Notes under the pieces: generated by a model | Databases searched by the model: none | Told to the model about the DNA's origin: nothing | What the model saw: the letters and a program-made list of their open reading frames with translations, nothing else | Translations under genes and position numbers: made by a program | From: Stutzerimonas stutzeri | GTDB lineage: Bacteria > Pseudomonadota > Gammaproteobacteria > Pseudomonadales > Pseudomonadaceae | DNA length: 64,000 bases | Direction: 5' to 3' | Assembly: GCF_024448715.1 (NCBI RefSeq) | Contig: NZ_JAMOHZ010000006.1 | Location: 1 to 64,000, forward strand | Shown here: piece by piece, positions 1-64,000 of the stretch | Numbering within the stretch: position 1 is the first letter of the stretch | How the letters are laid out: each line of letters begins with the position of its first letter

Positions 1-1
1 G

Positions 2-160
2 GGTGTGAGTCTCTCGATCCGCTACACCGAGACTGGCGGAGGCTGGTATCGAGTCCTTGGCCGAGACCACCAACGGACTGTACAAGGCCGAGTTGTTTTA
101 CCGTCAATCATGGAAGAGCCGCGAGGCGTGGAGATGGCCAATCTGCAGTGAGTACACTGG
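2..160 (+). pseudogene. Decayed IS3-family transposase (OrfB) C-terminal remnant
   Basis: Pieces of the conserved C-terminal part of IS3-family OrfB integrases can be read in three frames. SIRYTE is at about 14-31, LAEAGIE follows at 33-53 after a lost base or two, and LAETTNGLYKAEL with RQSWKSREA covers about 57-126. A further shift gives AVEMANLQ, a TGA where the family has Trp (149-151), then VHW. The stretch normally lying between AGIE and LAET (GDSYDN region, about a dozen residues with the area before the catalytic Glu) is missing. Frameshifts, an internal deletion and a nonsense codon show a dead fragment. No terminal inverted repeat was seen. The family assignment rests on recalled IS3 OrfB consensus; the exact IS is not identifiable. 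Confidence 0.72.
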
Positions 161-1048
161 GGCAGGAGTGGGCGAACGATGTCAGTGCGCGCATGGGGGC
201 CGTCTGGCTATCGAGCTGATGACCTCGACAGGTGGAGCCGACCACGCGGTAATTTGACCTTGTCCGTATCGGCGCCATAAACATGGCCTGGGTCATACAC
301 GGCTTCAAACCAGAACGCTTTCTGACGACGAGGCGGCGTACCTGCCGGTCTGTTCATCGATGCCCAAACAATCAGAAAGTCCTGGGGTCATCGCCGCGAC
401 TGCATTCCTTATGGACGAGCACCTTGCGGTGAAGATCCTTGCGTTCATCAATGGCGCGCCGCTCAAGCTGTTCACCGCGTCGTTCCGTGCGGGCGCGCTA
501 GGGTATGGGTATTCAGGGGGAAATGTCTGCGCTGCCCGTCCAAGCCGAACGCCGCGACGCTGAGCGCGCCGTGCTGGTGAATATTTAGCCCCTGCGCATG
601 GCGAGGCGCTTTCGAACGGAGCCATCGACGGGGTCGTTTTCAACTAAGAAGCGGCGGCATCAATTGGTGTACTGGAACAGCTGCACTATGTCAGCAGTCT
701 TGAGCTGGGCTCGTTGACTTTTGCGTTGGCGATGAACGATAAAAACCATGAAATTTGCCGCCCCGCAGCGGCAAGCCTTATGCCGTTCTCGCTATACTCC
801 GCGCATTGCAGGGCTATTTGAAAAAGTTTGAACGACTCCCACTAATAAGGAAATGATAACCTGCAGAATCTCATGATTCAGTAGACGAGCTCATCGTGAT
901 GAAGGACGGGCAGGGCTGTTGGCTTGCTGCCCAGCTGGAAAGCTCGCGAGCTTTTCCAGGTCTAGAGGTGGACTAACGCATAGATGCTGATGGACACCAT
1001 GAATGTCGGCGGCGCTGAAAACCCTGTATTTTCTCAATTTCAGGGCAC
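161..1048. other. Non-coding or decayed DNA next to tmRNA, no supportable gene
   Basis: About 890 bases with only short, mutually overlapping reading frames, none with a recognisable domain or a convincing ribosome binding site. The stretch lies between the dead transposase fragment and the tmRNA terminator. It is best read as the worn end of an integrated element or old genomic island. A -10-like CTATACT lies near 790 but no clear transcript follows it. Confidence 0.5.
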
Positions 1049-1072
1049 AAAAAAGGACGTCGGTGGACGCCC
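1049..1072 (-). terminator. Rho-independent terminator of ssrA
   Basis: On the minus strand GGGCGTC, a CACC loop and GACGTCC form a 7-bp stem (one G-U pair) followed by six T. It starts 13 bases past the tmRNA CCA end. Confidence 0.8.
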
Positions 1073-1085
1073 TTAGATGTATATT

Positions 1086-1464
1086 TGGTGGAGCCGGGGG
1101 GATTTGAACCCCCGTCCGCCAGCTCTCCACTGTCGGTACTACATGCGTAGCCAAATCTATTGAGTTAACTCCGCGCCGCCCGATTGGCAGGGTGCTTGGA
1201 GCGAGCTGCATGAGTTTTAGCCGTTACGTCTGCAGCGAACTTGGCGGCGATCCTGTTCTATCTGACAGTCATTTCGGGTTTACAGGCATCCCCTAGTGAC
1301 CGCTGGCGCCGAAGCGACCAGATGAAGGTTAGGCGGCTAGCGCGTACCCTTCGTAGTTGTCGTCGTTGGCAACTATAAGTTTGCAACAGTGGATTTACGA
1401 GTTCTGTTACCAACTCGGCATGCACCTAGAGTTTTGTTACCGGCGTCGAATCCTAATCGGCCCC
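1086..1464 (-). ncRNA. ssrA: Transfer-messenger RNA (tmRNA)
   Basis: tmRNA rescues stalled ribosomes and tags the unfinished protein for proteolysis; SmpB, encoded at 9160-9642, is its partner. The minus strand begins GGGGCCGATTAGGATTCGAC (1464 down), the usual 5' acceptor half. It ends with a tRNA-Ala-like T arm and acceptor (GGTTCAAATCCCCCCGGCTC) and an encoded CCA at 1086-1088. The tag frame (1370 down to 1329) reads ANDDNYEGYALAA followed by TAA, with the hydrophobic ALAA end that ClpXP and related proteases recognise. Length, about 379 nt, is typical. The 3' end is a known integration target for genomic islands, and a transposase relic lies about 1 kb beyond it. Confidence 0.97.
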
Positions 1465-1616
1465 ATGAAGCGTGTTGCGGCCTCATGTACTGCGCAGTGT
1501 ACGCCAGAACCTCTGGCTCGTCGAACGCTTCATTGGTCAGTTGGGACGCTTTGTCGGCTTTCAGAACGGAACAGAAATCGGCAAGGCCAACAAGCGGTGA
1601 CCTTGCCTATCCAGGC

Positions 1617-1913
1617 TCAGTTGCCGGTGCCGCTAGTGCTGGAGCTGCCGGAGCTGCCGGGGCCTTCTAGTTCCTGTAGTGCCTTGGTGGAATGTGCGAT
1701 GCAGGCTTCGGTATCGCCAGATTGCTGAGCCTGGCGCGCCTGCTTGATCAAATCCTCAACTTCGCTAAGAGCAGGCTCGCCGAGGGTCGCCTGGCTGGTG
1801 GCCATGTTGTCGTCGATTTCCTGCATATTGAGCTGGCAGAGGTCTTTATCGGCAGCAAATGCAGCGGGACTGGCGATCAGAGCTGCAGCAGCAAGTAGGG
1901 CAAATTTTTTCAT
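1617..1913 (-). CDS. Small secreted protein of unknown function
   Basis: A 98-residue protein starting MKKFALLAAAALIASPAAFA, a classic Sec signal peptide with probable cleavage after AFA at about residue 20. The mature part is acidic and helical (QEIDDNMATSQATLGEP, then a DLIKQARQAQQSGDTEACIAH-like helix), with two Cys. It ends in a low-complexity Gly/Ser tail. The start at 1913 is chosen because GGAGG lies 6 bases upstream; an ATG at 1919 would abut the SD. The product should be periplasmic. No domain is recognised; similar small exported proteins occur in pseudomonads. The neighbours tmRNA and the lactate operon give no functional clue. A GGCAAGG/CCTTGCC hairpin (1580-1607) follows the gene and may end its transcript, though it lacks a T run. 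Confidence 0.8.
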   Translation of the reverse strand: MKKFALLAAAALIASPAAFAADKDLCQLNMQEIDDNMATSQATLGEPALSEVEDLIKQARQAQQSGDTEACIAHSTKALQELEGPGSSGSSSTSGTGN

Positions 1914-2074
1914 GAGCATCCTCCAGGGAGTTAACTTCCCGGCGGGCCTGCCTGATTGTGCAATTGCGCGGCGGCGCCGAGGCGAGTCGAGCCTCAATAC
2001 CGGGCTCATATCTTCCGACTACGGCTTCGCTCGAGCGTTTCATCTTTTGTGTCCAGCATCGCTACCGAGCCTGC

Positions 2075-4912
2075 TCAAACAGAGGTGGCAGCGGCTCTGG
2101 CACGGCTGTTGCGGTTCACAAGATAAATCAGTCCGTGGTAGTCGATGCCGCCGTGTTGCGACAGGCCGATCTCGCAGGTGCGGCTGGTCGAGATGCCTTC
2201 GTTGCAGATATGCACCGCATCTTTCAGCGTGCGCAATGCGTGGGCGTTGAGCTCTGGTGTGGTGAAGCCCTTGTCTCCGGCGAAGCCGCAGCAATGAATG
2301 CCTTCCGGGACCACCACTTCTTTGGCGCAACGACGGGCGATGTCGATCAGCGCCTGGGCTTCACCGAGGTGCTGGGTGCTGCAGGTGACATGCACGGCGA
2401 TCGGCGCCTGTTGGGGCTCGAAATCCAGCTTGTCCAGGAGGTGGGTGCGGATGAAGCGCACCGGATCGTAGAAGTCTAGGCGCTCATCCGTCAGGCCTTG
2501 GACCATGCGCAGGGTGCAGGGGCTGGTGTCGCAGTAGATGGGATCGAGCCCGCCGCGGCTGGCCTTGAGCAGCGCATCGAGGGTTTCCTGGCGCTTGCGC
2601 TCGGCCTGTTCGGCATAGCCCTTGGAGGCGAACGGTTGGCCGCAGCAGAGGTTGTTCAGGTTGTCCGGAAAGACGACCTGGTAGCCGGACTTCTCCAACA
2701 GGGTGCGGGTGATGTCGAGTAGCGGTTCCTGCTCCTGATCACGGGCGGCCGGGCTCATGGCTCGGGAGACGCACGCAGCGAGATAGACCACCCGTGGGCG
2801 CTCATCCTGTGGGGTCGGTTTGGGCAGATTCAGGCGCTGCAGCGGCTGCGGCATGGCCGGCGTCCACTGCGGTACGCGCCCTTTGCTGGCCTTGCTGAAG
2901 GCCGCCGAGGTCTTGCTCAGCAGGCGCGTGCCCATCATCAGGTGCGCGCCGTTGGCCACGTGCAGCATGAAGCGGGTGCCTTGGACGGCTGTGTTGAAAT
3001 GATCGGCCAGCCAATTCGCAGCGCGGCTATTCTCGGCATTGCGGCCACGCAGTTTGCGCACCAAGTCGCCGGTGTTGATACCCACCGGACAACGTTGCGC
3101 GCAAAGGCCGGTCGCGGCACAGGTTTCGACGCCGTGGTACTCGTAGAGACGCTCCAGTTCGGCCGTCTCGGCCCCCGCGCGCTTTTTGGCCTGGATGTCG
3201 CGCCAAACCACGATGCGTTGGCGTGGCGTCAAAGTCAGTCCGTTAGACGGACAGACTGGTTCGCAGAAGCCGCATTCGATGCACTTGTCAACGATCTCAT
3301 CGGCAGCCGGCATCGGTTTGAGGTGCTTGAGGTGGATCTGCGGATCCTCACTGAGCACCACGTCCGGATTGAGGATGCCCTGCGGATCGAGCAGGCGCTT
3401 GATCTTCCACATCAGCTGATAGGCGTCGCGCCCCCATTCCAGCTCGACGAAGGGCGCCATATTGCGGCCGGTGCCATGCTCGGCTTTGAGCGCGCCGCCG
3501 AACTCCACAGCAACCAGCTGCGTGACATCCTGCATGAAAGCTTCGTAGCGCGCCACTTGCTGCGGCTCATCGAAGCCCTGGGTGAAAACGAAGTGCAGAT
3601 TCCCTTCCAGTGCGTGACCGAACAGGATCGCCTCGTTGTAGGCGTGCTTGTCGAACAGCTGAATCAGGCGATTGACGCCCTCGGCGAGACGCTCGATAGG
3701 AAAGGTGACGTCTTCGATGATTACCGTGGTGCCGGTCTGACGCACCGCGCCCACGGCCGGAAAAGTGTCCTTGCGAATCCTCCAGAGCTGGTCGTAGACC
3801 AGCGGGTCTTCGCTAAAGTCGACCTGTTTCTCCACCGGGAAATGAGCGATGGAAGTCGTGATCAGGTTGATCTGCTCATGCAGCAACGAGTGGCTGGCGG
3901 CACGCGACTCGATCAGCAGGGCGCAGGCGTTGGACGACAGCGCCTTGACCCACTCGGGCATGCCGGCCTTGTTCTCCACCGAGCGCAGGCTGCGGCGGTC
4001 GAGCAGCTCCACCGCGGAGACCGGCTGCTGCTTGAGTACCGGCACGGCCAGGCAGCAGGTTTCCACGTCGGGAAAGACAACGAGCGCGCTGGCCTTGTGC
4101 GGATGATCCGGCACGGTGTCGTAGGTCACCGCGCTGATGAAGCCGAGCGTGCCTTCGGAGCCGACCATCAAATGGTTGAGGATGTCGAGCGGCTCGTCGT
4201 AGTCGATCAGCGCATTGAGCGAAAAGCCGGTGGTGTTCTTCAGGCGGTACTTATGGCGAATCTTCGCAGCCAGTTCGGTATTGGCGCGAGTGGCGCGGCC
4301 AAGCTCGGCGAGCTGTTCGAGCAAGGCGCCATGGCTCTGGCGGAAGGTCGCAACGCTGACGGCGTCTTCACTGTCGACGACGGTGCCATCGGCCAGGACC
4401 AGACGCAGACCGGCCAGGGTCTTGTAGCTGTTTTGCGCGGTGCCACAACACATGCCGCTGGAGTTGTTGGCGACGATGCCGCCGATCTTCGCTGCGTTGA
4501 TTGATGCCGGATCGGGTCCGATCTTGCGCTGGAAAGGCGCTAGTACGGCATTGGCGTTGGCGCCGATCACGCCCGGCTGAAGGCGGATCTGCGCGCCATC
4601 GTTGCGAATTTCTCGGCCGTTCCAGTTATCCCCGAGCACGATCAGCACGGAGTCGGAAATCGCTTGGCCAGAGAGACTGGTGCCGGCGGCACGAAAGGTC
4701 ACCGGTACGTTTTGGGCGTGGGCCAGTTGCAGCAATCCCACCACTTCGGCTTCGGATTCGACGCGCACCACCAGTTTCGGAATCAACCGGTAGAAGCTAG
4801 CGTCGGTGCCGAACGCCAGCGTGGATAGCGGGTCGTCGAAACGCCGTTCCGCCGGAATCAACCGTTCGACGGCAGCGAGAAAGTCGTTCGGAAGAGCGGC
4901 AGGCGCGTTCAT
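2075..4912 (-). CDS. dld: NAD-independent D-lactate dehydrogenase (FAD and Fe-S)
   Basis: Oxidises D-lactate to pyruvate at the cytoplasmic membrane and passes electrons to the respiratory chain; third gene of the lactate operon. The 945-residue protein has an N-terminal FAD-binding type-4 domain (PVTFRAAGTSLSGQA near residue 75; GGIVANNSSGMCCG near 145) and an FAD-oxidase C-terminal domain around 230-510. A ferredoxin-like segment follows with CIECGFCEPVCP (about 550) and CAATGLCAQRCPVGI (about 610). Two cysteine-rich CCG regions follow (CCGQPFASKG, CCGFAGDKGF). This one-chain GlpC/GlcD-like layout is that of the P. stutzeri/P. aeruginosa lactate-operon enzyme (also called lldE). GGAGCC lies just upstream of ATG 4912. 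Another FAD-linked 2-hydroxyacid oxidase is possible, but context makes D-lactate most likely. Confidence 0.9.
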   Translation of the reverse strand: MNAPAALPNDFLAAVERLIPAERRFDDPLSTLAFGTDASFYRLIPKLVVRVESEAEVVGLLQLAHAQNVPVTFRAAGTSLSGQAISDSVLIVLGDNWNGREIRNDGAQIRLQPGVIGANANAVLAPFQRKIGPDPASINAAKIGGIVANNSSGMCCGTAQNSYKTLAGLRLVLADGTVVDSEDAVSVATFRQSHGALLEQLAELGRATRANTELAAKIRHKYRLKNTTGFSLNALIDYDEPLDILNHLMVGSEGTLGFISAVTYDTVPDHPHKASALVVFPDVETCCLAVPVLKQQPVSAVELLDRRSLRSVENKAGMPEWVKALSSNACALLIESRAASHSLLHEQINLITTSIAHFPVEKQVDFSEDPLVYDQLWRIRKDTFPAVGAVRQTGTTVIIEDVTFPIERLAEGVNRLIQLFDKHAYNEAILFGHALEGNLHFVFTQGFDEPQQVARYEAFMQDVTQLVAVEFGGALKAEHGTGRNMAPFVELEWGRDAYQLMWKIKRLLDPQGILNPDVVLSEDPQIHLKHLKPMPAADEIVDKCIECGFCEPVCPSNGLTLTPRQRIVVWRDIQAKKRAGAETAELERLYEYHGVETCAATGLCAQRCPVGINTGDLVRKLRGRNAENSRAANWLADHFNTAVQGTRFMLHVANGAHLMMGTRLLSKTSAAFSKASKGRVPQWTPAMPQPLQRLNLPKPTPQDERPRVVYLAACVSRAMSPAARDQEQEPLLDITRTLLEKSGYQVVFPDNLNNLCCGQPFASKGYAEQAERKRQETLDALLKASRGGLDPIYCDTSPCTLRMVQGLTDERLDFYDPVRFIRTHLLDKLDFEPQQAPIAVHVTCSTQHLGEAQALIDIARRCAKEVVVPEGIHCCGFAGDKGFTTPELNAHALRTLKDAVHICNEGISTSRTCEIGLSQHGGIDYHGLIYLVNRNSRARAAATSV

Positions 4913-4965
4913 GTAGGCTCCAGGAAATGAAGCGGGCCGCGTCGGGGATCGCGCGGCCTCGTGGC

Positions 4966-6135
4966 TTATTCGACGTGTTTGGTCGTCTGGTACTGTCCAA
5001 GTTCACGAACCAGCGAATCGGTGGTGATTTCGCTAATGGACTTGGCACCGGTCAGCACCATCGCCACGCGCATTTCCTTGTCGATCAGATTCAGCAGGTT
5101 GGTGACACCGGCCTCGCCGTCGGCCGCCAGTGCATAGGCGAAAGCCCGGCCGAGCAGCACGGTATCCGCGCCGAGGGCGATCATCCGCACCACGTCCAGG
5201 CCGCTGCGAATGCCGGAGTCAGCGAGAATCTTCAGATCGCCTTTAACCGCATCGGCAATAGCCGGCATTGCGCGTGCGCTGGACAAGACGCCGTCAAGCT
5301 GACGGCCACCGTGGTTGGAGACAATGATGCCGTCAGCGCCGAAGGTTACGGCGTCGCGGGCGTCTTCGGCGTCGAGGATGCCCTTGATTACCATCGGGCC
5401 GTCCCAGAATTCGCGGATCCATTCCAGATCCTTCCAGGAAATCGAAGGATCGAAGTTTGCCGCGAGCCAGCCGATGTAATCCTCCAGCCCGGTCGGATGG
5501 CCGCGGTAAGTGGAAATATTGCCCAGATCGTGCGGTTTGCCGTGCAGGCCCACATCCCAGGCCCAGAACGGGTGGGTCATGGACTGAAGCATGCGGCGAA
5601 TGTTAGCGTTCGGGCCGCTCATGCCCGAATGTGCATCGCGGTAGCGGGCGCCGGGTGTGGGCATGTCTACGGTGAATACCAAAGTGGTCACGCCAGCGGC
5701 CTTGGCACGTTCCAAGGCATTCTTCATGAAACCACGGTCCTTCAGCACATAAAGCTGGAACCACATCGGCCGCTTGATCGCCGGGGCCACTTCCTCGATC
5801 GGGCAGACCGATACGGTGGACAGTGTAAATGGAATACCTTTCTTGTCGGCGGCGCGGGCAGCCTGGACTTCGCCTCGGCGAGCAAGCATGCCGGTCAACC
5901 CGACCGGGGCCAGCGCTACGGGCATCGACAGGGTCTCGCCGAACAGCTGGGTCTCCAGGCTGAGTTCCGACATGTTGCGCAGGACGCGCTGGCGCAGGGC
6001 GAGGCTGGCCAAATCGTCGACATTGCGACGCAGTGTGTATTCGGCATAGGCGCCGCCGTCGACATAGTGGAACAGAAACGGCGGGAGTTTGCGTTTTGCT
6101 GCGGCGCGGTAATCCGTAGAGGCGGAGATGATCAT
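4966..6135 (-). CDS. lldD: L-lactate dehydrogenase (FMN, quinone-linked)
   Basis: FMN-dependent alpha-hydroxyacid oxidase family enzyme converting L-lactate to pyruvate at the inner membrane. The 389-residue sequence closely follows E. coli LldD from its first residues ([20 protein letters not shown]) on. It carries the FMN-barrel segments [54 protein letters not shown] and the catalytic [10 protein letters not shown] near residue 275. ATG 6135 is chosen over the GTG four codons upstream because it matches the family N-terminus and has GGTGAT about 7 bases before it. It lies between lldP and dld with short gaps, so the three are probably one transcript under LldR. Confidence 0.97.
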
Positions 6136-6269
6136 CGTTGTTATCACCGGTTAAAAACGAGGTAGTCTCGAGGTGCTCCCCGTCTTCGACGAAGGAATCG
6201 TTATCGGTCTGGCTTTGCCCTATCAACGCGTGATTTGGGATGCGCGATGATACGGGCGAGGATCAAACG

Positions 6270-6298
6270 CCTTTACCCCGAACATTTCGGGGCAAAGG
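6270..6298 (-). other. Strong hairpin between lldP and lldD
   Basis: On the minus strand CCTTTGCCCCGAA, loop ATG, then TTCGGGGTAAAGG: 13 pairs with one G-U. It starts 12 bases after the lldP stop and has no T run (GCGTTTGATC follows). It looks like an mRNA-stabilising or partial-termination structure that could set lldP above lldD-dld, rather than a full terminator. Confidence 0.7.
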
Positions 6299-6310
6299 CC
6301 ATACATGGAG

Positions 6311-8005
6311 TCAGGTGCCGACCAGCGGGTCCGTCACACCCATCAGGTAGATTGCCACCATGCCGATCACTCCTGTGAACAGTACGTAATACAGCGTAGG
6401 CCAAACGGTCTTGCGCAGGGTGACCCCCTCGCGACCCAGAAGGCCGACGGTGGCGGACGCGGCGACCACGTTATGGATCGCGATCATGTTGCCCGCGGCC
6501 GCGCCGACAGCCTGGACGGCTACGATCATCGCGCCGGAAATGCCCAGCGAATGCGCGACGCTGAATTGGAACTGGCTGAACATCATATTGCTGACGGTGT
6601 TCGATCCGGCGATGAACGCACCCAGCGCACCCACGGAAGGGGCGAGCAACGGGTAAATGCCACCGACGCTGTCGGCAACATAGCGCGCCATGGCGATCGG
6701 CATGCTTGGCAAATCGCTGGCGTTAACGCCGGAATTGATCAAGATGCGCACCATCGGCACGGTGAACAGCAGGACGAAGCCTGCGCTAAGTAGCACGCCG
6801 CTGGATTCCTTGACTGCGGCTTTCAGCTCGGCGGCGCGCATGCCATGCATGAAGAAGGTCATCAGTACGACTGCGACAAGAATGCCGCCTGGCAGATACA
6901 GCGGCTCGATACTGGCGCTGACACCGCTCTCGCCGAGGATGTTGGCGAAGGCCATGGAGACCGATTTCAATGCTGCGGTCACCTCTGGGAAGACCCGACT
7001 GATAACCAGAATCGCACCCACTAGCACGTAGGGCAGCCAGGCTCGAAAGGCACTCATTGGCCGTGCGGCCAGGTCGTCCAGCTTCATCTCGACGGTGCCC
7101 ACCCATGCGGCCGGCCAGTCTTTAGCATTAGCGAAGTCCCAGGTGGTCTTCGGTACCAGAAAGTTGAAGCGAGCAGCGGTGGTGACGATAGCCAAGCCGA
7201 TCAGGCCGCCGAGCAGCGAGGGGAATTCTGGGCCGAGCAGCACTCCCGTGGCTACGTAGGGCAGGGTAAAGGCCAGGCCGGCGAAGATCGCGAAGGGCAG
7301 GACCTCGAAGCCAGCCTTCCAGCTTTTTTCCTTGCCGAAGAAGCGCGTCAGCATCATCGCCATGATCAACGGCATTACGGTGCCAACGATGGCGTGGGTG
7401 ATTGCCACACTGCTGGTGATCTGCTGCAGGAAGGCTTGCCAGCTCGCGCCTTGAGCGACCAGTTGAGCGCCGAGCGTGGCGGTATCCAGTCCGCTGTTGA
7501 CGCCCACTACGATAGGTGTGCCTACCGCACCGAAAGACACCGGGGTGCTCTGTACCAGCATTCCCATTAGTACGGCAGCCATGGCCGGGAATCCGATCGC
7601 AACCAACAGTGGCGCGGCGATTGCTGCCGGAGTGCCGAAGCCGGACGCGCCCTCGATGAAGCAACCAAACAGCCAGGCGATGATGATCGCCTGGATTCGG
7701 CGGTCGGGGCTGATGGTAGTGAAGCCCGCGCGGATGGCAGTGATCCCGCCCGAATGCTTGAGAGTATTCAACAGCAGGATTGCGCCGAAAATGATCCACA
7801 GCAGGCCGAGGGTGATGACCAGGCCCTGCAGGCTGGAGGCGATGATCCGGGTAAAACTCATGTCCCAGACGAACAGGCCGATCGCAGCGGTGAATAGAAA
7901 CACCAATGGCATAGCGCGGCTGGCGGGCCAGCGCAGGCCGATCAATAGTACGGCAGCGAGCAGAATCGGAGCAAAGGCAAATAGGGCGAGCAGTCCATTA
8001 GACAT
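6311..8005 (-). CDS. lldP: L-lactate permease
   Basis: Proton-coupled uptake of L-lactate (also D-lactate and glycolate in the family) across the inner membrane; first gene of the lldP-lldD-dld operon. The 564-residue protein is a polytopic membrane protein of the LctP family, with about a dozen hydrophobic segments. It shows family stretches such as [20 protein letters not shown] near residue 115, [13 protein letters not shown] near 155, and [18 protein letters not shown] near 470. The length is normal for LldP. ATG 8005 faces the lldR-lldP intergenic region, which holds the putative LldR operator. Confidence 0.96.
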
Positions 8006-8074
8006 GTTCCGGCTCCCAACGCCGCGTGGAGCGGATGAGGCCCGGCTGGACCTGTAACGAGCGAAAATCTGGAG

Positions 8075-8137
8075 ACCGCATTAATTAGTCCTCTTTTTGT
8101 TAATTACTCTGAATCTGTAAATTGGTAATACCAATTA
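8075..8137 (-). promoter_or_regulatory. LldR-type operator and lldP promoter
   Basis: A perfect palindrome AATTGGTA-A-TACCAATT occupies 8121-8137. It matches the TTGGT/ACCAA core bound by FadR-subfamily regulators such as LldR and PdhR. On the minus strand TTACCA (inside the palindrome) and TAATTA (about 8100) are spaced 16 bases and could be the lldP -35 and -10, so bound LldR would block RNA polymerase. Palindrome seen directly; promoter assignment is inference. Confidence 0.75.
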
Positions 8138-8285
8138 TCCATAGGGCTCGGTCAGCGTAAGAGTTCGGTCGCCGTTGCGTCAATTAGCAAGCTATATACT
8201 TTGGTCGCAACGAACCGTTGTTGCGGCGCATGGAATGCCTGACTACGCTGGCATTCGTTCAGTGGTCAAACCAATCGAGGAAGTC

Positions 8286-9074
8286 ATGGAAGTGGGAATG
8301 GTGCGTCAGCGGAGGCTGGCCGATAACATTGTGGAACAGCTCGAAACCATGATTCTCGAGGGCACGCTCAAGGCTGGGGAGCGCCTGCCAGCGGAACGAG
8401 TGTTGGCCGAGCAGTTCGGCGTATCCCGTCCTTCCTTGCGGGAGGCCATTCAAAAGCTCGCGGCGAAGGGGCTGTTGATCAGCCGCCATGGCGGCGGCAA
8501 TTTCGTTGCCGAATCCCTGGGTTCTACATTCAGCGATCCGCTGCTCCATTTGTTGGAGAACAACGCGGACGCACAGCGCGATCTGCTGGAATTCCGTCAT
8601 ACGTTGGAAGGCAGTTGCGCCTATTACGCCGCGCTACGGGCTACGGAGGTCGATCAGCAGCGGCTCGGCGAAGCATTCGCAGTGCTGCAGGACTGCTATC
8701 TGCGTGAAGGCATGGTGACCCGAGCCGAGGAGGGCGCCGCCGATGCGCGCTTTCATCTGGCTATCGCCGAGGCCAGTCACAACGCTGTGCTATTGCATAC
8801 GATTCGGGGCCTATTCGATCTGCTCAAGCGCAACGTGGTGACCAACATCGGTGGCATGTACGCGCTGCGCAAGGAGACTCGCAACATGCTCATGCAGCAG
8901 CATCAGGAACTTTACGAAGCGATTATCGCTCGTCGGGCCAACGAGGCGCGCGACGTGACCCATCGTCATATCAGCTACGTGCAGGAAGTGCTTGCCGAAG
9001 GGCAACAGGAAGCGCAGCGGCTAGCACGAGCGCAGCGACGGCAGGGTAGGGCTGAGAGACCCGCTGATGGCTAA
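8286..9074 (+). CDS. lldR: Lactate-responsive GntR/FadR-family repressor
   Basis: Transcriptional repressor of the divergent lldP-lldD-dld operon, relieved by lactate in P. stutzeri and P. aeruginosa. The 262-residue protein has an N-terminal winged helix (RLADNIVEQLETMILEGTL, then GERLPAERVLAEQFGVSRPS with the recognition helix near residues 40-65). An FCD-type effector domain follows (LEFRHTLEGSCAYYAA; DARFHLAIAEASHNAVL; VTHRHISYVQEV). ATG 8286 is preferred over the upstream start at 8175 because GAGG lies 6 bases before it and the helix-turn-helix begins where expected. The divergent layout with an intervening palindrome fits direct regulation. Paralogues such as PdhR recognise the same core, but the neighbourhood favours LldR. 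Confidence 0.93.
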   Translation: MEVGMVRQRRLADNIVEQLETMILEGTLKAGERLPAERVLAEQFGVSRPSLREAIQKLAAKGLLISRHGGGNFVAESLGSTFSDPLLHLLENNADAQRDLLEFRHTLEGSCAYYAALRATEVDQQRLGEAFAVLQDCYLREGMVTRAEEGAADARFHLAIAEASHNAVLLHTIRGLFDLLKRNVVTNIGGMYALRKETRNMLMQQHQELYEAIIARRANEARDVTHRHISYVQEVLAEGQQEAQRLARAQRRQGRAERPADG

Positions 9075-9159
9075 GGCGATGGGGGCCGAGGAAGGCTGGA
9101 AGCTGTGTTGCTGAAGCAGCACGGGCGAGAAGGACGCTTCCTTGCTCGAGCTGATCCGG

Positions 9160-9642
9160 TCAGTCTTCCTTGCCTTTGGTGCGCATAGCGCGCTGGATTT
9201 CCCGGTCGGAGTCGCGCTCTTTCTCCGTGTGGCGCTTGTCGAACTCTTTCTTGCCTTTGCCTAAGGCGATGTCGCACTTGATCAAGTGCTTTTTCCAGTA
9301 AATCGACAGGGCAACACAGGCGTAGCCCTTTTGCTGCACCGCTCCGAACAGCTTGCCCAGCTCGCGCTTGTTCAACAGTAATTTGCGGGTGCGGGTGGGG
9401 TCGGCGATGACATGAGTGCTGGCTGCGGTGAGTGGTGTGATATGACAGCCCATGAGCCAGGCTTCGCCATCCTTCAGCAGAACGTAGCTATCGACGAGTT
9501 GCGCCTTGCCGGCACGCAGACTCTTTACTTCCCAGCCGGCCAGAACGAGACCCGCCTCGAATTTCTGTTCGATGAAGTAATCGTGTAGCGCTTTCTTGTT
9601 TAGCGCGATGGTCCCGGGGGACTGTTTCTTCTGTTTGGCCAT
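9160..9642 (-). CDS. smpB: SsrA-binding protein SmpB
   Basis: Binds the tRNA-like domain of tmRNA and delivers it to stalled ribosomes. The 160-residue protein has the SmpB beta-barrel ([56 protein letters not shown]). The basic C-terminal tail, [20 protein letters not shown], threads into the empty mRNA channel. The start at 9642 ([15 protein letters not shown]) matches the family; 16 extra codons upstream are open but not conserved. It is divergent from ratA-rnfH, the usual order in gammaproteobacteria. Its RNA partner ssrA lies about 8 kb to the left. Confidence 0.97.
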
Positions 9643-9859
9643 AGGCTGCGCATTATAGGGAGTCCCGCTGCGGCTGGCGATAACCAGCACGCTACGATGG
9701 TATGAAACTTGAGAGGGGCGCGCTTATCCCAGACAATATGCTCTTTGCGCGCGTTCAGGCCCGGTGCGGCGGAACCTGCGTATGGCTCTTGCTCTCGGTG
9801 ATCGCTCGTCGCCGCTTGCTGTGGCGGTCTCTGACCGTCGAATGACGAAGAAGGTCTGC

Positions 9860-10294
9860 ATGACGACGCATATTCAACGCTCGGCGCTACTGCCGTATCC
9901 GGCGCACGCGCTGTTCGACATGGTCAATGACGTAGCCAGCTATCCGCAGTTTCTGCCTTGGTGTTCCGCTACCGAGGTGCTGTCCAGCAGCGAGACTCAG
10001 ATGCAAGCAAGCATGACGGTAGCGAAAGCCGGCATTAGTCAGCGTTTCCTCACGTGTAACGAGTTGCAGGCGGGTAAACGCATCGAGATGACTCTCGAAG
10101 AGGGGCCGTTCAGTCATCTGCATGGCATCTGGGAGTTCAAAGCGCTGGGTGAGAAGGCCTGCAAGATCAGCCTTGACCTAACCTTCGATTACGCCGGTCC
10201 GTTGGTCCGGGCTACTCTTGGTCCGCTGTTCAATCAGGCCGCTAATACGTTGGTCGATGCGTTCTGTGATCGGGCGAAACAGCTCTATGGATAA
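9860..10294 (+). CDS. ratA: RatA/PasT-family START-domain protein
   Basis: A 144-residue protein of the polyketide cyclase/START (Coq10-like) family, known in E. coli as RatA, PasT or YfjG. Family roles proposed include interaction with the 50S subunit and ubiquinone-related functions; the role here is not settled by sequence. Typical segments are ALLPYPAHALFDMVNDVASYPQFLPWC (residues about 9-35), EMTLEEGPFSHLHGIWEF and the C-terminal helix LFNQAANTLVDAFCDRAKQLYG. ATG 9860 is chosen over 9764 because GAAGG lies 5 bases upstream and the conserved fold starts right after it. It overlaps rnfH by 8 bases, suggesting translational coupling, and is divergent from smpB. Confidence 0.9.
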   Translation: MTTHIQRSALLPYPAHALFDMVNDVASYPQFLPWCSATEVLSSSETQMQASMTVAKAGISQRFLTCNELQAGKRIEMTLEEGPFSHLHGIWEFKALGEKACKISLDLTFDYAGPLVRATLGPLFNQAANTLVDAFCDRAKQLYG

Positions 10295-10619
10295 GCCGAT
10301 CATCGCGATTGAGGTGGTCTACGCGCTTGCCAATAAGCAGAAGCTGCTGCGCCTGACAGTCCCTCAAGACACAACGGTGCGTCAGGCTGCGGTCCTTTCA
10401 GGAATGGACGGTTTCTTTCCGGGACTTGATTTGGCAACCGCACCGCTTGGTGTTTTCGGTAAGGCGGTACCCAAGCCGGACGAACGTGTGCTTGAAGAGG
10501 GTGAGCGGGTGGAAATCTATAGGCCGCTGATCGCCGATCCGAAGGAAGTGCGTAAGCAGCGCGCGGCGAAGGCGGCGCAGAACAAGGCTGGCGATTCGCG
10601 CGGCGGATCGGCTGCTTAG
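10287..10619 (+). CDS. rnfH: RnfH-family ubiquitin-like protein
   Basis: Small beta-grasp protein of the RnfH (YfjF, RatB) family; its biochemical role is unknown, though its name comes from Rnf operons. The 110-residue product shows IAIEVVYALANKQKLLRLTV, GMDGFFPG, GVFGKAVPKPDERVLEEGER and VEIYRPLIADPKEVRKQRA, the characteristic C-terminal signature, then a Lys/Ala-rich tail. The start at 10287 overlaps the end of ratA by 8 bases. A strong terminator follows at 10642, so ratA-rnfH form a closed two-gene unit. Confidence 0.93.
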   Translation: MDKPIIAIEVVYALANKQKLLRLTVPQDTTVRQAAVLSGMDGFFPGLDLATAPLGVFGKAVPKPDERVLEEGERVEIYRPLIADPKEVRKQRAAKAAQNKAGDSRGGSAA

Positions 10620-10641
10620 GGTTGTGGTAACAGAAAGCGAT

Positions 10642-10668
10642 AAAGCCCGGGGTGCCGGGCTTTCTTTT
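10642..10668. terminator. Bidirectional terminator between rnfH and bamE
   Basis: AAAGCCCGG, loop GGTG, CCGGGCTTT, then CTTTTAT on the plus strand; A-rich flanks on the left give T on the other strand. It can serve both converging genes. Confidence 0.88.
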
Positions 10669-10677
10669 ATCTCGCGC

Positions 10678-11181
10678 TCAGTTTGTTTCCAAACTGTCCG
10701 GAGTTGGCACCGGGACCGGCTCGGCAGCGTCGACGTCACGCTGAATCTGCTCGAGCAGTGAGCCGGGTTCGGTAGCCTCTGGCTCGGTGCGAACCGGTGT
10801 TTCGGTGGCCGGCTGATCAGTGCCGAGGATGGCCTCGTCGCGGCTGACGCCCGGCTTGAAGTCGCCGGCCAGGCCTGCCAACTGGTCGTTGGCGTTGAAT
10901 ACGAGGCTTACGCGTTCCTGCTGGCGCTGACTGCCGCCCGGCTGGATGCTGTACAGGTAATCCCAGCGGTCGGCATGAAAGGTGTCGGTGATCAGCGGAT
11001 TGCCCATGATAAACCGTACTTGCGAGCGGGTCATTCCGGGGCGTAACTGGTCTATCATGTCCTGTGTAACGACATTGCCCTGTTGAATGTCGACCTTGTA
11101 AACCCCGGGGAATGAACAACCGGCGAGTGCGAACAGACCCACAAGCGTGAGACTGGACAGCATGAGCTTGGTGTTTTGCAT
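10678..11181 (-). CDS. bamE: Outer membrane assembly lipoprotein BamE (OmlA)
   Basis: Lipoprotein subunit of the BAM complex, which inserts beta-barrel proteins into the outer membrane; called OmlA in P. aeruginosa. Residues 1-21 form a lipoprotein signal with lipobox LALAGC and lipidated Cys22. The SmpA/OmlA domain follows ([39 protein letters not shown]). A Pro/Glu-rich tail of about 50 residues, longer than in E. coli BamE (167 residues in all), is typical of pseudomonads. The start at 11181 is the one giving a proper signal peptide. The gene diverges from fur, as in P. aeruginosa. Confidence 0.95.
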
Positions 11182-11275
11182 CGGTAGGTGACTTCCACTA
11201 TCTTGGCTGGGCAAAGACCCGGATCATACCCGTATTGAAGGAGGCTGCGAAACAGCAGCAGCGAGAAAGCCAACC

Positions 11276-11683
11276 ATGGTTGAAAATAGCGAACTACGCA
11301 AAGCTGGCCTCAAAGTGACCCTCCCTCGGGTCAAAATCCTGCAGATGCTGGATACCACTGACCGGCGCCATATGAGCGCTGAAGACGTCTACAAGGCGCT
11401 GATGGAGGCCGGCGAGGATGTCGGTCTGGCAACTGTCTACCGAGTGTTGACCCAATTCGAGGCCGCCGGCCTCGTGGTTCGGCATAATTTCGATGGTGGT
11501 CATGCGGTGTTCGAGCTTGCTGACAGTGGCCATCACGACCATATGGTCTGTGTCGACAGTGGCGATGTCATCGAGTTTTTCGATTCCGAGATCGAAAAGC
11601 TGCAGAAAGAAATCGTCAAGCGCCACGGTTATGAGCTGGTCGATCACAATCTGGTGCTCTACGTGCGCAAAAAGGCTGAGTGA
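11276..11683 (+). CDS. fur: Ferric uptake regulator Fur
   Basis: Iron-dependent repressor of siderophore and iron-transport genes, binding Fur boxes as a dimer with Fe(II). The 135-residue sequence is nearly the P. aeruginosa Fur. It has an N-terminal winged helix (LRKAGLKVTLPRVKILQML; HMSAEDVYKALMEAGEDVGL; ATVYRVLTQFEAAGLV), then the metal-binding FDGGHAVFELADSGHHDHM and a dimerisation half. Only one Cys is visible, in the HMVCVDSG segment, so the CxxC structural zinc pairs of E. coli Fur are absent, as in other pseudomonad Fur proteins. ATG 11276 is 94 bases from the divergent bamE start; no separate start is needed. Confidence 0.98.
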   Translation: MVENSELRKAGLKVTLPRVKILQMLDTTDRRHMSAEDVYKALMEAGEDVGLATVYRVLTQFEAAGLVVRHNFDGGHAVFELADSGHHDHMVCVDSGDVIEFFDSEIEKLQKEIVKRHGYELVDHNLVLYVRKKAE

Positions 11684-11702
11684 GCGTCGGTGCAGAAAAT
11701 AT

Positions 11703-11729
11703 AAAGGCGATCCGCGGGTCGCCTTTTTC
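11703..11729 (+). terminator. fur terminator
   Basis: AAAGGCGA, 8-base loop TCCGCGGG, TCGCCTTT followed by TT. It lies 19 bases after the fur stop, between converging fur and recN, and may also serve recN through the AAA flank. Confidence 0.85.
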
Positions 11730-11736
11730 ATGTCTG

Positions 11737-13413
11737 CTAAGAGGCCTGGACTGAGCCGATCATCTGTCGGGCGTGGGCCAGCGCCTGTTCAGTCAAGTCA
11801 ACTCCGCCAAGCATTCTTGCGATCTCCTCGACTCGTTCTCCATCTTCCAGCGTTGCCACAGCGGTGTGGGTCTCGTCGCTGCCGCGAGCCTTGTGCACGA
11901 ATAGGTGATGGTGCCCTTGCGCCGCAACTTGCGGTAGGTGGGTAACGGTAAGTACTTGTCCGCGCTCGCCGAGACGGCGCAACAACTGACCGACCACTTC
12001 GGCGGTGGGGCCGCCAATGCCGACGTCCACTTCGTCGAACACCAGTGTTGGGATCCGCGAGGTCTGAGCGGTGATTACCTGGATTGCAAGGCTGATACGC
12101 GACAGTTCGCCACCAGAGGCGACCTTAGCCAGCGGTCGAAGTGGCTGCCCTGGGTTGGCGCTGACGAGAAATTCCACCTGCTCCAGTCCGTGTGGCATAA
12201 GGTCACCTTCTGCGCTGGGCTTCAGCACGACGTTAAACTTGCCGCCCGGCATGCCCAATCGCTGAATCTCCGCTTCGACCGCTCTCGCCAGTGTTTCTGC
12301 GGCTTGTTGGCGGGTAGCGCTCAGCTCTCCAGCCTTTTCCCGATAATGTCGCTCATATGCAGCAAGCTCTTCGCCGAGTTGCTCCAGCGCGTCATCATTG
12401 GCGTTCAGGCTTTCCATCTCCTCGAACAACCGTTGTTGTAAGGCTGATAGTTCCAGCGGTTGCACCCGGTGCTTGCGCGCCAAGGTATAGATGCTATCCA
12501 GCCGTTCTTCCAGCGCCTGCTGGCGCTGCGGATCGGAATCGAAATGGTCAAGGAATCGGTTCAGCTCGCCGACCGCTTCTTCCACCTGGATCTGTGCGCT
12601 GGAGAGCAGGTTGACTGCTTCGCCGAGTGCACCCGGTTGGTTCTGAAATGCGGTGAGGCGTTGCAGACTCGAGGTCAGCGCTGACAATACGTTTCCCGCA
12701 TCGCTCTCGCTGCATAGGTCGATCACTTGGCGGCAGGCGCCGAGCAGGTGCTCGGCGTTGGCAAGGTTCTTGTGCTCCTGCTCCAGATGTTCCAGCTCGT
12801 CCTCACCAAGGGCGAGGGTTTCCAGTTCTTCCAGCTGATAGCTCAGCAATTGATGGCGAGCGCGCTGCTCATCGCTGCTGTTACTCAGGCGCTCCAGGGT
12901 CTGCCGGGTCTGGCGCCAGCGTTGTGCAGCCAACTGAACCTGACGTGCCAGGTCCTGGCTGCCGCTGTATTCGTCAAGCAGACGCCGATGGGTATCGAGC
13001 TTTAGTAGCGACTGGTGTTCGTGCTGGCTGTGAATATCGATCAGCAATTCACCGAGCGCCTTAAGGTCCCCCTGAGGGCAGGGCGTGCCGTTGATATAGC
13101 CGCGCGAGCGACCTTCGGCAGTAATTACTCGGCGGAGAATGCATGGGCCGTCGTTATCCAGGTCGCGCTCCACCAGCCAGGCCCGCGCGTCGGGAATGTC
13201 GTCCAGATCGAAGCTGGCAAGAATGTCGGCCTTATCCGCGCCGATGCGCACCACGCTGCTGTCGGCGCGGTCGCCAAGGGTCAATCCGAGCGCGTCGAGC
13301 ATGATCGATTTGCCGGCGCCGGTTTCGCCACTGATCACGCTCATGCCGCGCTTCAGCTCAAGGTCGAGGTGCTCGACGATGGCGTAGTTATGAACAGACA
13401 GATGAACCAGCAT
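11737..13413 (-). CDS. recN: DNA repair protein RecN
   Basis: SMC-like ATPase acting in recombinational repair of double-strand breaks. The 558-residue protein has Walker A GETGAGKSIML near residue 30 in the N-terminal half-ATPase. A central coiled coil of about 300 residues follows, rich in Leu/Glu/Gln (QLEELETLALGEDELEHLEQ). The C-terminal half-ATPase has the signature SGGELSRISLAIQVI near 430 and Walker B LVFDEVDVGIGG. Length is normal. In many bacteria recN is LexA-controlled, but I did not find a clear LexA box (CTG-N10-CAG) in the intergenic region upstream. It is divergent from grpE across about 225 bases holding a repeat and the grpE promoter. Confidence 0.97.
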   Translation of the reverse strand: MLVHLSVHNYAIVEHLDLELKRGMSVISGETGAGKSIMLDALGLTLGDRADSSVVRIGADKADILASFDLDDIPDARAWLVERDLDNDGPCILRRVITAEGRSRGYINGTPCPQGDLKALGELLIDIHSQHEHQSLLKLDTHRRLLDEYSGSQDLARQVQLAAQRWRQTRQTLERLSNSSDEQRARHQLLSYQLEELETLALGEDELEHLEQEHKNLANAEHLLGACRQVIDLCSESDAGNVLSALTSSLQRLTAFQNQPGALGEAVNLLSSAQIQVEEAVGELNRFLDHFDSDPQRQQALEERLDSIYTLARKHRVQPLELSALQQRLFEEMESLNANDDALEQLGEELAAYERHYREKAGELSATRQQAAETLARAVEAEIQRLGMPGGKFNVVLKPSAEGDLMPHGLEQVEFLVSANPGQPLRPLAKVASGGELSRISLAIQVITAQTSRIPTLVFDEVDVGIGGPTAEVVGQLLRRLGERGQVLTVTHLPQVAAQGHHHLFVHKARGSDETHTAVATLEDGERVEEIARMLGGVDLTEQALAHARQMIGSVQAS

Positions 13414-13464
13414 GGCAGGGCTCCTGCGTAGGTGACTGGCTATTTATACAGTTCTTCTGGGGGC

Positions 13465-13567
13465 GGCTTCAAGCGGCAAACTACAGGCGGCAAGAACTCC
13501 CAGCCACGATCGGGTGCAACTTTTGCTCGCGGTCGATAGCCTGTAGCTGCCTCCAACCCTTGAAGCC
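13465..13567. repeat. Degenerate intergenic inverted repeat, recN-grpE
   Basis: GGCTTCAAG (13465-13473) and CTTGAAGCC (13559-13567) are perfect inverted arms. The inner sequence carries further related pieces (CGGCAAACTACAGGCGGCAAG against GCCTGTAGCTGCC). It belongs to the same family of GCTTGCAG/CAAGCGGCAAG-type intergenic repeats seen at 17521, 35391, 37219, 39601 and 57678. The right arm supplies the -35 of the grpE heat-shock promoter. Confidence 0.65.
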
Positions 13568-13586
13568 GTGCTCGTCGCCCCCATAT
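13559..13586 (+). promoter_or_regulatory. Sigma-32 (RpoH) promoter of grpE
   Basis: CTTGAA (13559-13564), 14-base spacer, CCCCATAT (13579-13586): an almost exact match to the RpoH consensus CTTGAA-N13/14-CCCCATNT. The expected start is near 13593, about 47 bases before grpE ATG. Confidence 0.88.
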
Positions 13587-13639
13587 AGCGGCACAAGCGC
13601 GGGCTGACCGCCCGCTGAAGTCTTGATGAGGAGGATCGC

Positions 13640-14209
13640 ATGGCCGACGAGCAGAACCTGGACAACCAGACCCCTGAAGAGAACGAGACCGAGCAAGCCG
13701 AAGTGGCCGAGGATCTGGCTGCCCGCGTGCAGTCACTCGAAGAGCAACTCGCGGCGGCGCAGGATCAGTCCCTGCGGGTTGCGGCCGAGCTGCAGAATAT
13801 TCGCCGCCGCGCCGAGCAGGATGTGGAAAAGGCGCACAAGTTCGCGCTGGAAAAATTTGCCGGTGATCTGCTGGCCGTTGCCGATAGTCTCGAGCGTGGT
13901 CTCGAGCTGTCGAGTCCGAACGACGAAGCAGTCAAGCCGATGCGCGAAGGCGTCGAGCTGACCTTCAAGTTGCTGCTCGATACCCTGGCGCGCCATCAGC
14001 TGGCACAGCTAGACCCGCAGGGCGAGCCCTTCAATCCTGAGCATCACCAGGCCATGGCCATGGAAGAAAGCACCCATGCCGAGCCTGGCAGCGTGCTCAA
14101 GGTTTTTCAGAAGGGCTACCTGCTCAACGGTCGGTTGCTGCGTCCGGCAATGGTCGTGGTCAGCAAGGCGCCAGCGCAAACCCCGCCTTCGATTGATGAG
14201 AAGGCTTGA
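13640..14209 (+). CDS. grpE: Nucleotide exchange factor GrpE
   Basis: Exchanges ADP for ATP on DnaK and acts as a thermosensor in the family. The 189-residue protein has an acidic disordered start ([19 protein letters not shown]), a long dimerising coiled coil (about residues 28-100, including [20 protein letters not shown]) and the C-terminal beta domain with [14 protein letters not shown] and [23 protein letters not shown] lies about 8 bases before ATG 13640. It is first of grpE-dnaK-dnaJ and has an RpoH-type promoter; a second such promoter overlaps its stop codon. Confidence 0.97.
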
Positions 14210-14232
14210 ATTTCGGCTATTGAACCCCATCT
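14205..14232 (+). promoter_or_regulatory. Sigma-32 (RpoH) promoter of dnaK
   Basis: CTTGAA (14205-14210, overlapping the grpE TGA), 14-base spacer, CCCCATCT (14225-14232). The spacing is identical to the grpE promoter. The predicted start near 14239 leaves about 65 bases of leader before dnaK. Confidence 0.88.
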
Positions 14233-14304
14233 CGTAGCCAAGCGTTTTTGTGTTACCCGCTGCCGGTAATCAGGCGCGGATCAATCAAGTTCGGAGAGAA
14301 GCAC

Positions 14305-16218
14305 ATGGGCAAGATTATCGGTATCGACCTGGGAACGACCAACTCCTGCGTCTCCATTCTGGAAAATGGCAAAGCTAAGGTGATCGAGAACGCCGAAGGC
14401 GGCCGCACCACCCCGTCAATCGTTGCGTATGCCAATGATGGCGAAATCCTGGTCGGTCAGTCGGCCAAGCGCCAGGCGGTGACCAACCCACACAACACTC
14501 TGTACGCGGTGAAGCGACTCATCGGTCGTCGTTTCGACGAAGAAGTCGTGCAGAAAGATATCCAGATGGTCCCGTACAAGATCGTCAAGGCGGACAACAG
14601 TGACGCCTGGGTCGAAGTGAGCGGCCAGAAGATGGCGCCGCCGCAGATCTCTGCCGAGATTCTGAAAAAGATGAAAAAGACCGCCGAAGACTATCTCGGC
14701 GAGCCAGTGACCGAGGCGGTGATCACCGTTCCGGCGTACTTCAACGACAGCCAGCGTCAGGCCACCAAGGACGCCGGTCGTATCGCCGGTCTGGACGTCA
14801 AGCGCATCATCAACGAGCCGACTGCTGCTGCGCTGGCTTATGGCATGGACAAGGCCAAGGGCGACCACACCGTGATCGTTTATGACCTGGGTGGCGGTAC
14901 CTTCGACGTGTCGGTAATCGAAATTGCCGAAGTCGATGGCGAACATCAGTTCGAAGTGTTGGCCACCAACGGTGACACCTTCCTCGGCGGTGAAGACTTC
15001 GACATTCGCCTGATCGACTATCTCGTCGACGAGTTCAAGAAAGAAACCGGCATGAACCTCAAGGGCGACCCGCTGGCCATGCAGCGCCTGAAGGAAGCTG
15101 CCGAGAAGGCCAAGATCGAGCTGTCCTCCAGCCAGCAGACCGACGTTAACCTGCCATACATCACTGCAGACGCGACCGGTCCGAAGCACCTGAACGTGAA
15201 AATCTCCCGTGCCAAGCTCGAAGCGCTGGTCGAGGATCTGGTGCAGCGCACCATCGAGCCGTGCCGCATGGCCATGAAGGACGCCGGTATCGACGTCTCC
15301 AAGATCGACGACGTGATCCTCGTCGGTGGTCAGACCCGTATGCCACTGGTGCAGCAGAAGGTCGCCGAGTTCTTCGGCAAGGAAGCGCGTAAGGACGTCA
15401 ACCCGGACGAAGCCGTCGCCATGGGTGCTGCCATTCAGGGCGCCGTTCTGGCTGGTGACGTTAAGGATGTGTTGCTGCTCGACGTGTCCCCGCTGACCTT
15501 GGGTATCGAAACCATGGGTGGCGTGATGACCGCGCTGATTGAAAAGAACACCACTATTCCGACCAAGAAGTCGCAGGTGTTCTCGACTGCCGATGACAAC
15601 CAGAGCGCCGTGACCATTCACGTGCTGCAGGGCGAGCGCAAGCAGGCTGGGCAGAACAAATCGCTGGGTCGTTTCGATCTGGCCGAGATTCCGCCGGCTC
15701 CGCGTGGCGTGCCTCAGATTGAGGTGACGTTCGACATCGACGCCAACGGCATCCTGCACGTGTCTGCCAAGGACAAGGCCACCGGCAAGCATCAGTCCAT
15801 CGTGATCAAGGCTAACTCGGGTCTGTCCGAGGAAGAAATCGAGCAGATGGTGCGCGACGCCGAGGCCAACGCCGAGGAGGATCGCAAGTTCGAAGAATTG
15901 GTCACTGCGCGTAACCAAGGCGATCAGTTGGTCCATGCGACCCGCAAAATGCTGACCGAAGCCGGCGACAAGGCGACCGAGGAAGACAAGGCCAGCATCG
16001 AGAAGACTATCGGCGAGCTGGAAGTAGCCATCAAGGGCGACGACAAAGCCGAGATCGAAGCCAAGATCGCTGCGGTTTCCCAGGCCTCCACGCCGCTGGC
16101 ACAGAAGATGTACGCCGAGCAGCCTCAGGGCGGTGAGGGCGAGCAGGCTGGCAATAACGCGCAATCCGGCGACGATGTGGTCGACGCTGAGTTTGAAGAG
16201 GTCAAGGACAACAAGTAA
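14305..16218 (+). CDS. dnaK: Chaperone DnaK (Hsp70)
   Basis: ATP-dependent cytosolic chaperone working with DnaJ and GrpE. The 637-residue protein matches the usual Pseudomonas length. It opens [18 protein letters not shown] (phosphate loop 1), has [16 protein letters not shown] near residue 195 and [16 protein letters not shown] near 335. The linker [19 protein letters not shown] leads into the substrate-binding domain, and a helical lid and tail end [17 protein letters not shown] 14305 (GGAGAGAAGCAC just upstream) is chosen over 14248, whose 19 extra residues are foreign to Hsp70s. The gene has its own RpoH-type promoter. Confidence 0.99.
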
Positions 16219-16319
16219 GCCGCGGCTTATGACCTCCATGAGTGGAGAGGGCGCCGCGGCTGCCATCCTGGTCGCTGCTGCCTTTAGCTCCAACCCGAAG
16301 CGGTGATGCCGCGACGGGC

Positions 16320-16352
16320 TTGATCGCCGCGCGGGGGCTTGCTCCCGCGTCG
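16320..16352. repeat. REP-like palindrome between dnaK and dnaJ
   Basis: CGCGCGGGGGCTTGCTCCCGCG forms a near-perfect hairpin (stem about 16330-16336 with 16343-16349) of the Pseudomonas REP type with a central CTTGC. It is a single copy in the 174-base gap; it may attenuate or stabilise the dnaK-dnaJ transcript. Confidence 0.65.
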
Positions 16353-16392
16353 GCGTGTCTGGAGGGTACGAATTTGAAGGTTCAGGAAATTT

Positions 16393-17520
16393 ATGGCCAA
16401 ACGTGACTATTACGAAGTGCTGGGTGTCGAGCGCGGCGCCAGCGAGGCGGAGCTGAAAAAGGCTTATCGCCGCCTCGCGATGAAGCACCATCCGGACCGT
16501 AATCCCGGAGATAAAGCGGCTGAAGACGCGTTCAAGGAAGCCAACGAGGCTTACGAAGTGTTGTCCGATGCGAGCAAGCGCCAGGCCTACGATCAGTACG
16601 GTCACGCCGGCGTCGATCCGCAGATGGGCGCAGGGGCGGGCGCCGCGTACGGCAACGCCAACTTCTCCGATATCTTCGGTGACGTATTCAGCGATTTCTT
16701 TGCCGGCGGACGCGGCAGTTCACGTGGTGGCGCCCAGCGCGGTAGCGACCTGCGCTACACGCTTGAACTGGATCTGGAAGAGGCCGTTCGCGGCACCACG
16801 GTCACCATCCGTGTGCCGACGCTTGCCGAGTGCAAGGCCTGCGATGGCTCCGGCGCCAAGAAGGGCACCAGTCCTGTTACCTGTACCACCTGCGGTGGTA
16901 TTGGCCAGGTCCGTATGCAGCAGGGCTTTTTCTCCGTTCAGCAGACCTGCCCGCGCTGCCATGGCAGCGGCAAGATGATTTCCGATCCTTGTGGCAGCTG
17001 TCACGGCCAAGGGCGCGTCGAGGAGCAGAAAACGCTTTCGGTCAAGGTTCCGCCAGGCGTCGACACGGGCGACCGTATCCGTCTGACCGGCGAAGGCGAA
17101 GCGGGTGCTCAGGGTGGTCCGGCAGGCGATCTTTATGTTGTGGTTAACGTGCGCGAGCACCCGATTTTTCAGCGCGATGGCAAGCATTTGTATTGCGAGG
17201 TGCCGATCAGCTTCGCTGATGCAGCGCTGGGCGGCGAGCTGGAAGTTCCGACGCTGGATGGTCGCGTCAAGCTGAAGATTCCCGAGGGGACCCAAACCGG
17301 CAAGCAGTTCCGCCTGCGCGGTAAGGGCGTTGCCCCTGTCCGTGGTGGTGCCGCGGGTGACCTGCTGTGTCGTGTCGCGGTGGAAACTCCGGTCAATCTA
17401 GGCAAGCGTCAGCGCGAGCTACTCGACGAGTTCCGCAAAACGCTGCAAAGCGATAGCTCCCACTCACCTAAGGCCAGCGGCTGGTTCGAGGGGATGAAGC
17501 GCTTTTTCGGCGATTTATAA
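16393..17520 (+). CDS. dnaJ: Co-chaperone DnaJ (Hsp40)
   Basis: Stimulates DnaK ATPase and delivers substrates. The 375-residue type I DnaJ has a J domain ([30 protein letters not shown] with the HPD motif near residue 33). A Gly-rich linker follows (residues about 75-115). Then come four zinc-binding CxxCxGxG repeats ([32 protein letters not shown]) and the C-terminal substrate domains. AGGA precedes ATG 16393. It is separated from dnaK by a REP-like hairpin and no RpoH promoter was seen in that gap, so it probably relies on readthrough from the upstream promoters. Confidence 0.98.
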
Positions 17521-18405
<885 letters not shown>

Positions 18406-18475
18406 AACTAAGTGCCGCCTGGCTGTTGGGCGGATTTCGGCTGGACCCGAAAGGGTGTTTTCTGTAAGCTTCCCG

Positions 18476-18495
18476 TTTTAGTGTGTCCACTAAAA
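18476..18495 (+). promoter_or_regulatory. Hairpin in carA leader
   Basis: TTTTAGTG, loop TGTC, CACTAAAA: a perfect 8-bp AT-rich stem 27 bases before the attenuator-like terminator. It could pause polymerase or be part of the leader structure. It may instead be a protein-binding palindrome near the carA promoter. Confidence 0.5.
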
Positions 18496-18506
18496 GTTGC
18501 GCAGAA

Positions 18507-18605
18507 ATGACTCAAATAAAAAGCGGGATGACCTTCACACGTCATCCCGCTTTTTTACAATCTGCGCCTGCTTCAGCCTTGATCTTTGGGAGGTCTCTTG
18601 ACTAA
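18507..18605 (+). CDS. Possible leader peptide of carAB
   Basis: A 32-codon frame from ATG 18507 ([19 protein letters not shown]...) runs through the whole terminator hairpin and ends at TAA 18603-18605, three codons into carA. Transcription attenuation with a leader peptide has been described for the P. aeruginosa carA region. This frame sits where such a leader would be. No strong ribosome binding site is visible (GCAGAA precedes it), so it may not be translated. Confidence 0.3.
18523..18556 (+). terminator. Attenuator-like terminator in the carA leader
   Basis: GCGGGATGAC, 8-base loop CTTCACAC, GTCATCCCGC, then six T: a perfect 10-bp stem 42 bases before the carA start. It could terminate dapB readthrough or act as a pyrimidine/arginine-responsive attenuator for carAB. 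Confidence 0.88.
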
Positions 18606-19746
18606 GCCAGCCCCTACGCCAGCCATTCTGGCCCTTGCCGATGGCAGCATCTTTCGCGGCGAATCCATCGGCGCCGATGGGCAAACCATTGGTGAGGTGG
18701 TGTTTAACACCGCCATGACCGGCTATCAGGAAATCCTCACCGATCCATCCTATGCCAAGCAGATCGTCACCCTGACCTACCCGCATGTCGGCAACACCGG
18801 CACGACTCCGGAAGATGCCGAGTCGTGGAAAGTCTGGGCGGCTGGCCTGGTGATTCGCGACCTGCCGCTGATTTCCAGCAACTGGCGCGACAAGCAATCC
18901 TTGCCGGACTACCTCAAGGCCAACGGCACCGTTGCCATCGCCGGTATCGATACCCGTCGTCTGACTCGCATCCTTCGCGAAAAGGGTGCTCAGGATGGCT
19001 GCATCCTGGCGGGTAACGACGCGACTGAAGAAAAAGCGCTAGAGCTGGCGCGTAGCTTTCCCGGCCTCAAGGGTATGGATCTGGCCAAGGAAGTTAGCGT
19101 TAAAGAACGCTACGAGTGGCGCTCCGGCGTCTGGTGCCTGAGCGACGACGGCCATACCGAAGTGCCGGCCAGCGAACTGCCGTATCACGTCGTCGCGTTC
19201 GACTATGGCGTGAAGTACAACATCCTGCGCATGCTGGTCGCGCGTGGTTGCCGTGTCACGGTGCTACCAGCGCAGACGCCTGCCAGCGAAGCCCTAGCGC
19301 TGAATCCGGACGGTATCTTCCTGGCCAACGGCCCGGGTGACCCCGAGCCCTGCGACTACGCGATCAAGGCGATCCAGGAAGTGCTTGAAACTGATATTCC
19401 CGTGTTCGGGATCTGCCTCGGTCATCAGTTGCTGGCCCTGGCCTCCGGCGCCAGGACCGTAAAAATGCCGAACGGCCATCACGGCGCGAACCATCCAGTG
19501 CAGGACCTCGACACGGGGGTGGTGATGATCACCAGCCAGAACCATGGCTTCGCCGTGGACGAGGCCAGCCTACCAAGCAATCTGCGTGCGACCCACAAGT
19601 CGCTATTCGACGGCACTCTGCAGGGCATCGAGCGCACCGACAAGGTCGCTTTTAGCTTTCAGGGGCACCCCGAAGCCAGCCCGGGCCCGCACGACGTCGC
19701 GCCGCTGTTCGACCGTTTCATCGAAGCCATGGCCAAGCGCCGCTGA
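18598..19746 (+). CDS. carA: Carbamoyl-phosphate synthase small subunit
   Basis: Glutaminase subunit that feeds ammonia to CarB for carbamoyl phosphate, shared by arginine and pyrimidine synthesis. The 382-residue protein has the CPSase N-terminal domain ([37 protein letters not shown]). The class I amidotransferase domain has the nucleophile in [16 protein letters not shown] (near residue 268) and His/Glu in [13 protein letters not shown]. The start is TTG 18598 with GGGAGG 5-6 bases before it; another TTG at 18586 overlaps the SD and there is no nearby ATG. Expression is probably controlled by the upstream terminator and the weak start codon. Confidence 0.96.
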
Positions 19747-19782
19747 GCCTGCCGACTGACCCAAGGATTCGAGAGTAAGAAA

Positions 19783-23000
<3,218 letters not shown>

Positions 23001-23004
<4 letters not shown>

Positions 23005-23477
23005 CTAAGTATCCAATGACTGTCCAGGGCGCTCGCGCCTTGGAAGATGAGCTCAAGCATCTCAAAACCGAGCTGCGTCCGCAGATCACCCAGGCTATCG
23101 CCGAAGCACGCGAGCTGGGGGATCTCAAGGAGAATGCCGAATACCATGCCGCCCGGGAGCAGCAGGGCATGGTCGAGGCGCGCATTCGTGATATTGAAGG
23201 CCGTCTGCAAAATGCTCAGGTCATCGATGTGGCCAACATCCCGCATACCGGCAAGGTGATCTTCGGTACTACCGTGGAAATTGCCAACGTCGAAACGGAT
23301 GAAGCTGTGACGTACCAAATCGTTGGTGACGACGAGGCGGACATCAAGCGCGGCAAGTTGTCGGTCAGCTCACCCATTGCCCGCGCCTTGGTCGGCAAGG
23401 AAGAGGGTGATGTGGTAGCGGTAAAGACACCTAGCGGGTTGATTGAATATGAAATAGTTGAGGTTCGCCATCGCTGA
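23001..23477 (+). CDS. greA: Transcription elongation factor GreA
   Basis: Rescues backtracked RNA polymerase by stimulating transcript cleavage through the secondary channel. The 158-residue protein has an N-terminal coiled coil whose tip [20 protein letters not shown] carries the two acidic residues that coordinate Mg2+ (near 41-44). The C-terminal FKBP-like domain follows ([38 protein letters not shown]-type segment; [12 protein letters not shown]). Its ATG overlaps the carB stop (ATGA), so translation is coupled to carB. Confidence 0.98.
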
Positions 23478-23487
23478 TCGCCAACCC

Positions 23488-23886
23488 ATGCGCGCTGGCG
23501 TGGTCAGCTGGCAGCTGGCCCAGACGTTCTGGGTCGGCGGTCTCTGGTTATTGCAGTTCGTCGTGCTGCCAGCATTGGCAAAAATTGGCCTCGCGCCGCT
23601 GCTGATCGAAGAGATCGCGGCTAGTCTGCGGCCGCTCTTGGTCGGCTTTGCCGGATTCTGCGTGTTGCTTCAAGCTATAGTGCTTATCCAGCTCAGCGGC
23701 TTTCGCAGCTTATGGCGAGACCTGCGTGGTCAGTTGTTGCTGTCGGTACTTTTGCTTGCGGCCAGCTATTTCGCTGTGCGGGCTGAACTCGTCGAATCGC
23801 CCTATTGGCTGGTGTTCAGCTATCTGGTGATGGGGCTGTGTGGACTGATACTGGTGTTGCAGGTCGCTCCCGGGCGGGAGCGATAG
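23488..23886 (+). CDS. DUF4149-like inner membrane protein
   Basis: A 132-residue hydrophobic protein with four likely transmembrane helices (WVGGLWLLQFVVLPAL; LLVGFAGFCVLLQAIVLI; QLLLSVLLLAASYFAV; WLVFSYLVMGLCGLILVL). The pattern resembles DUF4149 membrane proteins, and in Pseudomonas such a gene follows carB-greA. Function unknown. ATG 23488, 10 bases after greA, gives the natural N-terminus MRAGVVSWQLAQ; a TTG at 23458 overlapping greA is possible. No good SD is visible, so coupling to greA is likely. The last codons contain a GC-rich CGCTCCC/GGGAGCG hairpin that may weaken transcription toward convergent yhbY. Confidence 0.75.
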   Translation: MRAGVVSWQLAQTFWVGGLWLLQFVVLPALAKIGLAPLLIEEIAASLRPLLVGFAGFCVLLQAIVLIQLSGFRSLWRDLRGQLLLSVLLLAASYFAVRAELVESPYWLVFSYLVMGLCGLILVLQVAPGRER

Positions 23887-23909
23887 TCGAAGGCGAGCCT
23901 GTGAATGGC

Positions 23910-24221
23910 TCAGCCTTGGAAGCGATGTACGTTGGAGAGCTGCTTGTTCACCTTCGGGTTCTTGCGATAAACCAGCGCCATCTTGCCGATGGCCTGAACC
24001 AGTTCGCAGCCGCCGACTTTGCACAACTCCTCCATCACCGCTCGACGATCGTCGCGCTCGGTTATTCGCAGCTGTACCTTGATCAGCTCGTGATCGCTCA
24101 ATGCGCGCTCCAACTCGGCCTGGACGCCCTCGGTCAGTCCGTTTTCGGACACGATCAGGACCGGCTTCAAATGATGGCCGATGGATTTGTATTGTTTCTT
24201 CTGCTCGTTAGTGAGCGGCAT
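23910..24221 (-). CDS. yhbY: CRM-domain RNA-binding protein YhbY
   Basis: Small RNA-binding protein associated with pre-50S ribosomal particles in E. coli. The 103-residue product is essentially one CRS1-YhbY (CRM) domain: LTNEQKKQYKSIGHHLKPVL, the GLTEGVQAELERAL helix, LIKVQLRITERDDRRAVMEE and the GxxG-like region VQAIGKMALVYRKNP. It is divergent from rlmE, the usual arrangement in gammaproteobacteria, with about 80 bases between the two start codons for both promoters. Confidence 0.95.
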   Translation of the reverse strand: MPLTNEQKKQYKSIGHHLKPVLIVSENGLTEGVQAELERALSDHELIKVQLRITERDDRRAVMEELCKVGGCELVQAIGKMALVYRKNPKVNKQLSNVHRFQG

Positions 24222-24303
24222 AATTCGACCCTTGCGTCAGAACCCTTGAAAACGGCGGCTAGTGTAACTGACACGCCTTGAGCCGCACAGATGAGGTATC
24301 AGC

Positions 24304-24954
24304 TTGGCACGCTCCAAGACCAGCCCGCGTTGGCTGAAAGAACATTTCGATGACCCGTATGTGAAAATGGCGCAGCGGGACGGCTATCGTTCCCGGGCGA
24401 GCTACAAGCTGCTCGAGATTCAGGATAAGGATCGAATCCTGCGCCCGGGCATGACCGTGGTCGATCTCGGCGCTGCACCGGGAGGCTGGTCTCAAGTCAC
24501 CAGTCGTGTCATCGGCGATCGGGGGCGCTTGATCGCTTCCGATATCCTGCCCATGGATAGCATCGCTGATGTGACCTTCGTGCTCGGCGACTTTACCGAG
24601 GATGAGGTGTTTGCCGAAATTCTCCAGGCCATCGGCGAAACGCAGGTCGACCTTGTGATTTCCGATATGGCCCCCAATATGAGTGGAGTGAAGGTTGCTG
24701 ATCAGGCGCGAGCGATGTTTCTCTGCGAGCTGGCCTTGGACTTGGCAATGCGCGTGCTGCGCCCGGGTGGTGATTTCCTGATCAAGGTTTTTCAGGGTGA
24801 TGGCTTCGATGCCTACCTGAAGGACGTACGACAGAATTTCGAAAAGGTGCAGATGCGCAAGCCATTGTCATCAAGAGATCGCTCGCGCGAGCAGTATCTT
24901 TTGGCCCGCGGTTACCGGGGTGAAGGTAACGAGGCGGATTCGCCGCGGTCATAG
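24304..24954 (+). CDS. rlmE: 23S rRNA 2'-O-methyltransferase RlmE
   Basis: Methylates the 2'-O of U2552 in the A loop of 23S rRNA using SAM; also called FtsJ or RrmJ. The 216-residue protein has [20 protein letters not shown] at the N-terminus and the SAM motif [14 protein letters not shown] near residue 58. Catalytic segments are [12 protein letters not shown] (Asp near 120) and [15 protein letters not shown] (Lys near 160). The start is TTG 24304 with GAGG 10-14 bases upstream, matching the family N-terminus; no ATG fits. ftsH follows after about 190 bases, as in E. coli. Confidence 0.95.
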
Positions 24955-25143
24955 TTGAAGACGACGAAAAAATCCCTGCAAGCCGCCAACTGCTTGGATT
25001 CCGGGCTAGCATGTTTCATATCGGGTTACAGACCAAGCTGCCCGTTCAGCGACGTTGTGTAGTAAGTTAAGCCGAGCGAACCATCGGCCGTCATGCAGGC
25101 TTCCGATAGCGGGCCTGCTCCAGAGGGTAGTGAATTGAACGAC

Positions 25144-27054
25144 ATGGCAAAAAACCTGATTCTGTGGTTGATCATCGCCGCGGTCCTGGTGACGGTGATG
25201 AACAATTTTTCTAGCCCGGCCGAGCCGCAAACGCTCAACTATTCGGATTTCATCGAGCAGGTAAAAGAGGGCGGGGTTGAGCGCGTGACCGTGGACGGCT
25301 ATGTCATCACTGGCAAGCGCAGTGACGGCGAGACCTTCAAGACCATTCGTCCGGCCATCCAGGACAACGGGCTTATCGGCGACCTGATCAACAATGACGT
25401 TGTGATCGAAGGCAAGCAGCCAGAGCAGCAGAGCATCTGGACTCAGCTGCTGGTCGCCAGCTTCCCGATCCTGGTGATCATCGCTGTGTTCATGTTCTTC
25501 ATGCGGCAGATGCAGGGCGGTGCCGGCGGTAAGGGCGGGCCGATGAGTTTCGGCAAGAGTAAGGCGCGTCTGCTTTCCGAGGACCAGGTGAAGACCACGT
25601 TTGCCGATGTTGCTGGTTGTGACGAGGCGAAGGAAGAAGTCACTGAGCTGGTCGAGTTCCTTCGCGACCCGGGCAAGTTTCAGCGTCTTGGTGGGCGAAT
25701 TCCTCGCGGTGTGCTGATGGTGGGCTCCCCGGGTACCGGTAAGACACTGCTGGCCAAGGCGGTAGCCGGCGAGGCCAAGGTTCCGTTCTTTACCATCTCT
25801 GGTTCCGACTTCGTCGAAATGTTCGTCGGGGTGGGCGCCAGTCGTGTACGCGACATGTTTGAGCAGGCCAAAAAGCATGCACCCTGCATTATCTTCATCG
25901 ATGAGATCGATGCGGTTGGTCGTCACCGCGGTGCCGGTCTTGGCGGTGGTCACGACGAGCGCGAGCAGACCCTCAACCAATTGCTGGTGGAGATGGATGG
26001 TTTCGAAATGAACGATGGCATCATCGTTATCGCCGCGACTAACCGCCCAGACGTGCTTGACCCTGCACTGCTGCGCCCCGGCCGCTTCGACCGTCAGGTT
26101 GTCGTCGGTCTGCCGGACATTCGTGGTCGCGAGCAGATTCTCAAGGTGCATATGCGCAAAGTTCCGCTTGGCGACAGTGTCGAGCCGGCGCTGATCGCTC
26201 GCGGTACTCCTGGTTTCTCCGGTGCCGACCTGGCCAACCTAGTTAATGAAGCCTCACTGTTCGCGGCGCGAGCTGGCAAACGTGTGGTGGAAATGAAGGA
26301 ATTCGAGCTGGCCAAAGACAAGATCATGATGGGTGCTGAGCGCAAATCGATGGTCATGTCCGAAAAAGAGCGTCTCAACACGGCCTACCATGAGGCGGGC
26401 CATGCCATCGTCGGACGCATCGTGCCGGAGCACGATCCAGTTTATAAAGTTTCGATCATTCCTCGGGGTAGAGCGTTGGGCGTCACGATGTTTCTTCCCG
26501 AGGAGGATCGCTACAGCCTTTCGAAGCGTGCCTTGATCAGCCAGATATGCTCATTGTTCGGCGGCCGCATCGCCGAGGAAATGACGCTTGGCTTCGAGGG
26601 TGTTACGACCGGGGCGTCGAACGACATTATGCGTGCCACTCAGCTGGCTCGAAACATGGTGACCAAATGGGGCCTGTCCGAGAAGCTCGGCCCGCTGATG
26701 TACGCTGAAGAAGAGGGCGAGGTGTTCTTAGGCCGTAGCGCGGGAAGTCAACACACCAATGTTTCCGGCGACACCGCAAAGCTGATTGACCTGGAAGTGC
26801 GCAGCATCATCGACCAATGCTACGGCACGGCAAAGCAGATCCTCGCAGACAATCGCGATAAGTTGGATCTGATGGCCGAGACGTTGATGAAATATGAAAC
26901 CATCGACGCCGAACAGATCGACGACATCATGGCGGGCCGGACCCCGCGTGAACCTCGTGATTGGCAGGACGGTTCCGGGCCTACCGGGACGCCTGCACAA
27001 CCTGAGGGCGGCCGCCCGCAGACGCCGATCGGTGGTCCAGCCGGCGAGCACTAA
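25144..27054 (+). CDS. ftsH: ATP-dependent zinc metalloprotease FtsH
   Basis: Membrane-anchored hexameric AAA+ protease that degrades RpoH, LpxC and misfolded membrane proteins in the family. The 636-residue protein has two transmembrane helices ([35 protein letters not shown]) flanking a periplasmic domain. The AAA domain carries Walker [11 protein letters not shown] (the second residue is Ser where GPPGTGKT is usual), Walker [11 protein letters not shown] and the SRH region. The zinc site is HEAGHAIVG near 415. ATG 25144 matches the Pseudomonas N-terminus MAKNLILW; 17 upstream codons are open but not conserved. folP follows after 18 bases. Confidence 0.98.
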
Positions 27055-27072
27055 GCCAAGGCCTACTTTTCA

Positions 27073-27924
27073 ATGACCGAAATGTTGCACCCAACCCGGC
27101 TGTCCTGTGGCAGCCGGGTTCTTGATTTATCCGTCCCCCATGTCATGGGCATTCTTAACGTTACGCCTGACTCGTTCTCCGATGGCGGCCAGCATGTTGG
27201 TGTCGAAGATGCGTTGCGCCATGCCTCGGCGATGGTTGCCGCTGGCGCGACGCTGGTCGACGTGGGAGGGGAGTCGACCCGCCCCGGCGCGCGCGTCGTT
27301 TCGCCGATCGAGGAGTTGGAGCGCGTCGCTCCGGTCGTTGATGCGATTGCTCGCGAGCTCGACGTGGTTATCTCAGTCGATACCTCGACACCTGCCGTAA
27401 TACGCGAATGCGCGCGTCTCGGTGCCGGTCTGATCAATGATGTTCGTTCGCTCTCTCGCGATGGGGCGCTGGACGCCGCTGTCGATAGCGGTCTTCCGGT
27501 GTGTCTGATGCATATGCGCGGTGAGCCGGCCGACATGCAGAATGATCCGAGCTATCGGGATGTTACTTCCGAGGTAGTTGAGTTCTTACGAGAGCGGATG
27601 AGGGTGTGTGCCTCGGCCGGCATTCCGGCAGAACGGATTATGTTGGACCCGGGGTTCGGCTTCGCCAAGAGCCTGTCGCATAACCTCAGCCTGTTCAAGC
27701 ATATGGACCAGCTTCACGCTTTGGGGCGTCCATTGCTAATAGGAGTTTCGCGAAAGAGCATGATCGGGCAGGCGCTCGAACGCGACGTAGCGCATCGCTT
27801 ATATGGAAGCCTGGCTCTTGCAGCGCTGGCCGTGACCAAGGGCGCTAGTATTTTACGTGTACACGACGTGGCTGAAACGGTTGATGTGGTTCGAATGATT
27901 GCTGCAGTGCAGACGGCAGAATAG
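27073..27924 (+). CDS. folP: Dihydropteroate synthase
   Basis: Condenses p-aminobenzoate with 6-hydroxymethyl-dihydropterin diphosphate in folate synthesis; the sulfonamide target. The 283-residue TIM barrel shows both family signatures, MGILNVTPDSFSDGGQ (near residue 25) and ATLVDVGGESTRPGA (near 60). It also has ISVDTSTPAVIRE, LINDVRSL, MHMRGEPADMQ, LDPGFGFAKSLSHN and the C-terminal RVHDVAETVDV. No resistance-type insertion is apparent. It lies 18 bases after ftsH and 9 before glmM, in the widespread ftsH-folP-glmM operon. Confidence 0.97.
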   Translation: MTEMLHPTRLSCGSRVLDLSVPHVMGILNVTPDSFSDGGQHVGVEDALRHASAMVAAGATLVDVGGESTRPGARVVSPIEELERVAPVVDAIARELDVVISVDTSTPAVIRECARLGAGLINDVRSLSRDGALDAAVDSGLPVCLMHMRGEPADMQNDPSYRDVTSEVVEFLRERMRVCASAGIPAERIMLDPGFGFAKSLSHNLSLFKHMDQLHALGRPLLIGVSRKSMIGQALERDVAHRLYGSLALAALAVTKGASILRVHDVAETVDVVRMIAAVQTAE

Positions 27925-27933
27925 GAAGTCACC

Positions 27934-29271
27934 ATGAGCAAAAAGTATTTTGGAACCGATGGCATTCGCGGTCATGTAGGGCAGTTCCCGATCACCCCGG
28001 ACTTCATGCTCAAGCTTGGATGGGCTGCCGGGATGGCTTTTCGTAAGCACGGCAAGTGCCGCATTCTGATCGGTAAGGACACCCGCATTTCCGGATACAT
28101 GTTCGAGTCCGCCCTGCAAGCCGGGCTCTCCGCTGCGGGCGCTGATGTGTTGCTACTCGGGCCAATGCCGACCCCGGCGGTCGCATATTTGACACGTACT
28201 TTTCACGCTGACGCGGGTATCGTGATCAGTGCATCGCACAATCCGCATCATGATAATGGCATTAAATTCTTTTCCGGGCGTGGCACTAAGCTGCCGGACG
28301 AGGTCGAGCTGATGATCGAGGAGCTGCTTGATGCGCCGATGACCGTCGTAGAGTCAGAGCAGCTTGGCAAAGCATCGCGAATCAACGATGCGGCCGGTCG
28401 TTATATCGAGTTTTGCAAGAGCAGTGTGCCGACTAGCACTGACTTCTCGGGTATGAAGGTCGTGCTCGATTGTGCGCATGGTGCGACCTACAAGGTGGCC
28501 CCTAGTGTGTTTCGCGAGCTTGGGGCGGACGTAGTGGTTATCGCTGCGCAGCCTGACGGCCTCAATATCAATGCAGGCGTTGGGTCTACCCATGTAGTGC
28601 AGCTGCAGAAAGCTGTGGTCGAGTATGGTGCGGATTTCGGTATCGCCTTCGACGGGGATGGCGATCGCGTGATGATGGTCGATCACACGGGTGCACAGGT
28701 GGATGGCGACGAACTGCTCTACATCATTGCCACCGACTTGCAGGATCGTGGCTACCTGACTGGAGGTGTTGTTGGGACGCTGATGAGCAATCTGGGGCTC
28801 GAATTGGCGTTGAAGGCACGCGATATTCCGTTCGTTCGGGCGAAGGTGGGTGACCGGTACGTAATGGCAGAGATGCTTGAGCGTGACTGGGTGCTTGGCG
28901 GCGAAAACTCAGGGCACATAGTCTGTGCACAGCACGTGTCTACCGGCGATGCGATTATCGCTGCGCTTCAGGTCGTGCTGGCATTGAGACGTCGCGGTCA
29001 GAGCCTCGCGCAGGAGCGTCTGGCCTGGAAAAAGTGTCCGCAGGTCTTGATCAATGTGCGTTTCGTGGGCGATCGTGACCCTATTTCTCACCCTCAGGTA
29101 CAGGCAGTCTGTGACAGTGTTACCGAGCGCATGGCGGGACGTGGTCGCGTGCTGTTGCGCAAGTCGGGAACCGAGCCTTTGGTTAGGGTTATGGTCGAGG
29201 GCGACGATGAGAAGCAGGTCCGCAGTTATGCCGAAGAACTGGCGAACGTAGTTACGGAAGTTTGTGTGTGA
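27934..29271 (+). CDS. glmM: Phosphoglucosamine mutase GlmM
   Basis: Interconverts glucosamine-6-phosphate and glucosamine-1-phosphate for UDP-GlcNAc, peptidoglycan and LPS. The 445-residue protein opens [20 protein letters not shown]. The phosphoserine loop is [16 protein letters not shown] (near residue 100), the metal loop [13 protein letters not shown] (near 240), the sugar loop GGENSGHI (near 325) and the phosphate-binding segment [16 protein letters not shown] near the C-terminus. All four active-site loops are intact. The start is at ATG 27934, 9 bases after folP. Confidence 0.98.
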
Positions 29272-29337
29272 TTCCCGCTTGCCAGGTTTGTTTCCGTTGA
29301 GTACCATCTGCGCCCACTTTGACCGACGAGGTAAAGC

Positions 29338-30093
29338 ATGCGTCGCCCCTTGGTAGCTGGTAACTGGAAAATGAACGGTACCCGCGCCAGCGTCGCAGAG
29401 CTGATCGAGGCGCTCAGCCAGCAGGATATTCCTGCAGCAGTAGAAGTGGTGGTTTTTCCGTCCTTTCTGCATTTGGCTCAAGCTGTAAGTGGCTTGGACG
29501 GCGAGATGATTGCCGTCGGCGGCCAAGACTGTGCAGCAGAAGCTGGCTTCGGTGCTTTTACCGGTGAGCAGTCTGCTTCCCAGTTGGCTGATGTTGGTTG
29601 CGAATGGGTTCTGGTTGGTCACTCTGAACGACGCTTGATTTTGGGCGAAGGCGACGAGGTGGTGAGCAAGAAATTCGCCGCGGCGCTGGAGTGTGGAGTG
29701 ATCCCGGTGTTGTGTCTTGGTGAAACACTAGAGCAGCGCCAGGCGGGCCAGACATTGAAAGTGGTAGAGCGTCAGCTGGCTCGCATAATAGCTGATGTTG
29801 GAATTTCAGCCTTCGAGAAGGCGGTTGTGGCTTACGAGCCGGTCTGGGCAATTGGTTCCGGGCTTACGGCGACGCCGCAGCAGGCTCAGGAAGTGCATGC
29901 TGCCATTCGAGAGCAGTTGGCGCGTAAAGATCAGCGTATCGCTGAAGGCGTGCGTGTTTTGTACGGCGGCAGTGTGAAGGTGGAAAATGCCGCCGAGCTT
30001 TTCGGAATGGCAGATATCGACGGGGGGCTTATCGGTGGCGCCTCTCTGAAAGCGAATGATTTCGGCGCGATTTGTCGTGCCGCAGGGAACTGA
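29338..30093 (+). CDS. tpiA: Triosephosphate isomerase
   Basis: Interconverts dihydroxyacetone phosphate and glyceraldehyde-3-phosphate. The 251-residue TIM barrel has GNWKMNGT (catalytic Lys near 11), [13 protein letters not shown] (catalytic His near 96), the signature [11 protein letters not shown] (Glu near 168) and [13 protein letters not shown] near 210. GAGGTAAAGC precedes ATG 29338. Four bases separate it from secG, so the two are probably co-translated; tpiA-secG is the standard pair in pseudomonads. Confidence 0.98.
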
Positions 30094-30097
30094 TCAG

Positions 30098-30478
30098 ATG
30101 TTGCAGACTGTTGTGATTGTGGTGCATCTGCTGGTTGCCATTGGTGTGGTATTGCTTGTGCTACTGCAGCAGGGCAAGGGTGCGGATGCTGGTGCGTCTT
30201 TCGGTTCGGGTGCTTCGGCAACGGTTTTCGGAAGTCAAGGTTCCTCTACCTTTCTTAGTCGTTTTACTGCTATACTCGCCGGCGTTTTTTTTGTGACAAG
30301 TCTGGGGTTGGCGTTCTTTGCAACGCAGCAAGCTGATCAGATGTCACAAGTTGGCTTGCCGGATCCAGCAGTGCTGGAGGTGCCTGTCAGCAAGCCAGCG
30401 GTTGAGGATGTGCCTGTTCTGGAGTCCGCTCCGTCTGCGGATAGCACCGACGAGGTGCCGGAGATACAGAAGCAGTAG
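30098..30478 (+). CDS. secG: Preprotein translocase subunit SecG
   Basis: Inner membrane subunit of SecYEG that improves translocation. The 126-residue protein has two transmembrane helices ([20 protein letters not shown] and [20 protein letters not shown]). They are joined by the conserved loop [20 protein letters not shown]. The C-terminal tail is Pro/Val/Glu-rich, about 50 residues, and looks disordered. ATG 30098 is chosen because it opens directly into the first helix; an in-frame start at 30056 lies inside tpiA. The tRNA-Leu gene starts 10 bases after its stop. Confidence 0.96.
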
Positions 30479-30488
30479 CAAAGGTTTT

Positions 30489-30574
30489 GCCGAGGTGGTG
30501 GAATTGGTAGACACGCTACCTTGAGGTGGTAGTGGCCATAGGCTGTAGGGGTTCGAGTCCCCTCCTCGGTACCA
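30489..30574 (+). tRNA. tRNA-Leu (anticodon GAG)
   Basis: An 86-nt class II tRNA. The acceptor GCCGAGG pairs with CCTCGGT (one G-U). The anticodon arm is CTACC-TTGAGGT-GGTAG with anticodon GAG, the variable arm is long, and the T loop is TTCGAGT. CCA is encoded at 30572-30574. It reads CUC/CUU codons. Confidence 0.97.
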
Positions 30575-30583
30575 AACAAGTAG

Positions 30584-30610
30584 GCCCGCAGATGCGGGCT
30601 TTCTTGTTTT
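30584..30610 (+). terminator. Terminator after tRNA-Leu
   Basis: GCCCGCA, loop GA plus neighbours, TGCGGGC followed by TTTCTTGTTTT. It closes the tpiA-secG-tRNA-Leu transcript. Confidence 0.88.
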
Positions 30611-30620
30611 AGTGTTTTGG

Positions 30621-30649
30621 TTGACCTGTGATAGGTGCGGTCGTATAAT
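30621..30649 (+). promoter_or_regulatory. Sigma-70 promoter of tRNA-fMet
   Basis: TTGACC (30621-30626), 17-base spacer, perfect TATAAT (30644-30649). The predicted start is about 8 bases before the tRNA. It probably also drives part of the rimP-nusA-infB operon by readthrough, as metY-nusA does in E. coli. Confidence 0.9.
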
Positions 30650-30664
30650 TCGTGCCCAGTTTGA

Positions 30665-30741
<77 letters not shown>

Positions 30742-30751
30742 GTTGATGAAG

Positions 30752-30775
30752 AGCCCCTAAACAAAGGGGCTTTTT
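30752..30775 (+). terminator. Terminator after tRNA-fMet
   Basis: AGCCCCT, loop AAACAA, AGGGGCT running into five T. It lies 10 bases after the tRNA and limits readthrough into rimP. Confidence 0.85.
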
Positions 30776-30821
30776 ATTGGCTTCAAGCCAGGTCGCCGGC
30801 ATTTACAGGCGATCAATAGGG

Positions 30822-30842
30822 ATGGGCGTTTCGCCCATTTTT
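30822..30842 (+). terminator. Second terminator-like hairpin before rimP
   Basis: ATGGGCG, loop TTT, CGCCCAT with a T-rich tail (TTTTTCATTT), 30 bases before rimP. Two terminators in series before rimP-nusA suggest that readthrough into the operon is metered, perhaps by NusA itself. Confidence 0.7.
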
Positions 30843-30871
30843 CATTTGTACAGCATGCGCGAGGGACTTCG

Positions 30872-31330
30872 ATGTCGAGCAAGCTAGAACAGTTGCAGGC
30901 CTTGTTGGCCCCGGTGGTCGAGGCGCTTGGCTATCAGTGCTGGGGTATCGAATTCATTTCCCAGGGGCGGCATTCCTTGTTGAGGGTCTACATCGATCAT
31001 TCCAACGGGATTCTTGTCGATGACTGTGAAAAGGTCAGTCGCCAGCTCAGTGGTGTTCTCGACGTCGAAGATCCGATCAGCTCCGATTACACCCTTGAGG
31101 TGTCTTCGCCTGGTATGGATCGGCCACTGTTCACGCTTGAACAGTACGTTGCGCACGTGGGTGAACAGGTAAAAATAAAACTGCGCTCGCCCTTCGAGGG
31201 CCGGCGTAATTTCCAGGGTCTTCTCCGCGGGGTCGAAGAGCAGGATGTGGTGGTGCTGGTGGATGATCACGAGTATCTGTTGCCGATCGACATGATCGAC
31301 AAGACCAACATTCTTCCACGTTTTGAGTAA
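30872..31330 (+). CDS. rimP: Ribosome maturation factor RimP
   Basis: Assists assembly of the 30S subunit. The 152-residue protein has the N-terminal alpha/beta domain ([60 protein letters not shown]) and a C-terminal SH3-like barrel ([20 protein letters not shown]). It is the first coding gene of rimP-nusA-infB-rbfA-truB-rpsO-pnp. Start at ATG 30872, with GAGGGA about 6 bases before it. Confidence 0.97.
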
Positions 31331-31378
31331 AACGCGGATCCCGCGGACCCCAATGGATTGCGAAAGGCGAGGCGTACG

Positions 31379-32860
31379 ATGAGCAAAGAAGTACTGCTGG
31401 TGGTGGAGTCGGTATCCAACGAAAAAGGCGTACCGGCCGGTGTGATTTTCGAGGCATTGGAGCTGGCTTTGGCCACTGCTACCAAGAAGCGCTTCGAAGA
31501 CGAAGTTGACCTGCGTGTTGAAATCAATCGGCAGAATGGTAGCTATGAGACCTTCCGTCGTTGGACGATTGTCGAAGAAGAAGAATTCGACGATCCGGCA
31601 CACCAACTGACCGTCGACATGGAGCAGGCTCTCGAGGCCGGCGCTAAGATTGGGGACGTTCTCGAAGAAAAGATCGAATCCATCGAGTTCGGTCGTATCG
31701 CTGCGCAAACTGCCAAGCAAGTCATCGTGCAGAAGGTTCGTGAGGCTGAGCGTGCACAGGTGGTCGAGGCCTATCGCGATCGCCTGGGTGAAATCATCTC
31801 CGGTACGGTAAAGAAGGTCACCCGCGACAGTGTCATCGTTGATCTTGGCAATAACGCCGAGGCGTTGCTTGCACGCGAAGATATCATTGCGCGCGAAACC
31901 TTTCGTGTCGGCGCTCGAGTGCGAGCGCTGCTTCGTGAAATCCGCACAGAGAACCGCGGGCCGCAGCTGATTCTGTCGCGTACAGCGCCGCAAATGCTGA
32001 TCGAGTTGTTCCGTATCGAAGTGCCGGAAATCGCCGAAGGGCTTATCGAGGTAATGGGCGCATCGCGCGATCCAGGCTCGCGCGCCAAGATTGCCGTTCG
32101 TTCCAAAGACAAGCGCATCGATCCGCAAGGCGCCTGCATTGGCATGCGCGGCTCGCGGGTTCAAGCCGTCTCTGGAGAAATTGGTGGCGAGCGTGTCGAC
32201 ATTGTGCTGTGGGATGAGAATCCGGCGCAGTTCGTCATTAACGCAATGGCCCCAGCGGAAGTCGCTGCCATCATCGTCGACGAAGACGCCCATGCCATGG
32301 ATATCGCTGTTGGCGAAGACAACCTGGCTCAAGCGATCGGTCGTGGCGGGCAGAACGTGCGCCTCGCCAGCCAGCTGACAGGCTGGACGCTGAACGTGAT
32401 GACCGAGGCGGATATTCAGACCAAACAACAGGAAGAAACTGGCGACATCCTGCGCAATTTCATCGAAGAGCTGGATGTCGATGAGGAACTCGCGCAAGTA
32501 CTGGTCGAGGAAGGTTTCACTTCGCTCGAAGAAATCGCCTACGTCCCAATGGAGGAAATGCTCGGCATCGAAGGCTTCGACGAAGATATCGTCAATGAGC
32601 TGCGGACCCGCGCCAAGGATCGCCTGCTGACCAAGGCTATCGCAACGGAAGAAAAACTGGCAGACGCCCAGCCGGCCGAGGATTTGCTCGAGCTGGAAGG
32701 CATGGACAAGGAACTGGCGGTCGAGTTGGCGATGCGGGGTGTCATTACTCGCGAAGACTTGGCCGAGCAGTCGATTGACGACCTACTCGACATAGACGGC
32801 ATAAATCAAGAACGTGCCGGCAAGCTGATCATGGCCGCCCGAGCCCACTGGTTCGAGTAA
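31379..32860 (+). CDS. nusA: Transcription termination/antitermination factor NusA
   Basis: RNA polymerase-binding factor acting in pausing, termination and rRNA antitermination. The 493-residue protein has an N-terminal polymerase-binding domain (residues about 1-130), the S1 domain ([20 protein letters not shown] near 137), KH1/KH2 ([20 protein letters not shown] near 245; [18 protein letters not shown] near 320). Two C-terminal acidic repeats ([35 protein letters not shown]) follow, as in E. coli. ATG 31379 is preferred over 31358 as it matches the family start [10 protein letters not shown]. infB follows after 29 bases. Confidence 0.98.
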
Positions 32861-32889
32861 GTAATTTAGCGGCCTGAGGAGAGAGATGC

Positions 32890-35385
32890 ATGACGCAAGT
32901 CACGGTGAAAGAACTGGCCCAGGTGGTCGACACACCGGTCGAGCGACTGCTACAGCAGATGCGTGAGGCAGGACTGTCGCACACCAGCGCCGAGCAAGTA
33001 GTGACCGATAATGAAAAGCAGGCCCTGTTGGCGCACCTCAAGAGCAGCCACGGTGCCAAAGTGGATGAGCCGCGCAAGATTACCTTGCAGCGCAAAACCA
33101 CTACCAAGCTGAAGGTCGCTGGCAGCAAGACCATTAGCGTTGAAGTTCGCAAGAAAAAGACGTTCGTCAAGCGCAGCCCCGACGAGATCGAAGCCGAGAA
33201 GCAGCGCGAGCTGGAAGAGCAGCGCGCGGTGGAAGAGGCTGCTCGTCAGAAGGAAGCCGAGGAGGCGCGCCTGCGTGCCGAAGAGGAAGCGCGTCGTAAA
33301 GCCGAACTCGAAGCCAAGGCAGAAACTCCATCAGCTCCGCAGGCTACCGCAGAGCCGGTAGCTACCGTTGCCGCACCTGTCGCCCCGACCGCTCCGGTCG
33401 AGGAGCGCAAGAAGGACGAGCCTCGTCGCGCAGAAAAAACTCGCAGTGATGACGACGAGCGTCGTGACCGCAAACAGGCCCAGCATCGCCCATCGCTCAA
33501 GGCGAAGGCTCCGTTGTCACGTACTGTGCGCAGTGGTGAAGACGATGCCGATGGCTTCCGTCGTGGTGGTCGTGGCAAGTCAAAGCTGAAGAAGCGCAAC
33601 GCACATGGCTTCCAGAGCCCGACCGGCCCGGTCATTCGTGAAGTTGCGATTGGTGAAACCATCACCGTTGGCGATCTTGCGCAGAAGATGTCCGTTAAGG
33701 CTGCCGAAGTCATCAAGTTCATGTTCAAGATGGGCACTCCGGTGACTATCAACCAAGTGCTGGATCAGGAAACTGCCCAGCTGATCGCCGAAGAACTGGG
33801 TCACAAGGTCCGTCTGGTCAGCGATAACGCATTGGAAGAGCAACTGGCAGAACTGCTGAAGTTCGAAGGCGAGGCCATCACCCGTGCACCGGTAGTGACC
33901 GTGATGGGCCACGTCGACCACGGCAAAACCTCATTGCTCGACTATATTCGTCGCGCCAAGGTTGCTGCTGGCGAAGCTGGCGGAATCACTCAGCATATCG
34001 GTGCCTATCACGTTGAAACCGAGCGTGGCATGGTTACCTTCCTCGACACCCCAGGTCACGCTGCGTTTACCGCAATGCGTGCCCGCGGTGCTCAGGCGAC
34101 CGATATCGTAATTCTGGTCGTTGCGGCGGACGACGGGGTCATGCCGCAGACCATCGAAGCTGTTCAGCATGCGAAGGCCGCCGGTGTTCCGCTGGTCGTT
34201 GCTGTGAACAAGATCGACAAGCCGGGGGCTGATCTCGATCGTATCCGCAGCGAGCTGTCCGCACACGACGTCACATCCGAGGAGTGGGGCGGCGACACGC
34301 CGTTCGTGCCGGTATCGGCAAAGATGGGTACGGGTGTCGACGATCTGCTCGAAGCCGTTCTACTGCAGGCGGAAATTCTTGAGTTGACTGCAACCCCGTC
34401 CGCGCCTGGTCGTGGTGTGGTCGTCGAATCGCGCCTCGATAAGGGACGCGGCCCGGTGGCTACCGTGCTGGTTCAGGACGGTACGTTGCGTCAGGGCGAT
34501 ATGGTATTGGTCGGTTCGAACTACGGCCGCATCCGCGCCATGCTCGATGAAAATGGCAAGCCGATAAAAGAAGCAGGCCCGTCGATTCCGGTAGAAATCC
34601 TCGGTCTGGACGGCACACCGGACGCCGGCGATGAGATGAGCGTGCTGGCTGACGAGAAAAAAGCGCGCGAAGTCGCCCTTTTCCGTCAGGGCAAGTTCCG
34701 CGAAGTCAAACTGGCCCGTGCCCACGCTGGCAAGCTGGAAAACATTTTCGAGAACATGGGACAAGAAGAGAAGAAGACGCTCAACATCGTCCTCAAATCC
34801 GATGTCCGTGGCTCGCTTGAAGCGTTGCAGGGCTCGCTCGGGGGATTGGGTAACGACGAGGTACAGGTGCGTGTGATCGGCGGCGGTGTCGGTGGTATTA
34901 CCGAAAGCGACGCCAACTTGGCGCTGGCCTCCAACGCTGTACTGTTCGGCTTCAACGTCCGTGCCGATGCTGGCGCGCGAAAGATCGTCGAGCAGGAAGG
35001 TCTGGATCTGCGTTATTACAACGTGATCTACGACATTATCGAGGACGTTAAGAAAGCTCTCACTGGCATGCTCGGCAGTGACGTGCGAGAGAATATTCTC
35101 GGTGTGGCGGAAGTTCGCGATGTGTTCCGTTCGCCCAAGTTCGGTGCTGTTGCTGGCTGCATGGTCGTCGAGGGTATGGTTCACCGCAATCGTCCGATCC
35201 GCGTTCTGCGCGACGACGTGGTCATTTTCGAAGGCGAGCTGGAATCCCTGCGCCGCTTCAAGGATGACGTCGCCGAAGTACGTGCCGGCATGGAATGCGG
35301 TATCGCGGTGAAGAGCTACAACGACGTCAAGGCTGGCGACAAGATCGAAGTGTTCGAGAAAGTCGAAGTGGCTCGTTCGCTCTAA
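32890..35385 (+). CDS. infB: Translation initiation factor IF-2
   Basis: GTPase that places initiator tRNA on the 30S subunit and promotes subunit joining. The 831-residue protein has an N-terminal IF2-N module ([20 protein letters not shown]). A long charged linker rich in Glu/Arg/Ala, residues about 95-240, is likely helical or disordered. A second N module follows ([20 protein letters not shown]). The G domain has GHVDHGKTS (G1, near 342), DTPGHAAF (G3) and NKIDKPGAD (G4). Domains II-IV complete it, the last binding fMet-tRNA. An internal start producing a shorter form, known in E. coli, cannot be judged here. A repeat follows the stop. Confidence 0.98.
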
Positions 35386-35390
35386 ACAGC

Positions 35391-35504
35391 AGCTGCAAGC
35401 ATCAGGCGGCAAGTTTCAAGAGGCGGCTCCGGCTGCCGATTGAGCTTGCCGTTTGGCTTTGTGGTTGGAAATTTCATAGCTTGCAGCTTGCAGCTTGCAG
35501 CTTG
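35391..35504 (+). repeat. Heptad repeat and inverted arm between infB and rbfA
   Basis: Three exact tandem GCTTGCA units plus GCTTG occupy 35479-35504. An upstream arm AGCTGCAAGC (35391-35400) is complementary to GCTTGCAGCT and can pair in three registers (35479, 35486 or 35493). The GAGG serving rbfA (35504-35507) starts on the last base of the repeat. The middle part holds more GGCGGCAAG/CTTGCCG-type pieces of the same family. Confidence 0.8.
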
Positions 35505-35515
35505 AGGCGGATCTT

Positions 35516-35905
35516 ATGGCCAAAGAATTCAGCCGTACCCAGCGTATCGGCGACCAGATGCAGCGCGAGCTGGCGCTGTTGATTCAACGTGAAGTCAAGG
35601 ACCCGCGCCTGGGTCTAGTCACCATTACCGGTGTCGAGGTCAGTCGTGATCTTTCCCATGCCAAGGTGTTCATCACTATCATGGGCAAGGATGACGACGA
35701 GGATGCGGTCAAAGGCAATCTTCGGATTCTCAACGATGCCAGCGGTTTTTTAAGGATGCAGCTGGGTAAGGCGATGAAACTACGCACCGTGCCTCAATTG
35801 CATTTCAATTACGACGCCAGCGTTCGTCGCGGTGTGGAGCTGACGTCGCTTATCGAGCGTGCTGTCGCGGAAGATCGCAAACACAGCGATGACGGTGGAG
35901 AATAA
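35516..35905 (+). CDS. rbfA: Ribosome-binding factor A
   Basis: Cold-shock-associated 30S maturation factor that binds near the 5' end of 16S rRNA. The 129-residue protein is a single KH-like domain: [60 protein letters not shown] and [23 protein letters not shown] 35516 has GAGG 8 bases upstream. That SD directly abuts the heptad repeat, so repeat length or pairing could affect translation. truB follows after 3 bases. Confidence 0.97.
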
Positions 35906-35908
35906 CGT

Positions 35909-36826
35909 TTGGCACAGGTAAAACGCGTTCGCCGCGCAGTCAGCGGCATCATTCTCCTCGATAAGCCCCGCGGTTTTAGCTCCAATGCAGCGTTACAGAA
36001 GGTTCGCTGGTTGCTCAACGCCGAGAAAGCCGGCCATACGGGTAGCCTCGATCCGCTGGCTACCGGCGTGCTGCCATTGTGTTTCGGTGAGGCAACCAAG
36101 TTTTCTCAGTACCTACTAGGCGCCGACAAGAGCTATGAAACATTGGCGCAGCTTGGTGTCACCACTACGACCGCCGATGCGGAAGGCGAGGTGCTCGCAC
36201 GCAAGCCGGTAACGATCACCCAGGCGCAGCTCGAAGCAGTACTTCCGCAGTTTCGTGGAGACATCCAGCAGGTGCCGCCGATGTATTCGGCGCTCAAGCG
36301 CGATGGCCAACCACTGTACAAGCTGGCGCGTGCAGGAGAGGTGGTGGAGCGCGAGCCGCGTTCTGTTACCATTGCGAGCTTGGATTTGCTTTCGTTGGAA
36401 GCGGATCAGGTCCGCTTTGCCGTGGCGTGCAGCAAAGGCACCTATATTCGAACGCTGGTCGAGGATATCGGGCACGAGCTGGGTTGCGGTGCACACGTGA
36501 CCGAGCTGCGTCGAACCCAGGCTGGGCCTTTCCACTTGGCTCAGACAGTCAGCCTCGAGGAACTCGAACGAGTACATGCCGAGGGCGGTGCGGACGCGGT
36601 CGACGCCTTTCTAAAGCCGATCGATAGCGGGCTCGAGCACTGGCCGCTGCTGCAGCTGTCAGAGCACAGCGCCTTTTATTGGCTGCATGGCCAGCCGGTA
36701 CGTGCGCCGGAAGCGCCGAAGTTCGGCATGTTGCGGGTACAGGATCATAATGGTCGCTTCATTGGCATCGGTGAAGTGAGTGAAGACGGGCGAATTGCGC
36801 CGCGTCGGCTGATTCGGTCGGAATGA
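35909..36826 (+). CDS. truB: tRNA pseudouridine(55) synthase TruB
   Basis: Forms pseudouridine 55 in the T loop of tRNAs. The 305-residue protein has [20 protein letters not shown], the catalytic motif [20 protein letters not shown] (nucleophilic Asp near 48), the Tyr-containing [20 protein letters not shown], and [20 protein letters not shown] near 180. A PUA-like C-terminus ends [11 protein letters not shown]. The start is TTG 35909 with GGAG 8 bases upstream; it lies 3 bases after rbfA, so coupling is likely. The stop sits at the foot of a long inverted repeat leading to rpsO. Confidence 0.96.
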
Positions 36827-36919
36827 CCGATACGCAGTGCGCCTCAAAGCGTGCCGCGTTACGAGGATGGCTGTCGGCAGGCACGGTCATTCCTTATTTA
36901 AAACACGGGACACGTCCCG
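36820..36919 (+). promoter_or_regulatory. Structured leader between truB and rpsO
   Basis: GGAATGACCG (36820-36829) is exactly complementary to CGGTCATTCC (36884-36893). Inside, GTGCC (36851-36855) pairs with GGCAC (36880-36884), so the 3' strand is continuous while the 5' strand has a bulge of about 21 bases. T-rich TTATTT follows. A second hairpin CGGGA-CACG-TCCCG (36906-36919) lies just before the rpsO SD. This may be an S15 autoregulatory leader, a partial terminator, or both; pairing is seen, function inferred. Confidence 0.55.
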
Positions 36920-36943
36920 GCCTGTTCATATAAGGAGCCCATC

Positions 36944-37213
36944 ATGGCACTTAGCGTTGAAGAAAAATCCCAGATCGTTAACGAGTACAAGCAAGCTGAA
37001 GGCGATACCGGTTCTCCGGAAGTGCAGGTTGCCCTGCTGACCGCCAACATCAATAAGCTGCAAGGTCACTTCAAGGCCAACGGTAAGGACCACCACTCCC
37101 GTCGTGGCCTGATCCGTATGGTCAACCAGCGTCGTAAGCTGCTGGATTACCTGAAGGGCAAGGACACCACTCGTTACAGCGCCCTAATCGGTCGTCTGGG
37201 TCTGCGTCGTTAA
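36944..37213 (+). CDS. rpsO: 30S ribosomal protein S15
   Basis: Primary binding protein of the 16S rRNA central domain; represses its own mRNA in several bacteria. The 89-residue protein is full length: [40 protein letters not shown] (rRNA-binding helix region), [20 protein letters not shown] and the C-terminal [18 protein letters not shown] lies 7-12 bases before ATG 36944, just after a small hairpin. It is followed by a long inverted repeat, then pnp, as in E. coli, where this spacer is an RNase III control point. Confidence 0.99.
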
Positions 37214-37218
37214 GACGT

Positions 37219-37305
37219 AGCGAGCTTGAAGCCGGGAGCTGGAAGCTTGAAGTTGTATGTCGGAGGAGTTCTCCGCTTCCAGCTTCGGGCTTCCAGCTTT
37301 TTGGC
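37219..37305 (+). repeat. Long imperfect inverted repeat between rpsO and pnp
   Basis: GAGCTTGAAGCCGGGAGCTG (37221-37240) and the following GAAGC pair, over about 25 bases with few mismatches, with GCTTCCAGCTTCGGGCTTCC (37275-37294) and neighbouring AGCT. The loop is about 28 bases and a short T run follows. It belongs to the dispersed AGCTTGAAG/GCTTGCAG family and could act as a partial terminator or RNase III substrate for the downstream pnp message. Confidence 0.7.
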
Positions 37306-37383
37306 TTTTGCAGGAGAGATCGGGTCCGATTCCCGCCGCTCCCGCCGATTTCCCCCAAAGGCAATAGAGAGAAGGAAAACACC

Positions 37384-39489
37384 GTGAACCCGGTAATCAA
37401 GAAATTCCAGTTCGGTCAATCGACCGTTACCCTCGAGACTGGCCGTATCGCCCGTCAAGCCTCCGGCGCAGTGCTGGTCACCGTTGACGAGGACGTCACC
37501 GTATTGGTGGCCGTCACCGGCGCCAAGACAGCAGACCCAAGCAAGGGCTTTTTCCCGCTTTCAGTTCATTATCAGGAAAAGACCTACGCAGCCGGCAAGA
37601 TCCCTGGCGGCTTCTTTAAGCGCGAAGCGCGTCCATCCGAGAAGGAAACTCTGACCTCGCGACTGATCGATCGCCCGATTCGTCCGCTGTTCCCGGAAGG
37701 TTTCCAGAACGAAGTGCAAGTTATCTGCACCGTCGTGTCGACCAGCAAGAAGACCGATCCGGACATCGCTGCGATGATCGGTACCTCCGCTGCGCTGGCC
37801 ATTTCCGGCATTCCGTTCAACGGTCCGATCGGTGCCGCGCGCGTCGCCTTCCACCCGGAAACTGGCTATCTGCTGAACCCGACTTACGAGCAGCTCAAGG
37901 CATCCAGCCTGGACATGGTCGTCGCGGGTACCAAAGACGCCGTGCTGATGGTCGAGTCCGAAGCCAAAGAGCTGACCGAAGACCAGATGCTGGGCGCCGT
38001 ATTGTTCGCCCATGACGAATTCCAGGCTGTGATCCAGGCTGTAACCGAGCTGGCTGCTGAAGCCGCCAAGCCGACCTGGGACTGGCAACCGAAGGCGGAA
38101 AACACGGCTCTGCTCACTGCCATTCGTAGCGAGTTCGGCGAGGCGATTTCCCAAGCCTACACCATTATCATCAAGCAGGATCGCTATGCGCGCCTGGGTG
38201 AGCTGCGTGACCAGATCGTCGCCAAATTCTCTGGCCAAGAAGGCCAGCCTTCTGCCGGCGAAGTGAAAGACGCTTTCGGCGAAATCGAATACCGTACCGT
38301 GCGCGAGAACATCGTCAACGGCAAGCCGCGTATCGACGGTCGTGACACCCGTACTGTACGTGGCTTGAACATCGAAGTCGGCGTGCTCGACAAGACCCAC
38401 GGTTCGGCGCTATTTACCCGTGGCGAAACTCAGGCGCTGGTGGTTGCTACCCTGGGTACTGCGCGTGACGCCCAACTGCTCGACACGCTCGAAGGCGAGA
38501 AGAAAGACCCCTTCATGCTGCATTACAACTTCCCGCCGTACTCGGTGGGCGAGTGTGGACGCATGGGCGCTACCGGTCGCCGCGAAATTGGCCATGGCCG
38601 TCTGGCCCGTCGCTCCGTTTCTGCCATGCTGCCGAGCGCCGACGAGTTCCCGTACACCATCCGTGTGGTGTCGGAAATCACCGAATCCAACGGCTCCAGC
38701 TCCATGGCTTCCGTCTGCGGTGCCTCCCTGGCCCTGATGGACGCCGGTGTGCCGATGAAGGCGCCGGTGGCCGGTATCGCCATGGGTCTGGTCAAGGAAG
38801 GCGAGAAGTTTGCCGTACTGACCGACATCCTCGGTGACGAAGATCACCTGGGCGACATGGACTTCAAGGTGGCCGGTACCGCCAAGGGCGTCACCGCGCT
38901 GCAGATGGACATCAAGATCCAAGGCATCACCGAAGAGATCATGGAGCAGGCGCTGGAGCAGGCGCTGGAAGCGCGTCTGAACATCCTTGGTCAGATGAAT
39001 CAGGTCATCGCGCAGTCGCGTACCGAGCTGTCGGCGAACGCACCGACCATGATTGCGATGAAGATCGACCAGGACAAGATCCGCGATGTTATCGGAAAGG
39101 GCGGCGCCACTATCCGTAGCATTTGCGAAGAAACCAAAGCCTCGATCGATATCGAAGACGACGGCTCGATCAAGATCTTCGGCGAAACCAAGGAAGCTGC
39201 CGAGGCCGCCAAGCAGCGCGTACTGGGTATCACTGCCGAGGCCGAGATCGGTAAGATCTATGTTGGAAAGGTGGAGCGCATCGTCGACTTCGGTGCCTTC
39301 GTCAATATCCTGCCGGGCAAGGACGGTCTGGTGCACATTTCGATGCTGAGCGATCAGCGCGTCGAGAAAGTCACCGACGTGCTCAAGGAAGGCCAGGAAG
39401 TGAAGGTTCTGGTATTGGACGTCGATAACCGCGGTCGTATCAAGCTATCAATCAAGGATGTGGCAGCTGCCGAAGCCTCCGGCGCCTAA
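37384..39489 (+). CDS. pnp: Polynucleotide phosphorylase
   Basis: 3'-5' phosphorolytic exoribonuclease and degradosome component. The 701-residue protein has two RNase PH domains (residues about 5-215 and 310-545; active-site areas [15 protein letters not shown] and [19 protein letters not shown]). A helical linker lies between them. The KH domain is [18 protein letters not shown] near 565, and the S1 domain is [20 protein letters not shown] near 625. The start is GTG 37384 with GAGAAGGA just upstream; the N-terminus matches the family. A terminator follows at 39514. Confidence 0.98.
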
Positions 39490-39513
39490 ATGCAACGGCG
39501 ATAGCAATGAAAG

Positions 39514-39537
39514 AAAGGACCCTTCGGGGTCCTTTTT
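39514..39537 (+). terminator. Terminator of the rpsO-pnp transcript
   Basis: AAAGGACCC, TTCG tetraloop, GGGTCCTTT and two more T: a perfect 9-bp stem 24 bases after the pnp stop. Confidence 0.93.
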
Positions 39538-39600
39538 CATTCCTCAGTATTCACGGACCACCCTTTTATGAAAACGGGTGTCGCGCTGGCGGCATCTGGG

Positions 39601-39620
39601 TTGCAAGTTGCAAGTTGCAC
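39601..39620 (+). repeat. Short TTGCAAG tandem repeat
   Basis: TTGCAAG occurs twice in tandem and a third time in part (TTGCA), in the gap after pnp. It is another trace of the GCTTGCA heptad family, here without an inverted partner. The rest of the 39538-39714 gap shows nothing else recognisable. Confidence 0.6.
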
Positions 39621-39714
39621 GCTTCGCTGAGGCCGAACATGCAGTGTGCTAGTGGCTTTCAGCTACTGCTTTTATTAAGTTATTGATTTTAAAGTACATT
39701 TTTTGAGTAAAAAA

Positions 39715-39729
39715 TGGCATGGTGCTTGC
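39715..39729 (+). promoter_or_regulatory. Sigma-54 promoter of the BON-domain gene
   Basis: TGGCATGGTGCTTGC matches the -24/-12 consensus TGGCAC-N5-TTGC with the required GG-N10-GC spacing. The predicted start near 39741 leaves a 55-base leader. The activator is unknown. Confidence 0.75.
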
Positions 39730-39795
39730 GATGTTACCTGTGAATCTGCGGTCGGAGTGATGCCGCAGACATTTGAAGAAAACAGGAGTGCCACT

Positions 39796-40170
39796 ATGAA
39801 TATGATCCAGAACTCTCTTACCGCTGCTGCCGCCGTCGCTGCGCTGAGCTTGCCTATGACAGGCGTTGCGTTCGCTGACACCACCCCAGCGCTGGATAAC
39901 ACTGATACCGTCATGCTGGCCACGAACGACACTATGGATAAGGCTGGCGATGCTGTTTCCGATACCTGGATCACCACCAAGGTGAAGTCGTCCCTGCTGG
40001 CCGAAGATGCCACTCCCGGTATGGATATCGAAGTAGAGACCAAAGATGGTGTGGTGTCGCTGTCCGGCACTGTCGCAACTGAGGCCGAGCGTGAAATGGC
40101 CGTCAACAAGGCCAAAGCTGTGAAAGGCGTCCGCGACGTTTCTGCGGATGGCCTAAAAACTGTCGACTAA
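39796..40170 (+). CDS. Periplasmic BON-domain protein (OsmY-like)
   Basis: A 124-residue exported protein. The signal peptide has the hydrophobic core LTAAAAVAALSLPMTGVAFA with likely cleavage before DTTPALD (about residue 28). The mature part has one BON domain: DTWITTKVKSSLLAEDATPG, DIEVETKDGVVSLSGTVATE, AVNKAKAVKGVRDVSADGL. BON proteins such as OsmY bind phospholipid surfaces and help under osmotic or envelope stress; the role here is inferred. GGAG lies 8 bases before ATG 39796. The sigma-54 type promoter suggests control by an enhancer-binding protein, and a strong terminator follows, so it is monocistronic. Confidence 0.9.
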   Translation: MNMIQNSLTAAAAVAALSLPMTGVAFADTTPALDNTDTVMLATNDTMDKAGDAVSDTWITTKVKSSLLAEDATPGMDIEVETKDGVVSLSGTVATEAEREMAVNKAKAVKGVRDVSADGLKTVD

Positions 40171-40204
40171 TCGAAATCTTCCCATCGCGTAAGCGGTGAG
40201 AACG

Positions 40205-40231
40205 AGCCCCACCTTCGCGTGGGGCTTTTTT
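40205..40231 (+). terminator. Terminator of the BON-domain gene
   Basis: AGCCCCAC, loop CTTCGC, GTGGGGCT followed by T6. It lies between converging genes. Confidence 0.92.
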
Positions 40232-40237
40232 GTGATT

Positions 40238-40546
40238 TCAACGACCGCGTTGGCTCTCTATTCGGCGCAAGCGGTTCCCTTCGAACCGTAGGAAATGGTA
40301 CATGCCGTTGTTCGGCCCGTAGTCCCACTCTTCAACCTGCACTTCCTGGCGGAAGCCATATTCATCGACGACTTCCTTGTAGCCGACTAGCGAGGCGCTG
40401 GACGGCTCGCCGCATTTGTTTCTGACTTCGGCTGTAGACGCTTCAAGGCTGACCAGGGCGCTGTTACAACGATAAGTCGAGGACGCTTGGGCATTGCAAG
40501 CGAACATGAACAGGCTCAGCAGGACGGCAGGCAAAGCGGGAGACAT
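40238..40546 (-). CDS. DUF2845-family exported protein, copy 1
   Basis: A 102-residue protein with a signal peptide (SPALPAVLLSLFMFACNAQA) and a DUF2845-like domain: STYRCNSALVSLEASTAEVR, NKCGEPSSASLVGY and VEEWDYGPNNGMYHFLRFEG. Two Cys in the mature part (RCN and KCGEP) are conserved with the neighbouring paralogue and may form a disulfide. Function unknown; predicted periplasmic, or a lipoprotein if the Cys in FACNAQA is lipidated, which is less likely. It lies 15 bases after the second copy and is last in the DUF748-DUF2845-DUF2845 group. Confidence 0.85.
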   Translation of the reverse strand: MSPALPAVLLSLFMFACNAQASSTYRCNSALVSLEASTAEVRNKCGEPSSASLVGYKEVVDEYGFRQEVQVEEWDYGPNNGMYHFLRFEGNRLRRIESQRGR

Positions 40547-40561
40547 GGAAAATCCTTTTGT

Positions 40562-40861
40562 TCAGCGAGCGCGGCGCGACTCGATGCGTGTCAGTCGGTT
40601 GCCCTCGAAGGTGAGAATGCTGAGCATGCCGTTGTTGGGACCGTAGAGCCATTCCTCTATGACCAATTCCTGCCTGGCCTGGGGACCAAGCGTGTAGCCA
40701 ATCAGATCGCGCTGAACAGGTTCGCCGCACTTGCGTTCTACTTCGAATGCCCTATCGCCAGTGCTGACCAGTTGGCTGCCGCAGCGTAGCGTATCGGCCT
40801 GCGATAGCGAGGCTGAAAGCGCCAAAACGAGTAACAGGGCACGACCGATAAGAGCTGGCAT
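40562..40861 (-). CDS. DUF2845-family exported protein, copy 2
   Basis: A 99-residue paralogue of the downstream gene. The signal peptide is LIGRALLLVLALSASLSQA. The mature part has DTLRCGSQLVSTGDRAFEVE, RKCGEPVQRDLIGYTLG, VIEEWLYGPNNGMLSILTFEG and NRLTRIESRRAR. The start at 40861 (one base after the DUF748 stop) is chosen because it gives a clean signal peptide; longer starts lie inside the upstream gene. The tight junction implies translational coupling with DUF748. Function unknown. Confidence 0.85.
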   Translation of the reverse strand: MPALIGRALLLVLALSASLSQADTLRCGSQLVSTGDRAFEVERKCGEPVQRDLIGYTLGPQARQELVIEEWLYGPNNGMLSILTFEGNRLTRIESRRAR

Positions 40862-40862
40862 T

Positions 40863-43820
40863 TCACTCGGTTCCAAGGTGCAAGGGCGTCGGGATTTGTC
40901 CGTCCTGTCCGGTATGGCTGATGCCAGTGTCCAGCAGGTATACCCGCGAATCATCCAGGCCTGCCTGTTCGACCAAATATTCTTTGATTGAGCTGGCACG
41001 GTCGCGGCTCAATCGACGCAGCAGGGCGGTGCTGTCTGCTCGGCTGGCTACCACCGCGTCGCGCATCTTCTCGCTGCGTACCTGCTCGTCGAGCTCGTCC
41101 CATTGAGCAGGCGGTTGTTTTCCAAGCCTGCTGCGGTAGATGCCCTCTAGCAATGCGGTTTTCTCCTCCTCGCCGACTTCCAGCTGCGCGGCATCGGCAG
41201 GCACCTTGTCGCCACGACGTTGCAGCATTTTGTACCAAGTTTCCTGATATTCGCGTTGCAACCACTGTTCGGCCAGCAGCGGCCCGTCCGCTTGTGGCGA
41301 GCTTTGGCCTTCGACTTCAAGGCGTAACACTGGGCGTTCCTGCAGAGCATGGGCCAGGGTGTCAAGGTTGCCGCGCGCCTGCTGATCGAGGTCGCTGCTG
41401 CCTGGAGCGAAGAGCACTTGGCTGAGGTCGCCCTGATCGCCACCCGCGAGCCCAGCAAGAAACTTGAAAGGTGCCTTGACCGTGCGCGTGATGAGGTTGC
41501 GCAGTGTCTGCCAGACGATGGGCATGACATCGAATTGGGGATTGTTGAGGTTGCCCTGTACCGGCAGCTCGATAGAGATCGTGCCCCGACTGTCCTTCAA
41601 TAGCGCGACGGCCAATCGCACCGGCAGGTCAACTGCCTCGGGGCTGTCGACCTGCTCGCCGAGCTGTAGCTGCTGCAGCACGACTTTATTTTCGGCATTC
41701 AGTTGGCCCTGCTGGATGCGGTAGTGCAGGTCGAGATCGAGCCGGCCCTTGCGGATGCGGTAACCGGCGAACTTGCCGGAGTAGGGGGAAAGGGTGGTCA
41801 GTTCGACTTGCCTGAAGCTGGTAGCGATATCAAGACTCTGCAACGGATCGAAGGGGGTGAGCTCCCCCTTGATGCTCACCGGTGCGTAGCGGTCGACCTT
41901 ACCTTTGACATCAACCGAAGCTGACAGCTGTTCCCGATTGTCGATCGTTCCGATTTCGCCATTGAGCTCCTGCACCGCCGTGATAAACGGCGGGCGCAAA
42001 CTGAGGTCGGAGAAATTCGCCGATCCGTCGTTGATTGAGATTCCGCCGATGTGGATGGCCATCGGCTCCGTCGGCTCCGTCGGCTCCGTTGCGCCGGGAG
42101 TTGCGTCGCTATCGACGGTTGGCGTCTTGTCCACCAGCAGATCGTTGATGTTGGTGGTGAGGTCTGGGTTGATGATGAAGCGTGCATAGGGCTGCGTCAG
42201 GTCGATGCGCTCTATCTGTAATTGCTGAGGGTGTCGGTAATCGAGCCCGCCGAGCTGCAGACGCTGCCATTTGACGAAGTCGCGGTCGTTGATCGTGTCC
42301 AGCGTGTGCATCTGGGTGATCTCGGCAGCCCCTCCGAGATTGAACGCCAGCGGTTCGGTGCCGGTCAGTTCGAATTCCAGTTGGCTGGCCAGGAGCCCGC
42401 TGCGTAATTCCAAATGCACGAAGGGTGTCAGGTAGGCCTGGGCGATGCGCAGGTCGATATCCTGCGTCTTGATGCTCAGCCTCCCTGTAGCAGGCTTTAG
42501 TTGCAGCTGCCCCTCTGCCTGCAGCGAGCCCTGATTGCCAACGGCTGTGTCCAGTTCGAGGCTGAAAGGAGAGGTGCCCAGACTGTCGAAGTCAGACACA
42601 TCGAGATTCAGCGGACCCAGCTCCAAGGTGACTTCTTCATCTGGCACGCGATCGCTCAGATGCACCTGATAGTCGCGCAGCTGTGCGTCACGCAACAGAA
42701 CCTGCCAGGCATTGCTGTCTGCTGTAGTACCGTCGTCAGACGAGGGTGATTGCGGTGGCTCGGTATTGTCTGTTTCCTGGATCGTCTGGCTCTGGTCATC
42801 GGCTGCATCCGGTGAGGATGTGAGCAGCTTCTGCCAGTTCAGCTCGCCGTCGTGCTCACGGGTTGCCCAGGTTTCTAGCTTGTGACTTCGCAGCTGACCG
42901 ATTACCACCTGCTGCTTGGCCAGATCCAGCGAAGTCTGGCTGATTTCCAGGTTTTCCAGGCGAACCAGCGGCTGTCCATCGGGGGCGTCGAGCTTGAGTG
43001 GCGCCAGTTGCGCATTCAGATCGCTCAGTTGCAGCTCGGTGCGTTCCGCAAGGTCGAGTCGATAGTCGCTGGCGAAACTCAGTTGACCTTCCTGTAGCTG
43101 CAGCGGTATCGAGTCATGTGCATATGCCCAGAAGTCCTTCAGCATCAGGTTACTGATTTCTAGCCGACCGGACGACCTGATCGGTGCCAGATTGACCTGT
43201 CCTGTCCAGTCCACACGGGCACCGCTGGGGCCGGTGGCGACCAGGACCGCGTCGGCTGCGTCATCCGAACGGGTGGCGAAGTTGAGCAATTCGAAGTTGA
43301 GCGAATCGAGCAGAAAATCGATAGGCTCCTCGGGTCGTTGATCGGCGAAGTGGACCGAGCCTTTCACCAACTGAAGCCGGCCGATGCGCAGTGCGAAGGG
43401 TTCGTCATCAGTCTCGTCCGGGCTCTCCTCGTCTGTAGCGGGTGGCAGATCGAATAGCTGAGCCAGATTGAGTACGCCGTTCTTGTCGAAGACCACTTCG
43501 GTGTGCAGTTGAATCAGTTCTATGTTCTCGATCTGCAGGACGCGACGCCACAGGCTGCTCCATTCCAGGTCGAGATAGAGGCGCTCAAAGCCGAGTTGCT
43601 GCTGTTTTTCTTCGCCAAGGCGCAGGTTGAACAGTGTGAGTTCGAGACTGAACGGGTTGAATTCGATCCGCTCCAGCCGTGCCGGTACCGTTGCGTACTG
43701 AATCAGCTGCTGATTCACGACACGCTGGGCGACACCGGGCAGTATCAGAAAGCCGAGGAGGCAATAGCAGACCAGAGCGGCCATCAGGCCGATGAGTACG
43801 CGCTTCATTCCGTTGGGCAT
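40863..43820 (-). CDS. Large DUF748 (AsmA-like) envelope protein
   Basis: A 985-residue protein with one N-terminal membrane anchor (KRVLIGLMAALVCYCLLGFLIL), then a long beta-rich periplasmic region typical of DUF748/AsmA-like proteins. These include IEFNPFSLELTLFNLRLGEE, LHTEVVFDKNGVLNLAQLFD, and a C-terminal block LPVRLAVALLKDSRGTISIE near residue 730. An acidic, Pro/Thr-rich insertion includes TEPTEPTEP near 585. The last 200 residues have an OmpA-like flavour (LEVEGQSS) and RDRASSIKEYLVEQAGLDDS. AsmA-like proteins are implicated in lipid transport to the outer membrane; for this one the role is inferred from architecture only. The start may be at M1 or M5. Upstream gap of 84 bases to the methyltransferase. 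Confidence 0.88.
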   Translation of the reverse strand: MPNGMKRVLIGLMAALVCYCLLGFLILPGVAQRVVNQQLIQYATVPARLERIEFNPFSLELTLFNLRLGEEKQQQLGFERLYLDLEWSSLWRRVLQIENIELIQLHTEVVFDKNGVLNLAQLFDLPPATDEESPDETDDEPFALRIGRLQLVKGSVHFADQRPEEPIDFLLDSLNFELLNFATRSDDAADAVLVATGPSGARVDWTGQVNLAPIRSSGRLEISNLMLKDFWAYAHDSIPLQLQEGQLSFASDYRLDLAERTELQLSDLNAQLAPLKLDAPDGQPLVRLENLEISQTSLDLAKQQVVIGQLRSHKLETWATREHDGELNWQKLLTSSPDAADDQSQTIQETDNTEPPQSPSSDDGTTADSNAWQVLLRDAQLRDYQVHLSDRVPDEEVTLELGPLNLDVSDFDSLGTSPFSLELDTAVGNQGSLQAEGQLQLKPATGRLSIKTQDIDLRIAQAYLTPFVHLELRSGLLASQLEFELTGTEPLAFNLGGAAEITQMHTLDTINDRDFVKWQRLQLGGLDYRHPQQLQIERIDLTQPYARFIINPDLTTNINDLLVDKTPTVDSDATPGATEPTEPTEPMAIHIGGISINDGSANFSDLSLRPPFITAVQELNGEIGTIDNREQLSASVDVKGKVDRYAPVSIKGELTPFDPLQSLDIATSFRQVELTTLSPYSGKFAGYRIRKGRLDLDLHYRIQQGQLNAENKVVLQQLQLGEQVDSPEAVDLPVRLAVALLKDSRGTISIELPVQGNLNNPQFDVMPIVWQTLRNLITRTVKAPFKFLAGLAGGDQGDLSQVLFAPGSSDLDQQARGNLDTLAHALQERPVLRLEVEGQSSPQADGPLLAEQWLQREYQETWYKMLQRRGDKVPADAAQLEVGEEEKTALLEGIYRSRLGKQPPAQWDELDEQVRSEKMRDAVVASRADSTALLRRLSRDRASSIKEYLVEQAGLDDSRVYLLDTGISHTGQDGQIPTPLHLGTE

Positions 43821-43904
43821 GCGGATCTACTTTCCAGGCGATGGAATGCCTTGGAGTATGGCACGAGACGCGGGTTCCTCTGGCACGCTGGCGTCTACGG
43901 CACT

Positions 43905-45020
43905 TCACAATTGCAGTACGAGGACCTTCAGTGGGGGCTGTCCGTCGGCTGACGGAAAGTCCGCTGCGGGTGACAGTGCCTGCCAATGACGTACCGGCCT
44001 TCCGGCCTTGGTCGCGCAGCGCAGCACCTGTTCGCGCCAGTCTTCCAGATGGACCTTCGCCAGGTTGTTGCAGCAGATCAGCACGCCACCATCGGCGGTG
44101 GCGAGCAGGGCGGGTTTGAGCAGGCTTTGGTAGTCACGTAACAGGTCGACCGTGCCGAATGCGCTTTTCGACCAGGCCGGAGGATCGAGCAGTACTAGGT
44201 CGAACTGCTTCGGTGCGAGGCGGGGATACTCAGGAAGCTGACGACCGCGTCGCTGCGGAACCGGCAAGCCCGCCAACTGCCTGATCGCCGGAAAATAGTC
44301 CGATTGAACGAACTGCATGGGCGCCAGGTCGGGGTTGAGCGCGCCGTTCTCCCGCCCGACCGCCAGGTTGCTTTCGGCGAAGTCCAGGTTGCAGACTTCG
44401 CGCGCACCGCCGGCTGCGGCGCAGAGACCGACGCCGCAGGTATAGGCGAAAAGGTTGAGAACCGACTTGCCGGCGCTGTTGGTCTTGACCCAGCCGCGAA
44501 CATTGCGCAGATCGAGAAACAGCAGCGGATCCTGGCCGCTGTGACGAGCGCGCACGCGGTAATTGATGCCCCATTCCCGCCCGACCTGATCTTCCAGTGC
44601 GGTTGCATCGGCGCGGTACACCGGGTCGTTTCTATCGATGCGCGAATTGCCCTGGGAACGGTCGTTATAGACAAGAGACAGGTTCCCGCCGAGGCTTGCG
44701 CAAACCTGCGCATGCAGGGCCAACAGCGCGTCACGTTCGAGGGTTTGATGAAAGCTCTGCACCAGTAGCTGCGGGCCGTAACGGTCGACCGTCAGGCCTG
44801 GAGCACCTTCCTGGCTGCCGTGGAACAACCGGTAACAGTCGGTAGCCTGGTCGTGCAGTTGAATGAGCAATCCTTCGCGATTGCGGTAGGCGGCGCGCAG
44901 AGCCTGTTCGAGAGAGGGCATGCGTGGCGACTCGGAGAAATGGGCGCGCAGTTTATCGAAAAACGCCGGCGTTGAGCCTGCGTGGTGCTGTCTCAGCGTT
45001 CGGGGCGACTCCACCTGCAA
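43905..45020 (-). CDS. Class I SAM-dependent methyltransferase, RlmI/RlmK-like
   Basis: A 371-residue protein resembling C-terminal parts of 23S rRNA cytosine/guanine methyltransferases (RlmI, RlmKL). It has a FHGSQEGAPGLTVDRYGPQL segment near residue 70, then the SAM domain: VLNLFAYTCGVGLCAAAGGA near 190 and EVCNLDFAESNLAVGRENG. The catalytic-type motif is VLLLDPPAWSKSAFG near 275 and GGVLICCNNLAKVHLEDW near 320. No PUA domain is obvious. The exact substrate is not predictable. The start is uncertain: TTG 45020 gives the full frame, GTG 45014 or ATG 44921 (MPSLEQALRAAYRNREG) are alternatives. It lies 15 bases after the DUF2236 gene. Confidence 0.85.
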   Translation of the reverse strand: MQVESPRTLRQHHAGSTPAFFDKLRAHFSESPRMPSLEQALRAAYRNREGLLIQLHDQATDCYRLFHGSQEGAPGLTVDRYGPQLLVQSFHQTLERDALLALHAQVCASLGGNLSLVYNDRSQGNSRIDRNDPVYRADATALEDQVGREWGINYRVRARHSGQDPLLFLDLRNVRGWVKTNSAGKSVLNLFAYTCGVGLCAAAGGAREVCNLDFAESNLAVGRENGALNPDLAPMQFVQSDYFPAIRQLAGLPVPQRRGRQLPEYPRLAPKQFDLVLLDPPAWSKSAFGTVDLLRDYQSLLKPALLATADGGVLICCNNLAKVHLEDWREQVLRCATKAGRPVRHWQALSPAADFPSADGQPPLKVLVLQL

Positions 45021-45035
45021 AACTTGCCAAGCAGG

Positions 45036-45911
45036 CTAGCGGCTTGGCAGGCCCATGCGGCGCCGCGCTCGATGTACCGAACCACTGTGCACCGCCCAGC
45101 GAAGCACAGGCGCGGTGCGCCTGACCCCGAACCGGATCAATTGGCGCTGGTGCGGTCCCTGCTGTAGCCCAAGCATGGCGCTTGCCCAGTCCGGCAGCAG
45201 CTCAACGCCGGCTTGCATCATCAGGGCGCCAAAAGGTCTAGCCAACATGCTGGGCGCCGGGGCGCTGAAAAGTACGCGAATGATCTCCCGGGAGCGCTCG
45301 TCACATCGTAGCTGTGGCCGTACTACCTCCAGGTAGTTCGCGACCTGTTCTCTGGAGCGCGGTACGTTCCGTGCGCCAAGACTTTCGGCAATTAGGGCGA
45401 CTTCCGCGTAATAGCGATCTTGCTCGTTATCGGGGAGGGCGGGATTTAGGTAACGCAGATGCGCTTTGATAAAGCTGCTGACCTCAGCCACATGCACCCA
45501 GGTCAGCAAGTCTGGATCGTAGGCGGCGTAGGGACGACCATCGGCGGCGTGTCCGGTGACCTTCAGGTGGATCGACCGGACCCGCTCGATCAACCGCTGT
45601 GCATCGGCCTGGCTGCCAAATGTCGTTGCCGAGATGAACTGGCCGGTGCGGCGTAGGCGACCAAGCAAGTCTTCGCGAAAGTTCGAGTGATCCCAGACAC
45701 CTGCCAGTGCCAGCGGGTGCAAGGCTTGCAGCAGTAAGGCGGAAATGCCTCCGACCAGCATCGAAGTGAAGTCGCCATGCACGCGCCAGCAGACAGAGTC
45801 CGGGCCGAACAGTCCGGGGTCGCCCGGCGGATTTTCATAATCGATGCCGCCGATGGCCAAGCCGGTGAGGCTGAGCACCTGCGATTCGATACGACGGCGG
45901 ATAAATTCCAT
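45036..45911 (-). CDS. DUF2236/MpaB-family putative oxygenase
   Basis: A 291-residue protein of the DUF2236 (ER-bound oxygenase MpaB/Lcp-like) family: RVHGDFTSMLVGGISALLLQ, ALHPLALAGVWDHSNFREDL, GRLRRTGQFISATTFGSQAD and DPDLLTWVHVAEVSSFIKAH. Conserved His residues in LHPLALAGVWDHS and WVHVAE fit heme or metal binding known for latex-clearing relatives. The natural substrate is unknown. The start at ATG 45911 gives MEFIRRRIESQVLSL. The downstream methyltransferase follows closely, so the two may be co-transcribed. About 140 bases separate it from pgi with nothing recognisable. Confidence 0.85.
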   Translation of the reverse strand: MEFIRRRIESQVLSLTGLAIGGIDYENPPGDPGLFGPDSVCWRVHGDFTSMLVGGISALLLQALHPLALAGVWDHSNFREDLLGRLRRTGQFISATTFGSQADAQRLIERVRSIHLKVTGHAADGRPYAAYDPDLLTWVHVAEVSSFIKAHLRYLNPALPDNEQDRYYAEVALIAESLGARNVPRSREQVANYLEVVRPQLRCDERSREIIRVLFSAPAPSMLARPFGALMMQAGVELLPDWASAMLGLQQGPHQRQLIRFGVRRTAPVLRWAVHSGSVHRARRRMGLPSR

Positions 45912-46050
45912 GGCGGCGGTAAGCGATGGCTTGAGTAAAACAGGATGTTACCCGAAGCTCCCCTGTTACCAGTCAGTCGGAGTGATGCGAAGGGGACGTT
46001 GAAAGGTGAGGCCGGACAGCAATGGCACACTGTCCGGTTACTCCGTCCAA

Positions 46051-47715
46051 TCAGCCGCGATGCCGCCCGCGGAAGAAGTCGATCAGGCCCTGAGTCGATG
46101 CATCTTCTGCCGGTGGTGCGTCGAAGCTGGTCATCTGACCGTAGACGGCCTTGCCCAGATCCTTGCCCAGTTCGACGCCCCATTGATCGAATGAATTGAT
46201 TCCCCAGATCACGCCCTGCACGAACACCTTGTGCTCGTACAGGGCAATCAGCGCGCCGAGACGGCCCGGACTGATGGTTTCCATGACGACCGTATTGCTC
46301 GGACGGTTGCCTGGAATCACCTTGTGCGGTGCGAGGCGCTGGATCTCGGCTTCGCTCATGCCCTTGGCTCGAAGTTCGGCTTCGGCTTCTTCGCGGGTCT
46401 TGCCCAGCATCAGTGCCTGACTCTGTGACAGGCAATTGGCGTAGAGCCACTCGTGGTGATCGGCAACCGGGTTGTGACTGACGACCGGCACGATGAAGTC
46501 GGCCGGAATCAGCGGGGTGCCCTGGTGCAGCAGTTGATGATAGGCGTGCTGGCCGTTGGCGCCGACGCCGCCCCAGATCACCGGGCCGGTGGTGCAGGAA
46601 ACCGGCGTGCCGTCCTGGCGGACGCTCTTGCCGTTGGACTCCATGTCCATCTGTTGCAGGTGTTTGACGAAGTTGCGCAGGTAGTGATCGTACGGCAGGA
46701 AGGCGTAGCTCTGTGCGCCCCAGAAGTTGTGGTACCAGACGCCGAGCATCGCCAGCAGAACAGGCATGTTGCTTTCGAACGGCTCGTTGAGGAAATGCTG
46801 GTCCATGCTGTAGGCACCGGACAGCAAATCCTTGAAGTTGGACATGCCAATGGCCAGTGCGATGGGAAGGCCAATCGCCGACCACAGTGAGTAACGTCCG
46901 CCAACCCAGTCCCACATTGGGAAAATATTTTTCTCGCGAATACCGAAGTCCACCGCGGCTTGCTTGTTGCTTGTGACGGCGATGAAGTGTCGGTAGAGCT
47001 TCTCCTCGGTGCCGCCCTTGCCCAGATACCAAGTGCGCGCGGCTTGGGCGTTCTTCAGTGTCTCAAGAGTGCCGAAGGTTTTGCTGGAGATGATGAACAG
47101 TGTGGTCTCGACGTTGAGCTTGGCGGTTACTTCGCGGAATTCGCTGCCGTCGATGTTGGCTAAGTAATGCGTTCGCACGCCGTGCTGGGTGAACGGTAGC
47201 AGCGCTTCGGACACCAGTTGCGGGCCGAGGAACGAGCCGCCGATGCCGATATTCACCACGTCGGTAATGGTCTTGTCGCTGAACCCACGCCAAAGGTTGT
47301 TGTGAATGCGAGTAACGATGTCCGTCATCTGCGCCAGCGCAGTATGTACGTCGCGCATGATGTTCTTCCCGTCGACCATCACCGAGTCGCCCATCGGACG
47401 GCGCAGGGCGGTATGCAGTACCGGGCGGTTTTCCGATGCGTTGATCCGCTCGCCCTCGAACATGGCGTGAGCGGCCTGTTCCACACCCGCTTCACGCGCG
47501 AGATTGACCAGCAGCGTGCGTGTTTCGGCGGTAATCAGATTCTTCGAGTAATCGAGAAACAGGCCGCAGCAGGAAACCGACAGATCATCGAAGCGTGTCG
47601 GGTCGGCCTTGAATGCCTCGCGCATGCGGAAGTTCTGCATCGTTAGGCGGTGTTCTTCCAAAGCCTTCCATGACGACAGGCCGGTGGCATCGAGAGGGTG
47701 CTGGTAATAGCTCAT
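46051..47715 (-). CDS. pgi: Glucose-6-phosphate isomerase
   Basis: Interconverts glucose-6-phosphate and fructose-6-phosphate; in pseudomonads it works mainly in gluconeogenesis and the EDEMP cycle. The 554-residue protein has [20 protein letters not shown] near 150, [14 protein letters not shown], the signature [17 protein letters not shown] near 270, and the catalytic Glu/His region [20 protein letters not shown] near 355. The C-terminal Lys region is [20 protein letters not shown]. Length is normal. Gene order panD-pgi is typical of Pseudomonas. Confidence 0.98.
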
Positions 47716-48017
47716 GGTAGTGCGGCTTCCTTTGCTTGGCGGACTGCCTGCGTATCTGCGCGTCCATGCGACGGCATGGATGCCTACAGCCGTCGGACAG
47801 TCATTCGATCAACTGACACGCTGGCCTTCATCCTGAACGAAGTAGATGCGTACCGCTCCATGGGACGAAGCGGCGACGGCACAATCCTGTGCGTTCGAGA
47901 CTGGTCTGACTTGGAAAAACGCCCGGCGTTCCGAGCGCTCGCCGTCCGTGTTACCAATACTAGCCAGAACACTGGGACCATTGCAGATTTCGCTTGTCAG
48001 GGGAAACCCCCAAGACA
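47716..48017. other. Intergenic region between panD terminator and pgi
   Basis: About 300 bases with short overlapping frames only, none with a family signature or good SD. It should contain the pgi promoter, but I could not assign -35/-10 boxes with confidence. A GGGGGTTTCCCC palindrome (about 48000-48011, minus) is the only visible structure. Confidence 0.5.
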
Positions 48018-48018
48018 C

Positions 48019-48054
48019 AAAAAAGCCCGCAGCGTAGGTGACGTTGCGGGCTTT
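48019..48054 (-). terminator. panD terminator
   Basis: On the minus strand AAAGCCCGCA, 13-base loop, TGCGGGCTTT followed by T: a perfect 10-bp stem 18 bases after the panD stop. Confidence 0.92.
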
Positions 48055-48072
48055 CTGTACAGCTCATTTCGA

Positions 48073-48453
48073 TCAGGCGACCTGTACCGGAATGGCGTTG
48101 CTGGTATGACTGAGATCGCCGTCCGCACCCATGTAAAGAACGTGGGGTTTGAAACTAGCCAGCTCGGCTTCGCTGTAGTGCGCATAAGCGCAGATGATCA
48201 ATCGATGACCGACGCCGGCCTTGTGGGCTGCCGCGCCGTTGACGGAAATGATCTTCGAACCTTCCTCGCCGCGGATGGCGTAGGTGGTGAAGCGTTCACC
48301 ATTGTCCACATTGTAAATTTGGATTTGCTCGTATTCGCGGATGCCGGCCAGGTCCAGCCAGTCACCGTCGATGGCGCAGGAGCCTTCATAATCCAGCACC
48401 GAGTGGGTCACCTGGGCGCGGTGCAATTTGGCCTTGAGCATGATGGCGTGCAT
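48073..48453 (-). CDS. panD: Aspartate 1-decarboxylase proenzyme
   Basis: Makes beta-alanine from aspartate for pantothenate and CoA. The 126-residue pyruvoyl enzyme is cleaved between Gly24 and Ser25 in the conserved YEGSCAID. Other family segments are [59 protein letters not shown] and NAIPVQVA. It lies about 100 bases after panC, so it may have its own promoter or share the panBC transcript. A strong terminator follows. Confidence 0.98.
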
Positions 48454-48552
48454 GGCGGGTTCCTCCGGGTGCGCAAGCGGCGCAGAGTGTGCACGAACCC
48501 TCAGATGTGATCAAGACCGAGGGGCGGGCGGGGCAGTGCCGATAGTCGGCGG

Positions 48553-49416
48553 TTATACGGATGTGGGCCTGATATCAACCAGCAGGTTGTCGATCAGACG
48601 GGTCCTGCCGAGGAACGCTGCTACTAGAATGACCAGCTCGCGTGTATCGGCTGTGGCTGGCTGCAGATCCGTCGCGTTACGGATTTCCAGATAGTCGGGA
48701 CGTAGGCCGGCTGCTTGCAATGTCTGTTGTCCCTTGGCCAGTAGTGCCGGGTAATCGCGGTTCCCGTTGCGAATCGCGTCCGCCAGCTGATTCAGCGTGC
48801 GGTATAGCGCTGGAGCGGTGGCGCGTTCGTCGGCACTGAGGTAGCCGTTGCGCGAGGACAGCGCCAAGCCGTCTTCGGCACGCATGGTCGGCTCGCCAAT
48901 GATCTGCACCGGCATGTTCAGGTCACGAACCATAGTGCGGATCACCGCCAGCTGCTGGAAATCCTTCTGGCCAAACACGGCGAGGTCAGGCAGTACCATA
49001 TTGAACAGCTTGCTGACCACAGTCGAGACGCCATCGAAGTGTCCCGGACGACTGCCGCCACAGAGCCCCTCGGACACGCCGGGAACGCTGACGATAGTTT
49101 GCAACGCCTGACCATGGGGATACATTTCCTCGACGCTGGGCGCAAACAGCAAATGGCATCCCGCATCGAAGAGCTTCTCCTGGTCGGCCGCGAGCGTACG
49201 CGGATAATTGGCAAGGTCTTCATTGGGGCCGAACTGCAGCGGATTGACGAAGATGCTCGCGACGACGAAGTCGGCGCGCTGGCCGGCTTTCTTCACCAAG
49301 GCGATATGACCGGCGTGCAGGTTGCCCATGGTCGGTACAAAGCCGATGCGCTTGCCTTCCCCGCGTGCGCGCGCCACTGCGGCGCGCAGGTCGGCGACGG
49401 TTTTCACCACGTTCAT
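48553..49416 (-). CDS. panC: Pantothenate synthetase
   Basis: ATP-dependent ligation of pantoate and beta-alanine. The 287-residue protein has the HIGH-type motif [20 protein letters not shown] near residue 24, [20 protein letters not shown], the GRPGHF-like [40 protein letters not shown] and the KMSKS-like [14 protein letters not shown] near 180. It overlaps the panB stop by 4 bases (ATGA), giving translational coupling. Confidence 0.98.
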
Positions 49417-50213
49417 GACGAGAACCCGTGTTCGGCGGCTGGGAATTCCACTTTTTTCACTGCCTGGACATAAGCTGCGATGGCGGACGTGATGTCGCCA
49501 TGTTCCCGCATGAAATTCTTGACGAATTTAGGCGCACGTCCGCTCAGGGACAGGCCGAGCATGTCATGCAGTACCAGTACTTGGCCGTCTGTTGAGCTGC
49601 CAGCACCGATACCGATCACCGGCACCGAAACCGCCTGGGTGATGCGTGCCGCAAGTTCACTGGGCACGCATTCAAGCAACAGCATTGCAGCGCCCGCGGC
49701 CTCGAGTGCCTTGGCGTCAGCGATCATCTGCAGCGCCTGGGCTTCCTGGCGGCCTTGTACCTTGTAGCCACCCAGGACGTTGACCGTCTGCGGAGTGAGG
49801 CCCATATGCGCGCAGACCGGAATGCCGCGTTCGGTCAGCAGGCGGATGGATTCGGCCAGCCAGGCTGCGCCTTCGACCTTGATCATGTGCGCGCCGGCTT
49901 TCATCAGTGCGGCTGAATTGTTCAACGTCTGCTCGACGGTGGCGTTGGCCATAAAGGGAAGATCGGCGACTATCATCGCGCCACGGTTCCCACGCTTGAC
50001 GCAGGCGGTGTGATAAGCCATCTCGTCCACTGAAACGGGGAGCGTGCTGTCGTGACCTTGCAGGACCATGCCCAGGGAGTCGCCGATCAGCAACATCTCC
50101 ACTCCGGCTTCGCAGGCGGTCTTGGCGAAGGTCGCGTCATAGCAGGTGAGCATGACAATCTTCTCGCCTTTCTGCTTGAGGCCTTGCAGGGTAGTCAGGG
50201 TTACGTCTGGCAT
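49413..50213 (-). CDS. panB: Ketopantoate hydroxymethyltransferase
   Basis: First step of pantothenate synthesis, adding a hydroxymethyl group from methylene-THF to ketoisovalerate. The 266-residue TIM barrel has [40 protein letters not shown] (metal-binding Asp near 45), [59 protein letters not shown] and [23 protein letters not shown] lies about 9 bases before ATG 50213. First of panB-panC and possibly panD. Confidence 0.98.
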
Positions 50214-50310
50214 TGATGCCGTCCTCCTAAAGCCTCTGAGATCACGATTGCAGTCGGAGCGTCAGCGATGGGGCGGGCTTGCCCCACTCGATGCGTGCCG
50301 GCAGAGGGCG

Positions 50311-50342
50311 CTTATAGTCCCGATGGCGGCGTGCTAAGTCAA
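50311..50342 (-). promoter_or_regulatory. Possible panB promoter
   Basis: On the minus strand TTGACT (50342-50337) and TATAAG (50316-50311) face panB. The 20-base spacing is longer than the usual 17, so a shifted -10 (ACTATA, spacing 18) may be used. It lies in the 170-base folK-panB gap. Confidence 0.4.
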
Positions 50343-50383
50343 TCGTGAGTGTTACCTGCGTTGTTACAACTGTTACCGAGTGG

Positions 50384-50878
50384 TTACAGCGGCTCGTCCA
50401 ACCGCTCGAGACCCTCGAATGGGCAGGCTGCGAGCAGATCGACAAGGCGGCGGCCGTCGGCCAGTCGCAACGCTTGAGGTGCCACATCTGCCAGGGGATA
50501 CAACACGAATGGCCTGGCGTGCAGATGATAATGCGGGACTGTCAGGCGTGGCTCGTCGATGATGCGGTCACCGAACAGCAGGATATCCAGATCCAGCGTT
50601 CGTGGTCCCCAGCGCTCGGCTTTGCGTATCCTGCCCTGGGCCAGTTCGATGGCTTGCAGCGCCTCGAGCAACGCCAGCGGTGCCAGCGAAGTATCCAGAG
50701 CGGCGACGGCGTTGTTATAGCGTGGTTGGTCCGGTGGTCCGAGCGGGTCACTGACATAAAGAGAGGAAACGGCGGCAATCCGGGTTTCGGGAGTTCTGGC
50801 CAATGCGTCGAGTGCTTCGCGCAATTGCTGACGAGGTTCGGCCAGATTACTGCCGAGGCCGATATACACGCGTTCCAT
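50384..50878 (-). CDS. folK: 6-hydroxymethyl-7,8-dihydropterin pyrophosphokinase
   Basis: Transfers pyrophosphate from ATP to the pterin in folate synthesis; its product is the substrate of FolP at 27073. The 164-residue protein has VYIGLGSNLAEPRQQLREAL, YNNAVAALDTSLAPLALLEA, the signature RWGPRTLDLDILLFGDRIID (Asp pair for Mg2+ near 97) and VPHYHLHARPFVLYPLADVA. It overlaps the pcnB stop codon by one base (TGATG), so it is coupled to pcnB. Confidence 0.97.
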   Translation of the reverse strand: MERVYIGLGSNLAEPRQQLREALDALARTPETRIAAVSSLYVSDPLGPPDQPRYNNAVAALDTSLAPLALLEALQAIELAQGRIRKAERWGPRTLDLDILLFGDRIIDEPRLTVPHYHLHARPFVLYPLADVAPQALRLADGRRLVDLLAACPFEGLERLDEPL

Positions 50879-52275
50879 CAGTCAGTAGAGGCTGGCGCGT
50901 TTTCGCTAGGTCCGCGCTTACGGCGGCTGCTACGACGGCGCTTGCGCGGTGCGCCGGCGCCATCATCCTTGCTGCTGAGGCCGCGAATCATGTTGCGACG
51001 CTCGCTATCACTGGCTTCCTGGTAGTCGGTCCACCATTCGCCCAGGTCGTCGGTTTGCTCTCCGGCGCTTTCGCGTAATAGAAGAAAATCGTAGCCAGCG
51101 CGAAAGCGCGGGTTTTCCAGCAGTTGATCGGCGCGACGTCCCTGGCGACGTGGCAGGCGTTCTTGCATGTCCCAGATTTCCCGCATCGGCATGGTGAAGC
51201 GCTTGGGAATGGCGGTGCGCTGGCATTGTTCCCAAATCAGGTCATGCGCAGCTTCCTGCATGGCCGGAATAGGCGGCAGGCCACGGGCCTGCGCTTCGGC
51301 AACGCGTGCCGGTAGTGCTGGCCAGAGCAGGGCGGCAAAGAGAAAGGCGGGGGTGACCGGCTTGCCCTGGGCGATGCGTTGGTCGGTATTGGCCAGGGCA
51401 TTGCGAATCAGGGTGCCTGCGTATTCCGGATTGTCTTCCAGCGCCTCGGCGCTAGCTGGGAACAGTGGCGCGAAGAGGTCGTAATCCAGCAGCAACTCGA
51501 AGGTACGCTCGGCCTTGCCGCTGAGGAACAGCTTGATGATTTCGTCGAACAGGCGGGCTGAAGGCACATCGTTCAGCAGATCGGCCAGCTCGGCAATGGG
51601 TTCGGCGCTGTGCTGCTCGATCTCGAAGTCCAGTTTGGCGGCGAAGCGGACCGCTCGCAGCATGCGCACCGGATCTTCCTGATAACGCTGCTCGGGGTCG
51701 CCGATCAGGCGGATCAGCCTATTGCGAATGTCATGTACGCCGTGGGTGTGGTCGAGAATGCGCTCGGTCGAGGGGTCGTAATACAGCGCGTTGATGGTGA
51801 AGTCGCGACGCTGGGCATCGTCTTCCAGGCTGCCATAGACGTTGTCGCGCAGGATGCGGCCGCTTTCGTTACGCGAAGCCAGGTGGCTGGCCTCGTCGTC
51901 ATCTTCTTCCGGGTGATTGGCGCGGAAGGTGGCGACCTCGATGATCTCGCGTCCGAAATGCACATGGACCAGCTTGAAACGTCGACCAATGACCCGAGCG
52001 TTGCGAAATTCGGCGCGCACCTGTTCGGGCGTGGCGCTGGTGGCAACGTCGTAGTCCTTCGGGTCCAGCTCCAGCAGCAGATCGCGGACGCAACCGCCCA
52101 CGACGTAGGCCTCGTACCCGGCATGCTGAAGTCGCTCGACGACGCTGACGGCGTGTCGGCTGAGGTCGTTGCGATGCAGCGAATGCTGCCGGCTGGACAG
52201 TATTTCGGGAGTGCGACGAGGATGCGGGAAGCGGCGCAAGGGAGAACGAAAAGACTGGAACAGCTTTTTCAGCAT
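50878..52275 (-). CDS. pcnB: Poly(A) polymerase I
   Basis: Adds 3' poly(A) tails that promote RNA decay. The 465-residue class II nucleotidyltransferase has the head-domain motif VVGGCVRDLLLELDPKDYDV near residue 60 with the catalytic DxD-type pair, RRFKLVHVHFGREIIEVATF, DDAQRRDFTINALYYDP (third Asp region), and RLIRLIGDPEQRYQEDPVRM. The C-terminal tail is very basic (RKRRRSSRRKRG). The start at 52275 (MLKKLFQSFRSPLRR) matches Pseudomonas PcnB; 41 more codons upstream are open but not conserved. No SD is evident before it, suggesting weak initiation as known for this toxic enzyme in E. coli. Confidence 0.95.
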   Translation of the reverse strand: MLKKLFQSFRSPLRRFPHPRRTPEILSSRQHSLHRNDLSRHAVSVVERLQHAGYEAYVVGGCVRDLLLELDPKDYDVATSATPEQVRAEFRNARVIGRRFKLVHVHFGREIIEVATFRANHPEEDDDEASHLASRNESGRILRDNVYGSLEDDAQRRDFTINALYYDPSTERILDHTHGVHDIRNRLIRLIGDPEQRYQEDPVRMLRAVRFAAKLDFEIEQHSAEPIAELADLLNDVPSARLFDEIIKLFLSGKAERTFELLLDYDLFAPLFPASAEALEDNPEYAGTLIRNALANTDQRIAQGKPVTPAFLFAALLWPALPARVAEAQARGLPPIPAMQEAAHDLIWEQCQRTAIPKRFTMPMREIWDMQERLPRRQGRRADQLLENPRFRAGYDFLLLRESAGEQTDDLGEWWTDYQEASDSERRNMIRGLSSKDDGAGAPRKRRRSSRRKRGPSENAPASTD

Positions 52276-52412
52276 GGGAGGCACTGTGTGGCGAAATGAC
52301 AAGGTGGCGAAGGGAATAGCCACGAAACGAGCGTGGATTCTAGCACCGGGAACAGGGATGGTGAACGAAGCGCGGGGAGGTGTCAAAACAACGGCCAAAG
52401 CCAGAAAGCACT

Positions 52413-52434
52413 AGGGGGAGCCGAAGCTCCCCCT
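52413..52434 (-). terminator. crcZ terminator hairpin
   Basis: AGGGGGAGC, loop, GCTCCCCCT: a perfect 9-bp stem with a TTCG loop on the minus strand. The T run after it on the minus strand is poor (TAGTGCTTTC); on the plus strand TTTAAAT follows, so it may also block antisense transcription. Confidence 0.7.
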
Positions 52435-52779
52435 TTAAATGATGTCGCGTGCTTTGTTGTTATTAGTATTTCGGGCGTGTTGTTTTTGTTTGATCACCCG
52501 TTCCTTTCAGCTATCGCTTCCGGGAATCGCTCCTACGTTGGGAGCAAAGAGCAAACGGATTTCTTTGGTCGCTGATTTGCCATCGATCAAATGATCCAAC
52601 CAGTTCAGGCTCTGCTTATGCAGTTCTTGTTGTTCTCAGCCTGGTCGTGGGGACAAAACCCCATTTGGCATTTCCTCTCCAAAAGAATCAGTTAGCTACG
52701 CCTCCGCCTTCTTGTATTTATTCTGCTAGAGCCGGTACGTCTTGTTCTTATTGTGGGTCTGCTTGTTATTGTTGTTGTG
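52413..52779 (-). ncRNA. crcZ: Small RNA CrcZ (Hfq/Crc-sequestering)
   Basis: In Pseudomonas the cbrB-pcnB gap encodes CrcZ, which titrates Hfq/Crc and so relieves carbon catabolite repression. Here a 535-base gap lies in that place. It has no ORF of note but several A-rich CA motifs on the minus strand: ACAACAACAATAACAAG (about 52780-52762), ACAATAAGAACAAGAC (about 52755-52740), GAACAACAAGAAC (about 52635-52623), ATCAAACAAAAACAACAC (about 52495-52478) and CTAATAACAACAAAG (about 52469-52455). A sigma-54 promoter precedes and a strong hairpin ends it. The predicted size of about 365 nt compares with about 400 in relatives. Ends are inferred from promoter and hairpin. Confidence 0.9.
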
Positions 52780-52790
52780 CCAGATAGAAA

Positions 52791-52805
52791 GCATTTGCCG
52801 TGCCA
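52791..52805 (-). promoter_or_regulatory. Sigma-54 promoter of crcZ
   Basis: Minus-strand TGGCACGGCAAATGC has GG-N10-GC spacing and a perfect TGGCACG -24 box; the -12 box is ATGC instead of TTGC. The predicted start is about 52779. It fits activation by CbrB. Confidence 0.88.
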
Positions 52806-52880
52806 GTTTTAAAAAATGCTTTGTAATCAGTAGCTTGTGTTTTTTGTCCGTTGATCTCGCTTGCGCGGACCCGGTTTCCC

Positions 52881-52928
52881 GTTACCGATAAACCCGGTTT
52901 CTGTTACGTGTCGGTGAGGTAGGTAACA
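52881..52928 (-). promoter_or_regulatory. CbrB-type upstream activating sites
   Basis: TGTTAC (52902-52907) and GTAACA (52923-52928) form an inverted pair 15 bases apart, with an extra GTTACC at 52881-52886. Such TGTTAC/GTAACA half-sites are described as CbrB targets, and their distance of about 100 bases from the crcZ sigma-54 promoter suits an enhancer. Confidence 0.7.
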
Positions 52929-52933
52929 ACTCG

Positions 52934-54361
52934 CTACCCGGTGGCGCTCGATTTGCGCCGGGGGATTCCCAGGCGCTGGCGACGTTCCCACAGGCACTTG
53001 CGGCTGATGCCCAGCTTGCGGGCGAGCTCGGTCTCGGTCATGTGGTCCTGATGCTCTAGCACGAAATGCTGAAAATAGTCCTCTAGCGACAAATCTTCGG
53101 TCGGCTCGTTGCTGGTCGAGACGGCGGAACCCAGCGAAGCACAGGATTCATCGAAATCGTCATCGAGGGCGTCGATCTCAATATCGATGCCCAGTAGCTC
53201 GGCGCTAATCTCCGCGCTCTCGCTGAGGATTGCCGCTCGCTCGATGGCATTTTCCAATTCACGCACATTGCCCGGCCAAGCATAAAGCCGTACAGCCTGC
53301 TCGGCCTCGCGAGAAAAATGCAGTTCGTCGCCGCCCATGCGCTCGCACTGTCGCGCCAGGAAGGCCTTGGCGATCTCCAGCACGTCGCCGTCGCGCTCGC
53401 GTAGAGGCGGTAGCTTCAATGCAATGACATGCAGCCGGTAATAGAGGTCCTCGCGAAACTGTCCACTCTTGGCCAGCGTCTTCAAGTCGCGGTGGGTCGC
53501 GGCGATCAGGCGCACGTCGACCTTTTGCGACTGGGTAGAGCCGACCCGGCGGATCTCACCTTCCTGCAGCACGCGTAACAGCCGCGCCTGTGCTTCCAGA
53601 GGGAGTTCGCCGATCTCGTCCAGAAACAATGTTCCGCCATCGGCAGCTTCGACCAAGCCGGCGCGACCTGCGCTGGCGCCGGTGAACGCACCTTTTTCAT
53701 GACCGAAGAGCTCGGACTCGATCAGCGTTTCTGGGATCGCGGCGCAATTGACTGAAATCATGGGCGCCCTGGCCCGGCGGGAGAGGTTGTGCAGGGCGCG
53801 TGCGACGAGCTCCTTGCCAGTGCCCGATTCCCCCTGGATCAATACATTGGAGTCGGTCGGTGCGACCTTGCGGATCTTGCCGAACAGGTCCTGCATCGGG
53901 CTGCAGCGGCCGATGATGCCGATCTCGCTGTTGCCCGCGTTGCCTTGGGTCGTAGTCCCGGTGGCGGTAGATGTGCCTCGCAATGCGGCAGCTGGTGCGG
54001 TGGCGGCCTGTTGCCGATCGTTGAGTATGCGCGCCACGGTCTGCAGCATCTCGTCGTGGTCGAAGGGCTTGGCGATGTAGTCCACAGCGCCCATTTTCAT
54101 CGAGTCCACCGCCGAGCGCAGGCTGGCATAGCTGGTCATGATCAGCACCGGAGTGCCCTCGGCGAGCTTGATCAGTTCGGTGCCGGGCGCACCGGGCAAC
54201 CGCAAATCGCTGACGATGAGATCGAAACCCGGAATGCTGAAGCGCTCTTGCGCTTCCTGCACCGAACCGGCTTCGCTGACCTCGTACTGGTTGCGTTCGA
54301 GCAGTCGGCGCAGGGCGGAGCGGATGATGGTTTCGTCTTCGACGATCAGAATATGTGACAT
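52934..54361 (-). CDS. cbrB: Two-component response regulator CbrB (NtrC family)
   Basis: Sigma-54 activator controlling carbon/nitrogen balance, chiefly through crcZ. The 475-residue protein has a receiver domain ([20 protein letters not shown]; phosphoacceptor Asp in [10 protein letters not shown] near residue 52; Lys in [11 protein letters not shown] near 103). An AAA+ domain follows with Walker [11 protein letters not shown] (near 175), the sigma-54-contacting [13 protein letters not shown] and Walker [12 protein letters not shown]. The Fis-type helix-turn-helix is at the end ([20 protein letters not shown]). ATG 54361 fits the family start. The 172-base gap to cbrA could hold a separate promoter. 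Confidence 0.97.
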
Positions 54362-54533
54362 CAGTACTCTCTCGACGGTCTGGAGGCGGTTACAGGCCGG
54401 TGGGGCACGGCGCGGAGCAAAGCTTGTCCCGGGGCGCCAGCGCATACGGGCTGACCCTTTGCAAGGCTCTGCCTAGTCAATTGCATGCGGTGTCGTTCAC
54501 GGCCAATAGCAGGCGAAAACGCTGCTCGCATCG

Positions 54534-57488
54534 TCAATCAGTGGCATTTGTTGCCTCGACATGCCGCGGCAGGGTGATGCGCAAGCGGGTGCCGCGTTGG
54601 GTCTCCGGGTCTGCCGGGCTGTCGATATCGATCTGGCCATAATGCTCTTCCACGATCGAATAGACCAGCGCGAGGCCCAGCCCCGTGCCTTCGCCGGGGT
54701 CTTTAGTAGTGAAGAAGGGCTCGAACAGACGGTCCTGAATCGACTGCGGGATTCCGCTACCTTCGTCTTCGACGATGAGATATGCGGTCTGCTCGGACAC
54801 CTCGCTACGCACACGAATCGCACCGCCGGGCTCCGAGGCGTCGCGGGCGTTGGACAGCAGATTTATCAGCACCTGGGCGAGGCGTTGCGGATCGCCTTCG
54901 GCAAGATGGTCTGGGTCGCAGAGGTTGAAGAAACGAACCTCGGTGCCGTGCCGGTTGAGTGAGAGCAGGGCGATCGCATCCTGCGTGACCTCGGCCAGAC
55001 TTACCGGGTACAGATCCTGCTGCCGTCCCCCGGCATGGGCGAAGCTCATCAGCGATTGGACGATCCGCGAGACGCGCTTGGTCTGTTCCACGATCTGGTT
55101 GCTGATTTCACTGATTTCACTGTCGGCTTCGCGCTCTTCTCGCAGGTTTTGCGCCAGGCAGGCAATGCCGGTGATCGGATTGCCGATTTCATGGGCGACT
55201 CCGGCGGCCAGCCGGCCGATACTGGCCAGGCGTTCGGAGTGAACCAGGCGGTCTTCGAGTTGCTGGGTTTCGGTGAGGTCTTCGATCAACAGGACCAGGC
55301 CGCTGTTACCAGGCGCCAGCGGCTCGGCGATGGCCGCCTTGTGTAGATTCAGGCAGCGGCTGTGGCCATCCAGTTGCAATCGCTGCTTATGTAGATGCTC
55401 GTCGCTTTGCTCGATGAAACCCATCAGCAGGCTCTGCCAAGGCTCGGCGATGGTGGGCAGACGCGAACCAACCACTTGCAGTGCTGGAATCTCGGTGAGT
55501 TCTTCCAGCGCACGGTTCCACATCAAAATTTCCTGATCCTTGGCCAGCGAGCAGACGCCCATCGGCAGCTCCTGTAGCGTCTGGCGGTGATAGCGGCGTA
55601 GCGCATCGAGCTCTGCGGCAAGGCCGGTCAGGCGCGAGTGGTATTCCTCCAGGCGGCTTTCGATGAAGTGAATGTCTTCGGTGACGTAACCATCGGCGCC
55701 GTTCTTGTAAGACAGAAAATTCTCGACGATATCCTGCGCAACGCTCGGGCCCATGAGGCCCGACAGGTTCGCCTCGATGCGGTCGCGCAGCCGGCGCAGG
55801 GCATAGGGGCGATGCTCATCGAAGGGTAGCTGTAGGTCTCGCAGGGCCTGTTCCACTTCGCGCTGTGCGGTCTTGGCACCCAGCGGTTTGGCTAGCTGGG
55901 TAGCGAATTCCTGCGGCGAGCCGGCTGCCAGTTCGCGTCGTTGTGGTCGGCGCACGTTTTCCACGGCGCAGGCTTCGGCTGCGGCCTGCTCCTCGGCGCT
56001 AGTTTCGGTGAACAGCGAGAACAGTGAGAATGCCAGGACGTTGATTGCCAGCGAGGCGATTGCCGCCAAGTGCCAGCTAGTGTCGTCAAGCACGTAGACG
56101 ACGTTGAGAAACGGGATGTAGAAGCCGTCGAGATTGCCTACCAGCGGCAATAGCATCGTTACGACCCAGACGGCGATTCCCGCCAGCAGTCCGACGATAT
56201 AGCCACGGCGGTTGGCGGTCGGCCAGTAGAGCACCGAGAGCACGCCTGGAAGAAACTGCAGCGTGGCGACGAAGGCAACGATGCCCAGGTTGGACAGGTC
56301 CTGTTCTGCCCCTAGCAGGAGGTAGAAACCGTAACCGGCCATGATGATCGCCAGGATCAGGCTGCGTCGGGTCCATTTCAGCCAGCGATAGATGTTGCCT
56401 TCGGTAGGCGGCTGATAGAGCGGTAACACCAGGTGGTTGAGTGCCATTCCAGACAACGCCAAGGTACTGACGATGATCAGCCCGCTGGAAGCGGAAAGCC
56501 CACCAACGAAGGCCACGAGCGTCAGTGCCTCGCTCTGCGCCGTGATGCCCAGGCCAAGGGTGAAGTACTCTGGATTGGTGCTGACGCCGAGCTTGAGGCC
56601 CGCCCAGAGAATTAGCGGTACGGCCAGGCTCATCAGCAATAAATACAGTGGCAAACCCCAGCTGGCGCTGACCAGGGCACGCGGGTTGAGGTTTTCGGTG
56701 AACGTCATGTGATACATATGCGGCATGACGATGGCCGAGGCGAAGAACACCAGCAGCAGGGTGCGCCAGGGGCCTTCCTGCAGTGGCGTATGCAGTGCCT
56801 GTAGCGCTGACTGGTTCTGCAGCAGCCAGATTTCCAACTGATGCGGGCCGCCGAACACGGCATACAGCGCATACAGGCCAATGGCGCCGAAGGTCAGCAG
56901 TTTGACTACCGACTCGAAGGCAATGGCGAACACCAGCCCCTCATGTTTCTCCCGCGTAGCGATATGTCGAGCGCCGAAGAGAATGGTGAAAAGCATGATC
57001 ATCACGCAATAACCCAGCGCCACCCGCTCCTGCAGCGGCTCGAGGGTGAGGATGCCAATGGCGTCGGCCACCGCCTGAATCTGCAACGCCAGTAATGGCA
57101 ACATGCCGATCAGCATTACGATGGTGGTCAGCGCGCCGCTCCAGGTGCTACGGAAGCGGAAGGCGAACAAATCTGCCAGCGAAGCCAACTGATAGGTGCG
57201 GGTGATGCGCAGGATCGGATAAAGCAGCACTGGCGCCAGCAAAAACGCGCCGCACACGCCGAGGTAGGTGGCTAGAAATCCATAGCCGTACTGATAAGCC
57301 AGCCCGACGGTGCCGTAGAACGCCCAGGCACTGGCGTAGACGCCGAGAGACAGGGTGTAGGTCAGCGGATGACGGATCACCCAGCGCGGGATCAGCCCGC
57401 GTTCGCTGACCCAGGCAACCCCGAACAGCATCAACAGATAGGCGACGCTGATCAGGATCAGATGGCTGAGGCTAAAGCTCGTCTGCAT
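54534..57488 (-). CDS. cbrA: Sensor histidine kinase CbrA with transporter domain
   Basis: Sensor of the CbrAB system. The 984-residue protein joins a sodium/solute symporter-like membrane domain with about 13 helices (residues 1-500; SYLLMLFGVAWVSERGL-type start, AFYGTVGLAYQYGYGFLAT, SALQALHTPLQEG loop) to a cytoplasmic STAC-like linker and a PAS domain (QELPMGVCSLAKDQEILMWN near 645). The dimerisation/phosphoacceptor helix is AAGVAHEIGNPITGIACLA near 770 (His). The ATPase domain has LINLLSNARDASEPGG (N box), VEDEGSGIPQSI (G1) and PGEGTGLGLAL (G2). In P. putida the transporter half is linked to histidine uptake. The start codon lies inside cbrX. Confidence 0.97.
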   Translation of the reverse strand: MQTSFSLSHLILISVAYLLMLFGVAWVSERGLIPRWVIRHPLTYTLSLGVYASAWAFYGTVGLAYQYGYGFLATYLGVCGAFLLAPVLLYPILRITRTYQLASLADLFAFRFRSTWSGALTTIVMLIGMLPLLALQIQAVADAIGILTLEPLQERVALGYCVMIMLFTILFGARHIATREKHEGLVFAIAFESVVKLLTFGAIGLYALYAVFGGPHQLEIWLLQNQSALQALHTPLQEGPWRTLLLVFFASAIVMPHMYHMTFTENLNPRALVSASWGLPLYLLLMSLAVPLILWAGLKLGVSTNPEYFTLGLGITAQSEALTLVAFVGGLSASSGLIIVSTLALSGMALNHLVLPLYQPPTEGNIYRWLKWTRRSLILAIIMAGYGFYLLLGAEQDLSNLGIVAFVATLQFLPGVLSVLYWPTANRRGYIVGLLAGIAVWVVTMLLPLVGNLDGFYIPFLNVVYVLDDTSWHLAAIASLAINVLAFSLFSLFTETSAEEQAAAEACAVENVRRPQRRELAAGSPQEFATQLAKPLGAKTAQREVEQALRDLQLPFDEHRPYALRRLRDRIEANLSGLMGPSVAQDIVENFLSYKNGADGYVTEDIHFIESRLEEYHSRLTGLAAELDALRRYHRQTLQELPMGVCSLAKDQEILMWNRALEELTEIPALQVVGSRLPTIAEPWQSLLMGFIEQSDEHLHKQRLQLDGHSRCLNLHKAAIAEPLAPGNSGLVLLIEDLTETQQLEDRLVHSERLASIGRLAAGVAHEIGNPITGIACLAQNLREEREADSEISEISNQIVEQTKRVSRIVQSLMSFAHAGGRQQDLYPVSLAEVTQDAIALLSLNRHGTEVRFFNLCDPDHLAEGDPQRLAQVLINLLSNARDASEPGGAIRVRSEVSEQTAYLIVEDEGSGIPQSIQDRLFEPFFTTKDPGEGTGLGLALVYSIVEEHYGQIDIDSPADPETQRGTRLRITLPRHVEATNATD

Positions 57489-57660
57489 CGCGCTGACTCT
57501 GAAGGATGAAGGTCACCACGATGAGGATCAGCCACAACAGGTAGGGCCGGTACCAGGCGCCGTTGGGATCGATCCACCAGTCCATGATCGCGGGGGAAAA
57601 CAGATAGATCCCCACCACCAGGAGCAGCACCAGTCGGTAAATGTACATGCTGGAACTCAT
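57472..57660 (-). CDS. cbrX: Small membrane protein CbrX, coupled to cbrA
   Basis: A 62-residue protein with two hydrophobic helices (YIYRLVLLLVVGIYLFSPAI and YRPYLLWLILIVVTFILQS) separated by MDWWIDPNGAW. Its last 17 bases overlap the cbrA start. cbrA has no visible SD of its own, so ribosomes ending on cbrX probably start cbrA, as described for cbrX-cbrA in P. putida. ATG 57660 (MSSSMYIYRLV) or 57648 are the likely starts; a longer frame from 57714 includes repeat-derived sequence and is unlikely. Function otherwise unknown. Confidence 0.8.
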   Translation of the reverse strand: MSSSMYIYRLVLLLVVGIYLFSPAIMDWWIDPNGAWYRPYLLWLILIVVTFILQSQRDADEL

Positions 57661-57677
57661 GTCGGAAGTGGGTGGAT

Positions 57678-57718
57678 GGTAAAGCAGCGGCAAGCGGCAA
57701 GCCACAGGCTGCAAGTTA
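57678..57718. repeat. CGGCAAG/CTGCAAG intergenic repeat before cbrX
   Basis: AGCGGCAAGCGGCAAGCC followed by CAGGCTGCAAG: two 7-base CGGCAAG units and a CTGCAAG unit of the same dispersed family as at 13465, 17521, 35391, 37219 and 39601. Confidence 0.65.
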
Positions 57719-57764
57719 AAGCAGGCGGTCAGGTAAGGATGGAATAGTGATGCTACTTGCAGCT

Positions 57765-58667
57765 CTAACGCAGCTGCGCTTCAGCCAAGGTGCGGCAGTG
57801 CGGGATGTGCCCGGCGTTCCAGCGCGGAATCGCCCAAGTCAATACTTCGTCGGGCAGTGCGTCGTTCAGTTCGCTCGCGGTGGGTTGGCCGAGGGCACGC
57901 AGTGCTCGAAGCAAGAGCGGAGTGGCCTCGTGCGGTTGCAACGGTGGGGAGCGGTAACGCTTGCCCAGTTTATGACCGTCAGGCTGGATGATCAGCGGGA
58001 CGTGCAGATAACGCGGTTGTGGTAGGCCGAGCAATTGCTGCACATACAGTTGGCGCGGTGTCGAATCGAGCAGGTCGGCACCGCGCACGATGTCGGTCAC
58101 TCCCTGCCAGGCGTCATCGAGTACCACCGCCAACTGATAGGCGATAAGCCCGTCGCGACGACGGATGACGAAGTCACCAACGTCTTGGTCCAGGAGCTGA
58201 CGGAACTCGCCTTGTACCCGGTCAATGAAGCTGTATTCCCGGTCCGGCACGCGCAAGCGAATGGCGGAGCCCTCTACGTCTCGCCCGGCGTCACGGCAAA
58301 ACCCGGGATACGGTCCGGCGAAGGGTTGCAGTTGCTTGCGCGAGCAATCGCAGGCATAGGCGTCGCCAGCTTGCCAGAGACGTTCGATTATGGCGTTGTA
58401 GAGGTCCAGCCGCTCGCTCTGGCGCACCATCTTTCCATCCCATTCGAAGCCGTAGGCTTCCAGCGCTTGCAAGATGGCGTCTTGCGCACCGGGCATTTCG
58501 CGTGGCGGGTCGAGGTCTTCCATACGCAACAGCCAGCGGCCACCGACAGAGCGGGCATCGAGATAAGAGGCGAGCGCCGCGATCAGCGAGCCGAAATGCA
58601 GGTATCCGCTTGGGGTGGGCGCAAAGCGACCAACATAAGGCGGCGTATCGGAATTGGATGAGGGCAT
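57765..58667 (-). CDS. gluQ: Glutamyl-Q tRNA(Asp) synthetase
   Basis: Attaches glutamate to queuosine in the anticodon of tRNA-Asp. The 300-residue protein is a truncated glutamyl-tRNA synthetase without the anticodon-binding domain. It has the HIGH-like RFAPTPSGYLHFGSLIAAL near residue 14, RMEDLDPPR, zinc ligands in ACDCSRKQL and YPGFCRD near 105-125, and the KMSKS-like HKLGKRYRS near 235 (variant of KLSK). ATG 58667 lies 93 bases after dksA; the dksA-gluQ order is usual, with a terminator between them that can uncouple the two. Confidence 0.96.
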   Translation of the reverse strand: MPSSNSDTPPYVGRFAPTPSGYLHFGSLIAALASYLDARSVGGRWLLRMEDLDPPREMPGAQDAILQALEAYGFEWDGKMVRQSERLDLYNAIIERLWQAGDAYACDCSRKQLQPFAGPYPGFCRDAGRDVEGSAIRLRVPDREYSFIDRVQGEFRQLLDQDVGDFVIRRRDGLIAYQLAVVLDDAWQGVTDIVRGADLLDSTPRQLYVQQLLGLPQPRYLHVPLIIQPDGHKLGKRYRSPPLQPHEATPLLLRALRALGQPTASELNDALPDEVLTWAIPRWNAGHIPHCRTLAEAQLR

Positions 58668-58733
58668 GGCGGGCCGGCTCGGGTGAACATCAGCGAGGCG
58701 GGATGCTGCGGGCGTGCGAGAGCTGAAATGAAG

Positions 58734-58753
58734 CGGGGCGCCGAAGCGCCCCG
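58734..58753 (-). terminator. Terminator between dksA and gluQ
   Basis: CGGGGCGC, TTCG loop on the minus strand, GCGCCCCG, then GCTTCATTTC. The weak T run suggests partial termination, leaving some readthrough into gluQ, as described for dksA-gluQ in other gammaproteobacteria. Confidence 0.75.
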
Positions 58754-58760
58754 TTCGGGA

Positions 58761-59204
58761 TCAGGAACCGATCTGCTTTTCCTTGATCTCCGCCAGCGTC
58801 TTGCAGTCGATGCACAGCGTGGCGGTGGGGCGGGCTTCAAGACGGCGGATGCCGATCTCGACGCCACAAGAGTCGCACCAGCCGTATTCGTTATCTTCGA
58901 TCAGCTGCAGCGTCTCGTCGATCTTCTTGATCAGCTTGCGCTCACGATCACGGGCGCGCAGTTCCAGGCTGAATTCTTCTTCCTGGCTGGCGCGGTCGGC
59001 CGGATCGGGAAAGTTGGCCGCTTCGTCCTGCATGTGATGCACGGTACGATCGACTTCTTCCATCAGCTCCTGCTTCCACTTATTTAGGATGCCGGTGAAA
59101 TGAGCGCGCATGTCGTCGCTCATGTATTCCTCACCCTTGGATTCCTTATAGGGCACGAAGGCGCGAATCAGTTGGTTGCTAGGTGTCGTTTTGGTAATGG
59201 GCAT
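58761..59204 (-). CDS. dksA: RNA polymerase-binding regulator DksA
   Basis: Acts with ppGpp on RNA polymerase through the secondary channel. The 147-residue protein has a coiled coil ([20 protein letters not shown] to [20 protein letters not shown]) with the tip acidic residues in [11 protein letters not shown]. The zinc finger is C-x2-C-x17-C-x2-C ([28 protein letters not shown]), so this is the zinc-containing form, not the cysteine-poor DksA2. ATG 59204 ([12 protein letters not shown]) is chosen; the longer frame adds residues not seen in DksA. Confidence 0.98.
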
Positions 59205-59396
59205 GGATGAACGCCTCTCGCTATGTCCATTGCGCAGGATAGTGAATCCCTCTGCCGGCCCGTGCCGGCCCTGCGGCTGCAAGCGGGCGAACTTACCAGA
59301 TCGTATCGGGGTGCGCTACTCCCGAATATCACGGTGGCTGCGGTGTCAGAGAGACCTTCGGTAGAATTCACGTTTTGTACTCGTCAGGAAGGTCAG

Positions 59397-60569
59397 ATGA
59401 CCTCGTCATATAGCGCGCGTAGCCGTGCAATCGAACCCTTTCACGTCATGGCATTGTTGGCCCGTGCCAACGAGTTGCAGGCTTCAGGACGTGATGTCAT
59501 CCACCTGGAAATCGGCGAGCCGGACTTCACCACCGCCGAGCCCATCGTCGCGGCTGGTCAGGCTGCTCTCGCTGCAGGCCATACCCGCTACACCGCCGCC
59601 CGAGGGCTGCCGCAGCTGCGCGAGGCGATTGCCGATTTCTACAAGCAGCGCTATCGACTGTCTATTGACCCCGAATGCGTGCTGATTACTCCCGGTGGAT
59701 CTGGTGCGCTGCTGCTTGCCAGCAGTTTACTGGTCGATCCCGGTAAGCACTGGCTACTGGCTGATCCTGGCTATCCCTGTAACCGGCATTTCTTGCGTCT
59801 GATCGAAGGTGCCGCCCAGCTGGTGCCGGTTGGCCCCGATGTGCGCTATCAATTAACGGCCGATCTGGTCGAGCGTTATTGGGACAAAGACAGTGTGGGC
59901 GCCCTGGTTGCCTCGCCGGCCAATCCCACCGGCACCTTGCTGAACCGGGATGAGCTGGCGAGCCTATCCGCGGCGCTGAAGGGACGTGGCGGACATCTGG
60001 TGGTGGACGAGATCTATCACGGCCTGACCTACGGCACCGATGCCGCCAGCGTACTTGAGGTGGATGACGACGCCTTCGTGCTCAACAGTTTTTCCAAGTA
60101 CTTCGGCATGACCGGCTGGCGCCTCGGCTGGTTGGTGGCTCCAGAAGAGGCGGTGCCGGAATTGGAAAAGCTGGCGCAGAACCTTTACATCAGCGCTCCG
60201 ACCATGGCGCAGCACGCCGCATTGGCCTGCTTCGAGCCGGCCACGCTAGACATTCTCGAGGCGCGCCGTACCGAGTTCGCCCGGCGCCGCGATTTTCTGT
60301 TGCCGGCCTTGCGTGAGCTCGGTTTCGGCATCGCCGTGGAGCCCGAAGGTGCGTTCTATTTGTACGCCGATATCAGCGCTTTTGGCGGCGATGCTTATGC
60401 GTTCTGCCAGCACATGTTGGAAACCCAATTCGTGGCGATTACGCCGGGCCTGGATTTCGGTCGCTACCAAGCCGGGCATCATGTGCGCTTCGCCTATACG
60501 CAGGATCTACCCCGGCTGGAGCAGGCGGTCGAGCGCATCGCGCGTGGCCTGCAGAGCTGGAAAGGCTGA
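59397..60569 (+). CDS. PLP-dependent class I/II aminotransferase
   Basis: A 390-residue fold type I aminotransferase: [40 protein letters not shown] near residue 35, [35 protein letters not shown] near 168, [11 protein letters not shown] and the PLP-lysine motif [19 protein letters not shown] (Lys near 232). The C-terminal Arg region is [12 protein letters not shown]. The donor/acceptor pair cannot be fixed; aspartate- or aromatic-type activity is plausible. ATG 59397 has AGGAAGG upstream and fits the family. A longer frame from 59223 runs into dksA upstream DNA. It is coupled to sfsA by a one-base overlap. Confidence 0.93.
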
Positions 60570-61276
60570 TGCGCTTTACGATGCCCTTGGAGCGGGGCCG
60601 ACTGGTCCGGCGTTACAAACGCTTTCTGGCCGATATCGTTACCGAGGCTGGTGAGCACCTGTGCATCCACTGCCCGAATACCGGCTCGATGCTCAACTGC
60701 ATGGGCGAAGGCGCGCGGGTCTGGTTCCAGCGCAGCAGTGATCCGAAGCGCAAGCTGCCCGGTACCTGGGAGCTGGTCGAAACACCTCAGGGCCGCCTGG
60801 CCTGCGTCAACACGGCGAGGGCCAATCGACTCGTCGAAGAAGCGCTGCTGGCGGGTGTGATTGAAGAATTGGCGGGTTTCACCGCGCTCAAGCGGGAGGT
60901 GGCCTACGGCGTCGAGAACAGCCGGGTGGACTTCCGCCTGGATTATCCGCACGGCCCGGCATTCGTCGAGGTCAAGAGCGTGACGCTTGGCTTTGGTGAT
61001 ACCGCTGTGGCGGCGTTTCCCGACGCGGTGACCACTCGCGGAGCACGCCACCTGCGCGAACTGGCGGCCTTGGCGCGCGACGGTGTGCGAGCGGTGCAGC
61101 TGTATTGCGTGAATCTATCCGGGGTCGAGGCCGTGCGCCCGGCGAGCGAGATCGATCCGCTGTATGCCGCCGCATTGCGTGATGCAGTAGAGGCGGGCGT
61201 CGAGGTCCTGGCCTATGGTGTCGAGATTTCACCCGAAGAAATCCGCCTTACGCGACCGCTGCCGGTGATTGTTTGA
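60569..61276 (+). CDS. sfsA: SfsA family DNA/RNA nuclease-like protein
   Basis: Named for sugar fermentation stimulation in E. coli; the structure suggests a nucleic-acid-binding, nuclease-like fold. The 235-residue protein has [60 protein letters not shown], and the PD-(D/E)xK-like [20 protein letters not shown] near residue 130. [19 protein letters not shown] follows. The start overlaps the aminotransferase stop (TGATG). The sfsA-aminotransferase-dksA neighbourhood is typical of Pseudomonas. Confidence 0.96.
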
Positions 61277-61310
61277 GCGAGCAGGGGCTCATCAAGCCGC
61301 ACGGAAACAG

Positions 61311-61385
61311 GTAGGAGCGAGCTTGCTCGCGATCAGGTGTGGCGGATGAATGGATGCCCTTCGGATCGCCAGCAGCTTGCTCCTA
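61311..61385. repeat. Pseudomonas REP element pair
   Basis: GTAGGAGCGAGCTTGCTCGC (61311-61330) and, inverted, GCAGCTTGCTCCTAC (61371-61385) bracket about 40 bases. This is the GGAGCGAGCTTGCTCGC type of REP doublet, placed between converging sfsA and the dehydrogenase, where it can end or stabilise both messages. Confidence 0.85.
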
Positions 61386-61394
61386 CGAGGCCGT

Positions 61395-62717
61395 TCAGCC
61401 GCCGCTTGGCGTCACGCGCCAGATCACGTCACCAACGTCATCGGCAACCAGCAGCGCGCCGGTCTTGTCGACGGCGACGCCGACCGGGCGGCCCATGGCT
61501 TGCTCTTCCTCATTGAGGAAACCGGTCAGAACGTCTTGCGCATGGCCGTCCGGCTCGCCGTTTTTGAACGGTACGAAAATCACCTTATAGCCGCTTCGGG
61601 GTTTGCGGTTCCAAGAACCATGCTGGCCGATGAACGCACCGTTGCGGTAACGCTCCGGCAGCAGCGAGCCTTCGTAAAATGCCAATCCCAGCGAGGCGGT
61701 GTGGGCGCCGAGGGCGTAATCGGGGACCAGTGCTTTGGCAACCAGATCCGGTCGCTGCGGTTTGACGCGCTCGTCGACATGCTGGCCGTAATAGCTATAG
61801 GGCCAGCCGTAGAAGCCGCCGTCCTCGACCGAGGTCATGTAGTCCGGGACCAGATCGCTGCCGATCTCGTCGCGTTCGTTCACTGTTGTCCAGAGCGCGC
61901 CACTGTCGGGCTGCCAGGCCAGCCCGTTGGGGTTGCGCAAGCCCGAAGCGAACAGGCGCAACGTCTTCTTCTGCGGGTCGACTTCGAGGATCGCCGCGCG
62001 ATTCTCCTCAGCCGCCATGCCGTTTTCGGCGACGTTGCTGTTCGAGCCGCTGGTGACATACAGGCGCGAGCCGTCCTGGCTGGCGATCACGTTCTTGGTC
62101 CAGTGATGATTGATCGGCCCGGCGGGCAGGTCGACGACCTTTTCACCCTGGCCCTCAATGCGAGTGGCGCCTTCCTCGTACGGGAAACGCACCAGCGCGT
62201 CGGTATTGGCGACATAGAGTTGGTCTCCGACCAGTGCCATGCCGAACGGCGAATTCAGCCCTTCGAGAAAGGCTGTACGCTTTTCCGGCGTGCCATCACC
62301 GTTCTTGTCGCGCAGCAGGGTAATGCGGTTGGCGCTTTCGCCGCCGGAGCCGGCGCGTGCCATTACCTTTTTCATGATCCAGCCGCGAATGCTCTTGCCG
62401 TCTTCGGGCTTGGGTGGCGCATCGCTTTCGGCGACCAAGACGTCGCCATTGGGCAGCACATAGAGCCAGCGTGGATGATCGAGATCGCGCGCGAACGCCT
62501 CGACATGCAAGCCGGGCGCCGCTTGAGGCGTTACTCCGTCAGGCCAATCGGTGGCTTCGGCGATATTGACGGTTGGAATCAGCGACTTGTCAGGTGCCGG
62601 AAGTATAGGGTCCGGCCCGTAACCAGCTTCCACTGGGACTTTGGCGGTAGCGCCGCACCCGGTAAGGCCGAGCACGAGGGACGACGCGGTAATCAGATAG
62701 GCGTAGCGGCTTGGCAT
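61395..62717 (-). CDS. PQQ-type sugar/sorbosone dehydrogenase lipoprotein
   Basis: A 440-residue exported beta-propeller of the soluble glucose/sorbosone dehydrogenase family, normally PQQ-dependent. The lipoprotein signal has lipobox LGLTGC (Cys near residue 21), so it is anchored in the envelope facing the periplasm. Family segments are [92 protein letters not shown] and [16 protein letters not shown]. The substrate is unknown; PQQ use is inferred from the family. No pqq genes are in the window. mgtC-like gene lies 42 bases upstream. Confidence 0.9.
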
Positions 62718-62759
62718 GGGCGACTCCTGCTTATGTCTGAATAGGGCGCCGCGCTCGGA

Positions 62760-63287
62760 TCAGGGGCCCTGTTCGCGGTCGCGGCCTTGTTTGTCGTCAT
62801 CCTGCGCAGCCCTGGCGGCATGTTGTTCCAGTCGCGGCATCAGCAGAAATATCACCAGTGCGAAGCACGTCGTGAGCACCGCCGTGGCTTCGTGACCGAG
62901 CCCGGCAGCGACGCCGATGGCAGCGGTGAGCCAGATGCCGGCTGCTGTGGTCAGGCCTTTAACGTCCTGAATCGAGTTGCCCTTGAGTATGGTGCCAGCA
63001 CCGAGGAATCCGATGCCGGTGATAATGCCTTGCATCACTCGCGACAGATCCTCGAGCGGCATGCCTCCTTCAAGCGGCACCAGCACGAACAGCGCGGCGC
63101 CCAGCGACACCAGCATGTGCGTTCGCAATCCCGCTGCCTTGCCCTTGTACTCACGCTCGTAGCCAAGCACGCCGCCGAGTGCCGCGGCTAATAGCAGCCG
63201 CACCGACACGCGAATCGCATGTTCGAGATCGGGAATGTCGGAAAATTCTGACGCGACGGTGCGGCCCAGTATCTCCCACCATTCCAT
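62760..63287 (-). CDS. MgtC/SapB-family membrane protein
   Basis: A 175-residue inner membrane protein with the MgtC N-terminal domain: VRLLLAAALGGVLGYEREYK (conserved Glu/Arg), GKAAGLRTHMLVSLGAALFV, VMQGIITGIGFLGAGTILK, GLTTAAGIWLTAAIGVAAGL and a last helix VLTTCFALVIFLLM. It lacks the C-terminal cytosolic domain of Salmonella MgtC, so it is the short SapB type; the tail is charged (DDDKQGRDREQ). Roles of the family in Mg2+ limitation and ATPase control are known, but the function here is open. Start ATG 63287 has GGAGGC about 8 bases upstream. Confidence 0.92.
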   Translation of the reverse strand: MEWWEILGRTVASEFSDIPDLEHAIRVSVRLLLAAALGGVLGYEREYKGKAAGLRTHMLVSLGAALFVLVPLEGGMPLEDLSRVMQGIITGIGFLGAGTILKGNSIQDVKGLTTAAGIWLTAAIGVAAGLGHEATAVLTTCFALVIFLLMPRLEQHAARAAQDDDKQGRDREQGP

Positions 63288-63352
63288 GATTGCCTCCGGC
63301 TAGCGCCGCGATTGCGGCTGTCTGGCGTTCGAGTCATGACGCGCCAGGCGGT

Positions 63353-64000
63353 TCACTCGACAACCTCGAAGCGCAGCATGCCAATCATCTGTCCGGCCTC
63401 GGTCATGACCCTGACGCGCCATTTGCCTTGCGCGTCGTCGGGGAAGTTGCGCTTGTGAGTCCAAGCGCGATAACCCGCTTCGCGGCCGCCATTGATGTCC
63501 AGCGGAATGCGGTCGACGCGCCGGCCGTTGTGCATCCATTCATGGTAGATGCGTTCCTTCAGGCCGCGCGGTGCGTTGATCGCGGTGAAGGCATAGAGCC
63601 CATTGGTGCGCAGCTCTGCGCTGGTCAGCTGACGAAGGCGATTGCCAGGTTCGCGCGAGGCATCGTCCATGCTCATGGTCACCGCTACGTCGGTCAGCCA
63701 CAGGGTCGCTGGTGGCACCCAGGTGCGTCCCATCCAGCCCGCCAGCCCGACGACTATTGCAAGCAGCGGAACCGCGATCAGGCTCTTCCAGTTCCATGTC
63801 CGGAGCAACCCGCTGAGACTCGGTAACGCTAGCACCACGGCGATACCCAGCGCCCACAGATAACTCTGCGGCGTCGATAGATGAAAGATGATCGGTAGCG
63901 CCGTCAGCAGTACGGCGAACAGGGTCAGCGCGTGGAAGGCCAGATAAATCCAGCGTCGCGGCGCCAACCATTTGTAGTACAGCGGGTCGACCAGCGAGAT
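63353..64000 (-). CDS. DUF5924/DUF2914 membrane protein, N-terminus beyond window
   Basis: The frame is open to the window edge, reading ISLVDPLYYKWLAPRRW at the visible start, so the true start lies beyond 64000. At least two transmembrane helices (YLAFHALTLFAVLLTALPII; YLWALGIAVVLALPSL; then LIAVPLLAIVVGLAGWM) are followed by a C-terminal DUF2914-type domain: SAELRTNGLYAFTAINAPRG, LKERIYHEWMHNGRRVDRIP, GREAGYRAWTHKRNFPDDAQ and GKWRVRVMTEAGQMIGMLRF. Function unknown. It is followed by the mgtC-like gene after 65 bases on the same strand. Confidence 0.85.
   Translation of the reverse strand: MSLVDPLYYKWLAPRRWIYLAFHALTLFAVLLTALPIIFHLSTPQSYLWALGIAVVLALPSLSGLLRTWNWKSLIAVPLLAIVVGLAGWMGRTWVPPATLWLTDVAVTMSMDDASREPGNRLRQLTSAELRTNGLYAFTAINAPRGLKERIYHEWMHNGRRVDRIPLDINGGREAGYRAWTHKRNFPDDAQGKWRVRVMTEAGQMIGMLRFEVVE

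Follow-up and report, generated by a model that had tools for sequence, protein, structure and literature searches.

Does a tandem repeat that runs into the Shine-Dalgarno (SD) sequence of a gene have to be a switch of that gene? The spacer between infB and rbfA of Stutzerimonas stutzeri raises this question. We analysed a stretch of 64,000 nucleotides from this species (contig NZ_JAMOHZ010000006.1, positions 1 to 64,000), hereafter the window, whose nearest named relatives by rbfA belong to Stutzerimonas. A preliminary description of the locus had proposed that an array of heptads in this spacer exerts a phase-variable or temperature-sensitive control on rbfA through changes in its pairing register or copy number. 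The argument turns on the following features.

35383-35385, + strand: infB stop codon TAA (sequence)
35386-35515: infB-rbfA spacer, between the infB stop and the rbfA ATG
35391-35400, + strand: post-stop (5') arm AGCTGCAAGC, predicted partner of the array; the consensus of 22 relatives pairs it with the stem-loop foot instead
35402-35456, + strand: conserved stem-loop downstream of infB, terminator- or attenuator-like (folding, covariation, comparison of 80 spacers)
35450-35461, + strand: imperfect T-rich tail of the stem-loop, CGTTTGGCTTTG (sequence)
35478-35504, + strand: distal (3') heptad array, AGCTTGC x 3.9, perfect, AGCTTGCAGCTTGCAGCTTGCAGCTTG (Tandem Repeats Finder, shuffles)
35501-35507, + strand: last heptad, CTTGAGG, holding the rbfA SD GAGG at 35504-35507 (sequence, alignment)
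35516-35905, + strand: rbfA coding sequence, 129 aa, ATG at 35516 (open reading frame, homology)

The heptad array is far above chance expectation. Tandem Repeats Finder reports 27 nt of period 7 (3.9 copies, 100% match), made of three full GCTTGCA units from 35479 followed by GCTTG. Its run of 20 matches at lag 7 was reached in none of 10,000 dinucleotide shuffles of the infB-rbfA spacer, and 60 shuffles of the whole window gave no lag-7 run longer than 11. The sequence and Tandem Repeats Finder thus agree with the preliminary description that the array and the arm at 35391-35400 are real. Since GAGG occupies 35504-35507 and the array ends at 35504, the first base of the SD is also the last base of the array, just as had been described.

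The spacer RNA has a better predicted fold than shuffled versions of it (z = -3.5), an equally good one arising in 1 of 200 shuffles. In the best fold of the window the arm pairs with the array, and the SD region pairs with sequence on its own 3' side. The predicted ensemble contains three arm-array registers (probabilities near 0.09, 0.67 and 0.09), in keeping with the claim that each of the three units can pair with the upstream arm. "Slipping" is therefore a fair description of the energy model, yet the predicted slipping stops before the SD: the three registers end by 35502, and a fourth register lying over the SD has a predicted probability of 0.0. The prediction thus goes against the idea that a shift of register would carry the edge of the stem to the SD.

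Copy number does differ between relatives. Heptads were counted by a strict rule that includes the SD-bearing heptad, with one genome per species, so that the counts compare species alone. The unit number is 4 in the window, in G013 and in G002, and 5 in G008 and in S. stutzeri TS44; it is 4 at the loci L093, L102 and L119, 3 at L088, L089 and L091, 2 at L128, and 0 at L100 and L085, where related sequence is present although the strict rule finds no unit. An alignment of 22 orthologous infB-rbfA spacers (A1) has gap blocks of 7 nt in the array region. These blocks and the differing counts together indicate that copy number evolves between species by whole units, so the premise of copy-number change holds in the form of 7-nt steps between species (2 to 5 units). 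Such changes would most simply arise by replication slippage. In the leader of S. stutzeri TS44 (L010/L101) the SD heptad CTTGAGG itself is present three times, giving three SD-like sites before rbfA.

Alignment A1 leaves out the spacers of type B (see below) and the G008 locus (L007), which entered the folding of natural leaders described next; L003 is absent, but its spacer equals that of the included L102, and L090, L091 and L101 were removed as identical copies. The accessibility of the SD was predicted by partition-function folding of 14 natural leaders at 5, 15, 25, 37 and 45 C. Among these 14 leaders it bears no relation to the heptad unit number, so that prediction lends no support to a control of the SD by copy number. 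In the window, the predicted probability that the SD is unpaired rises mildly, from 0.28 (5 C) to 0.34 (37 C) and 0.42 (45 C). Over the whole temperature range the predicted accessibility hardly changes in most of the 14 leaders; it rises strongly in L128 (0.01 to 0.50) and L091 (0.15 to 0.50) and moderately in L102 (0.16 to 0.33). On these predictions an RNA thermometer at rbfA was rejected as a consistent property of the 14 leaders, and what the model leaves of the suggested temperature control is the predicted opening in those three. RNAalifold also predicts a hairpin of 4 pairs that includes some bases of the SD and whose pairs persist in 20 to 22 of the 22 sequences, so that structure may have a modest effect on rbfA translation.

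Which part of the spacer, then, is conserved as structure? In A1 the inner stem is paired in 90.0% of cells. It contains 23 double-changed cells against 9.3 in shuffles, and its covariation score is 0.187 against 0.133, neither value being matched in any of 500 shuffles; of the five covariation measures, the number of further pair types was no better than chance (reached in 225 of 500 shuffles). When the partner strand is slid by 1-3 columns, pairing falls from 90% to 26-46%. As the shuffles ignore the relatedness of the sequences, we take the inner-stem statistics as support and not as a probability. The arm-array helix keeps its pairs in 86.6% of cells, but its covariation is not above that of shuffles of the same alignment (score reached in 135 of 500), and it was set aside as a conserved structure.

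The hairpin itself reaches well beyond the heptad-bearing spacers. All 80 named infB-rbfA spacers are predicted to form a hairpin with 11 or more pairs, and 78 of them have a folding z below -2; the rbfA stem-loop is also common to relatives with hardly any heptads. A stable hairpin after the infB stop is therefore present, both as a covarying stem and as a prediction in 80 of 80 spacers. The persistent element is this hairpin between infB and rbfA, whose outer arms take the form of heptads in one group. Because its T-rich tail is broken (TTTGGCTTTG) and a consensus terminator scan does not list the 35402-35456 hairpin as a terminator, we speak of termination as a putative function.

We consider it fairly probable that the locus is a gene-end or attenuator-type hairpin whose distal heptad arm drifts by replication slippage. 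The stem-loop would end, attenuate, process or protect the infB part of the transcript; transcription reading past the stem-loop would continue into rbfA; and the distal arm would gain or lose whole units as the polymerase slips during replication.

The strongest rival is an attenuator with alternative arm pairing, in which the arm at 35391-35400 would pair either with the foot of the stem or with the array, and events on the nascent transcript would decide readthrough into rbfA. In the RNAalifold consensus of the 22 relatives the arm indeed pairs with the stem foot (columns 10-18 with 78-86), whereas the best fold of the window pairs it with the array, and both pairings are kept in most of the 22 sequences. 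A precedent, and one of the closest parallels in print, is the candidate attenuator based on BIMEs upstream of rbfA, gatY and cvpA in Enterobacteria, for which an exaptation is proposed (PMC2965389). Like the present locus, it combines a dispersed intergenic repeat with a terminator-like hairpin upstream of rbfA; unlike it, the repeats here are heptads and the bacterial group is another, and possible anti-terminators are drawn for the BIME in that paper. Neither arm pairing shows clear covariation, however (the stem-foot pairing has one both-sides change among seven pairs), the model lacks a known signal or effector, and the terminator-like stem comes before the array instead of after it. We regard this attenuator as unlikely, and continue with the drifting gene-end hairpin.

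The same heptad occurs at many other places. The 13-mer AGCTTGMAGCTTG has 18 overlapping matches in 10 arrays of the window's own genome, with none in a reversed control. The 19-mer GCTTGMAGCTTGMAGCTTG, which corresponds to arrays of at least 19 nt, was found in 20 of the 56 congeneric genomes, G008 having 153 overlapping matches and G322 having 202. Across the order, a 20-mer of perfect units was found in 12 of 293 genomes and 7 of 118 genera. A 400-kb sample of that first genome, the window's own, showed no intergenic excess of matches at lag 7 (0.2568, inside the spread of the other lags), which goes against a general period-7 signal there; this sample contains 2 intergenic arrays of at least 17 nt, heptads being few in this genome.

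These arrays have a preferred position. We compared 61 arrays, oriented as TGCAAGC, from 52 loci hand-picked from the match lists together with earlier ones. The start of the array lies within 7 nt of a same-strand stop codon of a long reading frame in 28 of the 61 and within 22 nt in 35, the printed stop-to-array distances carrying an offset of 8, and short loci that could show no stop (L028, L031 and L032 among them) being counted as misses. The opposite end of the array is near a stop codon in 6 (within 7 nt) and 8 (within 22 nt) of the 61. Clusters with both orientations, by a two-unit rule, were present at 12 of the 52 loci. At three loci with matching flanks (L204, L216, L215) the array is followed by a GC-rich stem and a T-run. 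The heptad is thus a dispersed unit of the genus, often found immediately behind stop codons. The window's arm at 35391, which follows closely on the infB stop, conforms to this gene-end layout. The longest array, a perfect one of 37.6 units (L218 1458-1721, in G024), has its nearest upstream same-strand stop 189 nt away.

A heptad that recurs at other genes, with more than half of the sampled arrays after stops, is not what one would expect of a dedicated rbfA switch. For a control of rbfA by register or copy number, whether phase-variable or sensitive to temperature, speak the three predicted registers, the differing unit numbers between species and the predicted opening of the SD in L128, L091 and, moderately, L102. 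Against it stand the end of all three registers before the SD, a predicted accessibility that hardly responds to temperature in most leaders and does not track unit number, and now the presence of the heptad at many other genes. An array of 3.9 units is also short for a contingency locus. Phase variation at rbfA is unlikely, and control of this kind as a whole appears to us very improbable. A tempting reading is hereby corrected: a slippery repeat beside a Shine-Dalgarno sequence need not be a switch.

At some heptad loci the array precedes a shared core of about 52 nt. Twenty elements share this segment after their 5' array, with the consensus GCAAGCnTAATCAGTGTGnnGGnCGGCGCCnAAAnCCCGTCAAGCnCTTT, part of which was preselected since the letters CAAGC and CAG..TG served as selection criteria for the element sets A2 and A3. 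From 20 copies, many of them taken from G008 and G322, we built a sequence-only model, R1, with 52 positions. At E-values up to 0.01 and with strict filters, R1 finds the core in 18 of 56 congeneric genomes, with 43 matches in G008, 19 in G322, 15 in G013 and 3 in the window's own genome, these counts including the training sequences. In an order-level sample at E-values up to 0.001, the core was found in 2 of 145 genomes, the own one (2 matches) and G066 of another family (6 matches). In the draft genome G013, several core matches fall within the first bases of contigs (C39, C69, C160 and others), as expected if the repeat breaks the assembly. Rfam gives no hit at 17 loci carrying the dispersed element.

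The window has no R1 match at E-values up to 1. Hence the rbfA locus has heptad and layout in common with the dispersed family but lacks a match to its core, and a dispersed core at rbfA was rejected. Could the rbfA arms nevertheless be what is left of a miniature mobile element, a copy of the dispersed heptad element that was inserted and then lost its core? The same heptad, the start just after a stop and the inverted arms would agree with such an origin. So would the lineage-specific distribution of the family: G009, which shares 90% DNA identity with G008 over two compared loci, has no R1 match at E-values up to 0.01, against 43 in G008, and the array at L199 1496-1680 of G008 is clearly missing at the matching site of G009 (L267). 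At a second site the array is also absent from G009, but the alignment is poor. Both G009 sites, however, contain a stretch resembling part of the core with chance-level scores (E-values 0.8 and 0.42). These weak stretches suggest that the arrays may have grown around an older core or been lost from it; growth around an older core is as likely as insertion, and the comparison does not bear out a clean mobile-element insertion in G008. The missing core in the window and the stem-loop of relatives with hardly any heptads, which suggests that the arms may have grown in place, likewise tell against a remnant at rbfA. We judge the remnant quite improbable, and retain the hairpin with a drifting distal arm.

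The spacer as a whole has been replaced repeatedly in the family. Spacer types were read by simple sequence rules in the best 80 named rbfA loci, all 80 being readable. Type A, the window's kind, with stems like GGCAAGC...GCTTGCCGTT, accounts for 23; type B (AGCTGG...CCAGCTT and similar) for 19; type P (CGCCCGG...GGGCGTTTG) for 37; and one spacer is of another type. On a tree of the infB and rbfA coding sequences these types need at least 15 changes, and the well-supported branches alone force 6 changes each for A and B and 3 for P; this tree leaves 17 inner branches open, and infB and rbfA may themselves recombine. Both flanks reach 88% identity or more in 132 pairs of loci, of which 25 combine different spacer types. 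The spacers of such different-type pairs are 0.48-0.53 identical, against a shuffled baseline with a mean of 0.50 and a highest value of 0.61; the median identity of same-type pairs is 0.90.

The clearest single case is Pseudomonas mendocina PSB00032 (L119). Compared with L120 and L121, it shows 96-97% identity over the last 1000 nt of infB and the 384 nt of rbfA (96-98% over the flanks), and its spacer (1074-1203) is unrelated to theirs (identity 0.48, the level of shuffles). Over the 150 nt that precede its start codon, L119 matches S. stutzeri 24a75 (L102) with 89% identity, the affinity changing close to the stop and start codons. By sequence comparison, this locus carries a Stutzerimonas-type spacer between lineage-typical genes. 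It resembles the switched intergenic regions, or horizontal regulatory transfer, described in PMC5890482, in that an unrelated spacer lies between near-identical genes, incongruent with the gene tree; unlike there, the replacement here is seen across the family, at a translation operon, and in lineages other than the window's.

Replacement or fast turnover is not peculiar to infB-rbfA, as a control with rpsO-pnp of the same operon, for which 15 of 30 loci could be parsed, showed a similar bimodality: 24 of 53 pairs with both flanks at least 88% identical have a spacer identity below 0.6, as do 12 of 67 infB-rbfA pairs among 24 congeneric genomes. Despite the repeated replacement of the sequence, a hairpin is predicted whatever the spacer type. 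The locus is thus a spacer of a core translation operon in which a hairpin persists while its sequence gets replaced.

A more general view may tentatively be put forward, though we think it rather doubtful as a whole. The heptad loci of Pseudomonadales might form a family of gene-end elements, often placed immediately behind stop codons, in which a core or terminator is enclosed by mutually complementary heptad arms, (TGCAAGC)n ... (GCTTGNA)n, whose length varies freely. Their arrays would expand in bursts within single genomes, and at infB-rbfA the heptads would have joined the attenuator of an essential operon and been exchanged between genera together with it. Such a repeat family could serve to test the origin of short tandem repeats at gene ends. 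No description of a heptad family with TGCAAGC arms was found for Pseudomonas or Stutzerimonas in the open-access literature, which is weak evidence of novelty as subscription papers lay mostly outside the scope of the search.

The kinds of element concerned are already known: dispersed heptamer repeats, MITE-like gene-end repeats and switched spacers. Among long simple repeats, heptanucleotides are reported to be the most frequent class in the majority of genomes (Mrazek 2007, cited in PMC4679880). Intergenic heptamers GGGAATC of Xanthomonas and GGGGA(C/T)T of Nostoc are reported in PMC4692102, whose authors judged a function like phase variation unlikely for those of Xanthomonas; beside the BIME candidate, the Xanthomonas heptamers are the closest published parallel. 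The Xanthomonas repeats are dispersed like ours, with 2 to 26 copies in X. campestris, and inverted cases are noted there. The Xanthomonas and Nostoc heptamers are G-rich and quadruplex-forming; in contrast, the inverted arms here can pair and many arrays start after stops. The TAACTGA direct repeats of marine Beggiatoaceae and others, proposed as post-transcriptional sites, are likewise heptamers often just upstream of starts, and in a pair of Cyanothece strains the repeats differ mostly by 7-nt steps (PMC4679880). In the Beggiatoaceae genome they usually precede starts, whereas more than half of the arrays sampled here follow stops. The MITE-like intergenic families of Pseudomonas fluorescens (R0, R2 and others; PMC2718517) share with our elements the inverted repeats around a core, the hairpins, a tail-to-tail bias and uneven numbers between strains; their inverted arms are fixed, whereas the arms here are heptad arrays of variable length.

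Several further features of the window were observed in passing. Within positions 30000-40000, Rfam at its gathering score finds two tRNAs and an S15 leader and no family at the heptad feature. The S15 leader (36885-37000) lies upstream of rpsO. The rpsO-pnp spacer (37214-37320) contains a heptad-like hairpin, GAGCTTGAAGCCGGGAGCTGGAAGC ... GCTTCCAGCTTCGGGCTTCCAGCTTTTTGG, shortly after the rpsO stop; in the 15 parsed relatives, the front part of this spacer exists in two unrelated forms and its end is similar. A third heptad array, GTTGCAA x 2.9 at 39600-39619, is located downstream of pnp, after a terminator-like stem.
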